From contig AP019514.1 of the NCBI GenBank assembly GCA_007182875.1, positions 2,170,001 to 2,234,000 of the forward strand: DNA of 64,000 nucleotides. The letters are read 5' to 3'. Below the pieces are notes generated by a model, which was not told where the DNA came from, searched no databases, and saw nothing but the letters and a program-made list of their open reading frames with translations. The DNA is from Vreelandella sulfidaeris. Its GTDB lineage: Bacteria > Pseudomonadota > Gammaproteobacteria > Pseudomonadales > Halomonadaceae. A program made the translations under genes and the position numbers. Shown here in pieces: positions 1 to 64,000 of this stretch. Within the stretch, counting starts at the first letter, position 1. Every line of letters begins with the position of its first letter.

Positions 1-674
1 TTCTGGCCTGCATGGACTCCCGCAGCGCGCTGGGCTGATTCACCTCTTTTGCCGCCAGAAATCCACACGTGGTGCCCGGCGTAGACAACGCTGAGCCTTT
101 TAAGAATATCGCCCTCATCGGTGAACACCCGCTCTTCGACAAGTGGCAGCAGGCTGCCCAGCGCGCCGAACTAACGCTGACCCAAACGCCGGCCGCTAAC
201 ACCGAGCTGTGCTTGCTTGCCCCTGGCGAAGATGCCAGCGCCAGTCCATCTCAAGCCATGACCGTAGCGCTGCAGACATTGACCGAAAGCCCGCCAACCA
301 CGCCCCTCAGCCTCGTACTTGCCGAGCGTGGCCCCTTCCATGAGCTGGTCAATCACAGCGCCAGCGCAACCGATCAGCAGCGGGTAGCACTAACGCTTAA
401 AGGCCTGCGGGCCAATGTCGTGGTGACTCAGTCTCATGGTGTGCTGAACACGCTTTATAACGCCACCGAGCAAGCGTCCGCTAACGACGTTCAGTCAGCC
501 CTGGAACAAGCGAGTCTGACATTAGTGCAGCAAGGTGCCTGCTACCGCGAGAGCGATATTGATCTGCTGGCGGTTGAAGCACTGGGCTACCCCCGCCACC
601 TGGGCGGGCCGCACCGCCAAGCCACCCTGTCATCCACTCACGAAACGACGCCCTCCAAGGATGCCCATTCATGA
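1..674 (+). CDS. 3-hydroxyacyl-CoA dehydrogenase / enoyl-CoA hydratase, C-terminal part (FadJ/PimF-like)
   Basis: This is the tail of a bifunctional beta-oxidation enzyme whose upstream part lies outside the window. The last third reads like the end of the FadB/FadJ dehydrogenase domain, with YRESDIDLLAVEALGYPRH followed by LGGPHRQA, the position where the family has a P-S-D-I-D...G-[FY]-P-x-x-x-G-G-P signature. The first codons give LACMDSRSALG, then a stop at 36-38, then a reading resembling the SFFAARN linker of the family, so one or two indels near 31-50 break the frame. The stop overlaps the ATG of the next gene (ATGA at 671-674), which indicates one operon with the two acyl-CoA dehydrogenases. 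A PimF-like role in dicarboxyl-CoA oxidation is inferred from those neighbours. The middle region is too divergent to assign with certainty. Confidence 0.6.
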
Positions 675-1861
675 ACCTGACGTTTAGCCCTGAAGAGCAG
701 GCATTCCGCGAGGAAGTCCGCCGATTTTAGCCGACGCCTTGCCCAGCGATATCCGTGAGCAAGTGCGTCTTGGCCGACATCTACGCGCCGATGACCACCT
801 GCGCTGGCAGAATATTCTCAGCGAACAAGGGTGGCTCGCCGCCAACTGGCCTACCGAACATGGTGGCCCAGGCTGGGGGCCCGTGCAGCGACATATCTTC
901 GATGAAGAGTGCGCTGCCGCTCACGCCCCCACGGTAGTGCCCTTTGGCGTGAATATGGTCGCGCCGGTCATCATGAAATTTGGCAGTATAGAGCAACAAC
1001 AGCACTACCTGCCGCGCATTCTTAATAACCAGGATTGGTGGTGCCAAGGCTATTCCGAACCGGGTGCTGGCTCGGATTTGGCCGGTTTATCTACCCGCGC
1101 CGTTCGCGATGGCGACCACTACATCGTCAACGGGCAGAAAACTTGGACCACCCTGGGCCAGCACGCCAACATGATGTTCTGTTTGGTGCGCACCGACCCC
1201 CACGCGAAAAAGCAGGCGGGTATCAGCTTTTGCTGATTGATATGCAGACACCCGGCATTACCGTACGGCCGATTATCACCCTCGACGGTGCCCATGAAGT
1301 CAACGAGGTGTTTCTTGATAATGTGCGCGTACCGGTAGAAAACCGCGTTGGTGAAGAGGGACAAGGGTGGACCTGTGCCAAATTCCTGCTCACCCACGAG
1401 CGTACCGGCATTGCCGGGCTTGGCCACGCCAAACAGGCGCTGCGCCATTTGAAGTCCCTCGCTTCCCGCGCACAGCATCGCGGCAAACCGCTTTATCGCT
1501 ACCCAGCTTTCGCCAACGGGTGGTCAAAGCCGAGCTTGAGCTGATGGCGCTGGAGGTCACCAACCTACGTGTTATTGCCGCAGCGCGGGATGGCGGTGTA
1601 CCCGGCGCTGAAAGCTCTCTGCTAAAAGTACGTGGCTCAGAGCTTCGCCAGGAGATCAGCGAGCTCACTCGCCGTGCGCTTGGGCCTGCTGCCCTGCCGT
1701 TCTTCCCCGAGTTTCTCCATGGTGATGAAGCACTGGATGATGACTACGCCCAAGGGGCTGCCGCCAGCGCCCAATATTTTAATCGTCGCAAGCTGTCGAT
1801 TTATGGCGGCGCCAACGAAATCCAGAAGAGCATCGTCGCCAAAACTATTTTAGGTATGTAA
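671..1861 (+). CDS. Acyl-CoA dehydrogenase, large-subunit (PimC-like) type, frameshifted
   Basis: An FAD-dependent acyl-CoA dehydrogenase of about 396 residues that introduces the alpha,beta double bond of an acyl-CoA and passes electrons to ETF. It starts MNLTFSPEEQAFREEVRRF at an ATG overlapping the previous stop. Visible motifs are YSEPGAGSDLAGL (flavin and substrate site), NGQKTWTT, and the C-terminal IYGGANEIQ. In ordinary medium-chain enzymes the last motif is YEG with the catalytic glutamate; here that position is glycine. Glycine there is usual in the large subunit of heteromeric enzymes such as pimeloyl-CoA dehydrogenase (PimC). Three single-base deletions break the frame at about 725 (T run), 1230 (T run) and 1510; adding one base at each restores a continuous protein. 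The next gene, 10 bp downstream, looks like its partner subunit. Confidence 0.85.
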
Positions 1862-1871
1862 GGGAGTCACC

Positions 1872-2988
1872 ATGGATTTTGCACTCACCGACGAGCAGCG
1901 CATGCTCGAAGAAACGCTTACCCGCTTGGTGGCCGACCAGGTTTCTCCCGAGCAGCGTCGCGCCATGCTGGAAGCGTCGGCCCAAGAGGCCAGCCCACTA
2001 TGGCGCACCTTTGCCGAGCTGGGCCTGCTACACATGCCGTTTAGCGAAGACGTAGGCGGGCTGGGCGGCGACGGCACTGACTTAATGATCATTATGCAGG
2101 CGTTGGGACGCGGCTTAGTGCCGGAAGCCTACTTATATGGTTTGGTCATGCCGGGTCAACTGCTTGCAATATGCGCCAATCCAGCACAGCAGGAACGCTG
2201 GCTGGCCCCTTTGTTAGAGGGAGAGCATCAGCTCGCTCTGGCTTGGCAAGAGCATAGCGCCCGCTATGACGCTTTCGATATTTCGACCCAAGCGCGCCAG
2301 CAAGATGGCCAATGGCAGCTTAACGGCCGCAAAGATGTGGTGATGAACCTGAGCAATGCCGCCGCCACGTTAGTGTCCGCCCAACTGCCCAGCGGCAAGT
2401 TAGGTCTATTTATCGTACCTGCAGATACCCAAGGCGTTGCATTACGGACATATCGCACCATGGATGACCAGCCCGCCGGTGACCTAACGCTGAATAATGT
2501 GCCCCTGCCGCTAGATCACTGCCTAAGTGAAGACGTAAGCGATGCCCTTGCACAAGTACTAGCCCTTGGCCGTGCCGCTGTGCGCCGAGGCAATCGGGGC
2601 TATGGAAACCGCCTGCGACCAAACCTTAGCGTATTTAAAAGAGCGTAAGCAATTTGGCCTTCCGCTGGCCACGTTCCAAGCACTCCAACACCGCATGGTG
2701 GATATGCACCTTCACCTGGAGCAGTCGCGCTCCATGGCGATTCTCGCCGCCACCAGCGTCTCGCTGCCTGCTGACGAGCGGGACTATAAAATCGCCGCGG
2801 CCAAGGCTTACTGCGGCGAGTCCGCACGTTTTATTGCGGAACAGGCCATTCAGCTTCATGGCGGCATGGGTATGACCGAAGAGTGCTACGTGGCCCACTA
2901 CGCCAAACATCTGGTGATGTTTGATCACTATCTGGGCGATAGCGATTATCACCTTGAGACGGTGAGTGATCAGCTAGACGCCGCCTAA
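1872..2988 (+). CDS. Acyl-CoA dehydrogenase, small-subunit (PimD-like) type, frameshifted
   Basis: A second acyl-CoA dehydrogenase paralogue of about 372 residues, beginning MDFALTDEQRMLEETLTRLV after a clear GGAG site. Its middle domain is degenerate compared with canonical enzymes (LALAWQEHSARYDAF replaces the usual TEPxxGSD segment). The C-terminal helical domain is well kept, with LKERKQFGLPLATFQALQHR and QLHGGMGMTEECYVAHYAK. A degenerate partner placed directly after a YGG-type large subunit is the arrangement of heteromeric dehydrogenases (PimC/PimD and the steroid FadE pairs), so these two probably form one enzyme. One break near 2580 (net loss of two bases, a TG dinucleotide in GCTGTGCGCC) separates the halves; the restored join reads AAVCAEAIGAMET. 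It is followed 10 bp later by an enoyl-CoA hydratase. Confidence 0.82.
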
Positions 2989-2998
2989 GGAGCAGAGC

Positions 2999-3778
2999 AT
3001 GCCAAGTGAAGCAACGCCGTTAGTGCGGGCTGAACACACCGAGGAGGGTGTTGCCGAAATAATCATTGCGCGCCCAGCGGTGCGCAATGCGCTCAACGAG
3101 CCCACAGCTCTTGCACTGAACGAAGCATTAGCCACCGTGGCGGCTGACCCGCAGGTTCGCTGCGTGATCCTCAGCGGGGAAGGTAGCGCTTTTTGTGCCG
3201 GTGCCGATTTAGCGGAGTTCGAAAAGGCCTCCACGCAGCCCGCCAGCGAGCGGCTGGCTACCCTTTTCCTCCCAGCACTCCGCAGCATGATGACCATGGA
3301 AAAGCCTGTGATCGCCGCGGTTAGCGGTGCTGCAGCGGGGATGGGCGTTTCTTATGTGCTGGCCAGCGATATGGTGGTCATGGGCCGCTCGGCTTACTTG
3401 AAACTGGCCTTTATCAATATTGGCTTGATTCCCGACGGCGGCGCTTGCTGGCATTTGGTACGCAAGCTTGGTCATGCCCAAGCCTTTGAGATGGCAGCGC
3501 TGGCCACCCCCATCGACGCCGAGCGTTGCGTGGCACTGGGCTTGGCCAACCGGGCGGTGGAAGATGATCAGGTGTTAGCGGAAGCACGAGCGCTGGCACA
3601 GGCCCTGGTAGCTCAATCCCCCCAGGCGCTGGGGTCGACGAAACGGGCCATGCGGCAAGCGGCGAACCTGTCGCTTGAAGACACCCTAACGCTTGAAGGC
3701 GCGCTGCAGGATGAGTGCAAGGCCACGGATGATTTTCACGCCCGCGTAGCCGCCTTTCGTCACCGCCGCCGTAACTGA
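2999..3778 (+). CDS. Enoyl-CoA hydratase/isomerase (crotonase superfamily)
   Basis: An intact 259-residue crotonase-fold protein that would hydrate the enoyl-CoA made by the preceding dehydrogenase pair. It has the oxyanion-hole segments GSAFCAGADLAEFE (about residues 61-74) and SGAAAGMGVSYVLASD (about 106-121), and the acidic-residue segment NIGLIPDGGACWHLVRKLG (about 140-158). The D in GLIPDGG is typical of the PaaG/ECH-like subgroup. Start at the ATG after AAGGAGCAGAGC, 10 bp downstream of the dehydrogenase stop, so it is co-transcribed. Its end overlaps the end of the convergent nitronate monooxygenase-like gene by about 19 bp. Hydratase versus isomerase activity cannot be decided from sequence. 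It is one of the few undamaged genes in this part. Confidence 0.88.
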   Translation: MPSEATPLVRAEHTEEGVAEIIIARPAVRNALNEPTALALNEALATVAADPQVRCVILSGEGSAFCAGADLAEFEKASTQPASERLATLFLPALRSMMTMEKPVIAAVSGAAAGMGVSYVLASDMVVMGRSAYLKLAFINIGLIPDGGACWHLVRKLGHAQAFEMAALATPIDAERCVALGLANRAVEDDQVLAEARALAQALVAQSPQALGSTKRAMRQAANLSLEDTLTLEGALQDECKATDDFHARVAAFRHRRRN

Positions 3779-4719
3779 TCCAACGATTTTTGATAATCGG
3801 CGCGCAGCGTGGCGACTTCATCGGCCACGCTGTTGAGCGTGGTAATGCCACCGACGCCCTGCCCTGCACCCCAAATATCCCGCCATGCTTTTGCCTTGCT
3901 GCTTCCGCCTGAGCCATAGCGCATGGCGCTTTGTCGCCCTCAGGCAGTGCCTCCGGGTCCAGCCCTGCCAGCTCAATACTTTGGCGCAGGTAGTTACCGT
4001 GCACACCGGTAAACAGGTTGGTATAGACGATATCCCCCGCAGCGGCTTCCAGCACCATCTGCTTGTAAGCAGTCTGGGCATTGGCTTCCTGGGTGGCAAT
4101 AAAGCGCGTGCCCATATACACCATGTCTGCGCCCAGCGCCTGAGCGGCGGCGATCTGCTCGCCTTTGGTAATCGCCCCCGCCAGCACCAGCGGGCCATCG
4201 TAAAATTGCCGAACCTCTGCCACAAAAGCGAAGGGGTTGAGCCGTCCCGCATGGCCGCCAGCCCCTTGGCACACCAAAATCAGCCCATCCACCCCGGCAT
4301 CGATGGCTTTTTTTAGCGTGCCTTAGCGTGGTCACGTCGTGAAACACTAGGCCGCCATAGGCGTGTACCTGCTCGACCACCCGGTTGGGCGCGTGCAAGC
4401 TGGTGATGATCAACGGCACCTTAAATTCGGCGCATAGCGCCACATCATGGTCAAGACGGTCATTGGTCGGGTGCACGATCTGGTTCACCGCAAACGGTGC
4501 GGCTGGCTGCTGCGGATGCCGAGCGTTATAGTCGGCCAGCGTATTGGTAATCTGCTGCAGCCACTCCCGAAGCACTTCTGCAGGCCGAGCGTTTAGCGCG
4601 GGAAAAGCGCCAATAATGCCCGCCTGACACTGGGCAATCACCAGCTCAGGCCCAGAGACAATAAACATCGGAGAGCCGATGACCGGCAGCGTCGTTGAGG
4701 CAGTCAGTTGGGTTAGCAT
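3760..4719 (-). CDS. Nitronate monooxygenase / 2-nitropropane dioxygenase family FMN protein, frameshifted
   Basis: A TIM-barrel FMN enzyme of about 320 residues. It begins MLTQLTASTTLPVIGSPMF, a typical N-terminus in which the first strand ends in a substrate loop. FMN-phosphate segments are seen at GVDGLILVCQGAGGHAGR, LVLAGAITKGEQIAAAQALG and GADMVYMGTRFIATQE. The restored tail reads WGAGQGVGGITTLNSVADE and ends DQLRRR. Two breaks occur: at the A7 run near 4310 and near 3900 (one A lost). Family members oxidise alkyl nitronates or act as enoyl reductases; next to beta-oxidation genes they are common but their substrate is usually unknown. The gene runs toward the enoyl-CoA hydratase and away from etfA, with a terminator between etfA and this gene. 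Confidence 0.85.
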
Positions 4720-4755
4720 AGGTGGTTCGCTAATTATTTTTAAAAGCTATAAGCG

Positions 4756-4780
4756 AAAAAAGCCCCTTTCGGGGCTTTTA
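4756..4780 (-). terminator. Rho-independent terminator after etfA
   Basis: A perfect hairpin AAAGCCCC-gaaa-GGGGCTTTT (minus strand) followed by a T run lies 7 bp past the etfA stop. The T run is the A6 tract at 4756-4761 on the plus strand. Confidence 0.85.
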
Positions 4781-4786
4781 GGAGCT

Positions 4787-5712
4787 TTACAACTTACTTT
4801 CAAGCTCCGGCAGAATCTCGAACAAATCCCCCACCAGGCCATAGTCGGCGACTTGGAAGATGGGCGCTTCGTCGTCTTTGTTGATGGCGACGATCACTTT
4901 TGAATCCTTCATGCCCGCCAGGTGCTGAATCGCCCCGCTGATGCCTACCGCAATGTACAGGTCGGGTGCGACGATCTTACCGGTCTGACCGACCTGCATG
5001 TCGTTGGGCACAAAGCCTGCGTCGACCGCCGCGCGGGAAGCACCGATGGCGGCGCCCAGCTTGTCGGCAATGCCGTCGAGCAGTTTGAAGTTGTCGCCGT
5101 TACCCATGCCGCGTCCACCGGAGATCACCACCTTGGCACCGCCAAGTTCCGGACGATCGCTCTGGGCCAGCTCTTCTTTGACGAAGCGGGACTGGCTGTT
5201 GTCAGCGACGAAATCCACCGCTTCAATCGTAGCGCTACCACTGGTACCCACCGCATCGAAGCCGGTGGTCCGCACGGTGATCACTTTCAGCGTGTCGTCG
5301 CTTTTGACCGTGGCAATGGCGTTGCCGGCGTAGATCGGGCGCAGGAAGGTGTCGGCACTTTCGACGCCCAGCACGTCCGACAGTTGGCTGACGTCTTTCA
5401 ACGCGGCGAGGCGCGGCAGGACGTTTTGCCGGTGGTGGAGGCGCTGGCCAGCACGTGGGTATAGCCATCGGCCAGTTCGACCAACAGCGCGCCCATGGGC
5501 TCAGCGAGCTGGTGGGCGTATACGGCGTTATCGGCAACGCGTACTTTGTTGACGCCGTCGAGTTTTGCGGCGGCGTCTGCCGCTGCCTGGACGCCGTCGC
5601 CGGCGACCAGAATATCAATTTCACCACCGATGGCCTGAGCGGCGGCGACCACGTGGGCGGTGGCGCCGGCCAGTTGGCCTTCATGGAGGTCGGCAAGTAC
5701 CAGAATGCTCAT
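4787..5712 (-). CDS. etfA: Electron transfer flavoprotein, alpha subunit
   Basis: The FAD-binding subunit of ETF, about 309 residues. It takes electrons from acyl-CoA dehydrogenases and delivers them to ETF-ubiquinone oxidoreductase. It starts [20 protein letters not shown] after AGGAGCTGATCTC. FAD-domain signatures are [32 protein letters not shown] and [15 protein letters not shown], ending [13 protein letters not shown]. One deletion in an A run near 5425 breaks the frame; the restored join reads [16 protein letters not shown]. The start is only 14 bp after the etfB stop, so etfB-etfA is a two-gene operon. Its position inside a cluster with three acyl-CoA dehydrogenases suggests it is either their dedicated acceptor or the general cellular ETF. 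Confidence 0.95.
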
Positions 5713-5726
5713 GAGATCAGCTCCTA

Positions 5727-6475
5727 TTAAAGCACCTTGGCTTCGTTTTTCAGTTTGTCGATCAGCTCGTCTACCGAGGCCACTTTGATACCGCCTTTAC
5801 GCTCGGCGGGCGATTCCACCTTGAGCAACGTGACCTTGGACGCTACCTCGACGCCGTAATCGGCGGGGGTTTTAACGTCCAGCGGCTTTTCTTGGCCTTC
5901 ATAATGTCCGGCAGTTTGGCGTAGCGCGGCTCGTTAAGGCGTAGGTCGGTGGTGACGATCGCGGGCAGCGTGAGTGCCACGGTTTGCAGGCCGCCGTCGA
6001 TTTCTCGGGTGACGTTAACCGTGTCTCCATCGACCGCTACTTCCGAGGCAAAGGTGCCCTGGGGCAGGTTGGTCAGCGCAGCGAGCATCTGGCCCGTTTG
6101 GTTGTTGTCAGTGTCGATCGCCTGTTTACCCAGGATCACCAGGCCGGGCTGTTCTTCTTCGACGACCTTGGCCAACAGCTTGGCGACCGCCAGCGATTCC
6201 ACGCGTTCGTCGGTTTCGATATGGATCGCGCGGTCCGCGCCCAGCGCCAACGCGGTACGCAGCTGCTCTTGGGCGGCTTTGGGCCCGACCGTGACGGCGA
6301 CCACTTCCGTGGCGGCACTCTTCTCTTTCAGGCGCACCGCTTCTTCCACAGCAATTTCGCAGAAGGGGTTCATGGCCATTTTGACATTGGTCAGGTCAAC
6401 GTCCGAGTGGTCCGCTTTAACACGGATTTTGACGTTGTAGTCGATGACGCGTTTTACCGCGACGAGAATTTTCAT
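5727..6475 (-). CDS. etfB: Electron transfer flavoprotein, beta subunit
   Basis: The AMP-binding subunit of ETF, about 249 residues. It starts [20 protein letters not shown]; the segment [20 protein letters not shown] is the classical ETF-beta N-terminal signature. Further motifs are [20 protein letters not shown], with the loop contacting the dehydrogenase, and [18 protein letters not shown]. One A is missing near 5888, after KAKK. The restored C-terminus continues [14 protein letters not shown] and ends in [14 protein letters not shown] with a stop at 5727-5729. The ETF-beta leucine-containing recognition loop is intact. First gene of the etfBA operon, with an AT-rich promoter region upstream. 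Confidence 0.95.
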
Positions 6476-6540
6476 AAGGCATGCTCCGAGTACTTAAACA
6501 TCTCTAATAAACTAGCCCGCTCTTTATTTCGCATAGCAAA

Positions 6541-6568
6541 ATATTATTTCATTTTATGATCGATACAA
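6541..6568 (-). promoter_or_regulatory. Candidate promoter of etfB
   Basis: On the minus strand TTGTAT (6563-6568) and TAATAT (6541-6546) are separated by 16 bp in an AT-rich stretch about 65 bp upstream of the etfB start. The -10 matches the consensus well and the -35 poorly. Confidence 0.4.
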
Positions 6569-6616
6569 TAAAAAAACGTCATGCAAAGGTCAAGGCTTCC
6601 CTTTTGTTGCGGTCTA

Positions 6617-7998
6617 TTAAAACGGTGACCAAGCAAACCATGCTGCCAGTAAGGGGATTGAGGCTAACAGAAATCTACCATTCCAGCGGTAACCAATCTG
6701 TTGGGCAGGCACACCGGTAAAGCGCGACAAAATCAACATTGAGGCAGTCATAGGCGAGGACATCAGCGCCAGCGCCCAACCCACCATTAAGGATGCACCG
6801 ATTAGCGCAGGCGAGAGCCCTTCAATACCTAGCGTTGGCAGCAACCCCACCAGCAAGGTTACCGTAACGATAGGATTGATGCCTACCTGGGCAAGCCCCA
6901 CCACCATCAGCATAGCCAGCACGGCATTAAAAGCGCCCCACGGGTTTAACACCACAAGCAGCGGCGCGAGCTGCTGGGTATCCACCAAGCCCACGCATAA
7001 ATGCCCCAGATAGCCTGCTGCCCCCAGCACCACGATTTCATTGGCACTGGGCAAAAGCAGCCAGGGCAGTTGGCGATGCATGGTCGTCACCGCTGCGGGC
7101 ACTCCACCATAGCCCAGCCTGCGACGCTGCCAGGCAAGCCATATCAACGCCCCTGTGGGGGCGCCTAACAGCGCGGCAATCGGCAAAGCGCAGCTGCAAA
7201 ATCCAGGCAATGCTAAATACCAGCGCCACAATCGCAAGCAGCAGCACGCTGAAGTGGGCCAACGGGCGTAGCGAGGGCGCGGCTATCCGGGCTTTATGAG
7301 CAGGAGGGTGCGGTCCGGTGAGAAAATCTACCGCCCACCCCGCCATAAAAATCAGCCCGGCAGCCCCTAGAATATAGGGTGCCAGCTGTAGCCAAGTGAC
7401 TTGGGAAGGCTAGATAGCACCACGGCCACCCCGATGCCCATGGGGGAAATCAGCGGCGCCAGAGAGAATCCACGCAGTAGCGCCAGCATCATGCGGCGCT
7501 GGCGGGCCGTTTGCACCCAGGCGCGCCCCTGGGCCGCAGGGTGTTGCTCTTCTCGATCATGCCGGCAAACAAATTCAACACGCCAATATTGAGAATGATG
7601 CCAAACAGTGCAGAGCCCAACGATAAAATGGGGTAGCGGCGGCTGGGGGCTGAAGCAGCATGCTCTGCCCACAGCGGCGCACTAAGCGTGAGCGATAGGC
7701 AGGCAAGCGCAGCATACTAAGCGCCACCACAAAGGTGGCAAAAGGCGAAACGCCCGCTCGCCTCAAACAGCAGCAGACCCGGCGATGGTGAACGCCAAAG
7801 GGCTAATAGCGTTAGTGCGCCCGCAGCGAGCAGCAACCCTTTGGCCATCCGGGTAAGTTGCCCTTTTAGCGTAATCAAGTAGAGCAGCAGCGCTCCAATA
7901 CCCGCGGCTTGCCACGCCACGCTGCCACCCACCAAATGAATCAGCGTGGCCAGCGTAACCAGCAATAAGCAGGAAACCCGCAGGCGGGCTTGGCTCAC
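6617..7998 (-). CDS. Unidentified multi-spanning membrane protein (putative transporter), frameshifted
   Basis: A polytopic inner-membrane protein of about 460 residues whose family I do not recognise. The N-terminal portion (MSQARLRVSCLLLVTLATL) and the C-terminal 200 residues are long hydrophobic helices. The C-terminal part includes QVGINPIVTVTLLVGLLPT and MSSPMTASMLILSRFTGVP; loops with small residues and prolines in helix pairs of this sort occur in ion-transporter superfamily carriers. About five or six indels break it (near 7750, 7690, 7510, 7400 and 7200), making it the most damaged gene in the cluster. Its start overlaps the stop of the thioesterase gene (ATGA at 7995-7998), so it ends the operon of dehydrogenase, CoA ligase and thioesterase. 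Uptake of the acid degraded by the cluster is a reasonable but unproven role. Confidence 0.6.
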
Positions 7999-8462
7999 TC
8001 GGTAAGCTCTCTCAACTGAGGGTCGGGAACGCCTTGCGATGATTCGCTGGCGCTGCGGCGGCGAAACGAACCTTCTCCCATGGCCACTAGATTGCCCTGC
8101 TCATCAACGATCTCACCGTTGGACATGTAGGTTTTTTGGCCACCTCCGCGCAGCGTGCCCGTTGCCCGCAACACGCCTTGCTTGGCAGGCCCAACAAACG
8201 TAGTGGTGAGTGATAGCGTCATGCCCCGGCGAATATTACCCGGCACTTCACAATGCAGCCCCGCCAGACTCAGCGCGCTATCCAGCATCGAGGCCAACAC
8301 GCCACCGTGCACATTGCCGCTACGGTTAAGGTGCTTCGACTCAATGGTCAACTCCACTACTGCACGCCCTTCCTCCCACTCCACCATGTGCATGCCCAGC
8401 AATTCGTGGTAGCCCATCAGTGCCTGGGGGTTGGTGGCGTTAGCGCTGTCTGTTTCGCTCAT
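7995..8462 (-). CDS. PaaI-type hotdog-fold acyl-CoA thioesterase
   Basis: An intact 155-residue single hotdog domain. The segment LNRSGNVHGGVLASMLDSAL (about residues 45-64) is the PaaI/4-hydroxybenzoyl-CoA thioesterase signature, in which the N/H...HGG loop and the following helix carry the catalytic acid. It is followed by TTTFVGPAKQGVLRATGTL, the beta strands of the fold. The family hydrolyses acyl- or aryl-CoAs, often to free trapped CoA in aerobic degradation pathways. It overlaps the CoA ligase upstream (8459-8462) and the membrane protein downstream (7995-7998) by 4 bp each, a tightly coupled operon. The substrate cannot be read from the sequence. Confidence 0.88.
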   Translation of the reverse strand: MSETDSANATNPQALMGYHELLGMHMVEWEEGRAVVELTIESKHLNRSGNVHGGVLASMLDSALSLAGLHCEVPGNIRRGMTLSLTTTFVGPAKQGVLRATGTLRGGGQKTYMSNGEIVDEQGNLVAMGEGSFRRRSASESSQGVPDPQLRELTE

Positions 8463-10060
8463 AAAGCGCTCTCCTGCTGCGCCAAATCGCGCAGCCGCCC
8501 CTTGAGAATCTTGCCGCTGGCAGTAGAAGGCAGAGCATCCATTAATACGATTTGGGTAGGTCTTTTGTAAGGCGCCAAACGCTCGGCGATAAACGCTTTA
8601 AGCTCAGCCATATCGACCTCAAAACCCGGCTCACACTGCACAAAAGCAACGACTTCTTCATTGCCTGCTACTTGACGCCCCACCACCGCGGTTAAGGTCA
8701 CCGCCGGATGCTCATTGATCACCGCTTCCACATCCGGCGGGTAGATATTAAAGCCTGAGCGAATAATCAGCTCTTTACTGCGCCCGACGATGTAGAGCTG
8801 ATCGTCATGATCCAGCTTGGCGATATCGCCGGTATTGAGCCAGCCATCCTCAGTTAAGCTGGCGCGGGTGGCCTCAGGCTGGCGGAAGTAACCCTTCATA
8901 ATATTGGGGCCACGCACCCACAACTCACCGATTTCTTCGCCCGCGTTTTCGGCGGTACCGCTACTACCCAGCGGCTCTAATCGATACTCCAACAGCGGCA
9001 GCACACGGCCAACGGTGCTGCTGGTGTGGCGATCTTCGATACGCGTTTGGCTAATAGTGGGGCTGGCTTCGGTGAGCCCGTAGCCATTGTGCAGCGTTAA
9101 GCCGAAGGCGGCTTCCACGCGAATTTTGGTATCACTGTCCAGGGGCGAACCGCCTGCAGAGATATAGATAAGCGCAGGCGCTTCCAACGCGCGCTGTTCG
9201 CGCTTCAGATACTCCAAAGCACGTGCATACATGGCAGGCACACCCTGCAGTACGGTAATGCGCTCCTCTTTCAGCGTTGCCAGCAGATGGGCTGCTTCAA
9301 AGCGCGGTACGGTATACAGGCAAGCACCATTATACAGCGACCCCATGCAGACAGATGAGAGGCCAAACACGTGGGACATGGGCAGCACGCCATACACCCG
9401 TTGCCCTTCGCTTAGGTGGCGCATGCCGCCGGAAATCGACGCGATATACAGAATGCCGCGGTGGGTGAGCATGACACCTTTGGGGGTGCCGGTGGTGCCT
9501 GATGTGTAGATCATTGCCGCGACCTGCTCAGCACCGCTGGCATGGACAGGCTCTGGCTCGCTATCAAATAGCGGTGAGATCGCCAAACCGCCCAACTGCG
9601 GATGCTGATAGCGGTCGGCGACATGTCGCTCGGCATGCTGGGCCGCCTCTTGGGAGGCTTCGCAGGTATAAAAAACCCGGCGCGGCAGGCAGTTGTCCTG
9701 GATCAAATCCACTTCCTGGGCGGAGAGGCGCGAATTCACAATCGCGACCCAAACATCCATTTCACTGGCAGCCAACAGCAGCACCACCAGCGCACGGCAG
9801 TTTTCACTGACCGTCATAATACGGTCGCCGGGACGCACGTTCAGAGAGGTTAACCACTGACAGGCGGCATGGATCTCTTGCCCCAGCTCGGCGTAATTCC
9901 AGCGAACGGTGCCATCCACCAGGGCGGGCTGGTCCGCTAGACGCTTGGCATTTTCCAGCACGCGGGTACTTAACCGCTCGGGTAGTTCCGCCACCAGTTC
10001 ACTGGCGAGGCGCCCAAAAATATTCTCGTCCGGTGCTTGATAGGAAACCGACAAAGCCAT
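8459..10060 (-). CDS. AMP-forming acyl-CoA synthetase (class I adenylate-forming enzyme)
   Basis: An intact 533-residue acid-CoA ligase that would activate the carboxylic acid feeding this cluster. The adenylation core shows the P-loop IYTSGTTGTPKGVMLTHRG (about residues 184-202), YGLTEASPTISQTR, GWLNTGDIAKLD and the hinge GRSKELIIRSGFNIYPPD. The catalytic lysine motif near the C-terminus is SGKILKGRLRDL. Overall length and motif order fit medium- or short-chain acyl-CoA and aryl-CoA ligases. The start overlaps the stop of the acyl-CoA dehydrogenase upstream (ATGA at 10057-10060). The operon order dehydrogenase, ligase, thioesterase, permease suggests activation and first oxidation of a transported acid. 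Chain length and ring preference cannot be deduced. Confidence 0.92.
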   Translation of the reverse strand: MALSVSYQAPDENIFGRLASELVAELPERLSTRVLENAKRLADQPALVDGTVRWNYAELGQEIHAACQWLTSLNVRPGDRIMTVSENCRALVVLLLAASEMDVWVAIVNSRLSAQEVDLIQDNCLPRRVFYTCEASQEAAQHAERHVADRYQHPQLGGLAISPLFDSEPEPVHASGAEQVAAMIYTSGTTGTPKGVMLTHRGILYIASISGGMRHLSEGQRVYGVLPMSHVFGLSSVCMGSLYNGACLYTVPRFEAAHLLATLKEERITVLQGVPAMYARALEYLKREQRALEAPALIYISAGGSPLDSDTKIRVEAAFGLTLHNGYGLTEASPTISQTRIEDRHTSSTVGRVLPLLEYRLEPLGSSGTAENAGEEIGELWVRGPNIMKGYFRQPEATRASLTEDGWLNTGDIAKLDHDDQLYIVGRSKELIIRSGFNIYPPDVEAVINEHPAVTLTAVVGRQVAGNEEVVAFVQCEPGFEVDMAELKAFIAERLAPYKRPTQIVLMDALPSTASGKILKGRLRDLAQQESAL

Positions 10061-11210
10061 CAGGACGCCTCCCGCACCATATTCCGGGCGATTACCAACT
10101 GCTGAATTTGGGTCGTTCCTTCATAAATACGGAACAGTCGAACATCGCGATAAAAGCGCTCAACGGCATATTCAGACATATAGCCCGCGCCACCGTGAAC
10201 CTGCACCGCGCGGTCGGCCACCCGGCCCACCATTTCGGCGCAGAACAGCTTGCAGCAGGAGGCCAGTGTAGAAACATTTTCACCGTCATCCCTTGCGCCG
10301 CGCGGCGTCCATCACCATGGTTTTGCCAGCGTAGGCTTCAGTTTTGCTGTCCGCCAACATCGCCTGAATCAACTGATGCTCAGACAACGCAGCACCGAAC
10401 TGCTTGCGCTCCATGGTGTAGCGTAATGATTCATCCACCAGGCGTTCCGCCACCCCCACACAGACCGCCGAAATATGCAGACGCCCGCGGTCGAGTACTT
10501 TCATGGCCGTCTTGAAACCCTGTCCTTCTTTGCCGCCAATGATGTTTTCAGCGGGCACGCGGCAGTTATCAAAATAATGTCGCAGGTATGCGCTCCTTTC
10601 TGACCCATCTTGTTATCCGCCGGGCCGCGCACCAAGCCGGGCGTATTGCCCTCAACAATAAACGCAGAAATACCCCCGCCCCTTTATTCTCAGGGTCGGT
10701 ACGCGCCATCACGGTAAACAGGTCGGCTTCGGGCCCGTTGGTGATATAACGCTTGGTGCCGTTCAAAATGTAGTGATCGCCATCGCGTACGGCCGTGGTG
10801 CGTAGGCTGGCCGCATCGGAGCCTGAATCCGGTTCGGTCAGGCAGAATGAGCTGAGTATCTCGCCAGTGGCCAGGCGCGGCACATATTTGGCTTTCTGCT
10901 CCTCGGTGCCATCAATCAGAATGCCCTGGGCCCCAATGCCGTTATTGGTACCGAACACCGAACGAAATGCCGGGGAGGTCTTGCCGATTTCCATCGCCAC
11001 CAGGGCTTCCTCTTCCATAGTGAGACCGAGACCGCCGTACTCTTCAGGAATCGATAGCCCGAATAGCCCCATCTCCTTCATTTCCGCCAGAATCTCGGGG
11101 GGCACCGCATCCTCTTCGGCGAGTCGTGCTTCGTTGGGAATCAAACGCTCGCGGACAAAGCGGGAGATAGTATCTACAAGTTGATTGATCAATTCGGGAT
11201 CACGAATCAT
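10060..11210 (-). CDS. Acyl-CoA dehydrogenase with canonical catalytic glutamate, frameshifted
   Basis: A third acyl-CoA dehydrogenase, about 383 residues, likely the first oxidation enzyme of the ligase operon. It starts MIRDPELINQLVDTISRFV at the ATG preceded by AGGAGCCGTC. Motifs are IPEEYGGLGLTMEEE, CLTEPDSGSDAASLRTTAV, NGTKRYITNGPEAD, MERKQFGAALSEHQLIQAM and QVHGGAGYMSEYAVERFYRD. The C-terminal IYEGTTQIQQLVIARNMV holds the catalytic glutamate, unlike the large subunit at 671-1861. Three indels lie near 10675, 10575 and 10295. The stop overlaps the start of the acyl-CoA synthetase. It is divergent from the 3-hydroxyacyl-CoA dehydrogenase gene across a 235-bp control region. Confidence 0.9.
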
Positions 11211-11372
11211 GACGGCTCCTGGTGGCAAAGGACTGCTTTTATCGTTGGAATAGCACGTGAGTACGTGTGAAAGTCGAACGTAACTGGCGTTATTTCACCA
11301 TGCGAAATTAACGCTCGCGTTGCTTGTCAGGCACTTTTGCATAGCCTAGGATGGCAGTCAATAATTGAAACA

Positions 11373-11393
11373 GTATTTTGCACTGCAGAATAC
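11373..11393. promoter_or_regulatory. 21-bp inverted repeat, candidate operator in the divergent control region
   Basis: Arms GTATTTTGCA and TGCAGAATAC flank a single C; nine of ten arm positions are complementary. It lies 53 bp before the start of the 3-hydroxyacyl-CoA dehydrogenase gene, within the 235-bp region that separates two divergent catabolic operons. The IclR-family gene at 14309 is the only regulator nearby and is the natural candidate to bind it. That link is inference. Confidence 0.5.
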
Positions 11394-11445
11394 AACTAAC
11401 AAATAAGCAGGCATAACAAGCCCAATAACCGAGAGGATTTGGCAT

Positions 11446-12978
11446 ATGGCTAGTGAATCAACACCGTCTCCCTTTACCACACTGGGCATTGTGGGCACCG
11501 GGGCCATGGGCCGCGGCATTGCCCAATTAGCCGCTCAGGCAGGTCTTAACGTGATGCTTTTTGACGTCAAGGGAGGGAGCGGTCAGCGAGGCACAGCGCT
11601 TTATTAATGGGCTTTGGCATAGAAGTGCTGAAAAGCAGCGCATCACTAGCGAACAGGCACAGCAATATAGTGAGCGATTGGTCGAAGCCCAGAACTACAC
11701 GCCCTCGCTACCTGCGATATCGTGGTCGAAGCGATCGTCGAGAAACTCGAAGCCAAACAGGGGCTGTTTAGCGATTTAGAAGGCATTGTCAGCCAGGATG
11801 CCGTGCTAGCGACCAATACCTCCTCCCTCCTCGGTAACCGCAATTGCTGCTGCCTGTCAGCACCCAGAGCGAGTGATTGGCTTTCATTTCTTTAATCCTG
11901 TGCCTCTGATGAAAATCGTAGAGGTGATCCCTGGGCTGCGCACTGACGACGAGGTTACCCAGCGAGTCAATGCGCTGGGCGCCGCTATGGGCCACTTTAC
12001 CGCGCAAGCCACCGACACACCGGGATTTCTCGTGAATCACGCCGGGCGCGCCTTTGGCACCGAAGCGCTGCGAATTCTCAGCGAAAGCGTGACCGACCCT
12101 GCCACAATAGACCGCATTATGGTTGATCAGGGCGGTTTCCGAATGGGCCCTTTACCCTGCTTGACCTTACCGGCCTGGATGTTTCCCATGCGGTGATGGA
12201 GTCGGTGTATCACCAATACTATGAAGAGCCACGCTTTCGCCCCTTCCCCACTCACTCGCCAGCGCCTCACGGCGGGTTTATTGGGACGCAAAACCGGGGA
12301 AGGCTTTTACCGCTATGTAGACGGCCAGCAGCAACTGCCGGATGAGCCCGCCATTGCACAGGCCTCCCCATGTCCGGTGTGGATCAGCCAAGACGACCCT
12401 GACAGCGCCGCCCAGCTAGCTGAATTGGTTAACACCGCGGGCTGGCCGCTAGAAAGTACCGATCAGCCGTCCTCGCAGGCGCTCTGCCTGCTCACACCGT
12501 TGGGTGAAGACACGACTTCGTGCGCCCTGCGCCAAGGCTTGAATGCAGAGCAGTGTGTGGCGGTTGATATGCTGGCCGGGCTAGATAAACGCCGCAGCCT
12601 GATGGCCTCGCCGATTACCCTTCCTGAAATGGTTAACGCCGCCGCTAGCCTGCTCAATGCCGATGGCACGCCGGTTAGCAAGCTTCACGACAGCAACGGT
12701 TTTGTGCTGCAACGGGTGGTGGCATGCATCGTCAACGTCGGCGCCGATATCGCGCAGCAAGGGGTCGCTGAACCCGCCACCATCAACCGTGCGGTAGAGC
12801 TCGGCCTGGGCTACCCGTTTGGCCCGCTGCGCATGGGCGACCACTACGGCGCTTCGCGCATCATGACCATCCTTAATAATCTGCTGGAAGCCACCGGTGA
12901 TCCCCGCTACCGCCCCAGCCCGTGGCCGCCGCCGCGCCGCGCCTCGGTATGTCACTCACTGACGGGCCAACAAGCTAA
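11446..12978 (+). CDS. 3-hydroxyacyl-CoA dehydrogenase, two-domain (PaaH-like), frameshifted
   Basis: An NAD-dependent 3-hydroxyacyl-CoA dehydrogenase of about 510 residues with a repeated C-terminal domain, the architecture of PaaH-type enzymes. It begins MASESTPSPFTTLGIVGTGA; the Rossmann motif GTGAMGRGIAQLAAQAG is near the N-terminus. Next come LATNTSSL, the catalytic-histidine segment VIGFHFFNPVPLMKIVEV, and DTPGFLVNHAGRAFGTEALR. The second copy of the C-terminal domain contains VACIVNVGADIAQQG and LGLGYPFGPLRMGDHYG. Indels lie near 11572, 11700, 11830, 12150, 12215 and 12930. The restored end reads LGMSLTDGPTS with a stop at 12976-12978, 36 bp before the thiolase. First gene of a dehydrogenase-thiolase pair that would complete the beta-oxidation cycle. 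Confidence 0.88.
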
Positions 12979-13014
12979 CACAGCTTGGGTTTACACAAAT
13001 AAAGGAGAATAACG

Positions 13015-14205
13015 ATGCAAGATGCCTATATTTACGACGGATTACGTACCCCTTTTGGCCGCCATGGCGGCAGTTTGGCGGCCATTCGCCCGGACGAGCT
13101 GCTAGGCCTGACCTTAAAAGCACTGGTGGCGCGTAACCCTTTGCTCCAGAAAGCTATGAAGAAGTGCTGGCAGGTTGTACCAACCAGGCGGGTGAAGATT
13201 CGCGTAACGTGGCACGGCACGGTGCTCTCTTGGCGGGCCTGCCTATCGAGGTAGCAGGCCAGACCGTCAACCGTCTGTGCGGTAGCGGCTTAGCCGCTAT
13301 GATGGATGCTGCCCGCGCCGCACGTTTAGGTGAAGGCAAGCTGTTTTTGGCGGGCGGTGTTGAATCCATGTCACGTGCGCCTTACGTACTAGGCAAAGCA
13401 GACTCGCCCTACGCCCGAAACCAGCCAATGTACGATACCGTCATTGGCTCACGCTTCCCCAACCCGTGGATTGCTAAAGAGTACGGCAGCCACAGCATGC
13501 CGGAAACCGCAGATAACATCGCCCACGACCTCAACATCGGCCGCGATGCCAGTGACGCCTTTGCCGCCCGTTCCCAGGCACGCTATGCCCAGGCGTTGGC
13601 CGCAGGCTTTTACGATGGCGAGATGTTTGGCGTCGAGGTGCCACAGGGACGCAAACAGCCACCTCTGTTAGTGGATAAAGATGAGCATCCCTCGCCCCGG
13701 AAGCACAGAAGATAAACTGGCTGCTTAGGGCCTCTGTTTGAGGGCGGTGTGGTAACGGCAGGTAACGCCTCCGGGCTGAACGACGGCGCGGCGGCAATGA
13801 TTGTCGGTTCTCTTTCAGCAGGTGAGCGCGCCGGGCTCGCTCCGCGGGCGCGTATTGTATGTCCCGCCACGCGTGATGGGGCTGGGTCCAGTGCCCGCTT
13901 CGCAAAAGGCATTAGCCCGAGCGGGTCTGACCCTTGACCAGATGGACGTGATTGAAATTAACGAAGCCTTCGCGGTTCAGGTACTCGGTTGCGTTCAGCA
14001 ACTGGGACTCTCGGCCGACGATCCGCGTTTGAATGCCAACGGCGGTGCGATTGCTATTGGCCACCCACTGGGTGCCTCAGGTGCCCGCTTGGCGCTAACG
14101 GCGCTGCGCCAGCTAGAAGTGACCGGCGGTCGTTATGCGCTGGTGACCATGTGTATCGGCGTAGGCCAGGGCATTGCCACGGTCATCGAACGCCTGGATG
14201 GCTGA
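13015..14205 (+). CDS. Acetyl-CoA acyltransferase (thiolase; 3-oxoadipyl-CoA thiolase-like), frameshifted
   Basis: A thiolase of about 400 residues that cleaves 3-oxoacyl-CoA with CoA. The N-terminus [19 protein letters not shown] resembles the PcaF/PaaJ branch. The nucleophilic cysteine is in [18 protein letters not shown]. The other active-site elements are [26 protein letters not shown] (histidine) and [11 protein letters not shown] (second cysteine). Frameshifts occur near 13150, 13690, 13730 and 13860; each rejoins with one base. The start follows AAAGGAGAATAACG. With the upstream dehydrogenase it supplies the last two steps of a beta-oxidation cycle. A PcaF-like thiolase and PimC/PimD-like dehydrogenases both point to dicarboxylyl-CoA intermediates, though this is not proof. 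Confidence 0.92.
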
Positions 14206-14308
14206 ATCGATTTAACAAGGAAGGCCTTTTCGTTGATGGGCACGAAAACTGCCCCTATGTAGATATGCGATAATGGACGCCATAAGCCACCTATTGTTGG
14301 GACACTGA

Positions 14309-15130
14309 ATGCAACCCACTGACACAGATGCTGACGAGCCGCAACTGCCTGGGAAAGATCGTAATTTTGTGACCGCGCTGGCGCGCGGTCTAGAACTGCT
14401 ACGTGCTTTTGGTACGGGTGAAGAGTATCTAGGCAATGCCGAACTCTCCAATCGAACTAATATTCCCCGGCCTACGGTGTCACGGCTGACCTATACGCTG
14501 ACCCAACTGGGTTACCTGCAGCACAATACGCATCTGGAAAAATACCGTCTTGGCCCCGGTGTGCTGGCGCTGGGCTATCGTTTCCTGGCTAATATGGGGA
14601 TTCGCGAAGTTGCCCGACCGCATTTGCAGAAATTTGCCGATGCCACCGACTGTAATGTCAGCCTAGGCAGCGCTGACCGTAGCGACATGGTTTATCTGGA
14701 AACCTGCCATGGCAGCGGACCACTGATCATTCGTCTGGATGTGGGTTCGCGGCTGCCCATTGCCACTTCTGCTATTGGTCGCGCCTGGCTTTGCGGCTTG
14801 CCTACCGCCCGACGCCAGCAGTTAATGCATGAGCTGGCTGATTTTCATGGCAGCGACTGGCCAGCGCTGGAAGCCGGTATCCAGCAGAGCTTGAACGACT
14901 ATGCCGAGTATGGTTTCTGCCTATCAGAGCAGGATTGGCAGCGCGATATCAGCGCCGTGGCCATGCCGCTCATTCTGGAAGATGGCGCCGAGGTTATGGC
15001 CATCAACTGCGGTGGCTCCAGCCTGCGGTTGGATCATGACCGCCTCGTTAATAACCTGGGGCCGCGCCTGAAAGAGGTAGCAGAGCAGATCAAGCAAGAA
15101 TTGGCGCCCCGTTACCGCTCTGCTAGGTAG
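14309..15130 (+). CDS. IclR-family transcriptional regulator
   Basis: An intact 273-residue IclR regulator. The N-terminal winged helix (about residues 22-85) reads FVTALARGLELLRAFG then AELSNRTNIPRPTVSRLTYT, the recognition helix, then LGYLQHNTHLEKYRLGPG. The effector domain follows, with VSLGSADRSDMVYLETCHG and LPIATSAIGRAWLCGLP. The latter, with FCLSEQDWQRDISAVAMPL, forms the ligand pocket of the family. IclR proteins commonly control aromatic and dicarboxylic acid catabolism, often from a nearby gene. Here it sits 100 bp after the thiolase, on the same strand, so it probably controls this cluster. Its last codons overlap the end of the convergent kinase gene by 8 bp. Confidence 0.92.
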   Translation: MQPTDTDADEPQLPGKDRNFVTALARGLELLRAFGTGEEYLGNAELSNRTNIPRPTVSRLTYTLTQLGYLQHNTHLEKYRLGPGVLALGYRFLANMGIREVARPHLQKFADATDCNVSLGSADRSDMVYLETCHGSGPLIIRLDVGSRLPIATSAIGRAWLCGLPTARRQQLMHELADFHGSDWPALEAGIQQSLNDYAEYGFCLSEQDWQRDISAVAMPLILEDGAEVMAINCGGSSLRLDHDRLVNNLGPRLKEVAEQIKQELAPRYRSAR

Positions 15131-16977
15131 CGTCGTCGAGTGATAACCGTTTGACATACTCCCGCGGGTCGCGGGGGTAGTAGCGTTCAGGCTGGCTTTC
15201 TAGATGGGTGAAATAGCGGGTGTCTTTGTACGGCATCTTCATGTAGCCCGATACACCCAACCCCTCAATTTGGTTGACCGACGCAAGGATGCGGGCCAGC
15301 AGTATCCGAAACTCCCTTTCCCTGGCGGGATCGAGCAGGCGGTAATAGCTATGTATTTTGAGGTGCTGGGGTAATGCTTCAAAAATGATCATGCCGGTAT
15401 GGTGGATATCATTCAGCTGCTGCAGTACCTGCATGATCGCCTCCGGCAGTGCTAACAGCTCTTCGGGATCGGGACCATCTTCAAAGTAGCTATGCTGACG
15501 GGTGCGATCTTCAAGCTCCGGCACTGCACTCAGCTCGTAGCTAATAGCCATGCTTGGCTCGCTGACAAACGTCTCCTCGGCGGAAGCGCGCTCCAGATGA
15601 AGAGTTTGGCGGGCATTGAACAGGCAGCTCTTGAACACCCCTGGCGGTGAATGGCGCGCGCCAGGTGCACCATATTATTCACCGCTTCAATAAAGGCGGG
15701 CTTCAGCGCCGGGTCATGAAGGTTGAGCGACGAGTCAATGTATACCCCTTCACGCTCCCAGCGTACCGCCAACCCACCTACCACCGGATATTTGCCCAAC
15801 CGGCTGACCGATGCCAGAAAGGCTTTCTCGGTTTCTCCCATCCCTGCATGAACTGTTTGTAATAGCGGTCGAGCTGCACATCGTTGACGTCATTAAGCGT
15901 TTCCTGCGCTGTCGCTTCACGCAGAAAGGCTTTGCGCGAGCTATACACCACGGTATCGATCTCCTGCCGGGCAGGACGTGCCCAAACCGGCACTAGCGGC
16001 ACCTTTACAGATTCGGGGAGATCAATCATCACGACCCTGGCCATTCTCGCCATGTTGGCTAAAAAATAGTCGCCTGCTGTACGCCGAACCTGAGGGTCGG
16101 GGTCGAGCATACCATCCAGCGTGCGGGCAAATTCCATAGGCAAACCCAGCGAGCTGGCTGGAATAGCGCGATGCCCAAAACGACAGGATTGTGCCGAGGC
16201 CAGTGCGTACAAGGTGCCCGCAGTGCCCTGCTCATCAAAGCGCGGCGATGACAGCGCACCGTTCAACTGCTCTTCACCGATAAAATAAACATCGCCCAGG
16301 CGAGCATTGGTTTGCTGCAGGTTATCCGACATTAGCTCCATCACATTAGCGCCCACAAACTGCAGCTGGGCATCCAACTGGGCAAACACCGATGAGCCCC
16401 AGTCGATTAGCGCAATAGACTCATGCACGATGTCATACACCAAGTTAGAGGGTTTAATATCGCCATGCACGACGGGACGCGCCTGAGGGCCGGACTCCCG
16501 GCGCAATGCGAGGAGGATATCGGCCAACTGCGCGGCTATACGTACAATCAGGCGTGGTGAGAGTCGCCCCTGCTTGAGCGATACCTGCTCTAAATTCCAG
16601 CCGGGTGCACGCTCCATCACCAGGATGGATTGCCCCCTGGAGCGCTGGTAGGCAATAAGGCCTGGAATGCGTGGATGAGATACCTGATCGAGCATAAACG
16701 CCTCTTCTTCGAGGCGCTCTTGCAAGTGCGTGGGGAGGGTAATGCGCGAGAACTTGAAGACATAATGGGCTGTAATGCCTTGGTTGACGGTGCTACCGGC
16801 AAATACAAAACCATAGGCGCCCTTACCAATTAACTCGATGCCCTGATAACCCAACTGGGTGAGCTGTGCCTGGCACAGCGCCACCCAATCCTTGAGTTTA
16901 CGGGCATCGTGATGGCTCAGCAGATATACCGACTGCTCTTCGGGTATATAAAACTGCTGTAGCGTTGATTGGGGCAT
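15123..16977 (-). CDS. Large serine/threonine-type protein kinase, last gene of the bkd operon, frameshifted
   Basis: A protein of about 617 residues with an N-terminal eukaryotic-type kinase domain (about 45-300). The glycine loop is LIGKGAYGFVFAG, the ATP lysine is in HYVFKFSRI, the catalytic loop is VVHGDIKPSNLVYD (HGD in place of HRD), and the metal loop is ALIDWGSSVF (DWG in place of DFG). The region after about residue 320 has no repeats or membrane segment and I do not recognise it. Breaks lie near 15840 and 15638; single-base repairs give one continuous chain. The start lies 11 bp after the E2 stop, so it is translated from the branched-chain dehydrogenase operon. This suggests a regulatory link, but it is not related to the mitochondrial BCKDH kinase, which is a GHKL ATPase. 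Confidence 0.85.
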
Positions 16978-16988
16978 AAGTCGCCTTG

Positions 16989-18274
16989 CTAGCCCAAGTG
17001 AAGCAACATGGTCTCGGGATCTTCCAGAAAGCCCTTCCAGGCATTGCAGAAGCGGGCAATGGTGCCTCCATCGATAAAGCGATGATCCCCCGCCCAGGTG
17101 ATTGTCATAATAGCGCGTCGCTGCACCGCGCCCTGCTCATCGAACCTCGGTAGCCATTGCGTTTTACCAATCGCCACAATCGCGGCTTCCGGTGCATTGA
17201 TGATGGGGCAGCGTAGGTGCCGCCGAGCGCACCAATATTGGAAATACTGATGGTTCCGCCTTTGAGATCCGCTTGATCAACACGCCCTTCCCGTGCAGCC
17301 GTGGTTAATCGTCCAACTTCGCGGGCAATCTCCAGCAACGTCAGCTGCTCAACGCTTTTAACATTGGGTACCATCAGACCCGCTTTGCTATCCACTGCCA
17401 TACCAATGTTGCACTGAGGGTAGTAGTGCAGTTCATCACCCGTCGCATTTAGCTGAGCGTTTACAATAGGTTGTTCGGCGACTGCTAACGCCATGGCTTT
17501 CATAAAAATGGCATTAGCGTTAGCCGCTCGCCTTGGGCTTCTGCCAACGGTTTTAAGCGTTCGCGCAGAGCCAGCAGCGCGGTCACGTCGATCTCTTCTC
17601 CATAGTGAAAATGGGGAATCGTGCTAGCCGCTTCGACCATTCGCTTGGCCATCACCGCGCGAATGCCGCGGAGCGGTTCTACCCGTGGCGCCTGCGTATC
17701 GGGTAATGATTGACTGGCTGGGGCCGCTGGTTGCGATGTTTGGTCCAGATGCGCCAGCACATCTTCTTTCAGTACTCGGCCATCTTTGCCACTGCCAGCA
17801 ATATCCTTGAGCAGAAGAGAATGTTCACGTACTAAACGCCTTACGGCAGGGCTTGCCGGGACTTTGCCAAGTAAGCCACCCGTAGCAGCTCCCCGGTGCC
17901 TGGGTTGATGCATGTATCGATGCCTCTGCCTGGGATGAGTCTGTTTTCGATAAATCTGCGGATAGCTCTACCGGCAGTTCAGCAGGTGTCGGTTCGCCTG
18001 TTTTTGTCTGGCTTTCACTTGCACTCGCCTGGCCCTCTCCGTCAACTTGATAGGCATACAGAGGCGCATGTACTTTAGCAATCTGCCCCTGTGCAACGTA
18101 GAGTTTGGTCACCACCCCGCTTCGGGTGCGGTTATCTCTACCAGCGCCTTGTCGGTCATGACTTCGACGATAGGCTGGTCTTCTTCAATTTGATCGCCTT
18201 CTGCGACGCGCCATTCGACGACTTCGCACTCGACAATACCTTCGCCGATATCAGGCGGTAAAAAAATCGCTCAT
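16989..18274 (-). CDS. bkdB: Branched-chain 2-oxoacid dehydrogenase E2 (dihydrolipoyl acyltransferase), frameshifted
   Basis: The core acyltransferase of about 428 residues. An N-terminal lipoyl domain (residues 1-80) reads DIGEGIVECEVVEWRVAEGD with the lipoylated lysine in VMTDKALVEI. A proline/alanine/serine-rich linker, a peripheral-subunit-binding domain (KVPASPAVRRLVREHSLLLK) and the catalytic domain follow. The catalytic domain has GIRAVMAKRMVEAASTIPHF and the active-site TWAGDHRFIDGG. Five breaks are at about 18262 (T7 run), 18118 (G run), 17890, 17505 and 17200. The start ATG at 18272-18274 follows GGGGAG. The upstream genes are the two E1 subunits, and no E3 gene is present in the window. 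Confidence 0.92.
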
Positions 18275-18312
18275 TGTTATTCTCCCCACGCATTCTTAGG
18301 CTATTTAAGCCA

Positions 18313-19289
18313 TTAAAAATTAACGCTTTCGCGAATCGCTTCAAAAATTTTCAGGTGATCAGGCAGATACTCTTTTCCAGCACCAGAGGAAAAGGCGTAT
18401 CCAGCCCTGTCACCCGAGCAATGGGCGATTCCAGGTAGAGAAAACAACGCTCTTGAATGGTCGCGGCAATTTCACCTGCAAACCCACCGGTTAACGGTGC
18501 TTCATGGCTCACTACGAGGCGTCCTGTCTTCAGCACTGATTCAGCGACTGTATCAGCATCCCAGGGCAGCAGTGAACGCAGGTCGATCACTTCACAAGCG
18601 ATGCCTTGCTCTTCTGCTAACTCAACTGCTTTGCCGATGACTTCCATCTGCGCACCCCAGCCCACCACGGTAATGTCGGTGCCCTCCTTGGTGACTTCGG
18701 CCTCGCCAATGGGCAGCTGATAATCGTCTTCGGGGACCTCGCCTACCGCTGCACGATAGAGACGTTTAGGTTCGAGGAAAAGCACTGGATCAGGGTCGCG
18801 AATAGCGGCAAGTAACAGCCCTTTAGCCTGATAGGGATTGCGCGGCACCACCACTTTTAAACCGGGGTATGGGTGAAATAGGCTTCAGGAGACTGGGAGT
18901 GATAGAGGCCGCCGGCGATCCCCCCACCATAAGGGGGTGCGAATGGTCAGCCCACCCACATTGAACAGATCGCCCGAGCGGTAGCGGAACTTGGCCGTTT
19001 CGTTAACGATTTGGTCAAACGCGGGAAAGATATAGTCGGCAAACTGAATTTCCGCGACGGGTACCGAGCCTTGCGCCGCCAAGCCGTTGGCAAAGCCGAT
19101 AATGCCCTGTTCGACCAGCGGCGTGTTGAAGCAGCGAGCCTTGCCGTACTTCTCCTGTAAATGGCTTGTTGCGCGGAAAACACCGCCGAAAATCCCCACA
19201 TCCTCACCAAAGCAAATGACTTTTTCGTCTTCTGCCATGGCGATATCCAGCGCGTTATTGATCGCCTGGAGCATATTCATTGTGGCCAT
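18313..19289 (-). CDS. bkdA2: Branched-chain 2-oxoacid dehydrogenase E1 component, beta subunit, frameshifted
   Basis: The E1-beta subunit, about 325 residues, starting [20 protein letters not shown]. The family signatures are [40 protein letters not shown] and [20 protein letters not shown]. After the restored glycine-rich segment the chain gives [29 protein letters not shown] and [15 protein letters not shown]. Breaks occur at about 18927, 18862 and 18365; the restored tail reads [20 protein letters not shown] with a stop at 18313. The start is one base past the E1-alpha stop, consistent with coupled production of the two E1 subunits that decarboxylate branched-chain 2-oxoacids using thiamine diphosphate. 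Confidence 0.93.
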
Positions 19290-19290
19290 G

Positions 19291-20499
19291 TTATGCCTCT
19301 CCCTGCGGATCAGTGTCTGTGCCTACGTCTAAGTCCAACGACTTTACTCCTCGGGGATAAGCCTCTGGGTAGCGACGGATATGGCGTTTTAACTGGTCAA
19401 ACTGACGCTGAAGCGCTGGTGTGATATCGGCATACACGTCGCTGATCAAGCTCTCAAGCGGTGGTGATGAACGCTTTTCGGCCCGCTTCAAGGTTTCAAG
19501 TACTTCACGACGCAGATTTTCTTGCTGGGTGGCTTCTTCCTCTTCACTCCACCACTGTTTCTTCAATAGCCATTTTTGTAGCCGCAGCAAGGGATCTTTG
19601 GCGCGCCATATCTCTTCTTCATCTTTTGAACGGTAGCCTGAGGGGGTCATCAGAGGGATGAGTGTGCGGCAAGGCGGTAGCTCATAGCTTCGATCAATAC
19701 GGGCTGGTTGCGCTCAACGGCGATTTTGCGCGCTTGACGGGTCGCTTCATAAACTGCCAGCACATCGTTGCCGTCCACGCGTATCACATGCATGTGATAA
19801 CCAAACGCCCGGGGGGCGATACCATCGGCGGCGAACTGCTCGACGGCAGGCGTGGAAATGGCATAGCCATTATTGCGGCAGAAAAAAATAACCGGCACTT
19901 GATGTACTGATGCCATATTCAGTGCGGCGTGGAAATCGCCTTCGGAGGCAGCGCCTTCACCAAAAAAGGTTAATGTGCAGTGGCCGTTACCAGCCAGTTT
20001 CTGCCCATAAGCATAACCTGTCGCCTGAGGAATCTGAGTGGCCAGGGGGGGACGAGATGGTCATATAGTGAAGCTTGCGCGAACCATAGTGGATCGGCAT
20101 TTGACGACCTTTGCCGTAGTCCAACTCATTCCCAAATAGCTGGTTCATAAACTCATCAATTGAGAAACCGCGATACATCAAGGCACCCTGTTCACGGTAC
20201 TGGGCCATGATCATATCGGCATCATCAAGCGCGGCGGTAGCGCCTACCACAGCTGCTTCCTCACCCGTACACTGCATATAGAAACTAAGCCGCCCCTGGC
20301 GCTGGGCAGCCATCATTCGTTCATCCAGGATGCGCGTAGCCAACATTGCTTGGTAAATGCGCCGGGCATGATCACGCTCAAGTGCTGGTTCGGTGGCGCC
20401 GCTATGTAGCTCGCCTTCTGGGTTGAGCAGGCTAAAGGTAGGAATTGAAATTTCGTCGCCGGTCATGAAATCCGGCTGATATACATACTGTGTCATCAT
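19291..20499 (-). CDS. bkdA1: Branched-chain 2-oxoacid dehydrogenase E1 component, alpha subunit, frameshifted
   Basis: The ThDP-binding E1-alpha subunit of about 402 residues. It starts [20 protein letters not shown]; either of two adjacent ATGs can be the start, after AAGGAC. Motifs are [38 protein letters not shown] and [20 protein letters not shown], which is the ThDP/Mg site. [14 protein letters not shown] and SYRLAAHSS (phosphorylation-loop region of the family) follow. Two indels, in a G7 run near 20050 and near 19650, break the frame. The C-terminal 110 residues are rich in charged amino acids. First gene of the operon E1-alpha, E1-beta, E2, kinase. The complex makes acyl-CoAs for branched-chain amino acid catabolism and branched fatty-acid primers. 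Confidence 0.93.
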
Positions 20500-20661
20500 T
20501 ATTGTCCTTGTTTTACCCCTTTTGAGGGCAGTGTTGTTGGTATTGACCGTTTATGCCAGTGGATTTATCTGTCATAAGCCAACACAACACCTAGCTACCA
20601 CAACGTTTAGGACAATAACGCAGCACAACAACTTTAGGGATACAACTTAAGGCGCAGAGAT

Positions 20662-20700
20662 TAAGGGAAGAGGGTAAGGGAAGAGGGTAAGGGAAAGAGG
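20662..20700. repeat. Three tandem copies of a 13-bp purine-rich unit
   Basis: Units TAAGGGAAGAGGG (20662-20674), the same (20675-20687) and TAAGGGAAAGAGG (20688-20700) sit just past the yehW-like stop, between that gene and the bkd operon start. No coding frame crosses them. Function unknown. Confidence 0.9.
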
Positions 20701-20715
20701 TTAAGACAAAGTAAG

Positions 20716-21489
20716 TTATGCCGCAGAAAGACGGGAACGTAATTGGCGCTGCAACAATTCAAACAAGCTGTCGACCGTCAAGGCCAATAATGCAATGGTC
20801 AATGCGCCCTGTACCACATAGGCCATGTTTCCGTTCACAATACCGGAAATAATGGGATCGCCCAGATTACTAGCCCCCACGGTAGCCCCAAGGGCCGCGG
20901 TAGCAATATTAATGGTCACCGAGGTGCGTATACCCGCCAATATTACCGGAGCCGCCAGCGGGAGTTCGACCTGACGCAACACTTGCGCCGATGTCATCCC
21001 CATGGCATGTGCCGCTGTTTTAATGTCCTGCTCCACTTCCTGCAGACCGGTAAGTGTGTTGCGCACGATCGGCAGTAACCCATAAAGTATTAGGGCGACA
21101 ATAATTGGCAAGGTGCCAAACCCCAATACGGGGACCGCCAACGCCAGTACGGCCACTGGTGGAAACGTTTGTCCAAGTGAGGCCAACTGGCCGACCAAGG
21201 GTAAAAAATCACTGCCACGCTCACGTGTAACGGCGATGCCTGCTAATACGCCAACGCTAATAGTCACGACCGCTGCTATTCCTACCACCAGCAGATGTCG
21301 CCCGAGCAGCACATAAAAATCAGCTCGGTCATAAACCACTTGACGGGAATCGGGCTCTACCCACCGAAATAACGGCTCGGCTACGGACATTCCTACGACA
21401 CTGACCAGCAACAATCCTCCCCATATTAGCGGCCAGCGCCAAAAAGCAGCTTTTTGTTGTAACGGCGCAACGCTGAATGAATTATTCAT
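20716..21489 (-). CDS. yehW: Osmoprotectant ABC transporter permease, YehW-like
   Basis: An intact 257-residue inner-membrane permease starting MNNSFSVAPLQQKAAFWRWP after AGGAAG. It has five to six hydrophobic helices. The cytoplasmic coupling segment AAHAMGMTSAQVLRQVELPL is the EAA loop that docks on the ATPase. The following ILAGIRTSVTINIATAALGA is the conserved end of glycine betaine/carnitine/choline permeases. The start overlaps the end of the ATPase gene by 8 bp. An in-frame ATG further upstream exists but lacks a ribosome site and would extend the overlap. Last gene of a four-gene order matching E. coli yehZYXW. Import of a quaternary ammonium osmolyte is inferred from the family. Confidence 0.88.
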   Translation of the reverse strand: MNNSFSVAPLQQKAAFWRWPLIWGGLLLVSVVGMSVAEPLFRWVEPDSRQVVYDRADFYVLLGRHLLVVGIAAVVTISVGVLAGIAVTRERGSDFLPLVGQLASLGQTFPPVAVLALAVPVLGFGTLPIIVALILYGLLPIVRNTLTGLQEVEQDIKTAAHAMGMTSAQVLRQVELPLAAPVILAGIRTSVTINIATAALGATVGASNLGDPIISGIVNGNMAYVVQGALTIALLALTVDSLFELLQRQLRSRLSAA

Positions 21490-22444
21490 GTGCGCTTCCT
21501 TTGTCCAGTTGAGCCTCCTTAATAAGCCTACGCAGCGAAAGCTCACCAATAGGCACATCATGCTGGTCTACTACAGTAAGCCTATCGCTGTGATCACGCA
21601 GCATCATGGACAACGCTTGGCGTAACGTAAAAACCGCCGGTATGCGTGAATGGGCGGGCAAGGTAGGACCCAACGAGGTCATATGATCTTTAACGCGCGT
21701 TAATGCCGCCTGCTTGAGACCCCGCTCGAGCCCTCCCAACATTGACTCAACAAACGCGTCGGCAGGCTGTTGCAATAACGCCAGCGGAGAACCTTGTTGC
21801 ACGATTCGCCCTTCCCGCATGACCACGAGGTGGTCCGCCAACTTTAGGGCTTCGTCCATATCGTGAGTGACAAATACCACGGTCTTATGCAGCCGCGCCT
21901 GAAGCTTGGCCAACTCATCTTGAAGCTTTTCACGGGTAATAGGATCGAGAGCGCCAAAAGGCTCGTCCATCAACATAATATCCGGGTCTGCTGCGAGTGC
22001 ACGTGCTACGCCTACCCGTTGTGCCTGGCCACCGGAAAGCTGGTGAGGATATTTGTGCGCGAACTCACCTACGGGCAAACCGAGTAAAGCCATCAACTCT
22101 TCTACCCGCGCTTGAACATCCGCCGCTGACCACTTCAATAAACGTGGCACTAAGCCGATATTGCGCGCCACGTTCCAGTGAGGAAACAGCCCAGTGTGCT
22201 GAATCACATAGCCAATCCGACGGCGTAGCTTCACTGGGTCATACGCCTCAATCGCCTGCCCATCAAGAATGATGTCACCTTCGCTGTGCTCAATTAAGCG
22301 GTTGATCATACGCAGCGTGGTCGATTTTCCGCAGCCAGAGGTACCCACTAGCGCACAGAATTTTCCTTTCGGCACTCGCAGCGAAATATCATTCACCGCG
22401 ATATCATCACCAAACCGCTTAGATACATGGGAAAGCTCAATCAT
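21482..22444 (-). CDS. yehX: Osmoprotectant ABC transporter ATP-binding protein, YehX/OpuCA-like
   Basis: An intact 320-residue ABC ATPase. Walker A is LVGTSGCGKSTTLRMI (about residues 33-48), the Q-loop VIQHTGLFPHWN, the signature HQLSGGQAQRVGVARALAAD, Walker B IMLMDEPFGALDP and the switch histidine VTHDMDEALKLADH. After about residue 240 there is an extra domain with LRQALSMMLRDHSDRLTVVD and DVPIGELSLRRLI, which resembles one CBS motif, as in OpuCA-type ionic-strength sensing ATPases. The start overlaps the stop of the upstream permease (ATGA at 22441-22444). It powers uptake by the two permeases flanking it. Confidence 0.93.
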   Translation of the reverse strand: MIELSHVSKRFGDDIAVNDISLRVPKGKFCALVGTSGCGKSTTLRMINRLIEHSEGDIILDGQAIEAYDPVKLRRRIGYVIQHTGLFPHWNVARNIGLVPRLLKWSAADVQARVEELMALLGLPVGEFAHKYPHQLSGGQAQRVGVARALAADPDIMLMDEPFGALDPITREKLQDELAKLQARLHKTVVFVTHDMDEALKLADHLVVMREGRIVQQGSPLALLQQPADAFVESMLGGLERGLKQAALTRVKDHMTSLGPTLPAHSRIPAVFTLRQALSMMLRDHSDRLTVVDQHDVPIGELSLRRLIKEAQLDKGSAHE

Positions 22445-23638
22445 CTTGTTCCTTCGGGTCGCAGTGCTTCAGCTAGGGCACCTAAGCCCGCATCAACCAC
22501 CAGAGCCAGTATTAAAATGGGCAACGCACCGAGCAAGACCATATCCATAGCCGCCTGGCCTAGGCCTTGAAAATAAAGGTGCCCAACCCACCCGCGCCAA
22601 TCAAAGCGGCAACCGCTGTGAGCCCAATGGCCTGAACAGTGGTAATTCGCACCCTTCCAGCAGCACCGGCAGCGCCAGCGGCAAGCGCACCTGCCAAAAG
22701 CGCTGACCGGCGCGCATCCCCATGCCTTTGGCGGCTTCTAAAGTGTTAGGGCTGACTTCTTCAAGCGCGATGTAGGTATTACGCACCATGGGTAGCAGGC
22801 TGTAGGCGATTAAGGCGATCAGCGCAGGCGTTGTGCCGATCCCGCTAACTCCAAGCTGATCTAAGAAAGGCACATTCTCAGCAAGCCAAGCTAGCGGCGC
22901 CAGCAGCAGACCAAAGAGCGCTAGGCTGGGTATGGTCTGAAGAAAATTGAGCACCGAGAATGCGGCCTTCTGTAGCCGTGCATAGCGTCGCATTAACATC
23001 GCCAGTACCAAACCGACTAACACACTGCTACTGACGGCGATTCCCACCAGCGCCATGTGTTGGCCTATAGCGCGAAGGAACTGTTGATCGCGCGCTCTGA
23101 ACTCTTGAACCAGGGCAAGGCTATCGAGCCAAAACGCTGCACAAAGCCACCACACTAGCGCCACGCCACATAACAGCAGTGTGGGCCAGAGGCGTGAAAG
23201 ATGTAACCGCAAGCGTATTTCTATTAAGCACAACAGAAGTACAAATAGCACCACCCAGTACGCTGCACCCAAACCTAAACGTGCCTGGGGAAGCTCAGGA
23301 TCAATCAGTAAATAACTACTCGCTATCAAGCCGACAGGCATGAGTGCCATTAACAACAGTACCGCCGCTAATAACGCGCGGTAGTGACGTATGCTCGGCT
23401 GCCACGCGAGAATAGCAATGGAGGAGAGTAATAAGGTGGCTAACAACGCGCCGGGCCAGCCAAAGGCTTCTAGCGCACCATAGCCTGTCCCTAATACAAT
23501 CCGGTTAGGCGCCATACTAACCACGTCAAAGGCCCAGAACGTGATTAGCATGATAAGGCTAAGGCTTAATAGCACAATATTAGGGTGCCGTCCCTCCCAA
23601 CGAAGCCGTGGGGTGGGCAGTGCATCCATTAGCGACAT
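22441..23638 (-). CDS. yehY: Osmoprotectant ABC transporter permease, YehY-like, frameshifted
   Basis: A long permease of about 399 residues, close to the length of E. coli YehY. The first 190 residues form several additional hydrophobic helices (for example NIVLLSLSLIMLITFWAF and YWVVLFVLLLCLIEIRL). The C-terminal half is the transport domain, with TIPSLALFGLLLAPLAWLAE and the EAA loop LEAAKGMGMRAGQRFWQVRL. Breaks at about 22660 and 22575 (each one base lost) are repaired to give GVRITTVQAIGLTAVAALIG and FIFQGLGQAAMDM, ending LAEALRPEGTR. It is preceded by the binding-protein gene 45 bp upstream and overlaps the ATPase start. Confidence 0.88.
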
Positions 23639-23683
23639 TAATTAGTTATCCCAGGCAGCATTGGTTATTAAGAGCAACAACCA

Positions 23684-24609
23684 TTAATTATTAAGCGAAT
23701 CGAGGTAGTCGCTAACCACTTGCGTCGGGGACAATCCATTCACGGCAACATCTGCATTAAGCGTTTGCAGGGTGTCCTCGTCGAGGGTGGCAAAGACGTC
23801 GTTGAGCAGTGTTTGGATATCAGGATAAGCTTCCAATACACTTTCACGCACCACAGGAGCTGGCTGGTAAACAGGCTGCACACCTTTAGAATCTTCCAAG
23901 ACAACCAGTCCCAATGCGCTTAACCCACCATCAGTGCCGTAGGTCATGGCGGCGTTTACACCGCTCGTTTGCTGGGCTGCAGCCCGCATAGTGGCGGCGG
24001 TATTGCCGCCAGAGAGCACCAGTAGCTGTTCATCGCTCAGTTCAAAGCCGTAGGCTTCCTGGAAAGCGGGTAGCGCCTGCGCTGATTCGACAAACTCAGC
24101 ACTCGCTGCGAATTTGAACTCCCCGCCATCAGCCAAATAGGCAGCGAGATCTTCCAAACTGACTAACTCATGCTCTTCAGCAACATCTTCTCGAATGCTC
24201 ATTGCCCAGGTGTTATTGGCGCTAGCGGGTTCTAGCCAGATTAAGTCTTGTTCTGCATCACGTTCACGTACGGTGGCATAGGCTTCCTCTGCATCGTTCC
24301 AAACCGGACTATCGGTCATATCAAAAAGAACGCACCATTGCCCGTATATTCCGGGTACACATCAATCTCGCCAGCCTCCAAGGCAGAGCGAACTACGCTG
24401 GTGCCACCCAGCTGTAAGCGATTTTCGGTTGGAATGTCGTGGCGTTCCAGGGTTTGAATGATTAGTTCACCTAATACCGAACCTTCCGTGTCGATCTTAG
24501 AGGACACCACGACCGGCTCATTGGCGCTGGCCTGGGAAAGGGAAATAGTGGAAACGGCACAGGCAGCAATTAACGACTTAGCAATGTTAGAATTAGCTGA
24601 AAAGCGCAT
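23684..24609 (-). CDS. osmF: Periplasmic osmoprotectant-binding protein, OsmF/YehZ-like, frameshifted
   Basis: A periplasmic substrate-binding protein of about 308 residues starting MRFSANSNIAKSLIAACAVS after AAGGAATTC. The signal peptide ends near QASANEP. GGTSVVRSALEAGEIDVYPE followed by YTGNGAFF is the hallmark of choline/betaine/carnitine-binding proteins of the OpuBC type. Later segments include LSGGNTAATMRAA and MTYGTDGGLSALGLVVLED. One T is missing in a T run near 24318; restored reading FFFDMTDSPVWN. First gene of the transporter operon. Aromatic cage residues could not be placed with confidence, so the osmolyte is not specified. Confidence 0.88.
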
Positions 24610-24698
24610 CTTTGAATTCCTTTTGAAGTGGGCTTTTTTTAACAGAGGCTCTTAAGCAGTATAAGAGCCATGAGCGTTTAAGTCAGAGCCTGCAGCGT

Positions 24699-26106
24699 TT
24701 ATGGTGTTTCCAATATCCAGGAAGTACCTTCTCGTGAGTCTTTAAGAATAATCCCTAGCGCCGCAAGCTCATCGCGAATGGCATCCGCTTGGGCAAACTG
24801 TTTATTTGCTTTGGCTTCCCTGGCGCTGTGCGATTTTAGCTTCTATTTCGCTTTCGCTAAGCGGCGCTCCCTGTTGCTGCGTGCCTTTTAGGAACGCTTG
24901 CGGTGCTTGCTGCAGCAGCCCCAAAATCGCCCCCTAGCTGTTTGAGCTCACCCCAAGCTTAGCGGCTTCGCCTGGCTGCTCTTGTTTGGCGCGGTTGAGT
25001 TCACGGGCCAACTCAAACATCACCGCTAGCGCTTCAGGTGTGTTGAAATCATCGTCCATGACTTGAGTAAAGCGCTCAAGGTAGGCCGAAACACCACTAT
25101 CGGTGGTTGGGGTATCCAGCTCAACCTTCTAAAGCCGTATACAAGCGCACTAGTGATTTACGCGCTTCGGTCAGTGAATCGAGCGAATAGTTGATCGGGC
25201 TACGATAGTGACTAGCGACCAGTAAAAAACGCACGACTTCAGGATCGTGTTCGGCCAGCACATCGCGAATGGTGAAAAAATTGCCCAGCGACTTGGACAT
25301 CTTCTCCTTGTTCACCCGCACTGCCCCGGCATGCATCCAGGTGTTGACGTAGGTCTTGCCCGTAGCCGCTTCGCTTTGCGCAATTTCATTTTCATGGTGC
25401 GGAAAGGTTAAATCCGGTCCGCCCCATGAATATCGAAGGTTTCACCCAGGCAGCAGGTCGACATTGCCGAGCACTCAATGTGCCAGCCAGGCCTGCCGTT
25501 TCCCCAAGGTGACACCCAGTGCGCCTCACCCGGCTTAGCAGCCTTCCAAAGTACAAAATCGAGTGGGTCTTCTTTATGAATATCCACATCAACTCGTGCG
25601 CCTGAGCGCATATCGTCTAGTTGACGATTATTGAGCTTGCCGTAATCGGCAAATTTACGTACTCGGTAGTAGACATCGCCGTTCTCTGCTGCGTAGGCAA
25701 AGTCTTTTGCAATCAGCGTTTCAATCATCGCCACAATATCGTCGATATGGCCCGTAGCGCGGGGCTCATGACTGGGTGGCAAAACAAACAGACGCCGCTC
25801 GTCTTCGTGCATGGCGTCAATCATGCGTTCGGTCAGTGCGGTGATGCTTTCGCCATTTTCGTCGGCGCGCTTGAGAATCTTGTCGTCGATATCGGTAATG
25901 TTGCGTACGTAGTTCACGTCGTAACCACGCTCTCGCAAATAGCGTGTAATAACGTCAAAAGCGACCATTACGCGGGCGTGTCCCAGGTGGCAATAGTCAT
26001 ACACCGTCATGCCGCAGACATACATGCTCACTTTACCCGCTTCAAGCGGGGTGAAAGGCTCTTTGCGACGCGTCAGCGTATTGTAAATATGCACTTGGCT
26101 ACTCAT
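24699..26106 (-). CDS. cysS: Cysteine--tRNA ligase, frameshifted
   Basis: Class I synthetase that charges tRNA-Cys, about 468 residues. It starts [20 protein letters not shown]. Motifs are [19 protein letters not shown] (zinc cysteine and HIGH signature), [23 protein letters not shown] and [18 protein letters not shown], the KMSKS loop. The anticodon-binding domain follows, with the end [13 protein letters not shown]. At least five indels lie near 25412, 25127, 24950, 24925 and 24830; each flanks a recognisable family segment. It is 6 bp downstream of the glnS stop, so the two synthetase genes form an operon. Confidence 0.95.
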
Positions 26107-26112
26107 GTTTTT

Positions 26113-27793
26113 CTAGCCCTTCTGCTTGATTTTTGCCCAGCTATCTTTCAATCCCACGGTACGGTTAAACACCAGGTGTTCCGGCGTCGAATCGTGACGA
26201 TCAGCGCAGAAGTAGCCGACGCGCTCGAACTGGAAGCGTGACTCGGGCGTCGCTGAGGCAAGGCTCGGCTCACCAATTGCCTGGCAAACCACCAACGATT
26301 CTGGGTTCAAGTGCTCCAGGAAATCGACATCTTTGTCACGATCGGGCTGCTCGACGGTAAACAGATTATCGTAAAGACGTACTTCCATCGGTACGCCATA
26401 GGCCGCACTGACCCAATGAATGACACCTTTGACTTTACGCCCCTCGGGGTTTTTACCCAGCGTATCGAAATCGACCGAGCAATGCAGTTCGCTGATTTCT
26501 CCAGCGGCGTCTTTAATGACCTCGTCACAGCGAATCACATAACTATTGCGCAGACGCACTTCTTTGCCCGGCGCCAGGCGGAAGAACTTCTTAGGTGCAT
26601 CTTCCATAAAGTCTTCTTGATCGATATAAAGCTCGCGGGTGAAAGGCACCTTGCGCACCGTCATATCTTCACGTGCTGGATGGCCGGGCACGTCATAAAT
26701 CTCTTCGTGGTCTTCCGGCACATTGGTCAGCACGACTTTTAGCGGCTTTAACACGCACATGGCGCGCGGCGCATTGTCTTCTAGATCCGAACGAATCGCG
26801 TGGGTCAACATGGCGATATCGACCAAACCACCGTCAGCCCGGGTGACACCAATCATTTCGCAGAATTTACGAATAGACGCCGGCGTGTAGCCGCGGCGAC
26901 GCATGCCGGAAATCGTCGGCATCCGCGGGTCGTCCCAGCCATCGACAATTTGCTCATCCACCAGCAGCTTCAGCTTACGCTTGGAAGTTAGGGTGTAGTC
27001 GAGATTGAGCCGTGCAAACTCGATTTGCCGCGGTTTCGCGGGCACAGGAAGGTTATTTAAAAACCACTCGTACAGCGGTCGGTGATCTTCAAACTCCAGG
27101 GTGCAGATCGAATGCGTAACACCTTCAATGGCATCCGATTGACCATGGGTGAAATCGTACGAAGGGTAAATTTTCCACTTATCGCCCGTTTGGTGATGGC
27201 TTGCGTGGCGAATGCGATAAAGGATTGGATCGCGCAAGTTGATGTTGGGTGAGGCCATATCAATTTTAGCGCGCACGACTTTTTCACTTTCGCCGAATTC
27301 ACCATTTCGCATACGTGCTAGCAGATCCAGGTTCTCTTCGGCGCTGCGATCCCGATAGGGGCTGGGTGTACCCGGTGCGGTAAGAGTGCCGCGATACTCA
27401 CGAATCTCATCCGGCGAAAGGTCATCGACGTAGGCTTTGCCTTCCTGCATCAAGTGCTGCGCCCAGGTATAAAGCTGGTCGAAGTAGTCAGAGGCAAAAC
27501 GCACCGGGCCTGCCCATTGAAAGCCTAACCAAGTGACATCTTCTTTGATGGCATCAATATAGGCCTGCTCTTCTTTAGCCGGGTTGGTATCATCAAACCG
27601 TAGATGACATTCGCCACCCAATTGCTCCGCCAACCCGAAATTGAGACAGATCGACTTCGCATGGCCGATATGCAAAAAAGCCATTGGGCTCTGGGGGGAA
27701 GCGTGTCACGATTTTAGTGACCTGGCCGCCCTCGATTTCGTCGCGTACTTGGTTGCGAATGAAGTTCGGCGCTGGGGTGGTCTCGTTGGTCAT
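26113..27793 (-). CDS. glnS: Glutamine--tRNA ligase, frameshifted once
   Basis: Class I glutaminyl-tRNA synthetase, about 560 residues. It starts [20 protein letters not shown]. One extra T in the T6 run near 27683 breaks the HIGH region, which when restored reads [20 protein letters not shown]. Downstream the chain is continuous: [20 protein letters not shown], the KMSKS-like [14 protein letters not shown], the [20 protein letters not shown] segment, and the beta-barrel anticodon-binding domain ending [12 protein letters not shown]. It is divergent from ppiB, with a 155-bp spacer. The gene is essential, so the frameshift supports a sequence error. Confidence 0.96.
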
Positions 27794-27948
27794 GGTGGTG
27801 TTGATAACCTCGTGGTGGATGGCGTACTGAGCCGTGAGGACATAGGATAACCCTATAGCCCTTCGCGGTGCAGGGCAAAACAGCTATTATAACGTGACGC
27901 CGATGCACAGCGCCAAGGCGATCGCCTTTATTGAACAGGAATTTATCA

Positions 27949-28451
27949 ATGATCGTATTACAGACGAACCATGGTGACATCACCATCGCTCTTAACCACG
28001 AAAAAAGCGCCGATTAGCGCGGCGAATTTTGAACAGTACGTTCGCGACGGATTCTATGACGGCACCTTATTTCACCGGGTGATCGACGGATTTATGGTCC
28101 AAGGCGGCGGTTTCGATAAAGACTTTGAGCAAAAGCCGACCCGTGATCCCATCGAGAACGAAGCCGACAACGGTTTGAAAAACACCGTGGGGACACTGGC
28201 AATGGCCCGTACCCAGGACCCGCACTCTGCTACTGCGCAGTTTTTCATTAATGTGGGCGACAATAGCTTCCCTTGATCATAGCGCTAAAAGCCTTCAGGG
28301 CTGGGGCTATGCCGTCTTTGGTGAAGTCGTTGATGGTATGGACGTGGTCAACGAAATTAAAAATGTAGCCACTACGCGCCGCGGTATGCATGCCGATGTT
28401 CCCGCTGACGATGTCATTATCGAGCGTGCTTACGTCAAAGAAGCAGAATAA
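27949..28451 (+). CDS. ppiB: Peptidyl-prolyl cis-trans isomerase, cyclophilin type (PpiB-like), frameshifted
   Basis: A single-domain cytoplasmic cyclophilin of about 167 residues that speeds proline isomerisation. It starts [20 protein letters not shown] after CAGGAATTTATCA. Active-site segments are [19 protein letters not shown] (arginine and phenylalanine), [20 protein letters not shown] and [19 protein letters not shown]. Two insertions break the frame: an extra A in AAAAAA near 28005 and an extra C near 28271, where the restored join reads NVGDNSFLDHSAK. No signal peptide. lpxH starts 13 bp after it, so the two form an operon, the arrangement known in E. coli. Confidence 0.95.
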
Positions 28452-28464
28452 CGCTGGGAGTCTT

Positions 28465-29236
28465 ATGCGCACACTGCTTGTTGCCGACCTGCATCTAAGT
28501 GGCAATACCCCTGAGCTAAATCAGGGGTTTTACCGCTACCTTGAGCACACTGCCCCAGGAGCCGATGCTCTGTATATTCTGGGCGACCTATTTGATGCCT
28601 GGATTGGTGACGACTTGCTCGACGCCACCCACCATCCACTCAGCAGCGTTGCCCATCAGGTCATTGAGCGCTTGCATAAGCTTAGCAGCGACGGCACCGC
28701 TGTCTATTTGATGCATGGCAATCGTGATTTCCTGCTGGGTGAACGCTTTATTACCGCCTGCAACGCACTGCTGCTACCTGATGTCGAGGAAGTAGAGATT
28801 CATGGCGTCCCCGTAGTACTTCTTCACGGCGATAGCATGTGTACCCAGGACGAAGCCTACATGGCCTTTCGACAGCAGTCGCGCAATCCAGAGTGGCAAG
28901 CACAGATGCTTGCCTTACCTCTCGAACAGCGTGTAGCACTAGCGCAAAACCTGCGCACGCAGTCAGGTGAAGCCAATGCCAATAAAGCTGAGGCAATTAT
29001 GGATGTGACTCAGCAAGAAGTGATCTCGCTCATGGAGGGGCACGGAGTCTCGATAATGATACATGGCCACACACCGCCCACACGTGCATGACTTGACAGT
29101 TGAAGACGTGCCAGCCAAACGCTACGTACTCGGTGATTGGGATGCACAGCACGGCTGGGATATCGTCATTGAGCGCTCAGACCGCACGGCACCGCAGTTA
29201 CGTCAGTTTGCATTATCGAAACCACCAAGCCCCTGA
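28465..29236 (+). CDS. lpxH: UDP-2,3-diacylglucosamine diphosphatase, frameshifted once
   Basis: A calcineurin-like metallophosphoesterase of about 257 residues that makes lipid X in lipid A synthesis. It starts MRTLLVADLHLSGNTPELNQ. The metal-binding blocks are VADLHLSG, YILGDLFDAWIGDD, LMHGNRDFLLG, VVLLHGDSMC and IMIHGHTHRP. The last block is broken near 29072, where a CA dinucleotide in CACACA is missing; the repaired chain continues HVHDLTVEDVPAKRYVLGDW and ends ALSKPPSP. LpxH proteins are 240-250 residues, in agreement. Directly downstream of ppiB and upstream of a bidirectional terminator. Confidence 0.95.
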
Positions 29237-29270
29237 CCTTACTCAAGCCCTTGACCTTTTGCTGTGCACA

Positions 29271-29298
29271 AAAAAGCCGATCAAAAGATCGGCTTTTT
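29271..29298. terminator. Bidirectional Rho-independent terminator between lpxH and ppiD
   Basis: A perfect 12-bp stem AAAAAGCCGATC / GATCGGCTTTTT with an AAAA loop lies between the convergent lpxH and ppiD genes. Each strand ends in a T run, so it can stop both. Confidence 0.92.
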
Positions 29299-29320
29299 GC
29301 TAACTCAGAGTTAAGCGATT

Positions 29321-31142
29321 CTATCGCTCTATGTCTGCATCGCTACGCAGGTCATCAATTAACCCCTGCAGAACCGATTGAGCACGCAATTGCTCGGCCA
29401 TTTGCGACACAAACGTCTCCATCTGCTCGTCAACTTCACCATCACTAACGCTATCTAATGCCACAACGGCAGCACCTTGCGGTAGTTCAACCGTACGATA
29501 GACGCTCTCACCCTCTTCAGGGCGTGTCATTCGGAAAGCTGCCTGAATAATTAGCTGAGGCACGACGGTATCGGCTTGGCGACTGACGTTATTGGCTTCT
29601 TGCCAATCGACATCAACCTGCTCTTCTTCTCGTAAATCGGCGACTAACGCCTGCGCTTCTTCAAGCACCGCTTGCTGCTGCTGCTCGGCAACCACTGAAG
29701 CCTCGACTTCTCCGCGCACTTCATCCAGAGGCAGTAACGTCGCTTCGCGATGTTCAGCGACCCGTAGTACCAAGCGACGATCTTGATCCAGCTCGATTAC
29801 TTCACTGTTATAACCCTCTTCAAGTACATCGTTGCTGAAAGCCGCCGACATGACGCCGGGTTCGGATAGCACGCCTTCAGCCGTGTCATCACGGGCAAGC
29901 CAATCGCTCTCCTGAAGTGTCAAATTGAGTTCATCGGCAACGCTCTGCAAATCATCGGCAGCAAAGCTCTCATCAATCAACTGCTGAACCCGCTGATTAA
30001 ATTCATCTTCAACGTCACCAAGTGCCACTTCCCGCGCCAGTTCATCTCGCTGCTCTTCAAACGTAGGGCCTTGAATATCAGTCACTTGAATAATGTGGAA
30101 AGCACTATCCAACTCAACGGGCTGGGAAACGTCACCCTCTTCGAGACTAAAAGCAGCTTCATCAAAGTTCTCGCCAAAGAAGCCACGACTAATTACCCCA
30201 AGATCGCCCCCCCTCTTCTGCGCTAGCCGTGTCGTCAGAGTAGCGTAGGGCAGTCTCTGCAAACGACTCACCGCTATTCAATGCTTCACGGGCGGTCTCG
30301 GCCAATTCCTGTGCTTCTTCGCGGGTGCGCTCATCACCAAACGTAATCATGATGTGCGATACGCGACGGTCAGCGTTACGGTTTTGTTCGCGCCACGCAT
30401 CACGCAATGCCTCTTCGTCTACGTCGCGTTCCTCTGCCATGCTTTGACGGTCAATCAGTACATATTCAAGGCGCACTTGTTCGGGACGCTCATAGCGCTC
30501 CTGATGAGCATCATAATAAGCCTGAAGGTCGTCCTCGCTGACAGCGATATCAGCCTCGACATCGTCCTCATCCAGGATTACGTAGCGGAAACTACGCTGC
30601 TGACGCTGCAGCTCTGCCAAGCGCTCTTGCTCTTGGGGAAGACTAAAATCGCTGAAGGCTAACCCTTGCTGTAAATGTTGCCGCTGGATATCGACCCGCA
30701 GCTCTTCGCGAAATGACAAAGGCGTATAGCCTGCGCTCGCTAAGCGGTTACGAAATACCTCAGCAGAGAAACGACCATCCTGATCATGAAATTCAGAGAG
30801 GCTAACAATTAACTGGTCCAGCTGCTCTTCAGAAACGGCGAATCCACCCTCCTCGGCGTACTGGGATAGCAGTTGCTGGGTAATAAGCTGATCAAGCATA
30901 TCGCTGCGCAATGCTCGCTCTTGCTCTGGCGGGACTTGACCTGAGCGCAAAGCACGCTGAACCTCAAGCTCAACCTGTTGACGCATAATCGGCTGTCCAT
31001 TGACACTCGCTACTTCATCCGGATCGTTGCCAAATAGCCCAAACAGAGACTCAATCCCGAAAAGCGCCATGGCCGCGACCATAACACCGATAATAATCTT
31101 GGCACCCCAGCTCCTGGAGCCATCTCGAATACTTTGCAGCAT
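29321..31142 (-). CDS. ppiD: Membrane-anchored periplasmic folding chaperone/peptidyl-prolyl isomerase, frameshifted once
   Basis: A PpiD/SurA-type protein of about 607 residues. It begins MLQSIRDGSRSWGAKIIIGV, with the single membrane anchor MVAAMALFGIESLFGLFG at residues 21-38. A SurA-N-like chaperone domain follows (VNGQPIMRQQVELEVQRALR), then the parvulin domain with VSHIMITFGDER and FAETALRYSDD. One extra G in a G7 run near 30210 breaks the parvulin core, which when restored reads GGDLGVISRGFFGENFDEA. The protein is very rich in Asp and Glu, as expected for a halophile's periplasmic protein. It lies between hup and the lpxH terminator, and lon-hup-ppiD is a widespread order. Confidence 0.93.
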
Positions 31143-31216
31143 GCTAGCCTCAGATAGTCACAGCCAAACACATCGACCCGCTAAATCCTAACAAATAGGG
31201 GGCCAGAAAATAACAT

Positions 31217-31242
31217 GGGCGCACCGCCAATGCGATGCGCCC
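31217..31242 (-). terminator. Hairpin downstream of hup
   Basis: On the minus strand GGGCGCA and TGCGCCC (7-bp stem, 12-base loop) lie about 25 bp past the hup stop, followed by GTTATTTT. A plausible but weak terminator between hup and ppiD. Confidence 0.5.
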
Positions 31243-31267
31243 AATAGGTTACAGCAACACTGTCAAA

Positions 31268-31540
31268 TTAGTTAACGGCGTCTTTCAGCGCTTTACCGGC
31301 TTTGAAGCTGGGTACTTTTGCAGCACTGATTTGAATTGGCTGACCCGTTTGTGGATTGCGACCCGTGCGCGCGGCACGCTCTTTAATCGCGAAGGTACCA
31401 AAGCCTACTAGTGATACGCTTTCGCCCTTCTTAAGGCTATCGGTGACAGACTCCACCATGGCATCCAATGCGCGAGTTGCCGCTGCTTTTGGAATATCTG
31501 CAGACGCGGCAATGGCTTCAATCAGCTCGGACTTATTCAC
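31268..31540 (-). CDS. hupB: DNA-binding protein HU (beta type)
   Basis: An intact 90-residue HU protein that bends and compacts DNA as a dimer. It starts [40 protein letters not shown] and PQTGQPIQI form the beta arms, with the proline that intercalates in DNA. It ends [12 protein letters not shown]. Located between lon and ppiD, as hupB is in most gammaproteobacteria. A strong sigma70-like promoter lies about 80-110 bp upstream. Distinguish from the IHF alpha subunit at 41885, which shares the fold but has the FGNFDLRDK arm. Confidence 0.96.
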
Positions 31541-31620
31541 TCTTCACCCCTTGACTGTTTCATAAAATGGCTCTGAACGGCATGGTCACCGATAATACTA
31601 CGAACAAAACATAGCTGCGT

Positions 31621-31650
31621 TTTATAGCAATGCCTTGAAACATATGTCAA
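31621..31650 (-). promoter_or_regulatory. Sigma70-type promoter of hupB
   Basis: On the minus strand a perfect -35 TTGACA (31645-31650) and a -10 TATAAA (31621-31626) are 18 bp apart, 80 bp before the hupB start. The spacing and match suggest strong constitutive expression. Confidence 0.75.
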
Positions 31651-31731
31651 GCAACCATGCCGCGAGGTACCCGCCACACAAAGCAGCGGGCAAAATTAAG
31701 TAGAATTAAAGGCCCAAAGGACTTTAACAGC

Positions 31732-34139
31732 TTAATGAGTACTAGCAACTACGGTACTACTAAACGATGCATCAGTATTTTTCAACGGCGTACCGTCTTC
31801 AGCATTTGCGAGCGCCGTGGCTAAGACATCATCTATCCAACGGACCGGACGAATATCAAGTGCACCTTTGATATTGTCAGGTACTTCCTTGAGATCACGG
31901 CGGTTTTCTTCAGGAATCAGCACTATCTTTATACCACCGCGGCGGGCTGCCAGCAATTTCTCCTTCAGTCCACCTATCGGCAATACTTCGCCGCGTAGAT
32001 TGACTTCACCGGTCATCGCCACGTCGCAGCGTACCGCACGCTGGGTGTAAGCGGAAACGATAGCCGTGACCATGGCAATACCAGCACTGGGGCCATCCTT
32101 CGGCGTAGCGCCTTCAGGAACGTGGATATGCAGATCCTCTTTTCAAACCGCTCGGGATCAATTCCATACGCTTCCGCTCTCGCACGAACCACCGTTTGGG
32201 CGGCGCTTACCGACTCTTTCATCACATCGCCAAGCGAGCCCGTCTTGTTAATTCGCCCTTTGCCCGGCGTCACCACTGACTCAATGTTGAGTAGCTCTCC
32301 GCCCACAGAGGTCCAGGCTAACCCAGTCACACGACCAATTTGGTCATCCTGCTCCGCTAAGCCGTAGCTATAGCGACGGACACCGGCATAGTGCTCAATC
32401 TGCTCAGCCGTTAAGCTCTGTCCGTCTTGTGCAGATTTAGGATCACGTTCTTTTTCAAGGCGCTCACGCAGTACTTTGCGCGACACTTTGGCAATCTGCC
32501 GCTCTAGTTCACGCACACCCGCTTCGCGAGTGTAATAGCGAATAAGCTCTAAAAGTGCGCTGTCTTCCAGCGTTAACTCATCACCTTTTAAACCGTTAGC
32601 CTCTAGTTGCTTAGGTAATAAGTAGCGTTTAGCGATTGCCAATTTCTCATCTTCGGTGTAACCCGGCAGACGAATAATCTCCATGCGATCAAGCAGAGCG
32701 CTGGGAATATTCATTGAGTTAGCCGTACAAATGAACAGTGTTTCTGAGAGATCGTAATCGAGTTCCAGGTAATGATCGCTAAAGCTATTATTCTGCTCAG
32801 GGTCAAGTACTTCGAGTAGCGCAGAAGCAGGGTCACCGCGATGGTCCATGCCGAGCTTATCGACTTCATCCAGCAGGAATAGCGGATTTTTGACGCCAGC
32901 GCGACTCATACGCTGCATCAATTTACCTGGTAACGAGCCGATATAAGTGCGCCGATGCCCACGAATTTCAGACTCGTCGCGCACCCCACCCAGCGCCAAA
33001 CGCACATATTTACGATTGGTAGCGCGGGCAATGGATTGACCAAGCGAGGTTTTACCCACCCCAGGTGGTCCTACCAGGCACAGCACAGGCCCCTTCATCT
33101 TGCGCACACGCTTCTGCACAGCAAGATATTCAAGAATGCGTGCTTTAACCTCATCGAGGCCGTAATGGTCCTCATCCAGCACCTGCTGTGCTTTAACCAG
33201 GTCATGCTTAACCCGCGTGCGCTTTTTCCACGGCACGGCCACAAGCCAATCGAGATAAGAGCGCACCACAGTCGCTTCTGCAGAGTTTGAAGCCATCATT
33301 TTAAGCTTATTAAGCTCTTGGGTGGCTTTCTCAAACGCCTCCTGTGGCATTCCCGATTCTTTTATCGCCTTCTCGTACTTTTCTGCTTCGTTGGGCACAT
33401 TATCCAGCTCACCCATCTCTTTCTGGATGGCCTTCATCTGCTCATTGAGATAATACTCGCGCTGGGTCTTCTCCATCTGCTCCTTGACCCGTGAGCGGAT
33501 GCGCTTTTCTACCTGAAGCAAGTCGATTTCAGATTCAATTAACGCCATCAAGTGCTCAATGCGATCCCGCACCTTATCCATCTCAAGCAGCTCTTGCTTA
33601 TCGCCAATTTTGAGCGATAGATGGGCACAAATGGTATCCACTAGGCGGCTTGGGTCTTCAATCCCGGACAGCGAATTAAGCACTTCGTTGGGGACTTTTT
33701 TAGAGAGCTTTACGTACTGCTCAAACTGATTAAGCAGTACGCGCACAAGCGCCTCTTGTTCGCGACTGGTGAGCGGTTCGCTCTCCCGCGGCGTTAAGTA
33801 CGCCTGGGTATAGCCCGCTGCATTCTCTTCGACATCCAGGACATCGGCGCGGAAGTTGCCTTCGATTAGCACTTTCACCGTGCCATCGGGCAGCTTAAGC
33901 AGTTGCATGATGTCGGCCACGGTGCCCATCGAATAAAGGTCAGCGTTATCGGGCTCATCCTGAGACGCTTCACGCTGAGCCACCAGCAACACACGCTTAT
34001 CAGCCTCCATCGCCGCTTCAAGCGCCTGGATAGACTTTTCACGCCCTACAAAAAGGGGGGATGACCATTTGCGGATAAACAACCACATCGCGTAATGGCA
34101 AAGGGGTAGACATTGTGTCTGTTCGGCGTTCTGCTGCAT
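31732..34139 (-). CDS. lon: ATP-dependent protease Lon, frameshifted
   Basis: The Lon serine-lysine protease, about 802 residues, which degrades misfolded and regulatory proteins. The start [13 protein letters not shown] is at the ATG 34137-34139. An N-terminal substrate domain is followed by the AAA+ module, with Walker [35 protein letters not shown] and LLDEVDKLG. The peptidase domain holds the catalytic serine in the restored [13 protein letters not shown] and the lysine in [14 protein letters not shown]. Breaks are a compensating pair near 34100 and 34070 (repairing to [19 protein letters not shown]) and one deletion near 32145. Divergent starts and terminators isolate it from clpX, so it probably has its own promoter. 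Confidence 0.96.
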
Positions 34140-34166
34140 CGCAGACGTTCCTCGGCAAATCGGATG

Positions 34167-34198
34167 AGTACTTAAATAGGAGTACTTGGAAAAGTACT
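34167..34198. repeat. Three AGTACT palindromic hexamers upstream of lon
   Basis: AGTACT occurs at 34167-34172, 34181-34186 and 34193-34198, with spacings of 14 and 12 bp, 28-60 bp before the lon start. Each hexamer is a perfect palindrome; this clustering in the leader region is unlikely in random sequence. Role unknown. Confidence 0.6.
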
Positions 34199-34285
34199 GC
34201 ACAGTCATCAATAAGCTGGCTATAAACGCATCAGCGTTGAGCGGACTAGGCAGTAACACTTCGCATCAACGCGCTTAAACAGCAA

Positions 34286-34305
34286 GGGGTCGCCTAAGCG
34301 ACCCC
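34286..34305 (-). terminator. Rho-independent terminator after clpX
   Basis: On the minus strand GGGGTCGC-ttag-GCGACCCC forms a perfect 8-bp stem 50 bp past the clpX stop, followed by TTGCTGTTT. Confidence 0.8.
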
Positions 34306-34355
34306 CTGGTTTTAGCGCAAGCGGTTAAAGCTGGGCCTCAATACTCGACTAGCGC

Positions 34356-35637
34356 CTAACCATCAGTGCCATCGACGCGTGCTTCTTCCTGCTGGGAGTA
34401 AATCAATAGAGGCTCACTCTCTCCAGCAATCACGGAGCCGTCAATGACGACTTTGCTTACACCTTCAAGCGATGGAATTTCATACATGGTATCAAGCAGC
34501 ACTGACTCTAGAATAGAGCGCAGTCCACGTGCACCTGTTTTACGCTCCATGGCTTTTTCAGCCACCGCACGCAGCGCTTCATCTCTGAATTCAAGCGTCA
34601 CATCTTCCATCTCAAACAGCTTGACATACTGTTTAATCAACGAATTCTTCGGCTCCGTCAGGATTTGCACCAGCGCATCTTCGGTGAGCTCCATCAAGGT
34701 TGCAATGATCGGCAGACGACCAACAAACTCGGGAATTAGGCCAAACTTAACCAGATCCTCAGGTTCAACATCGGCCAGCAATTCACCCACCCCACGGGAG
34801 GACTCCTTGCTCTTCACAGCCGCATTAAAACCAATGCCACCTTTCTCAGCGCGATCACGGATTACTTTATCCAGACCTGCAAACGCACCGCCGACGATAA
34901 ACAGTATATTGCCCGTATTAACCTGGACAAATTCCTGCTGTGGGTGCTTTCGCCCGCCTTGTGGCGGCACTGAAGCAGTCGTACCTTCAATAAGCTTCAG
35001 CAATGCTTGCTGTACGCCCTCACCCGAGACATCACGAGTGATTGAAGGGTTATCTGATTTTCGAGAAATCTTGTCTATTTCATCGATATAGACAATGCCA
35101 CGCTCGGCTTTTTTCGACATCGTAATCGCATTTCTGCAGCAGCTTCTGGATGATGTTTTCTACATCTTCACCGACATAGCCGGCTTCCGTCAGCGTGGTT
35201 GCATCCGCAATGGTAAAAGGTACATTCAGTAACCGTGCCATGGTTTCTGCCAACAGCGTTTTACCGCTACCGGTAGGACCAATCAGCAGGATGTTTGATT
35301 TACCTAATTCAACATCGCCGTCGCGCACATCAGTTTTCAGACGTTTGTAGTGGTTATACACCGCTACAGACAGCACCATTTTGGCGCGATCTTGCCCGAT
35401 GACGTAGTCATCCAATGTATGACGTATTTCGCGAGGCGTAGGTAAACGCTCCTCATCGCTCTCGGCATCGGCTTCGAGAACTTCCTCGCGAATGATGTCA
35501 TTACATAAGTCGACACACTCATCGCAGATATAGACGGACGGGCCCGCAATTAGCTTACGTACTTCGTTTTGGTTTTGCCACAAAACGAGCAGTAAAGCAG
35601 TTTGCCACCTTCGTCCTTGCCCTTTGCCGTCGGCCAT
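34356..35637 (-). CDS. clpX: ATP-dependent Clp protease ATP-binding subunit ClpX, frameshifted
   Basis: The unfoldase that feeds ClpP, about 427 residues. The start is taken as the ATG at 35635-35637, seven bases after an AGAGG site, rather than the ATG two codons upstream. After repair of a compensating indel pair near 35620 and 35578, the zinc-finger domain reads [20 protein letters not shown] with the second cysteine pair in [10 protein letters not shown]. The AAA+ core follows: [18 protein letters not shown] (Walker A), the pore loop [12 protein letters not shown] and [13 protein letters not shown] third indel (extra A) lies near 35118. Sensor and arginine segments [15 protein letters not shown] end the core. 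Downstream of clpP. Confidence 0.96.
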
Positions 35638-35700
35638 TCGCATACCTCTGTCACTGCGGCTTACGCCGCCGGAAAAGCTCGTTAGAAAAGCAGAATCCTA

Positions 35701-36326
35701 TCACGCTATCAGGGATGTAGGCCGCTTATCCAGCACTGCATCAATCAAGCCATACTCTTTGGCTTTATTGGCGCTCATGAAATTATCCCGATCAGTATCA
35801 CGCGAGACGGTTTCAATATCTTGGCCAGTATGATGGGCAAGAATCTGATTCAGCTTCTCGCGAATACCCAGAATTTCACGGGTATGAATTTCGATATCAG
35901 ACGCTTGGCCTTGGTAACCACCCAGCGGCTGATGGATCATTACACGTGAGTTGGGCAAACAGTAGCGTTTGCCAGCAGCGCCAGCTGTTAATAACAGCGC
36001 GCCCATACTAGCCGCCTGACCAATACAAACGGTCGATACATCTGGCTTCACAAACTGCATCGTGTCGTAAATCGACATCCCCGCGGTGACCGAACCACCA
36101 GGCGAGTTGATATACAGGTGAATATCTTTATCTGGATTTTCTGACTCCAGAAACAGTAACTGAGCGACAACCAGATTAGCCATGTAGTCTTCTACAGGGC
36201 CTACCAAAAGATCACGCGCTCTTTCAAAAGGCGTGAGTAAATGTCGTAGGCTCTTTCCCCTTTGGCGCTCTGCTCAACCACCATGGGCACTAAACCGCCG
36301 GCGTTTTGAATATCAAACTCACTCAT
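35701..36326 (-). CDS. clpP: ATP-dependent Clp protease proteolytic subunit ClpP, frameshifted once
   Basis: The serine peptidase partner of ClpX, about 208 residues. The start [20 protein letters not shown] follows AAGGAATCACCTGA. A T lost from a T run near 36209 breaks the frame just before [20 protein letters not shown]. The catalytic serine is in [17 protein letters not shown], the histidine in [18 protein letters not shown], and the aspartate is in the DRDNFMS region. The tig-clpP-clpX-lon order is conserved across gammaproteobacteria. ClpX begins 63 bp downstream, and tig lies 69 bp upstream with a hairpin between. Confidence 0.96.
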
Positions 36327-36358
36327 TCAGGTGATTCCTTGCGTCCGGGGAAGGGAAA

Positions 36359-36382
36359 GGCGCACCGACATATAGGTGCGCC
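36359..36382 (-). terminator. Hairpin between tig and clpP
   Basis: GGCGCACC / GGTGCGCC arms (8 bp) with an 8-base loop lie 13 bp after the tig stop on the minus strand. There is no T run, so it may be a processing or attenuating structure between tig and clpP, not a full terminator. Confidence 0.5.
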
Positions 36383-36395
36383 ACGTTCCAGGGTG

Positions 36396-37747
36396 TTAGG
36401 CGTTAGCTTGCTCGCCCTCTTCAGCACCCTCGTCTTGCTCTGCCTGCTGCTGGGCAGCGGCAAGGGCTTGCTGATAAGACATTTCAACGTCTTTAATGTT
36501 CGTTTGCTCAAGAAGTTTAGCAACCGCCTTCTCTTCAAGAATGGCAGATTTTACCTGGGTTTTCAGCTGCTCGTTGCCCATGTAATAACTAACAACTTCA
36601 TCAGGGTCTTGGTACTGCTCAGCCAGCTCGGCCACTTTCGCCTTGATGGCATCATCGTCAGCATCCAGTTCGTTTGCCTTGATAACTTCCGCCAACAACA
36701 AGCCCACTTGGACGCGGCCTTTAGCCTGCTCTTCAAAAGTTCATTGGGCAGTTGGCTGACGTCAAAATCTTCACCTAAGCCAAACTGCTGGGCCGCTTGA
36801 CGCTTCATGCCATCAGTTTCCTGCTGAACCAATGCACTCGGTACAGGAATTTCGTTAACCTTTTTCAGCGCATCAAGCACTTGCTGCTTAACCCGGTTAT
36901 CTACAGCTTGTGACGCTTCCCGGGTCATGTTCTTCTTGATTTCAGCGCGGAATTTTTCCTGATCGCCGCCTTCAACGCCAAAACGCTCGATAAACTCAGC
37001 ATCTACTTCGGGCAGTTTCTGGCTGCTGACTTTATGGACGGTTACCTTGAAGGTGGCTTCTTTACCGGCTAAATGCTCGGCTTGGTAATCTTCAGGGAAA
37101 GTGACGTGAAGGGTCTTCTCTTCGCCCGCTTTGGCGCCAATTAACTGCTCTTCAAAGCCAGGAATAAAGCTATTAGAGCCAATGACAAGCGTGTGGCCCT
37201 CGGCGCTGCCGCCTTCAAACGGCTCATCACCTATATAACCTTGGAAATCGATAGTGACCTGGTCACCGTCAGCGGCAGCAGCGTCCACTTCTTCCCAGGC
37301 CGCGTTTTGCTTACGCAGCGTATCGATCATTTCATCGACATCAGCATCGCTAACCGAAACCACCGGACGCTCAATCTCTGTTCCTTCGATAGAGGTAAGC
37401 TCAACCTGAGGGTAGATTTCCATCACCGCTACAAATTCTAAATCTTTACCTGACTCATTGACAGACGGTTCAATTTGCGGAAAACCAGCCGGATTCAGAC
37501 CTTCATCGGTAATAGCGCGTACGTAACGCTCGCGCATTACCTCGCTGACTACCTCGTTACGTACATCTTGACCGTAGCGCTGTTGAACGACTGACATTGG
37601 CACCCGGCCCTGGCGAAAACCATTCAAGCGAACGTTCTTCGCGGTGTCTTTCAAGCGAGCACTAACGGCCCCGTCAATCTCGGCAGCTGGCACTTGAATG
37701 GTAATGCGACGTTCGATCTGGGAGGTCGTCTCGACAGAAACTTGCAT
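36396..37747 (-). CDS. tig: Trigger factor, frameshifted once
   Basis: Ribosome-associated chaperone and prolyl isomerase, about 450 residues. It starts MQVSVETTSQIERRITIQVP; an upstream in-frame ATG (MQSTQRP) lacks the ribosome site AGAGGACAATTC. The ribosome-docking signature is NGFRQGRVPMSVVQQRYG. The FKBP domain contains DGDQVTIDFQGYIGDEPFEG and FIPGFEEQLIGAKAGEEKTL. A T missing near 36735 breaks the C-terminal arm; the repair gives PNELFEEQAKGRVQVGLLLA. The C-terminus is acidic, QQAEQDEGAEEGEQANA. It is divergent from the CBS-GGDEF-EAL gene. Confidence 0.95.
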
Positions 37748-38007
37748 GAATTGTCCTCTAACGGCTGGGCGTTGTGTTGATTGCATGTAATTGTGCTGAT
37801 TGGATCTAAAAAGATCAAAGGGGCAATTTTAAGAACCCCAACGCATAGTAGCAAGCGCCATGATCGCATGATGGGGGCGTAGCCATTAAATACAAGGCGA
37901 CAAGTGACTTATTTATTACTTTCAGGCGCTGGATCAAAGCAAAGCTTGCTCGATAAGGTATTCTCCCTTCCTTCAGACTTCTTTTGCCACCTATCGTACC
38001 GACACCC

Positions 38008-40503
38008 ATGTCTAATCATCAAGATTTACCCATTTCTCGCGTGATGCAAACCAGCATCCTGCACTGCACAACAGACACACCTCTGCATGAGGCAGCTAAG
38101 TACATGGCAGATCGCCAGTGCAGTTCGATTGTCATTATGGAGAACCAGCAGGCGGTAGGCCTTTGGACCGAACACGACGCGCTAACGATTAACTTTAGCG
38201 CACTGACGGTACTTGCCCGACCTATCACAGAATTTATGTCATCACCGGTACACACCGCGCCACAGCAAATGCTGTTAAGCGAAGCCGCGCTATTTCTAAA
38301 TACTCATAAGCTGCGACATCTGGTGGTTGTCAATGAGGCAGGGCATCCAGTTGGGATCCTGTCGCAAACCGACATCGTCATGAATCAGGGCCTGGAACCC
38401 TACCTTCGGCTTCGAGAAGTGCAATCCGTCATGCGGCCTGACCCGCTGGTCATTCAAGGCTCGCTCAAGGTGACTGAGGCAGCGCATCAAATGCGCATCC
38501 TGAAGCAGGATGCAGCCATCATTATAGACAACCATCAGATGGGCATCATTACCGAGCGAGATATCGTGTCATTCATTGCCCGGCAGCTTGAAGACATACC
38601 TGTGATGGAAATAGCAAGTCAGCCAGTATTAAGTGTCGATGAATCGACCCCGCTGATCAACGCACGCGACCTTCTCATTAACCACCATATTCGCCATCTC
38701 GTCGTTCGTGACAACCAGAGTATAATCTCCGGCCTACTGAGCTTTAGCGATATTCTAGTCGGCGCAGAGTACCTGTATCTATCTGACTTAAGCGATGCTC
38801 TGGCTCAGCGAGATATGGCACTCGTGCGCTCAAGGCAGAACCTGCAGCTAGCAGAGCGAGTAATAAACTCCTCGCTAGAAGGTATTATTATTACTGATGC
38901 CGATACACGCATCGAGTTTGTAAATCCTGCCTTTACGTCTTTAACTGGCTTTACGCTAGAGGATATTGCTGGCAAAAGCCCAGCGTGCTGTCTTCAGGGC
39001 GTCAGGATTCAGCCTTTTATGACCAAATGTGGCAGTCTCTCAAAACCAGCGGTTATTGGCGCGGAGAAGTTTGGAACCGTCGCAAATCGGGCGAGCTGTA
39101 TCTTGAACTGTTGACGATTACAGCGATAACCAATGATGAAGGCGTTAACCAACATTACGCCGGCCTCTTCTCCGATATCACCCATATGCGCGAGAATGAG
39201 GATAAGATTCGTCATTTAGCCTATTACGATGTATTAACCCGCCTGCCCAACCGGCGCTTGCTGGAAGATCGCATTAAGCTGGCCATTCGCCACGCCCACC
39301 GCGAGACGCAACAGTTGGCCATCATGTTTATCGACTTGGACCATTTCAAGCAAGTTAACGATACGCTGGGCCATGCGCTGGGTGATGAGCTATTGCTGAA
39401 CGTGGCCGCGCGAATGACGGCCAAGCTACGTGAAGACGACACGCTAGCCCGCCTGGGGGCGATGAGTTTATTGCCTTACTCCCTAACATTAACGGCTTCT
39501 CTGAAGCCACAAACGTTGCGCGACGACTGATAGAGGCCGTCAGCGCCCCCTATTCGCTGCAAGGACATAGCTTTCGCATTGGCTGTAGCATGGGCATCAG
39601 TCTCTACCCTGACGATGGAAATACGCCTGAGGTGCTAATCCAACACGCCGATGCCGCGATGTATCGGGCTAAACACGAAGGACGCAACACTTACCGGCTG
39701 TACCAAGCGGATATCGATCGAAAAGCCCGTGACCAGCTGAGCATGGAGACAGCTTTGCGCAATGCTGTTGAGACGGGGAAGGGCTATATATGGCTTACCA
39801 GCCGTTAGTCAGACGTGACAACAAGCAACTAATATCGGCTGAAGCGCTTGCGCGCTGGGATCATCCGGAACATGGCCCCATCCTACCTGGTAAGTTTATT
39901 ACCTTGGCTGAAAGCTCAGGCTTGATCTTACCGCTGGGTAAAGGGTCATTGACCTGGTACTTGAAGATATGGCCCGGTGGCGCGGCGCTGGCAAGAAGCT
40001 GGTGCCTATCGCTATCAATTTATCTGCAGCACAGTTCTGGCAGCCTGATTTTGTGGCTACCATCAAGCAGAAATTACATGATAACGATATCCCGGCATCG
40101 CTGATCACATTTGAGTTGACCGAAAGTATCTTACTAAACCGACAAGCAGATGGCACCGCCCTACTGCAACAGCTGCGCGAGCTAGGCTGCGGAATTGCCT
40201 TGGACGACTTTGGAACCGGTTACTCATCGCTCAGCTACTTACACAACATACCTGCCCATAGCCTTAAAATAGACCGTAGCTTTATCGAGGGCATTAGACC
40301 ATGAAGAAAACAATAGCCGGACCATTGTGGCAGCCATTTCAAGTCTTGCCCGTGAACTAGGCCTGAAAGTGGTGGCAGAAGGTGTTGAGACAGAACAGCA
40401 ATGGCATTTACTCGGCAACTACGCCATCGATTTTATCCAAGGATACCTTATCGCCAAACCGCAACCACAAGGGCAGTTTGCTGAGCACCTTAGCGACAGA
40501 TGA
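38008..40503 (+). CDS. CBS-PAS-GGDEF-EAL signalling protein (c-di-GMP turnover), frameshifted
   Basis: A soluble protein of about 831 residues. Four CBS motifs come first (about residues 8-255: MADRQCSSIVIMENQQAVG, THKLRHLVVVNEAGHPVGIL, IITERDIVSF and NHHIRHLVVRDNQSIISGLL). A PAS domain follows (about 290-385: VINSSLEGIIITDADTRIEF), then GGDEF and EAL domains. After repair the GGDEF motif is LARLGGDEFIALLPN, with an RxxD inhibitory site (REDD) five residues before. EAL has ISAEALARWDHPEHGPILPG, ALDDFGTGYSSLSYLHNIPA and LKIDRSFIEGI. Both catalytic signatures look intact. Breaks lie near 39000, 39460, 39780, 39950 and 40308. The ATG start is chosen over an upstream TTG. No transmembrane helix. 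Adenine nucleotide sensing by CBS is a family inference. Confidence 0.92.
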
Positions 40504-40549
40504 GTCGCTTGGTCGCTAGCTAGGTATACGCATGCCACAAACTAAAAGA

Positions 40550-40924
40550 TTACCCCTGACGTTTATCTGTCCACCCTAGGCTTAGCGCATGGAGGAGCAC
40601 ACCGAGGGTTGCACCATGGGAAATAAAAACCTGCCAACTGATCCAATCAGTGAACAGTACGTGCCAGAGACCCATTAACACCGTACCAAGCAACAGCATT
40701 ACCAATAGCCGTTTAAACAACTTGGGCAACCTTTGCCGCGCGTCTACTGTCAGCAAGCGCCACTGTACAGCTGCCACAAACGCAACCAGCGCCAAGGCGA
40801 TAACAATAAGCGTCTGGCGGGTTTCATACCCACCCGCTATATAGCGAGGCAGCGCTGCCAGCATAACGACACATAAACCTATAGCAACGCTAACACGCTC
40901 AGGCGACGAAGCAGCTTGTTGCAT
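40550..40924 (-). CDS. Small integral membrane protein of unknown function
   Basis: An intact 124-residue protein with four hydrophobic stretches: VSVAIGLCVVMLAALPRYIA, TLIVIALALVAFVAAVQWRL, LLVMLLLGTVLMGLWHVLF and FISHGATLGVLLHALSLGW. The loop between helices 2 and 3 is basic (DARQRLPKLFKR). I do not recognise the family. The start is three bases past the stop of the flavodoxin gene, so they are co-transcribed, which is the only functional hint. The gene converges on the c-di-GMP protein gene with 46 bp between. Confidence 0.75.
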   Translation of the reverse strand: MQQAASSPERVSVAIGLCVVMLAALPRYIAGGYETRQTLIVIALALVAFVAAVQWRLLTVDARQRLPKLFKRLLVMLLLGTVLMGLWHVLFTDWISWQVFISHGATLGVLLHALSLGWTDKRQG

Positions 40925-40927
40925 CGA

Positions 40928-41392
40928 TTAAGCAACCTCCAGTTGCTGAGTAACGATCCACTCTTCCACCCATGGTATGGCCGCATCATCGGCCATAAAC
41001 GTCTCCATGGCATCAATTTCTAAACGCTCACCTAAACGGGTCGCGCCATGCTCTTCCAGCAGAGAATCGAGTGTCCTGCCAGCACCACAAAAGGTGTCCC
41101 CGTAAGAGCTATCGCCCAATGCAATGATTCCGTAGCGGAGCGACGTGAGCGAAGGACTTTGATCACGCACATTACGTACGAAGGGCACAAAGCCACCCGG
41201 GAAATCACCGCTACCCGTGGTCGATACACTGAACAACGTAAGATCAGCGGCGTCACTGGTAATATCATCTATAGTAGGCTGTTCAAGGATAGCAACGGTG
41301 TAACCGGCTTGTTCAAATAAGGGTTTCACCTGCTCCGCCACATCTAGGGCGCCACCATACATTGTGCCCACTAAAATATTTAGTTTTGGCAT
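40928..41392 (-). CDS. mioC: Flavodoxin-like protein (MioC family)
   Basis: A 154-residue flavodoxin fold protein that would carry FMN. The ATG at 41390-41392 is chosen because GGGGAG lies five bases upstream; a GTG two codons earlier is also in frame. The phosphate-binding loop is VGTMYGGALDVAEQV near the N-terminus. The 50s loop segment SVSTTGSGDFPGGFVPFVRN and the 90s loop ALGDSSYGDTFCGAGRTLDS contact the flavin ring. The length and DSSYG-F-CGAG signature fit MioC and related short flavodoxins. Followed closely by the small membrane protein gene. Confidence 0.85.
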   Translation of the reverse strand: MPKLNILVGTMYGGALDVAEQVKPLFEQAGYTVAILEQPTIDDITSDAADLTLFSVSTTGSGDFPGGFVPFVRNVRDQSPSLTSLRYGIIALGDSSYGDTFCGAGRTLDSLLEEHGATRLGERLEIDAMETFMADDAAIPWVEEWIVTQQLEVA

Positions 41393-41536
41393 CGTCACTC
41401 CCCCCTGTCAAAGTGTCACAGTGCCAACCGTCAAGTCGACAAATACCCGATTAATTTGCTCAAATATTAACATGGCTCGGCAAATTGAAACACATTACGC
41501 CAACAGACGATGCAGACACATCAAACGGGAGAGATT

Positions 41537-41742
41537 ATGCAGCAAACCTTCGAGACTTGGATCACACCGCTAATGATTGGCGGCTTAATTATATTTATGT
41601 GTTTTATTATCTGGGATTTAGCCAAAAATCGAATGCCGGGAAATTTGGCACCGTTATGCTGTTCGTTGTACTAGGGGCCGGCATGCTGGGTTACGTCTTA
41701 AAGGTAGTTATTACCTGGCTGATCGAAGGAGGCGGTATTTAG
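41537..41742 (+). CDS. DUF2788-type small membrane protein, frameshifted once
   Basis: A protein of about 68 residues, starting MQQTFETWITPLMIGGLIIF after GGGAGAGATT. Two transmembrane helices are visible (MIGGLIIFMCFIIWDLA and VMLFVVLGAGMLGYVLKVVI). An A lost near 41622 breaks the connecting loop; the repaired loop reads AKKSNAGKFGT, the conserved signature I associate with DUF2788 proteins. It is divergent from the mioC-like gene and convergent with ihfA. Function unknown. Confidence 0.75.
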
Positions 41743-41802
41743 GGGCTTGGGGAAGCTCATCCATAACCGTCCTACCGACCATTCGCCCGCATTAGCATGA
41801 GA

Positions 41803-41828
41803 AAAGGAGCGCCCGAAGGCACTCCTTT
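41803..41828 (+). terminator. Hairpin terminator between the DUF2788 gene and ihfA
   Basis: AAAGGAG-c-GCC / GGC-a-CTCCTTT with a CGAA loop lies 60 bp past the small membrane protein stop, between two convergent genes. Its T run is short. Confidence 0.65.
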
Positions 41829-41884
41829 AGATAAATGAGGGTAGAGAGCGACCATTAAGCAGACCGAAATTAATAAGCCAGGGT

Positions 41885-42184
41885 CTACTCATCACCTACA
41901 TAGTGCTCAACCTGCTGCTTGAGCTTCTGCCCAGGGCGAAAAGTCACCACTCTGCGAGCTGAGATGGGGATTTCTTCACCGGTTTTAGGATTACGTCCTG
42001 GACGTTCGCGCTTATCACGCAGATCAAAGTTACCAAAGCCTGAAAGCTTTACCTGTTCGTTCTCGCGAAGACAGGCTCGAATCTCTTCAAAAAAAGCTTC
42101 GACCATGGCTTTTGCTTCCCGCTTAGACAGCGCTAGCTCAGCATGTAAATGCTCAGCAAGCTCTGCTTTGGTCAATGCACCCAT
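41885..42184 (-). CDS. ihfA: Integration host factor subunit alpha
   Basis: An intact 99-residue IHF-alpha subunit, which bends DNA as a heterodimer with IHF-beta. It starts [20 protein letters not shown]. The DNA arm [19 protein letters not shown] and the [19 protein letters not shown] strand carry the intercalating proline. It lies directly downstream of pheT, which is the conserved place of ihfA in gammaproteobacteria and separates it from hup. Spacing to pheT is 127 bp, so it may have an additional promoter there. No damage. Confidence 0.97.
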
Positions 42185-42311
42185 AAGGCTTCTCCTTATC
42201 CTTGAAGCAAATACAGCAGCAAACGCACTGCATCAAATGTACAGTAGCAAACGCATTGCCAAGAGCGTGATAAGCATCGTGGCGGGGCCTAAGTACTTAT
42301 TTAGATACTGA

Positions 42312-44691
42312 CTAGCCGCGCAGCTCCGCATCCAGCTTGACACGCACTTGTGTCACAATTGAATCAACCAACTGATTGATTTCTTCATCGTTTAGCGTGC
42401 GCGATGGATGCTGCCAGGTCAAGCCCAACGCAATACTCTTATGGCCTTCAGCGACTCCTTTACCCGCATAAACGTCAAATAGCTTAATATCCTGCAGGTA
42501 ATCCCCGCTTGCTCTCTGGCACAATCCAACAATGATTGAACAGGGGTGGCTTCCTTGAGTATAAACGCCAAATCACGACGCACCTCGGGAAAGCGAGATA
42601 GCGGTTCAAAGGCCGGCACACTGCCTTGGCTTAGCATATCCAAGCGCACTTCAAACAACACAGCATCCATTTTCAAACCCAGCGTTGCGCGCACTTGCGG
42701 GTGCAGCGTGCCAATCCAGCCGGCAGGTTCGCCGTTATGCAATAGCTGCGCACTTTGCCCAGGATGAAGCGAGGGGGTGCTCTGCGGGCTCGAACCGCCA
42801 AGAATCGCCTTCGCCGCCCAAGGCGATCACGCTTTCTAGATCACCTTTAAGGTCATAAAAGTCGACGCGGTCTTTTGCGCCACTCCACCCTTCTGCTTCA
42901 CGTGGTCCACATACTAAAGCACCCAGCATCGGCACCTGCGATAACGCATCCAACTCGCCATTAAATACTAGCCCGGTTTCAAATAATCGCACGCGGGTTT
43001 GCTGCCGATTGAGGTTATGCTCCATGGCGCGAATCAGGCCGGGAAATAAGCTTGCGCGCATTACCGATAAATCAGCCGAGATAGGATTGGCAAGCACAGG
43101 CGTCACGGCATCGGGCAACAGCGCCGCTTGCAACTCAGGCGCAACAAAGCTGTAGGTAATCGCCTCCTGGAAGCCACGAGCAACCATCTGCCGCCGTAGT
43201 CGTGCCTGGGTAAGCGTTGCCTCGTCCGCGGAGCGAAGTGCCAAGCGTGCCGCCGGGCGGCGAACCGGCAAATTATTGTAGCCATGGATACGCGCTACTT
43301 CTTCGATGAGATCCTCTTCGATGGCTAGGTCAAAACGCCAGCTTGGCGCGGTGACTGCCCAACCGGCATCCTGCACGCTGACATCAAGCCCTAAGCGCTG
43401 CAAAATGTCTGTCACATCATCGCTATCGAGCGTCTTGGAAAGCGCCTTCTCTAACCGCGCACTGCGCAATAGCATCGAACGCTCTGCGGGCATGTGCTCG
43501 GCACTTTGCGCTTCAACCACTGGCCCAGCTTGGCCGCCGCAAATTTCAATTAAAAGCTGGGTGGCACGCTCGACGGCAACGGGCGTTAACTGCGGGTCGA
43601 CACCGCGCTCAAAGCGATGCGATGCATCGGTATGCAGCCCGTAAGAGCGCGCTTGCCCAGCAATGGCAAGTGGCGTAAAGAACGCTGATTCAAGAAAAAT
43701 AGTCTGGGTATTTACATTAACCCCGGAGTTTCGCCCCCATCACCCCCTGCCATGGCAAGTGGTCCAGAGTGATCGGCGATAACCAGTGTTTCAGGGCGCA
43801 GCGCTACGTCGCTACCATCCAGTAGCGTTAACTTCTCGCCCGGCTTGGCCATGCGAACAACGATGCCTTCTTGCAAGTTGTCACGATCAAAAGCATGTAG
43901 CGGCTGGCCAAGTTCCAGCATGACGTAGTTGGTAATATCCACCACTGGATCAATAGAACGTACGCCACTGCGACGCAACCGCTCTACCATCCAAAGCGGT
44001 GTTTCAGCCTTAACACTCACGCCCTTGATAACACGACCAATATAGCGAGGACACTGCTCAGGTGCTTCAATGCTAACCGTGAAGCTATCCTCAACCTCAG
44101 CAGCCACCGGTTCTATCATTGGCCCGTTAACAGGCAATCGGTTAAGCACACCCACTTCACGGGACAACCCCTTAATGCTAAGGCAGTCACCGCGATTGGG
44201 CGTCAGATCGACTTCAATCGTCATGTCGTTAAGATGCATGAACTCTCTGAAATCAATACCCACTGGCGCCGCTGACGATAGCACCAGAATGCCGGGCGAG
44301 GTCTCTTCTTCAAGCCCCAGTTCGGATGCAGAGCAAATCATGCCGCGCGATTCGACACCACGCAGCTTGGCCTTTTGATTTTAAAGTCACCTGGGAGTAC
44401 ACCACCCACCTGGGCAAAAGGCACTTTCTGACCAATATCGACATTGGGCGCACCGCAAACGACCTGAACAGGCTCACCGGTACCGTCATTAACGGTGCAA
44501 ACATTGAGCTTGTCCGCGTCAGGGTGCTTCTCTTTACTCAGCACCTCAGCCACGACGACACCGCTGAATTCGGCGGCTACCGCTTCAACGGCATCGACTT
44601 CCAAGCCCGCCATGGTGATTTGATCGGCCATTGCCTGCGTTTCAAGCTGCGGCGAAACCCACTCGCGCAGCCACAGTTCTGAAAATTTCAT
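42312..44691 (-). CDS. pheT: Phenylalanine--tRNA ligase beta subunit, frameshifted
   Basis: The large subunit of the alpha2-beta2 synthetase, about 794 residues. It starts [20 protein letters not shown]. The tRNA-binding domain shows [20 protein letters not shown]. The B3/B4 editing domain follows ([40 protein letters not shown]). The B5 region has [14 protein letters not shown], and the C-terminal anticodon fold has [15 protein letters not shown] and [16 protein letters not shown]. Breaks lie near 44375, 43730, 43540, 42780 and 42510; all rejoin family segments. pheS precedes it by 26 bp and ihfA follows. Confidence 0.96.
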
Positions 44692-44717
44692 CGTTGATCC
44701 TGTATTCGGCGGCGGTC

Positions 44718-45736
<1,019 letters not shown>

Positions 45737-45798
45737 CCGTTTCACTCCGAATTAAGCGGTGTCCATCCGTGAAGATGGCGTAGCACGTTGAAGGTGAC

Positions 45799-45833
45799 AA
45801 AAACAGGGGGAAGAGCGGCTGCTCTTCCCCTGT
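45799..45833 (-). terminator. Rho-independent terminator/attenuator before pheS
   Basis: On the minus strand ACAGGGGAAGAGC and GCTCTTCCCCCTGT form a 13-bp stem with one bulge and a four-base AGCC loop, followed by TTTTTG, between rplT and pheS. The position matches the pheST attenuator of enterobacteria. No leader peptide with a run of Phe codons is visible, so the control may differ or it may simply end the infC-rpmI-rplT transcript. Confidence 0.8.
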
Positions 45834-45894
45834 ATGGGTCACTCTTAAATGACCTCAGGCACGTTGCACAGGCAAAAGCCCAGCACAAACTACC

Positions 45895-46248
45895 TTATTG
45901 GGCAGCCTTGGCTTTTTCCACGATGGCAGCAAATGCAGCCTTCTCGTGTACTGCCAAATCGGCCAATACTTTACGGTCGATTTCGATACCGGCTTTCTTG
46001 AGACCGCCAACAAAGCGGCTGTAAGACATACCATTGACGCGTGCACCAGCGTTGATACGCTGGATCCACAGCGCGCGGAACTGGCGCTTACGGTTGCGGC
46101 GGTCACGGTACGCATACTGACCTGCTTTGATAACGGCTTGCTTGGCAACGCGGAAAACGCGCGAACGGGCACCGTAGTAACCTTTAGCAAGTTTCAATAC
46201 TTTTTTATGGCGACGACGCGCTACTACGCCACGTTTAACTCGAGTCAT
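45895..46248 (-). CDS. rplT: 50S ribosomal protein L20
   Basis: An intact 117-residue L20 protein, starting [20 protein letters not shown]. The basic N-terminal extension ([19 protein letters not shown]) threads into the large subunit. It also acts as repressor of its own operon in E. coli. The tail [15 protein letters not shown] is usual. The order infC-rpmI-rplT is the standard one. It ends before a terminator hairpin that precedes pheS. No frameshift, like rpmI, which fits its short length. Confidence 0.98.
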
Positions 46249-46311
46249 AACACACTCCTGACTTTAAGGCTGAGGCAAAAATTTGTGCGCTCAGAAAAAC
46301 GAAAACCCGAC

Positions 46312-46506
46312 TTATAGATTCGGCAGCATACGCTGGATGAGCGCTTTATCAGACGCGTGGATTTGCTTCATTCCACGCAGTTGACGCTTACGCTTGGTCG
46401 ATTTCTTAGTCAAGATGTGGCTACGGAAAGACTGTTTGTGCTTAAAGCCATTAGCAGTCTTCTTGAAGCGCTTGGCAGCGCCACTGTTGCTTTTGATTTT
46501 CGGCAT
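46312..46506 (-). CDS. rpmI: 50S ribosomal protein L35
   Basis: An intact 64-residue L35, starting [20 protein letters not shown]. Rich in basic residues, with [20 protein letters not shown] and the conserved end [12 protein letters not shown]. It lies between infC and rplT, 63 bp from rplT, as expected. In E. coli translation of rpmI and rplT is controlled by L20 through a pseudoknot upstream of rpmI; I did not find a clear equivalent here. Confidence 0.98.
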
Positions 46507-46588
46507 GAGGAAAACTCCGCTCGATATTTTTTAGAAAACCCAGGGCCGACCACCACTCTCGCAGTGGCCCGTTAACATCGCCGTTGGA

Positions 46589-47127
46589 TCACTTCTTTTC
46601 GGGGCAATAATCATGATCATCTGGCGCCCTTCCATTTTCGGGAAAGACTCTACCGCTCCGATCTCTTCCAGGTCTGCCGCGATCCTTTCCATTAGTTTAC
46701 GACCAATGTCCTGGTGCGCCATTTCACGACCACGGAAGCGCAGTGTGACTTTGCCCTTGTCACCACCTTCCAGAAAGCGCGTCAGGTTCTTAAGCTTGAC
46801 CTGATAATCGCCTTCATCGGTGCCAGGACGGAATTTAACTTCCTTAACCTGGATTTGCTTCTGCTTCTTCTTTTGAGCCGCTTTCTGCTTCTTGGTCTCA
46901 AAAACGAACTTGCCGTAATCCATAATCTTACAGACGATGGGATCGGCATTCGAAATTTGCACGAGGTCCAAGCTTTCAGATTCAGCACGTTCTAGCGCTT
47001 CGGTAGTGGGTACAACACCCAATTGTTCACCGTCGCTACCAATAAGACGTACTTCTTCTTCGACAATTCGCTCGTTCATTGGTGGGCGTTTGTCTGCTGG
47101 ACGCCCTCGCTGGCTGCTTCTCTTGAT
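46589..47127 (-). CDS. infC: Translation initiation factor IF-3, with probable AUC start
   Basis: About 179 residues. It binds the 30S subunit and checks the start codon. The N-terminal domain contains [20 protein letters not shown] and [20 protein letters not shown]. The C-domain has [20 protein letters not shown] and [15 protein letters not shown]. The first ATG (at 47079) would give a short N-terminus; an in-frame ATC at 47125-47127 lies eight bases after AAGGAG and gives a product of normal length. Infrequent codons such as AUU/AUC are typical for infC autoregulation. One A is lost near 46600 after APK; restored end IIAPKKK with stop at 46589. The SD overlaps the thrS stop codon. Confidence 0.9.
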
Positions 47128-47142
47128 CGTTCCGTCTCCTTA
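47125..47142 (-). promoter_or_regulatory. infC ribosome-binding site with ATC initiation codon, overlapping thrS stop
   Basis: On the minus strand TAAGGAG (the thrS stop TAA merged with AAGGAG) is followed after eight bases by ATC AAG AGA, in frame with infC. The next in-frame ATG is 16 codons later and has no ribosome site. Confidence 0.7.
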
Positions 47143-49060
47143 GGCAATTGACGATGTCGCCAGGGCTGCTCTCTCGGCAGTATGGCGTTCAATAAATTCA
47201 TCGATCGTCATTGTACCGAGGTTTTCGCCGCTGCGAGTTCGCACGGCCACTGAGTCAGCTTCGACTTCCTTATCTCCCACCACAAGGAGATAGGGAACTT
47301 TCTGTAACGTATGCTCACGGATTTTAAAGCCGATCTTCTCGTTCCTCAAGTCTGCTTTAACACGCAAGCCACTTTTTTGCAGGCGTTTCTCCAATTCAAC
47401 TGCATATTCACGCTGTGAATCGGTAATTGTCATGACTACTGCCTGCTGTGGGGCAAGCCATAATGGCATAGCGCCCGCATAATGTTCAATCAAGATGCCA
47501 ATGAAACGCTCCATAGAGCCAACGATAGCACGATGCAACATTACCGGTGGCTTCCGCTGGCCTTCTTCGGTCACATACTGGGCGCCAAGACGCTCTGGCA
47601 TCATAAAGTCAACCTGCATGGTACCCACTTGCCATTCGCGCCCTAGGCAATCTTTCATATGATATTCAATCTTGGGACCATAGAAAGCACCTTCGCCAGG
47701 AAGTTCCTGCCATTCCACGCCGCACGTTTTTAACGCACTACGCAGTGCATCTTCCGCTCGATCCCAAACGTCATCGCTGCCAATGCGTTTTTCTGGGCGA
47801 AGCGCTATTTTAATCGCAATATCTTCAAAGCCAAAATCACTGTACACCTTTAGCGCTTGGCGATGAAAATCAGTCACTTCTGGCTCAACTTGAGCTTCCG
47901 TACAAAAACGTGGCCATCGTCTTGAGTAAACGCCCGCACACGCATAATACCGTGTAAAGCCCCTGATGGCTCGTTACGGTGGCATCCACCAAACTCACCA
48001 AAGCGAACAGGCAGTTCGCGATAGCTGCGCAAACCAGAATTAAACACCTGAACATGGCCAGGACAATTCATAGGCTTAAGGGCGTATTCACGTTTTTCAG
48101 ATTCAGTAAAGAACATGCCGTCGGCGTAGTTATCCCAGTGCCCTGACTTCTTCCAAAGCGATACATCCATTATTTGGGGACAGCGAATTTCCTGGTAGCC
48201 GCCCTCTTTATAAACGCCTCGCATATATTGTTCGATCTGCTGCCATAGCGCCCAGCCGTTTGGGTGCCAAAATATCATTCCCGGCGCTTCTTCCTGCATG
48301 TGAAAGAGATCTAATCGGCGTGCCAACTTACGATGATCACGCTTTTCTGCCTCTTCAAGACGCTTAATGTATGCCTTGAGCTGTTTTTTATCGCCCCATG
48401 CAGTTCCGTAGATCCGCGTCAGCATGGTATTAGCAGCGTCACCACGCCAATATGCACCGGCCAATTTAGTAAGCTTAAAGGCTTTTAAGTGTCGGGTGTT
48501 CGGCACGTGCGGTCCACGACACATGTCGGTGTACTCTTCGTGATGATAAAGCCGGATCGTCGCATTATCGGGAATATCGCGAACAATCTCCTGCTTGTAG
48601 GGTTCATCACGGTGCAAAAGGTCAACATTGCCTTGTCACGATCAACGTATTCGCGCACGACGTCGTATTCGCGCTCAATCAATGATTGCATGCGCGCTTC
48701 AATCGCCTCTAGATCCTCCGGCGTGACGGGTTGACCAAATTCGATATCATAATAAAAACCGTCATCAATGACCGGCCCGATCGCCATTTTGGCCTCGGGG
48801 TACATCTGTTTAACCGCATGACCGATTAGGTGAGCGCAGGAGTGACGAATAATGTCCAACCCCTCAGCGTCGCGCGCGGTGATAATAGCCACTTCGGCAT
48901 CTTGCTCGATCAGATCAGCGGCATCCACCAACACACCATCGATTTTCCCAGCGACACAGGCCTTAGCCAAACCAGGGCCAATGGATTCTGCGAGCTGCAT
49001 AATGGTCAGCGGGTCTTCAAACGTTCTTTGACTGCCGTCGGGCAGAGTAACAATAGGCAT
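47140..49060 (-). CDS. thrS: Threonine--tRNA ligase, frameshifted
   Basis: A class II synthetase of about 640 residues. The TGS domain opens the protein ([20 protein letters not shown]), then the editing domain with [20 protein letters not shown] and [20 protein letters not shown]. The zinc and motif 2 segments of the catalytic core are [20 protein letters not shown] and [20 protein letters not shown]. Motif 3 and the anticodon domain close the chain ([40 protein letters not shown]). Breaks lie near 48613 and 47898; each rejoins known segments. Heads the thrS-infC-rpmI-rplT-pheST operon. Confidence 0.97.
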
Positions 49061-49200
49061 TCAGGTTCCTTGAGCGCAGTGGTGATCCATACCAAGGATC
49101 ACATTTCGCTATCAATGGTCTAGGGGCAATGTTCTAGGGGTCTTAGTCTAACAATAAAAAAACAGCGGCAAGACTAGCAGAATTAGTCTCTGCTTAAAAT

Positions 49201-49224
49201 AAAAACGGGAGGCATAGGCCCCCG
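49201..49224 (-). terminator. Terminator of the OmpA-family gene
   Basis: On the minus strand CGGGGGCC-tat-GCCTCCCG followed by TTTTTATTTT lies 68 bp beyond the stop of the OmpA-like gene. Confidence 0.75.
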
Positions 49225-49291
49225 CTTCTTTATGCTGCGATTACTATCACCTCATGTTAGGCAATTAGTAATCTCAAAGTGATAAGTGGAA

Positions 49292-50161
49292 TTATTTCCA
49301 CTCATCCAGTTCAACACGACGGTTCTGGAAGCGACCTTCTTCGGTTTCATTGGTCGCGATCGGGAACTCTTCGCCGTAACCTACTGCTTGCATACGGTCA
49401 GAAGCTACGCCCTGCTCAGCAAGGTAATTAGCAACAGACTGTGCACGCTCTTGTGACAAGTCTTTGTTGTACTCGTCGGAACCGCGTGAATCAGTATGAC
49501 CTTCGATGCTTACGCGCACGTCAGGGTTGTTAACCAGACGCTCAGCAACACCGTCGAGCACGCTCTGTGCAGTTGATGTCAACTGTGCAGAATCAAACTC
49601 AAAGTTAACTTCTTTCAGAATTACGCTGTCTGGGCAACCCAGTGCGTTAACTTCTGCACCTGCTGGGGTGTTCGGGCACTGATCACGGTAATCCGGCACG
49701 CCATCGTTATCGGAGTCAAGCGGGCAACCATTAGCGTTAACTTCAACGCCGGCGGGGGTGCCTGGGCACTGATCACGGTAATCCGGAACGCCGTCACCGT
49801 CAGAGTCTAGCGGGCAACCTTCGGCGTCAACTGCAACACCAGCAGGCACTTCGCCATAGCTCGGGCACTGAGGAGCAACCGGCTCAGGTGTGCGATCCGC
49901 ACACAGTAGGCCGCCGATAGCAGCGCCTGCTGCAGCACCTGTTGCAGCACCGTTCGTTTCATCAGATTCGCCACTGGTGGCATAGCCAATACTGCCGCCG
50001 ATAACACCGCCTGCCAGACCACATACCGCAGGATGCTGATACCAGCTACGGTCGCTACTAGCACTTGATTGGCCGGAAGACTGTGATGCTGAACTAGCAC
50101 AGCCAGAGAGGCCAACTACCAGGGCAGAACCGATTAGCAAGCCAGTCGTTGATTTTTTCAT
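49292..50161 (-). CDS. OmpA-family outer-membrane lipoprotein with glycine zipper and TSP3 calcium-type repeats
   Basis: An intact 289-residue protein; the start MKKSTTGLLIGSALVVG follows AAGGAGTCTTGC. A lipobox LSGC at about residues 19-22 marks a lipoprotein. Next come a glycine-zipper region (GLAGGVIGGSIGYATSG; GAATGAAAGAAIGGLL) and two thrombospondin type-3-like repeats (DSDGDGVPDYRDQCPGTPAG and DSDNDGVPDYRDQCPNTPAG). The C-terminal OmpA domain binds peptidoglycan (VSIEGHTDSRGSDEYNKDLS; ERAQSVANYLAEQG; YGEEFPIATNETEEGRFQNR). The TSP3 linker before an OmpA domain is typical of the OprF branch, but here the N-terminal barrel is replaced by the glycine zipper. Likely a wall-tethering lipoprotein. 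Confidence 0.9.
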   Translation of the reverse strand: MKKSTTGLLIGSALVVGLSGCASSASQSSGQSSASSDRSWYQHPAVCGLAGGVIGGSIGYATSGESDETNGAATGAAAGAAIGGLLCADRTPEPVAPQCPSYGEVPAGVAVDAEGCPLDSDGDGVPDYRDQCPGTPAGVEVNANGCPLDSDNDGVPDYRDQCPNTPAGAEVNALGCPDSVILKEVNFEFDSAQLTSTAQSVLDGVAERLVNNPDVRVSIEGHTDSRGSDEYNKDLSQERAQSVANYLAEQGVASDRMQAVGYGEEFPIATNETEEGRFQNRRVELDEWK

Positions 50162-50469
50162 GCAAGACTCCTTCTTGATCCAATGCTGAAATGGCCATAA
50201 GTGACCAAATCTATCCAATGCTTCTTATTTGCGAGAGCATCCATTTTTCGCCTGTCCTGCATAGCTGGTTAATGTCTAGAAAACCATGTCCCCAGCCGAT
50301 ACAAAACGGTGTGCCTATCATTAACGCTTAAGCGCAAGAAGGCAACAATGCCAACATATCAACTTCTTGCCAATACCGACACCACTCAGCATAGCAAAAC
50401 TACCAAGATGAGCACTAAAAGTTAGCTCGCTATACTTCTTGGCGGTTAAAAACCGCTCAAAATCAATTC
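50162..50469. other. 308-bp intergenic region between the OmpA-like and DUF2489 genes
   Basis: No credible coding frame. An inverted pair GCAAGAAG (50334-50341) and CTTCTTGC (50363-50370) encloses a smaller hairpin GGCA/TGCC, and GCGGTT/AACCGC at 50442-50456 lies past the DUF2489 gene stop. These may be transcript-end structures. No convincing promoter was found, though one for the OmpA-like gene must lie here. Confidence 0.5.
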
Positions 50470-50935
50470 TTAGTGTAGGGCCTTTCCGCCTTCGGCACGC
50501 CATTTTAGCACTGCCCGAGCAGCTTCTAATACAGCTTCACGCATCTCGTTTTCAGCCATTATTCGCTCTTTGTCTTCCTGCATACGCTCACGAGCGGTCA
50601 ATTGCTGACGGGCGGAGTGCGTTTTCGCGCTGAGTGCGGCTATAGTGTTCGGCAAACGCCTTAAATTCAGATCTTTCAGTTAAACTAGGATCAATGATTT
50701 CTAAAAGCACCTTACAACGCCAGGCACCTTCAGTAATATCCACTTGCTCTTGAACCAGTGCACCCGCCACATAATCAAGATTTTCTAAACTGTTTTGTTG
50801 GGCGCGAGCATCCTCATCGCGCCGGAAAGCCTCTCGACGACTCACTTCTTTGCGTAAAGACCATGCGTAGAGGCATAGCCCTATAATTACTGTAATCGCT
50901 ACCGCCAGTAATACCAGCGCTCCTATTGAGTTCAT
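50470..50935 (-). CDS. DUF2489-like membrane-anchored protein of unknown function, frameshifted once
   Basis: About 155 residues, starting MNSIGALVLLAVAITVIIGL after GAGGAG (an upstream ATG four codons earlier lacks a good site). One N-terminal transmembrane helix (about residues 5-25) is followed by a cytoplasmic charged helix-rich domain. VLLEIIDPSLTERSEFKAFA is a conserved-looking segment, and the end reads MREAVLEAARAVLKWRAEGG. A break near 50595 splits it. The composition and order (helix, short linker, soluble helices) match proteins annotated DUF2489 in gammaproteobacteria. I know no function for these. Confidence 0.65.
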
Positions 50936-51065
50936 GAATCTCCTCATTAAGCGTATAAATTACTTGACGAAAATTGTACACCCTTATACCACCATTCGCC
51001 TAATGGCTTCCATATCTGAGCTCTATCTAACTGAAAGTTACTTCTTTCGCCACCTTCTCCCTAGC

Positions 51066-51983
51066 TTACCAAGATAGCGACGTTGCATAGTGATCGAGTA
51101 ATAACGCGCCGAAAACCCCCTAACAGATAACGAATGGAGAACCAAAAGCGCCGATAGGTGCAGTCGAATCCAGCCCGCGCCACACTCGCCAGTTCCAAAC
51201 CATAAAGCGCGCATTTAGACACAACACTACTAAAAAAGTAGAGGGCGCCACTCATCCCAATCATTATTGGCGGTAAGGTGGCCAACACGGTTAACCACCC
51301 ATACAACCAAATTTGCAGCCGTGTAAAGGAACACCATGCGTCACGGGCAGCATTGGAATACCCGCACGTGAATAGTCATCACATTTGTGAATAGCCAGCG
51401 CCCAGAAATGCGGCGGGGTCCAGGCAAAAATAATCAGCATCAGCAGCAGTGGTTCAGGAGAAATTTGCCCTGTAACGGCAACCCAACCCAGCAGTGGAGG
51501 CGCCGCCCCAGCCAGCCCTCCAATGACGATGTTTTGAGGCGTAGCTCGCTTTAAGAAAGCCGTATAAATCAACGCATAACCGATTAAGGATGCAAAGGTC
51601 AACGCAGCGGTTAAAGGGTTAACCTGCCACGCTAACAGCACAACACCAGCGATGGACAGCAACGTTGCCCAGCCAAGCGCGACCACCACGGGCAGCCGCT
51701 TGCTAGCTACTGGACGACGGGAGGTACGCGTCATCACCGCGTCCAGATGCCGGTCGATGACGTGATTAAAAGCAGCCGCACCGCAAGAGGCCAAACCGAT
51801 ACCCAGTAAGCCCATAACCACGTTAGCCAGCGGCGGTAGCCCTGGGGTTGCTAATGCCATACCTACGGCGGTACACACCAACATCACAGCCACTACTTTT
51901 ATTTTGCAGAGGCCAAGTAGCTCCTTCCAGCTCCACGTCAAAGAAGACCGTGCCGTAGGCAGTGTCATTGTTATATTTCGCAT
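51066..51983 (-). CDS. ctaB: Protoheme IX farnesyltransferase (heme O synthase), frameshifted
   Basis: Membrane prenyltransferase of about 305 residues that makes heme O from protoheme, also known as cyoE. It starts MRNITMTLPTARSSLTWSWK. The first aspartate-rich active loop is AAAFNHVIDRHLDAVMTRTS. The second conserved loop is FAWTPPHFWALAIHKCDDYS, then GIPMLPVTHG. The C-terminus is broken by several indels near 51320, 51230, 51160 and 51110; the likely frame ends GALLLDHYATSLSW at 51066. Cotranscribed 15 bp downstream of ctaA, whose product converts heme O to heme A for cytochrome oxidase. Confidence 0.93.
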
Positions 51984-51998
51984 GGTAGCCCTACCTCT

Positions 51999-53048
51999 TC
52001 AGTCAGCGATGACGTTGTTGTAAGCCGTAAAAGAATTCGCCGAATAAGCGCCAGCCTCATGATAACGCCAGCACCACCACGCCCAAACGAGTCCAATCGT
52101 TAACGCAATGGCGCCTGCCGTATGTAGCAATGCCAGCCATAAAGGAAGCCATAGCAGCACATTGGCGATGCCTAAAATAGCCTGGAGAGTGAATAACGAA
52201 ACAACAATCGCTAGTGGTCTTGTAACGTTCTGCCAATGCCAATAACGCCACCAAAGCGCTACTAGCGCAGCTCCCAGCAAGAGAGCGCCTAAGCGGTGCA
52301 CAACCTGAATTGCAGTGCGTGCATCAGCATGCAACTGCCCATGCAGGTAGTTTGGGCCGACGGTTTGGGTAAGATGAAAGCCTTCACTGATGTCCATGGC
52401 GGGCAACCACTGGCCGTTACAGGTTGGGAAACCCTGGCAAGCGATACCGGCATAATTACTTGAGACCCACCCACCAAGCGCCAACTGCGTTACCAACAAA
52501 CACGCAGCAACACCCCACCACAGATTACCTCGTCGCGGTTCGTCTGCTTGGCTTATCACGGAGCGGCGCAAGCGTAAATGCAACCAAAAGAACAGTAACA
52601 ATACGCTCAGCCCACCTAACAGATGGAGGGTAACGACTTGAGGCCATAACTGAAGCGTAACCGTAAAGGCGCCAAAAGCGCCTTGTAATATGATCACCGC
52701 AAGCAGCAGTAAACTTAGCCGCCATGGATAACCGCGGCGATGACGCAATGGCCAACCTAGTGCTACAACGGCCATGACCAAGATTCCCAGTAAGCTGGCA
52801 ATGTAGCGATGAACCATTTCTACCCATGCCTTAAAAGGCTCCAGCGGGACATCGGGATGGCGCAGCGTAGCAAGATCACTGTCAGGAACTAACAGTTTCC
52901 CGTAGCATCCCGGCCAGTCTGGACAGCCTAAACCAGCATCAACCAGACGTGTCCAGGCTCCTACCAACATCACCACCGTGGTAAACACAGTGCCTAATAA
53001 TGTTAACCACACTAGCCACCGCAAGCGGCGATCAAATGAACCGGGCAT
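51999..53048 (-). CDS. ctaA: Heme A synthase (COX15/CtaA)
   Basis: An intact 349-residue protein with eight predicted transmembrane helices. It oxidises heme O to heme A. The start MPGSFDRRLRWLVWLTLLGT is followed by AWTRLVDAGLGCPDWPGCYG, the signature with two cysteines. The first heme-binding histidines are in WVEMVHRYIASLLG and VTLHLLGGLS. The second half is a repeat: GGWVSSNYAGIACQGFPTCN and VVHRLGALLLGAALVALW. WLALLHTAGAIALTIG completes the set. The gene follows the thioredoxin-like gene by about 30 bp and precedes ctaB. Confidence 0.96.
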   Translation of the reverse strand: MPGSFDRRLRWLVWLTLLGTVFTTVVMLVGAWTRLVDAGLGCPDWPGCYGKLLVPDSDLATLRHPDVPLEPFKAWVEMVHRYIASLLGILVMAVVALGWPLRHRRGYPWRLSLLLLAVIILQGAFGAFTVTLQLWPQVVTLHLLGGLSVLLLFFWLHLRLRRSVISQADEPRRGNLWWGVAACLLVTQLALGGWVSSNYAGIACQGFPTCNGQWLPAMDISEGFHLTQTVGPNYLHGQLHADARTAIQVVHRLGALLLGAALVALWWRYWHWQNVTRPLAIVVSLFTLQAILGIANVLLWLPLWLALLHTAGAIALTIGLVWAWWCWRYHEAGAYSANSFTAYNNVIAD

Positions 53049-53080
53049 GGCGTTTCCTTAACATCAGACGTTAGCGCACG

Positions 53081-53594
53081 TTATTGAGGGTTTACTTTAA
53101 ATAAATGCTGGATATCATCGAGCACGAATTTAGTTGCGACTGCTGCGTCAAATGCCAATGCTGGGCGCCCCAGGGGGTCAAGTAACCACACGGCATTTTC
53201 TTCTCGCCAAAAAGGTAACTGTTGCCACTCATTAGTCACCTCTCCAGGGAGGGGGCTCAGAATCCCCACCGATTCGCAATCGCTTTAACCTTGGCGCATC
53301 TCGCCCTAGCGCGCGATGCAGTCGCCATAATTCATCTTTACGTTTCACACACTCTTGGCTGCAATCAAACGCCAATGTCCACTCATTTTGTCCACTTGTG
53401 GTCGGCTTTTTTATTAAAGGCCACTCACTGAGCATAGGTAATTCAAGGTCGATATCACCATGCGCCGTATGGCGGTCAGGAATGCCGATTCGTAACTCTA
53501 CCATTCCCCAGGCGGCAACCACGGGCGCCGCGAATATCATAAAGATAAGTATCAACTTGAGCCGTTGGCGGCGAATGTTTTTGACATCCTTCAT
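53081..53594 (-). CDS. Membrane-anchored cytochrome oxidase-associated thioredoxin-like protein, frameshifted once
   Basis: About 172 residues. The start MKDVKNIRRQRLKLILIFMI is a basic N-terminus followed by one membrane anchor (to about residue 30), so the rest is periplasmic. A CxxxC motif (FDCSQECVKRKDEL) resembles the copper site of SCO-type assembly proteins. The C-terminal WLLDPLGRPALAFDAAVATK and ILDD-like helix resemble the thioredoxin fold end (DPxGRxxL). One indel near 53255 joins the parts. Between SURF1 and ctaA, as in other oxidase loci. A role in copper delivery to the oxidase is inferred from context and the CxxxC motif. Confidence 0.7.
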
Positions 53595-53600
53595 ATTTAC

Positions 53601-54318
53601 TCAACCCTCTTTATTTTTATTACCTAACGATTGCTCTTGAGTTTCATCGCGACGCAATCGTTGACCGCCGACAAGCATTACCACCAGGGCTGCCAATGCT
53701 AACCCCCACCACTGAAACGCGTAGCCCATGTGTCGACTAGGCGGCATTACATTGGGCTGCCACCACGGGGTCAGCACCCCATCGCCTTCGCTAGCATGCA
53801 CCCACCCCGAGTAGCTAAACACTCCTAACGAAGCCCGCCACGGCTCAAGACTCAGCTGCTGCAGCCTCACGCCTTCTCTATTGTCTCCATATAATGGCCC
53901 TCCCGCCTGAACGTCCTGCCACTCGCCAGTCAGCTCAATCGTGCCACTGGGAGTAGCTGCTTGGGAGGCTCGCGATGGGGTCCTGTTGCTAAAAAACCTC
54001 GCTGTACCAACCAGAGCTGTCCATAGCTATCACGTAATGGGGTTAGTGCTGCCACGCCAACACTTCCGTCGACAATTCGATTATCCAAATAGAGTGTATG
54101 CTCCGCCAAGTACTCACCTCGTAGCGTGATCTGAGCGCCTTGGGCTGGCTGCATGGTAGGTTGCACCAATGCAGGGCTGCTTCACGAATGGCCATGGATA
54201 ACCGCTTGTCATCTGCCCGCTCCCACTGCCATAGTCCTAAACAGGTGCCTAACGCTACCCACATAATCCAGAATAGATACCAACCATAAAAATGCCATTG
54301 CCGAGAGGTTTTCATCAT
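53601..54318 (-). CDS. SURF1-family cytochrome oxidase biogenesis protein, frameshifted
   Basis: About 240 residues, starting with two ATGs (MMKTSRQWHFYGWYLFWI). Two transmembrane helices: FWIMWVALGTCLGLWQWERA at the N-terminus and GYAFQWWGLALAALVVMLV near the C-terminus. The periplasmic domain contains RGEYLAEHTLYLDNRIVDG, LTPLRDSYGQLWLVQRGFL and NREGVRLQQLSLEPWRAS, the SURF1 pattern. Breaks lie near 54175, 53960 and 53880. Its first codons overlap the start of the divergent DUF2909 gene by two bases, an unusual head-to-head arrangement. Needed for cytochrome c oxidase assembly or heme a insertion. Confidence 0.88.
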
Positions 54319-54508
54319 GTGGTTACAACTACTCATTGCCGCCGTATTCATAGCGATGGTTATCAGCCTGGCCATGGGAGCAGGCTTCTTGCTGCGTGAT
54401 ACAGGCTCTTCCCGCCGCCTACTTAACTCTCTCAAATGGCGGATTGGATTAGCCTGCCTGCTAATGGCACTTATTATTTTTGGTTTCTGGTCGGGTCAGT
54501 TGGGCTAA
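54317..54508 (+). CDS. DUF2909-type small membrane protein
   Basis: An intact 63-residue protein (MWLQLLIAAVFIAMVISLAM). It has two transmembrane helices separated by FLLRDTGSSRRLLNSLKWRI, ending LIIFGFWSGQLG. The small twin-helix shape with a basic loop and the position in cytochrome oxidase loci match DUF2909. Its ribosome site GAGAGG lies inside the antisense SURF1 coding region, and the start ATG overlaps the SURF1 start. On the opposite strand to all other oxidase genes here, so it needs its own promoter. Function unknown. Confidence 0.8.
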   Translation: MWLQLLIAAVFIAMVISLAMGAGFLLRDTGSSRRLLNSLKWRIGLACLLMALIIFGFWSGQLG

Positions 54509-54529
54509 AGCATTAGCTAGGCTAAAGAG

Positions 54530-55391
54530 CTATAGAACATAGACAAAAATGAACAGCCCAACCCAGACCACATCAACAAAGTGCCAATACCAGCAAGAGG
54601 CTTCAAAACCAAAATGATTTTCGTCGGCAAAATGCCCTTTAATAATACGCACCAGCATAGTCGCTAAAATCAGGGTACCGATAATGACGTGAACACCATG
54701 AAAACCCGTTAAAATAAAGAAAGTCGCACCAAAAATTCCGGCTTCTAAAGTGATTCCGTAATGTGCATAGGCCTCATAATATTCAATGCCCTGAATGATG
54801 ATAAAGCAGCACCCTAGCAGTACCGTTCCCGTTAACCAGTTGCGACATGTTTTTCGATAGCCTACTTTTAAAGCTTCATGAGCAACCGTCAACGTAATAC
54901 TTGAAGTAATCAGAATCAGGGTATTAACGAGCGGTAATTGCCACGGACTAAACACTTCCCGTGGTCCAACGACAGAAGCATCCGGCGGATTCATTAGCGG
55001 CCAAGCAGCCACAAAGTCAGGCCACAATAACGCTGAAACCCCTTTCGCGCCTTCCCCTCCCTAACCAGGGAATAGTAAACATACGTACGTAAAACAGCGC
55101 ACCGAAAAACCCTGCGAAAAACATGACTTCCGAAAAATGAACCATCCCATCCCCCACCGGAAAGAGCGATCCATCTGAGCGTCATACAAACCGCCTCGAG
55201 ACTCGCTAATCACATCACGAAACCAGAGGCCCATCACAGAGATAATGCCCGCCACGCCGATTAACACTAGCGGCAAACCCGTGTCATAGACAAGTTTGAC
55301 ACCGATACCGACCATCATGGCACCAAGTGCCACCGGAGCCGAGAATAGGCCACCGACTACTCGCCGGAACGTAATAGCTACCGCTGCTCAT
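54530..55391 (-). CDS. ctaE: Cytochrome c oxidase subunit III, frameshifted
   Basis: About 287 residues with seven transmembrane helices, the standard subunit III. It starts MSSGSYYVPASSRWPILGS after GGGAGAAGTGAT. The helices include VLIGVAGIISVMGLWFRDVI, AGIFGATFFILTGFHGVHVI and HFGFEASCWYWHFVDVVWVG. The glutamate in TLTVAHEALKV and the pair of TGFHGxHV residues are family features. Breaks lie near 55345 and 55060. The start overlaps the ctaG stop (ATGA at 55388-55391). Final structural gene of the ctaC-ctaD-ctaG-ctaE row. Confidence 0.95.
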
Positions 55392-56069
55392 ATCACTTCT
55401 CCCGCCGCTTTGTTGTTTTTGGAGTTATCCTGAGAACTGTTATAGAAATTACGCTGAGGACTGTTAGAGAAAGGTTCATTCAAAACATCAATGGCACTGC
55501 CATTAAGCATATAAATAAGTGCGGCATTACGAATTGCTCGTTCAACTGGATACAGCGTATACACCAAAGTAATGGTGTTAATGTCTTCAGGCAGGTCACG
55601 AGATAATTGGAATACCAGCGGAATAGTTAAACGCTCATTCGCCTGCAACTGCTGTTCTTGAAAACAGAAACAGCTGATTTTGCGTAAATGACGTGTAGCT
55701 TCAGAGGGCGAGACACTGGGCACAGCCCGCCCCAGTTTTCACTATGGCTGTTATTGGTAAAAGTAAAATCAACTTCTGCCATTTGCCCTGGATGTACGCT
55801 CATTTGGCGTACTTCTACATTCATCTGCCACGGTAAACCAGGGCTGCTACGGGTGATAAATTGCACGTTAATAAAGCGCGTCTCATCCACTTCTTCGTGC
55901 ACGATACTCTGTGCGGTGGCATCAACTTTGCCATTAAGCCCAGTAATACGGCAAAAACGTCATAAAGCGGCACTAATGCAAAGGAAAAGGCAAACATGCC
56001 CACCAGCACAGCGATCGTCCTAATCACCGTGCGACGAACCCCTACATGGACCTGTTCTCGGCTATCCAT
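55388..56069 (-). CDS. ctaG: Cytochrome c oxidase assembly protein CtaG (Cox11), frameshifted
   Basis: A Cox11-type copper chaperone of about 227 residues that loads CuB in subunit I. It starts MDSREQVHVGVRRTVIRTIA; one transmembrane helix follows (VLVGMFAFSFALVPLYDVF), which also carries the YDVF signature. The periplasmic domain has FINVQFITRSSPGLPWQMNV and HPGQMAEVDFTFTNNSHS. The copper motif CFCF is in KISCFCFQEQQLQANER. The C-terminal ITLVYTLYPV closes the fold. Breaks near 55930 and 55700. Gene order ctaD-ctaG-ctaE agrees with Pseudomonas and other gammaproteobacteria. Confidence 0.94.
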
Positions 56070-56111
56070 AACACCTCTTTGGCCTACTGGCCTGTGTGGT
56101 CTATGTCATTT

Positions 56112-57742
<1,631 letters not shown>

Positions 57743-57789
57743 ACTCTCTAAAGTATTGTTGTTGTAGTCAAATGCGTGGCAGACCAGTA

Positions 57790-58900
57790 TTACTGGGAGA
57801 TTTTTTCAACCACCGTTGAGGGCTGCACTACATCCCCGGTATCGTTACCCCAAGCATTACGTGTATAGGTGACCACAGCGGCTATCTCAACAGGGTTTAA
57901 GGTGTTACGGAAAGCAGGCATTGCTGCACCTGACACGCCATTTATGACCTTATCAAGGTGCCAATCCAGGTCGCTGAGTAACTGTTCGTTATTTGCTAAC
58001 GCCGGAAATGCAGGTGGCGCCCCTGGCCTTCGCTCTGATGGCAAGAAGAACAAATCGTTTGGTAAATCAACTGGCCCTCTTCCACTAAATCTCCCATTTC
58101 CCATGTCTTATCAACACCCATTGCCTCTTCTGCAGCTGCCTCTTTCCGCTCCGCTAGCCAGCCATCAAACTCCTCTTCTTCCATCGCATGCACCACAATC
58201 GGCATAAAACCATGGTCAAGGCCACAGAGCTCAGCGCACTGCCCACGATAAATACCTGGCTCATTAATCTTTACCCAGTTTTCATTAATAAAGCCTGGAA
58301 TAGTATCTTGCTTGACCGCTAGGTCCGGCACCCACCAGGAATGGATAACGTCGTCAGATGTCATGAGAAAGCGTACTTTGCGGTTAATGGGGAGGACGAG
58401 CGGCTTATCAACTTCTAATAAATAGTGCTCTCCGCGCTCCTCTTCGCCTCTCAATTGCGTTCTTGGCGTACTCATGCTCGAAGTAAACCCCACATCCTCA
58501 CCAAGGTATTCGTAGTGCCAGCGCCATTGCTGGCCGGTTATCATGACATCCAAGTCTGCGTCTGAAGAGTCGTACATATTTTTTAAAGTTGCAGTGGCGG
58601 GAACAGCCATACCGACCAGGATCAGGACAGGGATGGCAGTCCATAATACTTCCACACTGGTATGTTCATGGAAATTGGCAGCCTTTGCGCCTTTCGAATG
58701 GCGATAACGAAACAGGGAGTAGAACATTACCCCAAAGACCACTACGCCAATCACGACACATATCCAAAAATGGTCATGTGCAGACCAAAAATATCGCTGC
58801 TTATATCCGTTACACCAACGGTCATATTCCAGCCGTTCGCCTGAGCCTGCGACCCGCCTACAGCAAGGGATATGGCTATTAGCCACGACCATGAACGCAT
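57790..58900 (-). CDS. ctaC: Cytochrome c oxidase subunit II fused to a C-terminal cytochrome c domain, frameshifted
   Basis: About 370 residues. It starts MRSWSWLIAISLAVGGSQAQ after GGAGGTTTCT; the signal peptide ends near AQA. Two transmembrane helices follow. The CuA domain carries the ligands in SDDVIHSWWVPDLAVKQDTI and GIYRGQCAELCGLDHGFMPI (CxxxC plus His). The C-terminus has a cytochrome c signature, CSSCH, in YQTICSSCHQSEGQG, and the heme methionine in SGAAMPAFRNTL. So it is a caa3-like subunit II. Breaks lie near 58770 and 58015. First gene of the oxidase operon. Confidence 0.94.
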
Positions 58901-59017
58901 AGAAACCTCCAGTATTATTGTTGTTATTACTCTTCGTTAGATTAGGACAGGGTTAAGTGAGATATTAGCAGTATAGAAAATATGTGCCATTCGTCACGCT
59001 TTGCTTATTTAACGCTC

Positions 59018-59199
59018 TCAACGCTTTTCAGCGGGCAGCGAAAATAGCCAGAAAAAGAGCAGCGAAACAAATAACAGCGTAATCACTACGCCAACAGCAA
59101 TGAAGGCAGCTGGCCTGTTACTACTAAAATCTTTTCCCGCTGTTGGTTGCTCTGAACGCCCAGTAGCGCTGCTAACACTGACTTCACCACCGACCACAT
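59018..59199 (-). CDS. DUF2970-type small membrane protein, frameshifted once
   Basis: About 60 residues. The start MWSVVKSVLAALLGVQSNQQ follows GGAGG four bases upstream. A missing A near 59140 breaks the frame; the repaired chain runs REKDFSSNRPAAFIAVG, then one transmembrane helix VVITLLFVSLLFFWLFSLPA. The amphipathic N-terminal segment with LLGVQS and the single helix match DUF2970 proteins, often seen beside cytochrome oxidase genes. Function unknown. Lies upstream of ctaC on the same strand; 117 bp separate it from ctaC. Confidence 0.7.
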
Positions 59200-59401
59200 A
59201 AAACCTCCAAGTGAATGTCGCTTTCACATGCCTTTAGGCCTGCAAGGTTATCCTACTACTATCATAGACATACCCAATCAGTGCGTCAGGTCAAGAGAAA
59301 AGATCTTAACGTTTACAGCTAAGGAAATGACCACCTATAGTTTCTCGGTATGCGATACTAAGCTTTTCCTAAGTAAATAGCGTCCCCCCTATGGAGTGCC
59401 C

Positions 59402-59617
59402 ATGTTCAAGCGCCGCTCAATGCTACCAGCCAAAACTTTATTGATTGCTTTTCCCCTGCTATTAGCTGGGTGTACTACATACACATGGCCGGACGGCTCA
59501 CAGGAAACCGTCATTGGCGTTGTACCCGAGGAAGAAAATCAACGCTTCGAAGAACAACAAGTTGAAGGCGTACGCTACCGCATTCCCGATGAAATTCCCG
59601 AAAAACGCAGCGAGTAA
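59402..59617 (+). CDS. Small putative lipoprotein
   Basis: An intact 71-residue protein. The ATG start (MFKRRSMLPAKTLLIAFPLL) is preferred over the GTG two codons upstream, with GGAG five bases away. The lipobox LLAGC gives a mature N-terminal cysteine after about 22 residues. The mature part is short and acidic: TTYTWPDGSQETVIGVVPEE and EENQRFEEQQVEGVRYRIPD. It is flanked by oxidase genes and hrpB but on the opposite strand. I do not recognise the family; the export and lipid anchor are inferred from the signal alone. Confidence 0.7.
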   Translation: MFKRRSMLPAKTLLIAFPLLLAGCTTYTWPDGSQETVIGVVPEEENQRFEEQQVEGVRYRIPDEIPEKRSE

Positions 59618-59641
59618 GAGCCGGTAGCACAGCGATAATTG

Positions 59642-62077
59642 TCACACTTTCCGCTTGGTATGCGCGGTTGGGGGTGACGTAAGCGGATCCTCTGGCCAAG
59701 GATGCTTAGGGTAACGGCCTCGCATTTCCTTGCGTACCTCAGGGTAGCCATTTCGCCAAAAGCTGACCAGATCTTGGGTGATTTGTAGTGGCCTACGCGC
59801 CGGTGAAAGTAAATGAATCATCACGGCAACGGTACCATTAACAATGGTGGGCGTTATTCGCCAGCCAAACGCTTCCTGAAGTTTCAATGCTAAAATAGGC
59901 GGTTGCCGGGAAAGGCATGGCAGGTAATCCAAGCCAACATATTTGCCACTTGGAACCTCAATCGTCACTGGGGTTAGCCGCTCAAATTCCCTTTGAGCCT
60001 CCCAGGGCAGCGTATTAATCAAGTAGCTTTCTAATGGCAATCCCTCGATTTGGCTCAACCGAGCTACACCGACTAAGTACGGTGCTAGCCAGGCCTCTAG
60101 CGAAGCTAATAACGACTGTTCAGACCAATCGGGCCATACCTCACCCAATTTTTCGCGTAGCAGCGCCATACGTCCACACAACTGCTGAAGTTTTACGCCG
60201 AATAACCTGCTGGGCTGCTGACGCAATGCGTCCAGTAAGGCCTGTTTCACTGCCTTTTCAGGCAGCTGCGTCAAGGGCCGTTTAGCAATTATTAGGCTAG
60301 CATGCGCTTGTACCTCTTCACCTATTAAACGGCCTTGATCTTGCGACCACGCTACACGCGACTGCCATTGCCTAATTCCAGGATAGAGAGAAAGCAGTGA
60401 AGCAATGAGGAGCGGCTCGCCAGCGGTAATTCGCGCATCGTCATAAGCCGTGCTATTTAATGCGACGGCCACTATATAAGGCTGATGAGCCAGCGTATCG
60501 TTTAAAGCAAGCGTAGCGGTTTTGCCATTAGCCAGTCGAAACTTCCCGGGGCTTATCTGCTGACCAATACGCTCAGGATAGACCATTGCCAAAAGCGACC
60601 CAAGCGGCTCTAGCACTGCCTCACTCAGTGATACCCCGGCTTTTTTCGTCAGCCTAAGCGCCTCACGTCGCCAATTAGGGAAGCGTTTAGGCTGGCAAAG
60701 CCGTTCTGCTAATGCCTCTTGCAGAGAAGAGTCGATGCTGTCACGGCTCTCTAGCAATGCTGCTAGCCCGCAGGCTAAGGGCAAAGTATTCAAGTCGGCC
60801 GCCTTCTCCAGCATGACGGCTAGCCTTATTCCACAGGCCACTGCGCACAGCGGCGACCCAGGGAGTGAGACGATGATCCTCATCGAGTACACCAAGCTGT
60901 ATCAGTAATGCTTGGCCACTACGCCAGGCGCCCTCTGGTGGAGACGTAACCCAACTCAGCTTCTGCGGCGATGTTACGCCCCAGCACGCTAGCTCATGCA
61001 CCACTGATGAGAGGTCCGCTTGCCGAATTTCTGGCTCAATGTAAGGTACAAGTACCTGCTCCTGGGGCCAAAGCCTAAAACAGATGCCCTTGCCTTGTCG
61101 TCCTGCACGCCCCCGTCGCTGGTCAGCACTGGCGCGATTGATACGTCGAGTTGTCAAGCGGGTCAAGCCGGTGCGTGGCTGAAAAAGTGGCACTCGTTCC
61201 AAGCCACCATCAATTACCACATTAATACCATCTACGGTGATACTCGATTCGGTGATAGCGGTGGAAACAATAATACGCTGCTGTGGTGTGTTCGCTGCCA
61301 AAGCCGCTTGCTGTTCAGTAATACTCATTCTGCCATGCAGTGCCCGTATCGCGAGATGGGGCAAGGCCTGCTGCAACGTTTGCACTAAGCGATTGATCTC
61401 GGCCACGCCTGGCAAGATGACTAGGATATCCCGTGTGATAGAACTTGCTAGCGCTTCATTGATCACTCGAAGAGCATGGCTAACGCTCTCTTCGCCGCTC
61501 AAGGGAGGACGGTAAATGGTCGCCACAGGATACTGACGACCATGACATTCGATGACGGACACCTGTTCTCCTAGAACCTGCCTAAGGGCCGCGACATCCA
61601 GCGTTGCCGACATGACCAGCAGGCGTAAATCGTCGCGAATACTGGTTTGTACATCCAATGCCAGCGCCAAGCCTAAGTCAGCTTCCACGCTACGCTCATG
61701 AAACTCGTCAAAGATGATCCCGGCCACGCCCTCCAGTAGCGGGTCATCCTGCAGCATGCGAGTAAGGACTCCTTGGGTTACGACTTCTAAGCGGGTTTGA
61801 GAACTCACACAGCTATCACCGCGCATGCGGTAGCCCACCGTTTGCCCTACGCGTTCGCCTAACTGCTGCGCTATAAAATTAGCTGCTAAGCGAGCTGCAA
61901 CGCGCCGGGGTTCCAGCAAAGCAGTTTCTGCCCTCTTGCCCAATCAGCAGTTAGCAGCACAAGCGGCACGCGGGTAGTCTTCCCCGCTCCCGGCTGGGCA
62001 ACGAGCATAAGACGATTACTGTTGGTTAAAACGCTCTTAATATGATCAAGATGCTGATCAATCGGTAAGACACTCAT
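59642..62077 (-). CDS. hrpB: ATP-dependent RNA helicase HrpB, frameshifted
   Basis: A DEAH-type helicase of about 812 residues. It starts MSVLPIDQHLDHIKSVLTNS. Helicase motifs in order are LVAQPGAGKTTRVPLVLL (Walker A), EPRRVAARLAANFIAQQLG (Ia), IIFDEFHERSVEADLGLALA (II, DEFH), LVMSATLD (III), ISTAITESSITVDGINVVID (V) and QRRGRAGRQGKGICFRLW (VI). The HrpB-specific C-terminal domain follows (PWEAQREFERLTPVTIEVPS; LLSPARRPLQITQDLVSFWR). Breaks near 61925 and 60830. Six bases downstream of the RutR-like gene, so probably co-transcribed, though unrelated in function. Confidence 0.95.
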
Positions 62078-62083
62078 TAGGGT

Positions 62084-62746
62084 TCATTTTTCCGCTCTGC
62101 GAGCATTTACACTAACCCGGTTGACCCCGCAGCCTTTTAAAATGACGTGCTCAAGAAATGCCGAAATTGATTCAAGGTCATCTTCGCTCAACGCATCCCG
62201 CCCTAGAATACCGCTTACCTGAGCGCTATATTCGGTGTAGTGCTGGGTGGCAGACCAAATCAAGAAAATTAACCACCTGGGGTCGACGTCATCCATTTTA
62301 CCCTGGATAGACCATTGACGAATGATCGCGGCGCGAGCAGCTACCCAATCACGCAGCTCGCCAGCCAGATAGTCACTCAAGAAGGGGGCACCCGCTAAAA
62401 TTTCGGCGGCAAACAGCTTTGAACCCTCGGGGTAGCGTTGACCAAGCACCATTTTAGTGCGAATAAAGTCACTCAGTACCGTCGCTGGGTCACTATCAAC
62501 AGTAATGTCTTCAAGCACCTCATTCCAGCGGTGCATCATGCGGTTAAGCAGCCGCCCATAAAGTGCTTGCTTGCTTCCCATGTAGTACAAAATATTAGCT
62601 TTAGGAAGACCGGCCCGATCGGCGATCACTTGCAAGCTAGCCCCGCGGTAGCCGTGCTGCGAGAACACCTGCTCAGCGGCCGCTAAAATACTTGCTTCAA
62701 TTCTTTCCCGGTTTGGGGTTTCTTGAGTGACAGGTACGGCGGTCAT
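62084..62746 (-). CDS. rutR: TetR-family regulator, RutR-like
   Basis: An intact 220-residue TetR regulator. The N-terminal HTH reads ILAAAEQVFSQHGYRGASLQ and VIADRAGLPKANILYYMGSK, in which the second helix is DNA-recognising. The C-terminal ligand domain has RTKMVLGQRYPEGSKLFAAE and WLIFLIWSATQHYTEYSAQV, the pattern of RutR-type (YcdC) regulators. E. coli RutR senses uracil or thymine and controls pyrimidine and purine catabolism genes. Here it is divergent from xdhA, with a TTGACC/GGTC palindrome in between that matches a RutR-type site. The gene name is therefore likely, but ligand is inferred. Confidence 0.82.
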   Translation of the reverse strand: MTAVPVTQETPNRERIEASILAAAEQVFSQHGYRGASLQVIADRAGLPKANILYYMGSKQALYGRLLNRMMHRWNEVLEDITVDSDPATVLSDFIRTKMVLGQRYPEGSKLFAAEILAGAPFLSDYLAGELRDWVAARAAIIRQWSIQGKMDDVDPRWLIFLIWSATQHYTEYSAQVSGILGRDALSEDDLESISAFLEHVILKGCGVNRVSVNARRAEK

Positions 62747-62880
62747 TAACAGTGTCCCTTAATAGAATCGGTGGTTAGGCAATTGCCCCAAACAGTGGCA
62801 TTTCCCATAAGCTTGCCCCACTCCCGTGCAGCGATCAAATACTTGCAAGGTACGGCGTTTTGTCCCAAGCTCAACCCACA

Positions 62881-62896
62881 TTGACCGATCGGTCAG
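62881..62896. promoter_or_regulatory. Palindromic RutR-type operator upstream of xdhA
   Basis: The 14-bp perfect palindrome TGACCGATCGGTCA at 62882-62895 resembles the E. coli RutR consensus TTGACCAnnTGGTCAA. It lies 37 bp before the xdhA start and 135 bp from the rutR-like start, in the intergenic region they share. Confidence 0.7.
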
Positions 62897-62932
62897 CACA
62901 ATACGGTCTATACAATTACAATGGAGTTCGGC

Positions 62933-64000
62933 ATGGCAACGATTGCGTTCCTGCTCAATGGTATTCCCCAGAGGTGTGAGGTTTCACCAGACACGAGCAT
63001 TTTAACCTTATTACGCGAGCATTTGGCCGAAACAGGCACGAAAGAAGGTTGTGCCTCAGGTGACTGTGGTGCCTGTACTGTCGCAATTGGTGAGTTAGCA
63101 GCTGACATTCAAGGGTTTGCTAGCGCCAACGCTTGTATTACGCCTGCCCCCAACTTCAGGGCAAGCATCTGGTGACCGTTGAAGGGTTAGCCAAAGAGGG
63201 GCAGCTTCACCCAGCTCAGGAAGCAATGATCGAGTGCCATGGTAGCCAGTGCGGTTTTTGTACGCCGGGTATTGTTATGTCGCTTTTCACTCTGCATGAC
63301 GAGCTTACCCAGCGTCCTGCTCCGTTGACCCCAGAACGCCTTGAAGCAACCTTGGGGGGCAACTTGTGCCGCTGCACAGGTTATCGTCCTATTCGGGAGG
63401 CGGCGCTGCGTATGAATGATCTGCCTTTCGAGCGCCCCCAGTGGTACGACGCGGCGTTAACAGAAGCTGAGTGTCTACCTTCATTAACAGCGGCAACCGA
63501 CGCCAGCTCGTTTTTGCCCAGCCGCAGTCTCTGGTGGAACTAACACAGCTGCGCCAAGCAGCCCCTCAGGCGCGTCTTGTGGCTGGCGGCACAGACCTTT
63601 GGCTGGAAAGCACTCAGCGCTTGGCCCAGCTTGATCAGTTAATTGACATTTCACGTGTTGCCGAGCTGTTAACGGTCGAAGAGGCCACATTAGAACGTCA
63701 AGCCGGCTGGTGGATAGGCGCTGGAGTCACTTACACCAAGCTTGAACCGCTCTTCAACAAGCATTTCCCCACCTTTGCTCACCTTCTGCATCGCCTCGGC
63801 TCCCAGCAAATTCGAAACCGTGGAACGATGGGGGCAATATTGCAAATGCCTCTCCCATTGGCGATACGCCGCCTGTGCTACTTGTCTTAGGCGCCTATGT
63901 AGAGCTTGCCAACACTTATGGTAATCGTTGCATAGCGCTTGAAGACTTCTTTCTGGATTATAAAAAAGACCGCGTTGGCGGCTGATGAAGTTATTTCGCG
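62933..64000 (+). CDS. xdhA: Xanthine dehydrogenase small subunit (2Fe-2S and FAD domains), cut by the window end and frameshifted
   Basis: The small subunit of xanthine dehydrogenase, incomplete on the right. The ATG start ([20 protein letters not shown]) has GGAG six bases upstream and is preferred over the ATG at 62921. The plant-type 2Fe-2S cluster ligands are [17 protein letters not shown], and the second cluster is in [17 protein letters not shown] with [10 protein letters not shown]. The FAD domain starts with [30 protein letters not shown] and [19 protein letters not shown]. Breaks lie near 63145, 63470, 63835 and 63970. Divergent from rutR-like; likely controlled by it in purine catabolism. 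Confidence 0.92.

Follow-up and report, generated by a model that had tools for sequence, protein, structure and literature searches.

A protein kinase gene kept with mitochondrial-type branched-chain 2-oxoacid dehydrogenase genes in Halomonas, Marinobacter and similar bacteria suggests control of the complex by phosphorylation

Background

In mitochondria the branched-chain 2-oxoacid dehydrogenase complex (BCKDH) is inactivated when a kinase phosphorylates two serines in a loop of the E1-alpha subunit, and this kinase, BCKDK, has a histidine-kinase-like GHKL fold (PF10436). To our knowledge no dedicated kinase that regulates BCKDH is known outside mitochondria. In Pseudomonas the genes of the complex form an operon in the order bkdA1-bkdA2-bkdB-lpdV, the fourth gene, lpdV, encoding E3. 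The titles and abstract openings of the literature searched contained no report of a kinase in a bacterial bkd operon. In Actinobacteria the kinase PknG is reported to control 2-oxoglutarate dehydrogenase via OdhI/GarA (PMC9769921).

The locus described here carries a kinase gene of a different type together with mitochondria-like BCKDH genes, and the keeping together of these genes suggests that Halomonas, Marinobacter and similar marine and salt-loving bacteria switch BCKDH by phosphorylation, using a kinase unrelated to the mitochondrial one.

The gene cluster

The window analysed is a stretch of 64,000 nucleotides of Vreelandella sulfidaeris (contig AP019514.1, positions 2,170,001 to 2,234,000). 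A preliminary description of this DNA had placed a Ser/Thr-type kinase directly behind the E2 gene, and this was borne out: the kinase gene (16977..15123, minus strand) is the last gene of an E1-alpha, E1-beta and E2 cluster, with 11 bp between the E2 stop codon TAG (16991-16989) and the kinase ATG (16977), all four genes being on one strand. The interval named in that description, 15123..20499, spans the complete cluster. The Pfam Pkinase model (PF00069) matched the window piece with 58.5 bits and the intact protein of a relative with 60.6 bits, the curated cut-off being 31.7. The features are as follows.

19291..20499, minus strand: E1-alpha subunit of a mitochondrial-type branched-chain 2-oxoacid dehydrogenase (Pfam E1_dh); frame broken, open pieces 19987-20499 and 19291-19650
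19625..19682, minus strand: loop of E1-alpha that corresponds to the phosphorylation loop of human BCKDH, located through a relative aligned to 1dtw chain A; a frame change lies inside the loop
18312..19289, minus strand: E1-beta subunit with Transket_pyr and Transketolase_C domains; frame broken, end set by comparison with a relative
16989..18274, minus strand: E2 acyltransferase with E3-binding and 2-oxoacid_dh domains; frame broken
15123..16977, minus strand: BCKDH-linked protein kinase in three open pieces (15778-16977, 15530-15841, 15123-15638); 618 aa in the relative
16021..16872, minus strand: protein-kinase domain, about residues 36-319, position taken from the model of the relative
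16753..16755, minus strand: putative catalytic lysine (K75 of the relative), its role being assigned from the kinase consensus; K in 42 of 42 aligned kinases
16444..16467, minus strand: catalytic loop HGDIKPSN, in which HGD replaces HRD; H, G, D, K and N invariant in 42 of 42
16390..16404, minus strand: DWGSS at the position of the DFG motif; D, W and G invariant in 42 of 42
15126..15990, minus strand: C-terminal domain of the kinase, modelled as two alpha-beta-beta-alpha-beta units; its frame is broken in the window
14309..15130, plus strand: IclR-type regulator, convergent to the kinase, with an 8-bp overlap between the two gene ends; listed for context

Frame changes disrupt all four genes of the cluster; that of E1-alpha falls within the SYRLAAHSS loop, and the pieces of the kinase match positions 1-384, 374-448 and 444-606 of a kinase profile. 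These breaks are most likely assembly errors, since a relative of the same genus (L034) carries the four genes intact, with open reading frames of 439, 325, 422 and 618 aa for E1-alpha, E1-beta, E2 and kinase respectively, and the completeness of the source genome is rated at 74.6%. A biological origin of the breaks was rejected on account of the same intact genes. As had been stated in the preliminary description, the cluster showed no E3 gene; E2 is followed by the kinase and then by the IclR-type gene, which adjoins the kinase in few of 20 loci compared. A search over the cluster for a sigma-70-like promoter found none, a result that weighs little.

Identity of the complex and of the kinase

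The intact proteins of L034 were compared with those in the PDB. The best match of its E1-alpha was to human BCKDH E1-alpha (E 2.4e-117, 395.8 bits), compared with 230.2 bits for 1qs0, the E1-alpha of P. putida, and 149.3 bits for human PDH, and its E1-beta was likewise closest to human BCKDH E1-beta (E 3.6e-136, 457 bits; P. putida 336 bits). The catalytic core of E2 matched the BCKDH E2 2ihw (E 2.3e-66, 228 bits over 232 residues), the top full-length match being a PDH E2 (250 bits over 417 residues). The complex therefore resembles BCKDH rather than PDH, both E1 subunits by their best matches and E2 by its core. Because of these matches, and of leucine- and Lrp-like genes beside related clusters, the complex is, as judged from sequence, a branched-chain complex of mitochondrial type.

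The structure predicted for the kinase contains the bilobal protein-kinase fold, and K75, E92, D173, N178 and D192 are invariant in all 42 aligned kinases, including seven of seven whose genes lie apart from the BCKDH genes. A Pfam search with the intact 618-aa protein of the relative listed no PF10436 at E values up to 10, and PF10436 had no match in the genome either. The earlier claim that the kinase is not homologous to the mitochondrial regulatory kinase is thus upheld by the predicted fold and the absence of PF10436; it is a PknB/NEK-like kinase outside the mitochondrial BCKDK family. Its C-terminal domain matched no Pfam family and gave no clear fold match, Roadblock/LC7 being among those considered. 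One genome collection contains at least 427 relatives of the kinase, and the literature searched, as far as its text was available, yielded no described function for this family. An HGD motif where HRD is usual, and a Pfam APH match (33-37 bits) alongside the kinase match, would suit a small-molecule kinase, APH-like or other, acting on a branched-chain metabolite or a CoA-related compound, a reading that we consider quite improbable. The preferred reading remains that of a protein kinase.

Conservation of gene order

The synteny of the kinase with bkd genes in relatives, proposed in the preliminary description as a check, proved to be extensive, so that the idea withstood a test that could have refuted it. 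Among 100 kinase loci, made up of 20 picked to span 16 genera of the family and 80 that were the named best matches of the 427 relatives, 94 had the order E1-alpha, E1-beta, E2, kinase on one strand; four contigs had been entered twice, and the figure for distinct loci is 90 of 96. Three of the six loci without this order end at contig ends, two are unlinked, and in the last one E2 and kinase are separated by about 7.6 kb. The same order was found in 15 of 19 loci from more distant genomes. The named hosts were Halomonas, Vreelandella, Billgrantia, Bisbaumannia, Litchfieldella, Salinicola, Marinobacter, Motiliproteus, Amphritea and Neptunomonas, together with one bin labelled Aquisalimonas. 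The source genome has three Pkinase matches in 4.48 Mb, and this figure, together with the recurrence of the arrangement, makes the neighbourhood of kinase and bkd genes more than a matter of chance.

The surroundings of the cluster vary. Leucine dehydrogenase-like and Lrp-type genes lie beside the clusters of two genomes (G287 and G364) and leucine-degradation-like genes beside that of a third (G328), all of them named by eye from sequence. An ABC transporter lies upstream of E1-alpha in many Halomonas loci and was not seen beside the cluster in Marinobacter loci, so that neighbours come and go and the kinase stays. This bears on whether the kinase is merely a passenger, an operon mate co-inherited through linkage and having no functional tie to BCKDH. 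Common descent and the transfer of whole blocks do inflate the co-occurrence of neighbours, but a passenger would be expected neither to outlast the transporter nor to persist, as the kinase does, in distant families at 52-58% identity with its catalytic residues intact.

Co-occurrence across genomes

The distribution of the kinase was compared with that of E1-beta in four overlapping samples, the partner clade being defined as E1-beta of at least 70% identity, a limit chosen after a gap between 59% and 70% had been seen. Kinase and such an E1-beta occurred together in 140 distinct genomes. In the family sample (151 genomes; kinase criterion, E below 1e-100) 113 had both, one (G105) had E1-beta with a scrambled kinase and 37 had neither; G131 was counted through a partial E1-beta at a contig edge, and left out were the kinase matches in G041 and G093, which were weak (E about 1e-4), weak matches of second genes, and E1-beta matches of 37-47% identity, the only kind present in G017. 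In the order sample (244 genomes) 29 had both, G345 the kinase only and G287 the E1-beta only; the E1-beta of 56-59% identity found in five genomes without the kinase and in a second copy in G324 was left out. In the class sample (369 genomes) five had both, and G743 had an 85-aa piece of the kinase at a contig end and no E1-beta of the clade in question. In the phylum sample (219 genomes) ten had both and none had one alone, a weak kinase-domain match in G872 (E 6.5e-16) being left out, and the kinase was absent from all 28 genomes having only E1-beta of 47-59% identity. No complete kinase lacking an E1-beta of at least 70% identity was found in the four samples.

The discordant genomes were looked at individually. 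The best E1-beta of G345 reaches only 44%, and the DNA homology of its kinase to that of a near relative, G364, begins at about codon 37, and G345 was rejected as a true kinase-only genome; it is as if one deletion had taken the operon and the start of the kinase together. A natural loss of E2 and kinase in G105 was also rejected, the region being an 11-kb T-poor patch resembling damaged sequence. There remains G287, in which BCKDH is kept, the kinase is missing and a leucine-dehydrogenase-like gene follows E2 in its place, so that in this genome the kinase is dispensable.

Genomes in which kinase and complex are unlinked

Linkage alone would explain co-occurrence, and for that reason the genomes in which the two are kept apart from each other matter most. 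There are at least nine of these, in three lineages. In five genomes of one genus (g3) the kinase is about 16-27 kb from E1-beta or on another contig, in three of one family (f6) the distance is about 70 kb or the two lie on different contigs, and in the single-contig genome G929 the positions are 0.65 versus 2.36 Mb, which makes the largest separation 1.7 Mb. The residues K75, E92, D173, K175, N178 and D192 were kept in all seven of the nine unlinked kinases that were checked, and the neighbours of the unlinked kinases resemble one another inside each lineage but bear no relation from one lineage to the next. The unlinked genomes occupy three places both in the kinase tree and in that of E1; the latter puts G929 and the f6 genomes in one group, yet parted by linked genomes. 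The main groups are common to the two trees, with weak deep forks, and G929, G850 and G584 are placed differently, on long branches. Over 41 genomes the correlation of kinase and E1-alpha distances was 0.58 (r) for pairs that include an unlinked genome, as against 0.92 for linked pairs, a difference that speaks against the proposed tie.

Co-retention in three lineages where the genes are unlinked is a further argument against co-inheritance as a mere operon mate, which is disfavoured and which we regard as very improbable indeed. A somewhat less improbable, though still unlikely, alternative is that the kinase serves branched-chain catabolism through a substrate other than the complex, such as an enzyme that degrades leucine, valine or isoleucine or an Lrp-type or other regulator, or that it has a docking role and does not inhibit. 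Genomic association reveals a shared function and not a substrate, and the Lrp-, leucine-dehydrogenase- and leucine-degradation-like genes recognised by eye in G287, G328 and G364 would offer such candidates; yet the constant partners of the kinase are E1-alpha, E1-beta and E2, the remaining neighbours varying between genomes. The complex itself is therefore preferred here as the probable substrate.

The E1-alpha loop and the proposed function

The loop serines of the L034 E1-alpha align with serines of the human BCKDH E1-alpha loop (1dtw chain A), among them the phosphorylated ones. Among 117 E1-alpha proteins from kinase-bearing loci and genomes (113 distinct sequences) the first position was serine in all 117 and the second in 105. 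In 13 E1-alpha proteins of kinase-less genomes or of other types the first position was serine in five and threonine in six, and in G287 the second is glycine. The first serine is thus not diagnostic for the kinase, and a shared switch would fit these alignments; the fit is no proof, because serine or threonine occupies that position in 11 of the 13 proteins of other types.

The evidence in hand consists of gene order, co-occurrence, co-retention where the genes are unlinked, the predicted kinase fold, the catalytic residues and the likeness of E1 to that of BCKDH, and the functional coupling of kinase and mitochondrial-type BCKDH to which it points appears well supported. The kinase likely phosphorylates the complex, and it is fairly probable that it is a dedicated, independently evolved regulatory kinase of BCKDH. 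It would be co-transcribed, and so made together, with E1-alpha, E1-beta and E2, and its kinase domain would act on the complex, most likely on the E1-alpha loop serines used by the mitochondrial BCKDH kinase. Phosphorylation would then lower the activity of the complex under conditions that call for sparing branched-chain oxo acids, and the C-terminal domain may dock the kinase to the complex or sense a metabolite. A PF13672 search identified no dedicated phosphatase, the sole match above the cut-off in the genome adjoining a different kinase. More tentatively, it is possible that bacteria independently evolved a phospho-switch on the very same E1-alpha loop of a mitochondrial-type BCKDH, by means of a PknB/NEK-like kinase whose C-terminal domain, for docking or sensing, is of a new kind. 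In that case two kinases with unrelated folds would each have captured a phospho-switchable E1 loop.

If the proposal is true, Halomonas, Marinobacter and their relatives control the breakdown of branched-chain amino acids after translation, and two unrelated kinases could be compared directly on one enzyme. Halomonas is used as a host for production, for which its oxo-acid flux is of importance. The proposal also supplies a substrate hypothesis for the whole kinase family.

Comparison with known systems

As in the Pseudomonas bkd operon, E1-alpha, E1-beta and E2 of a branched-chain 2-oxoacid dehydrogenase lie in one cluster, but a kinase stands here in the fourth place that E3 (lpdV) holds there, and the E1 proteins of P. 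putida are more distant than the human ones. PknB/PknA-type kinases differ from the bkd-linked kinase, which has no PASTA match, has HGD and DWG motifs and carries a separate C-terminal domain that matches no Pfam family. Among bacteria the closest parallel is PknG with OdhI/GarA, likewise a case of a Ser/Thr kinase that governs how active a 2-oxoacid dehydrogenase complex is (PMC9769921). PknG, however, is reported to work via a small inhibitor protein, and both its target complex and its phylum are different ones, whereas the conserved bkd-kinase cluster includes no inhibitor gene. Like mitochondrial BCKDK (BDK), the bacterial enzyme would be a kinase dedicated to BCKDH, and the bacterial E1-alpha has both loop serines at equivalent places; unlike BCKDK, it is PknB/NEK-like and has a different C-terminal domain.

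Sequence irregularities at and around the BCKDH cluster

One genome of the same family, G105, which has E1b but a scrambled kinase gene, contains an 11-kb stretch in which T makes up just 2-8% of the bases on one strand. Its boundaries are sharp and the flanking sequence is normal.

G105:C8, about 99,470-110,900: T-poor stretch; loci L189 (from about 3,500), L240 and L241

Inside it protein identity falls to 24% for E2, the BCKDH acyltransferase, and 31% for the kinase encoded 3' of it, with length and register retained, and the base changes replace T and G and keep A. Either the sequence was damaged during sequencing or assembly, or the stretch is a patch of strand-specific hypermutation. Comparison of positions 10,569-24,000 of the window with L034, a same-genus locus with all four cluster genes intact, showed that more genes adjoining the BCKDH cluster are also broken by frame changes, namely, as identified by eye, a thiolase, a 3-hydroxyacyl-CoA dehydrogenase and an ABC transporter gene, and these breaks fit an unpolished assembly, as expected.

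Variation in E2 and its spacing from the kinase

The E2 of this clade seemingly carries one or two lipoyl domains according to species, judging by whether tblastn gives one match or two at the E2 start in L170-L188. At two loci of one family, L186 (G729) and L187 (G522), an additional gene, by eye rRNA-methyltransferase-like or an opposite-strand ORF, separates E2 from the kinase, and these insertions are possibly steps towards the unlinking of the two genes. In Halomonas ramblicola (L113) the end of E2 is separated from the kinase by other genes spanning about 7.6 kb.

Other protein kinase genes of the genome

The genome to which the window belongs, G000, has two further Pkinase matches.

G000:C1:846,122-847,372: Pkinase match
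G000:C1:1,807,924-1,809,276: Pkinase match

Each has a PP2C-like match close upstream, one above the cut-off and the other weak (E 0.005), whereas the BCKDH kinase has no such upstream neighbour.
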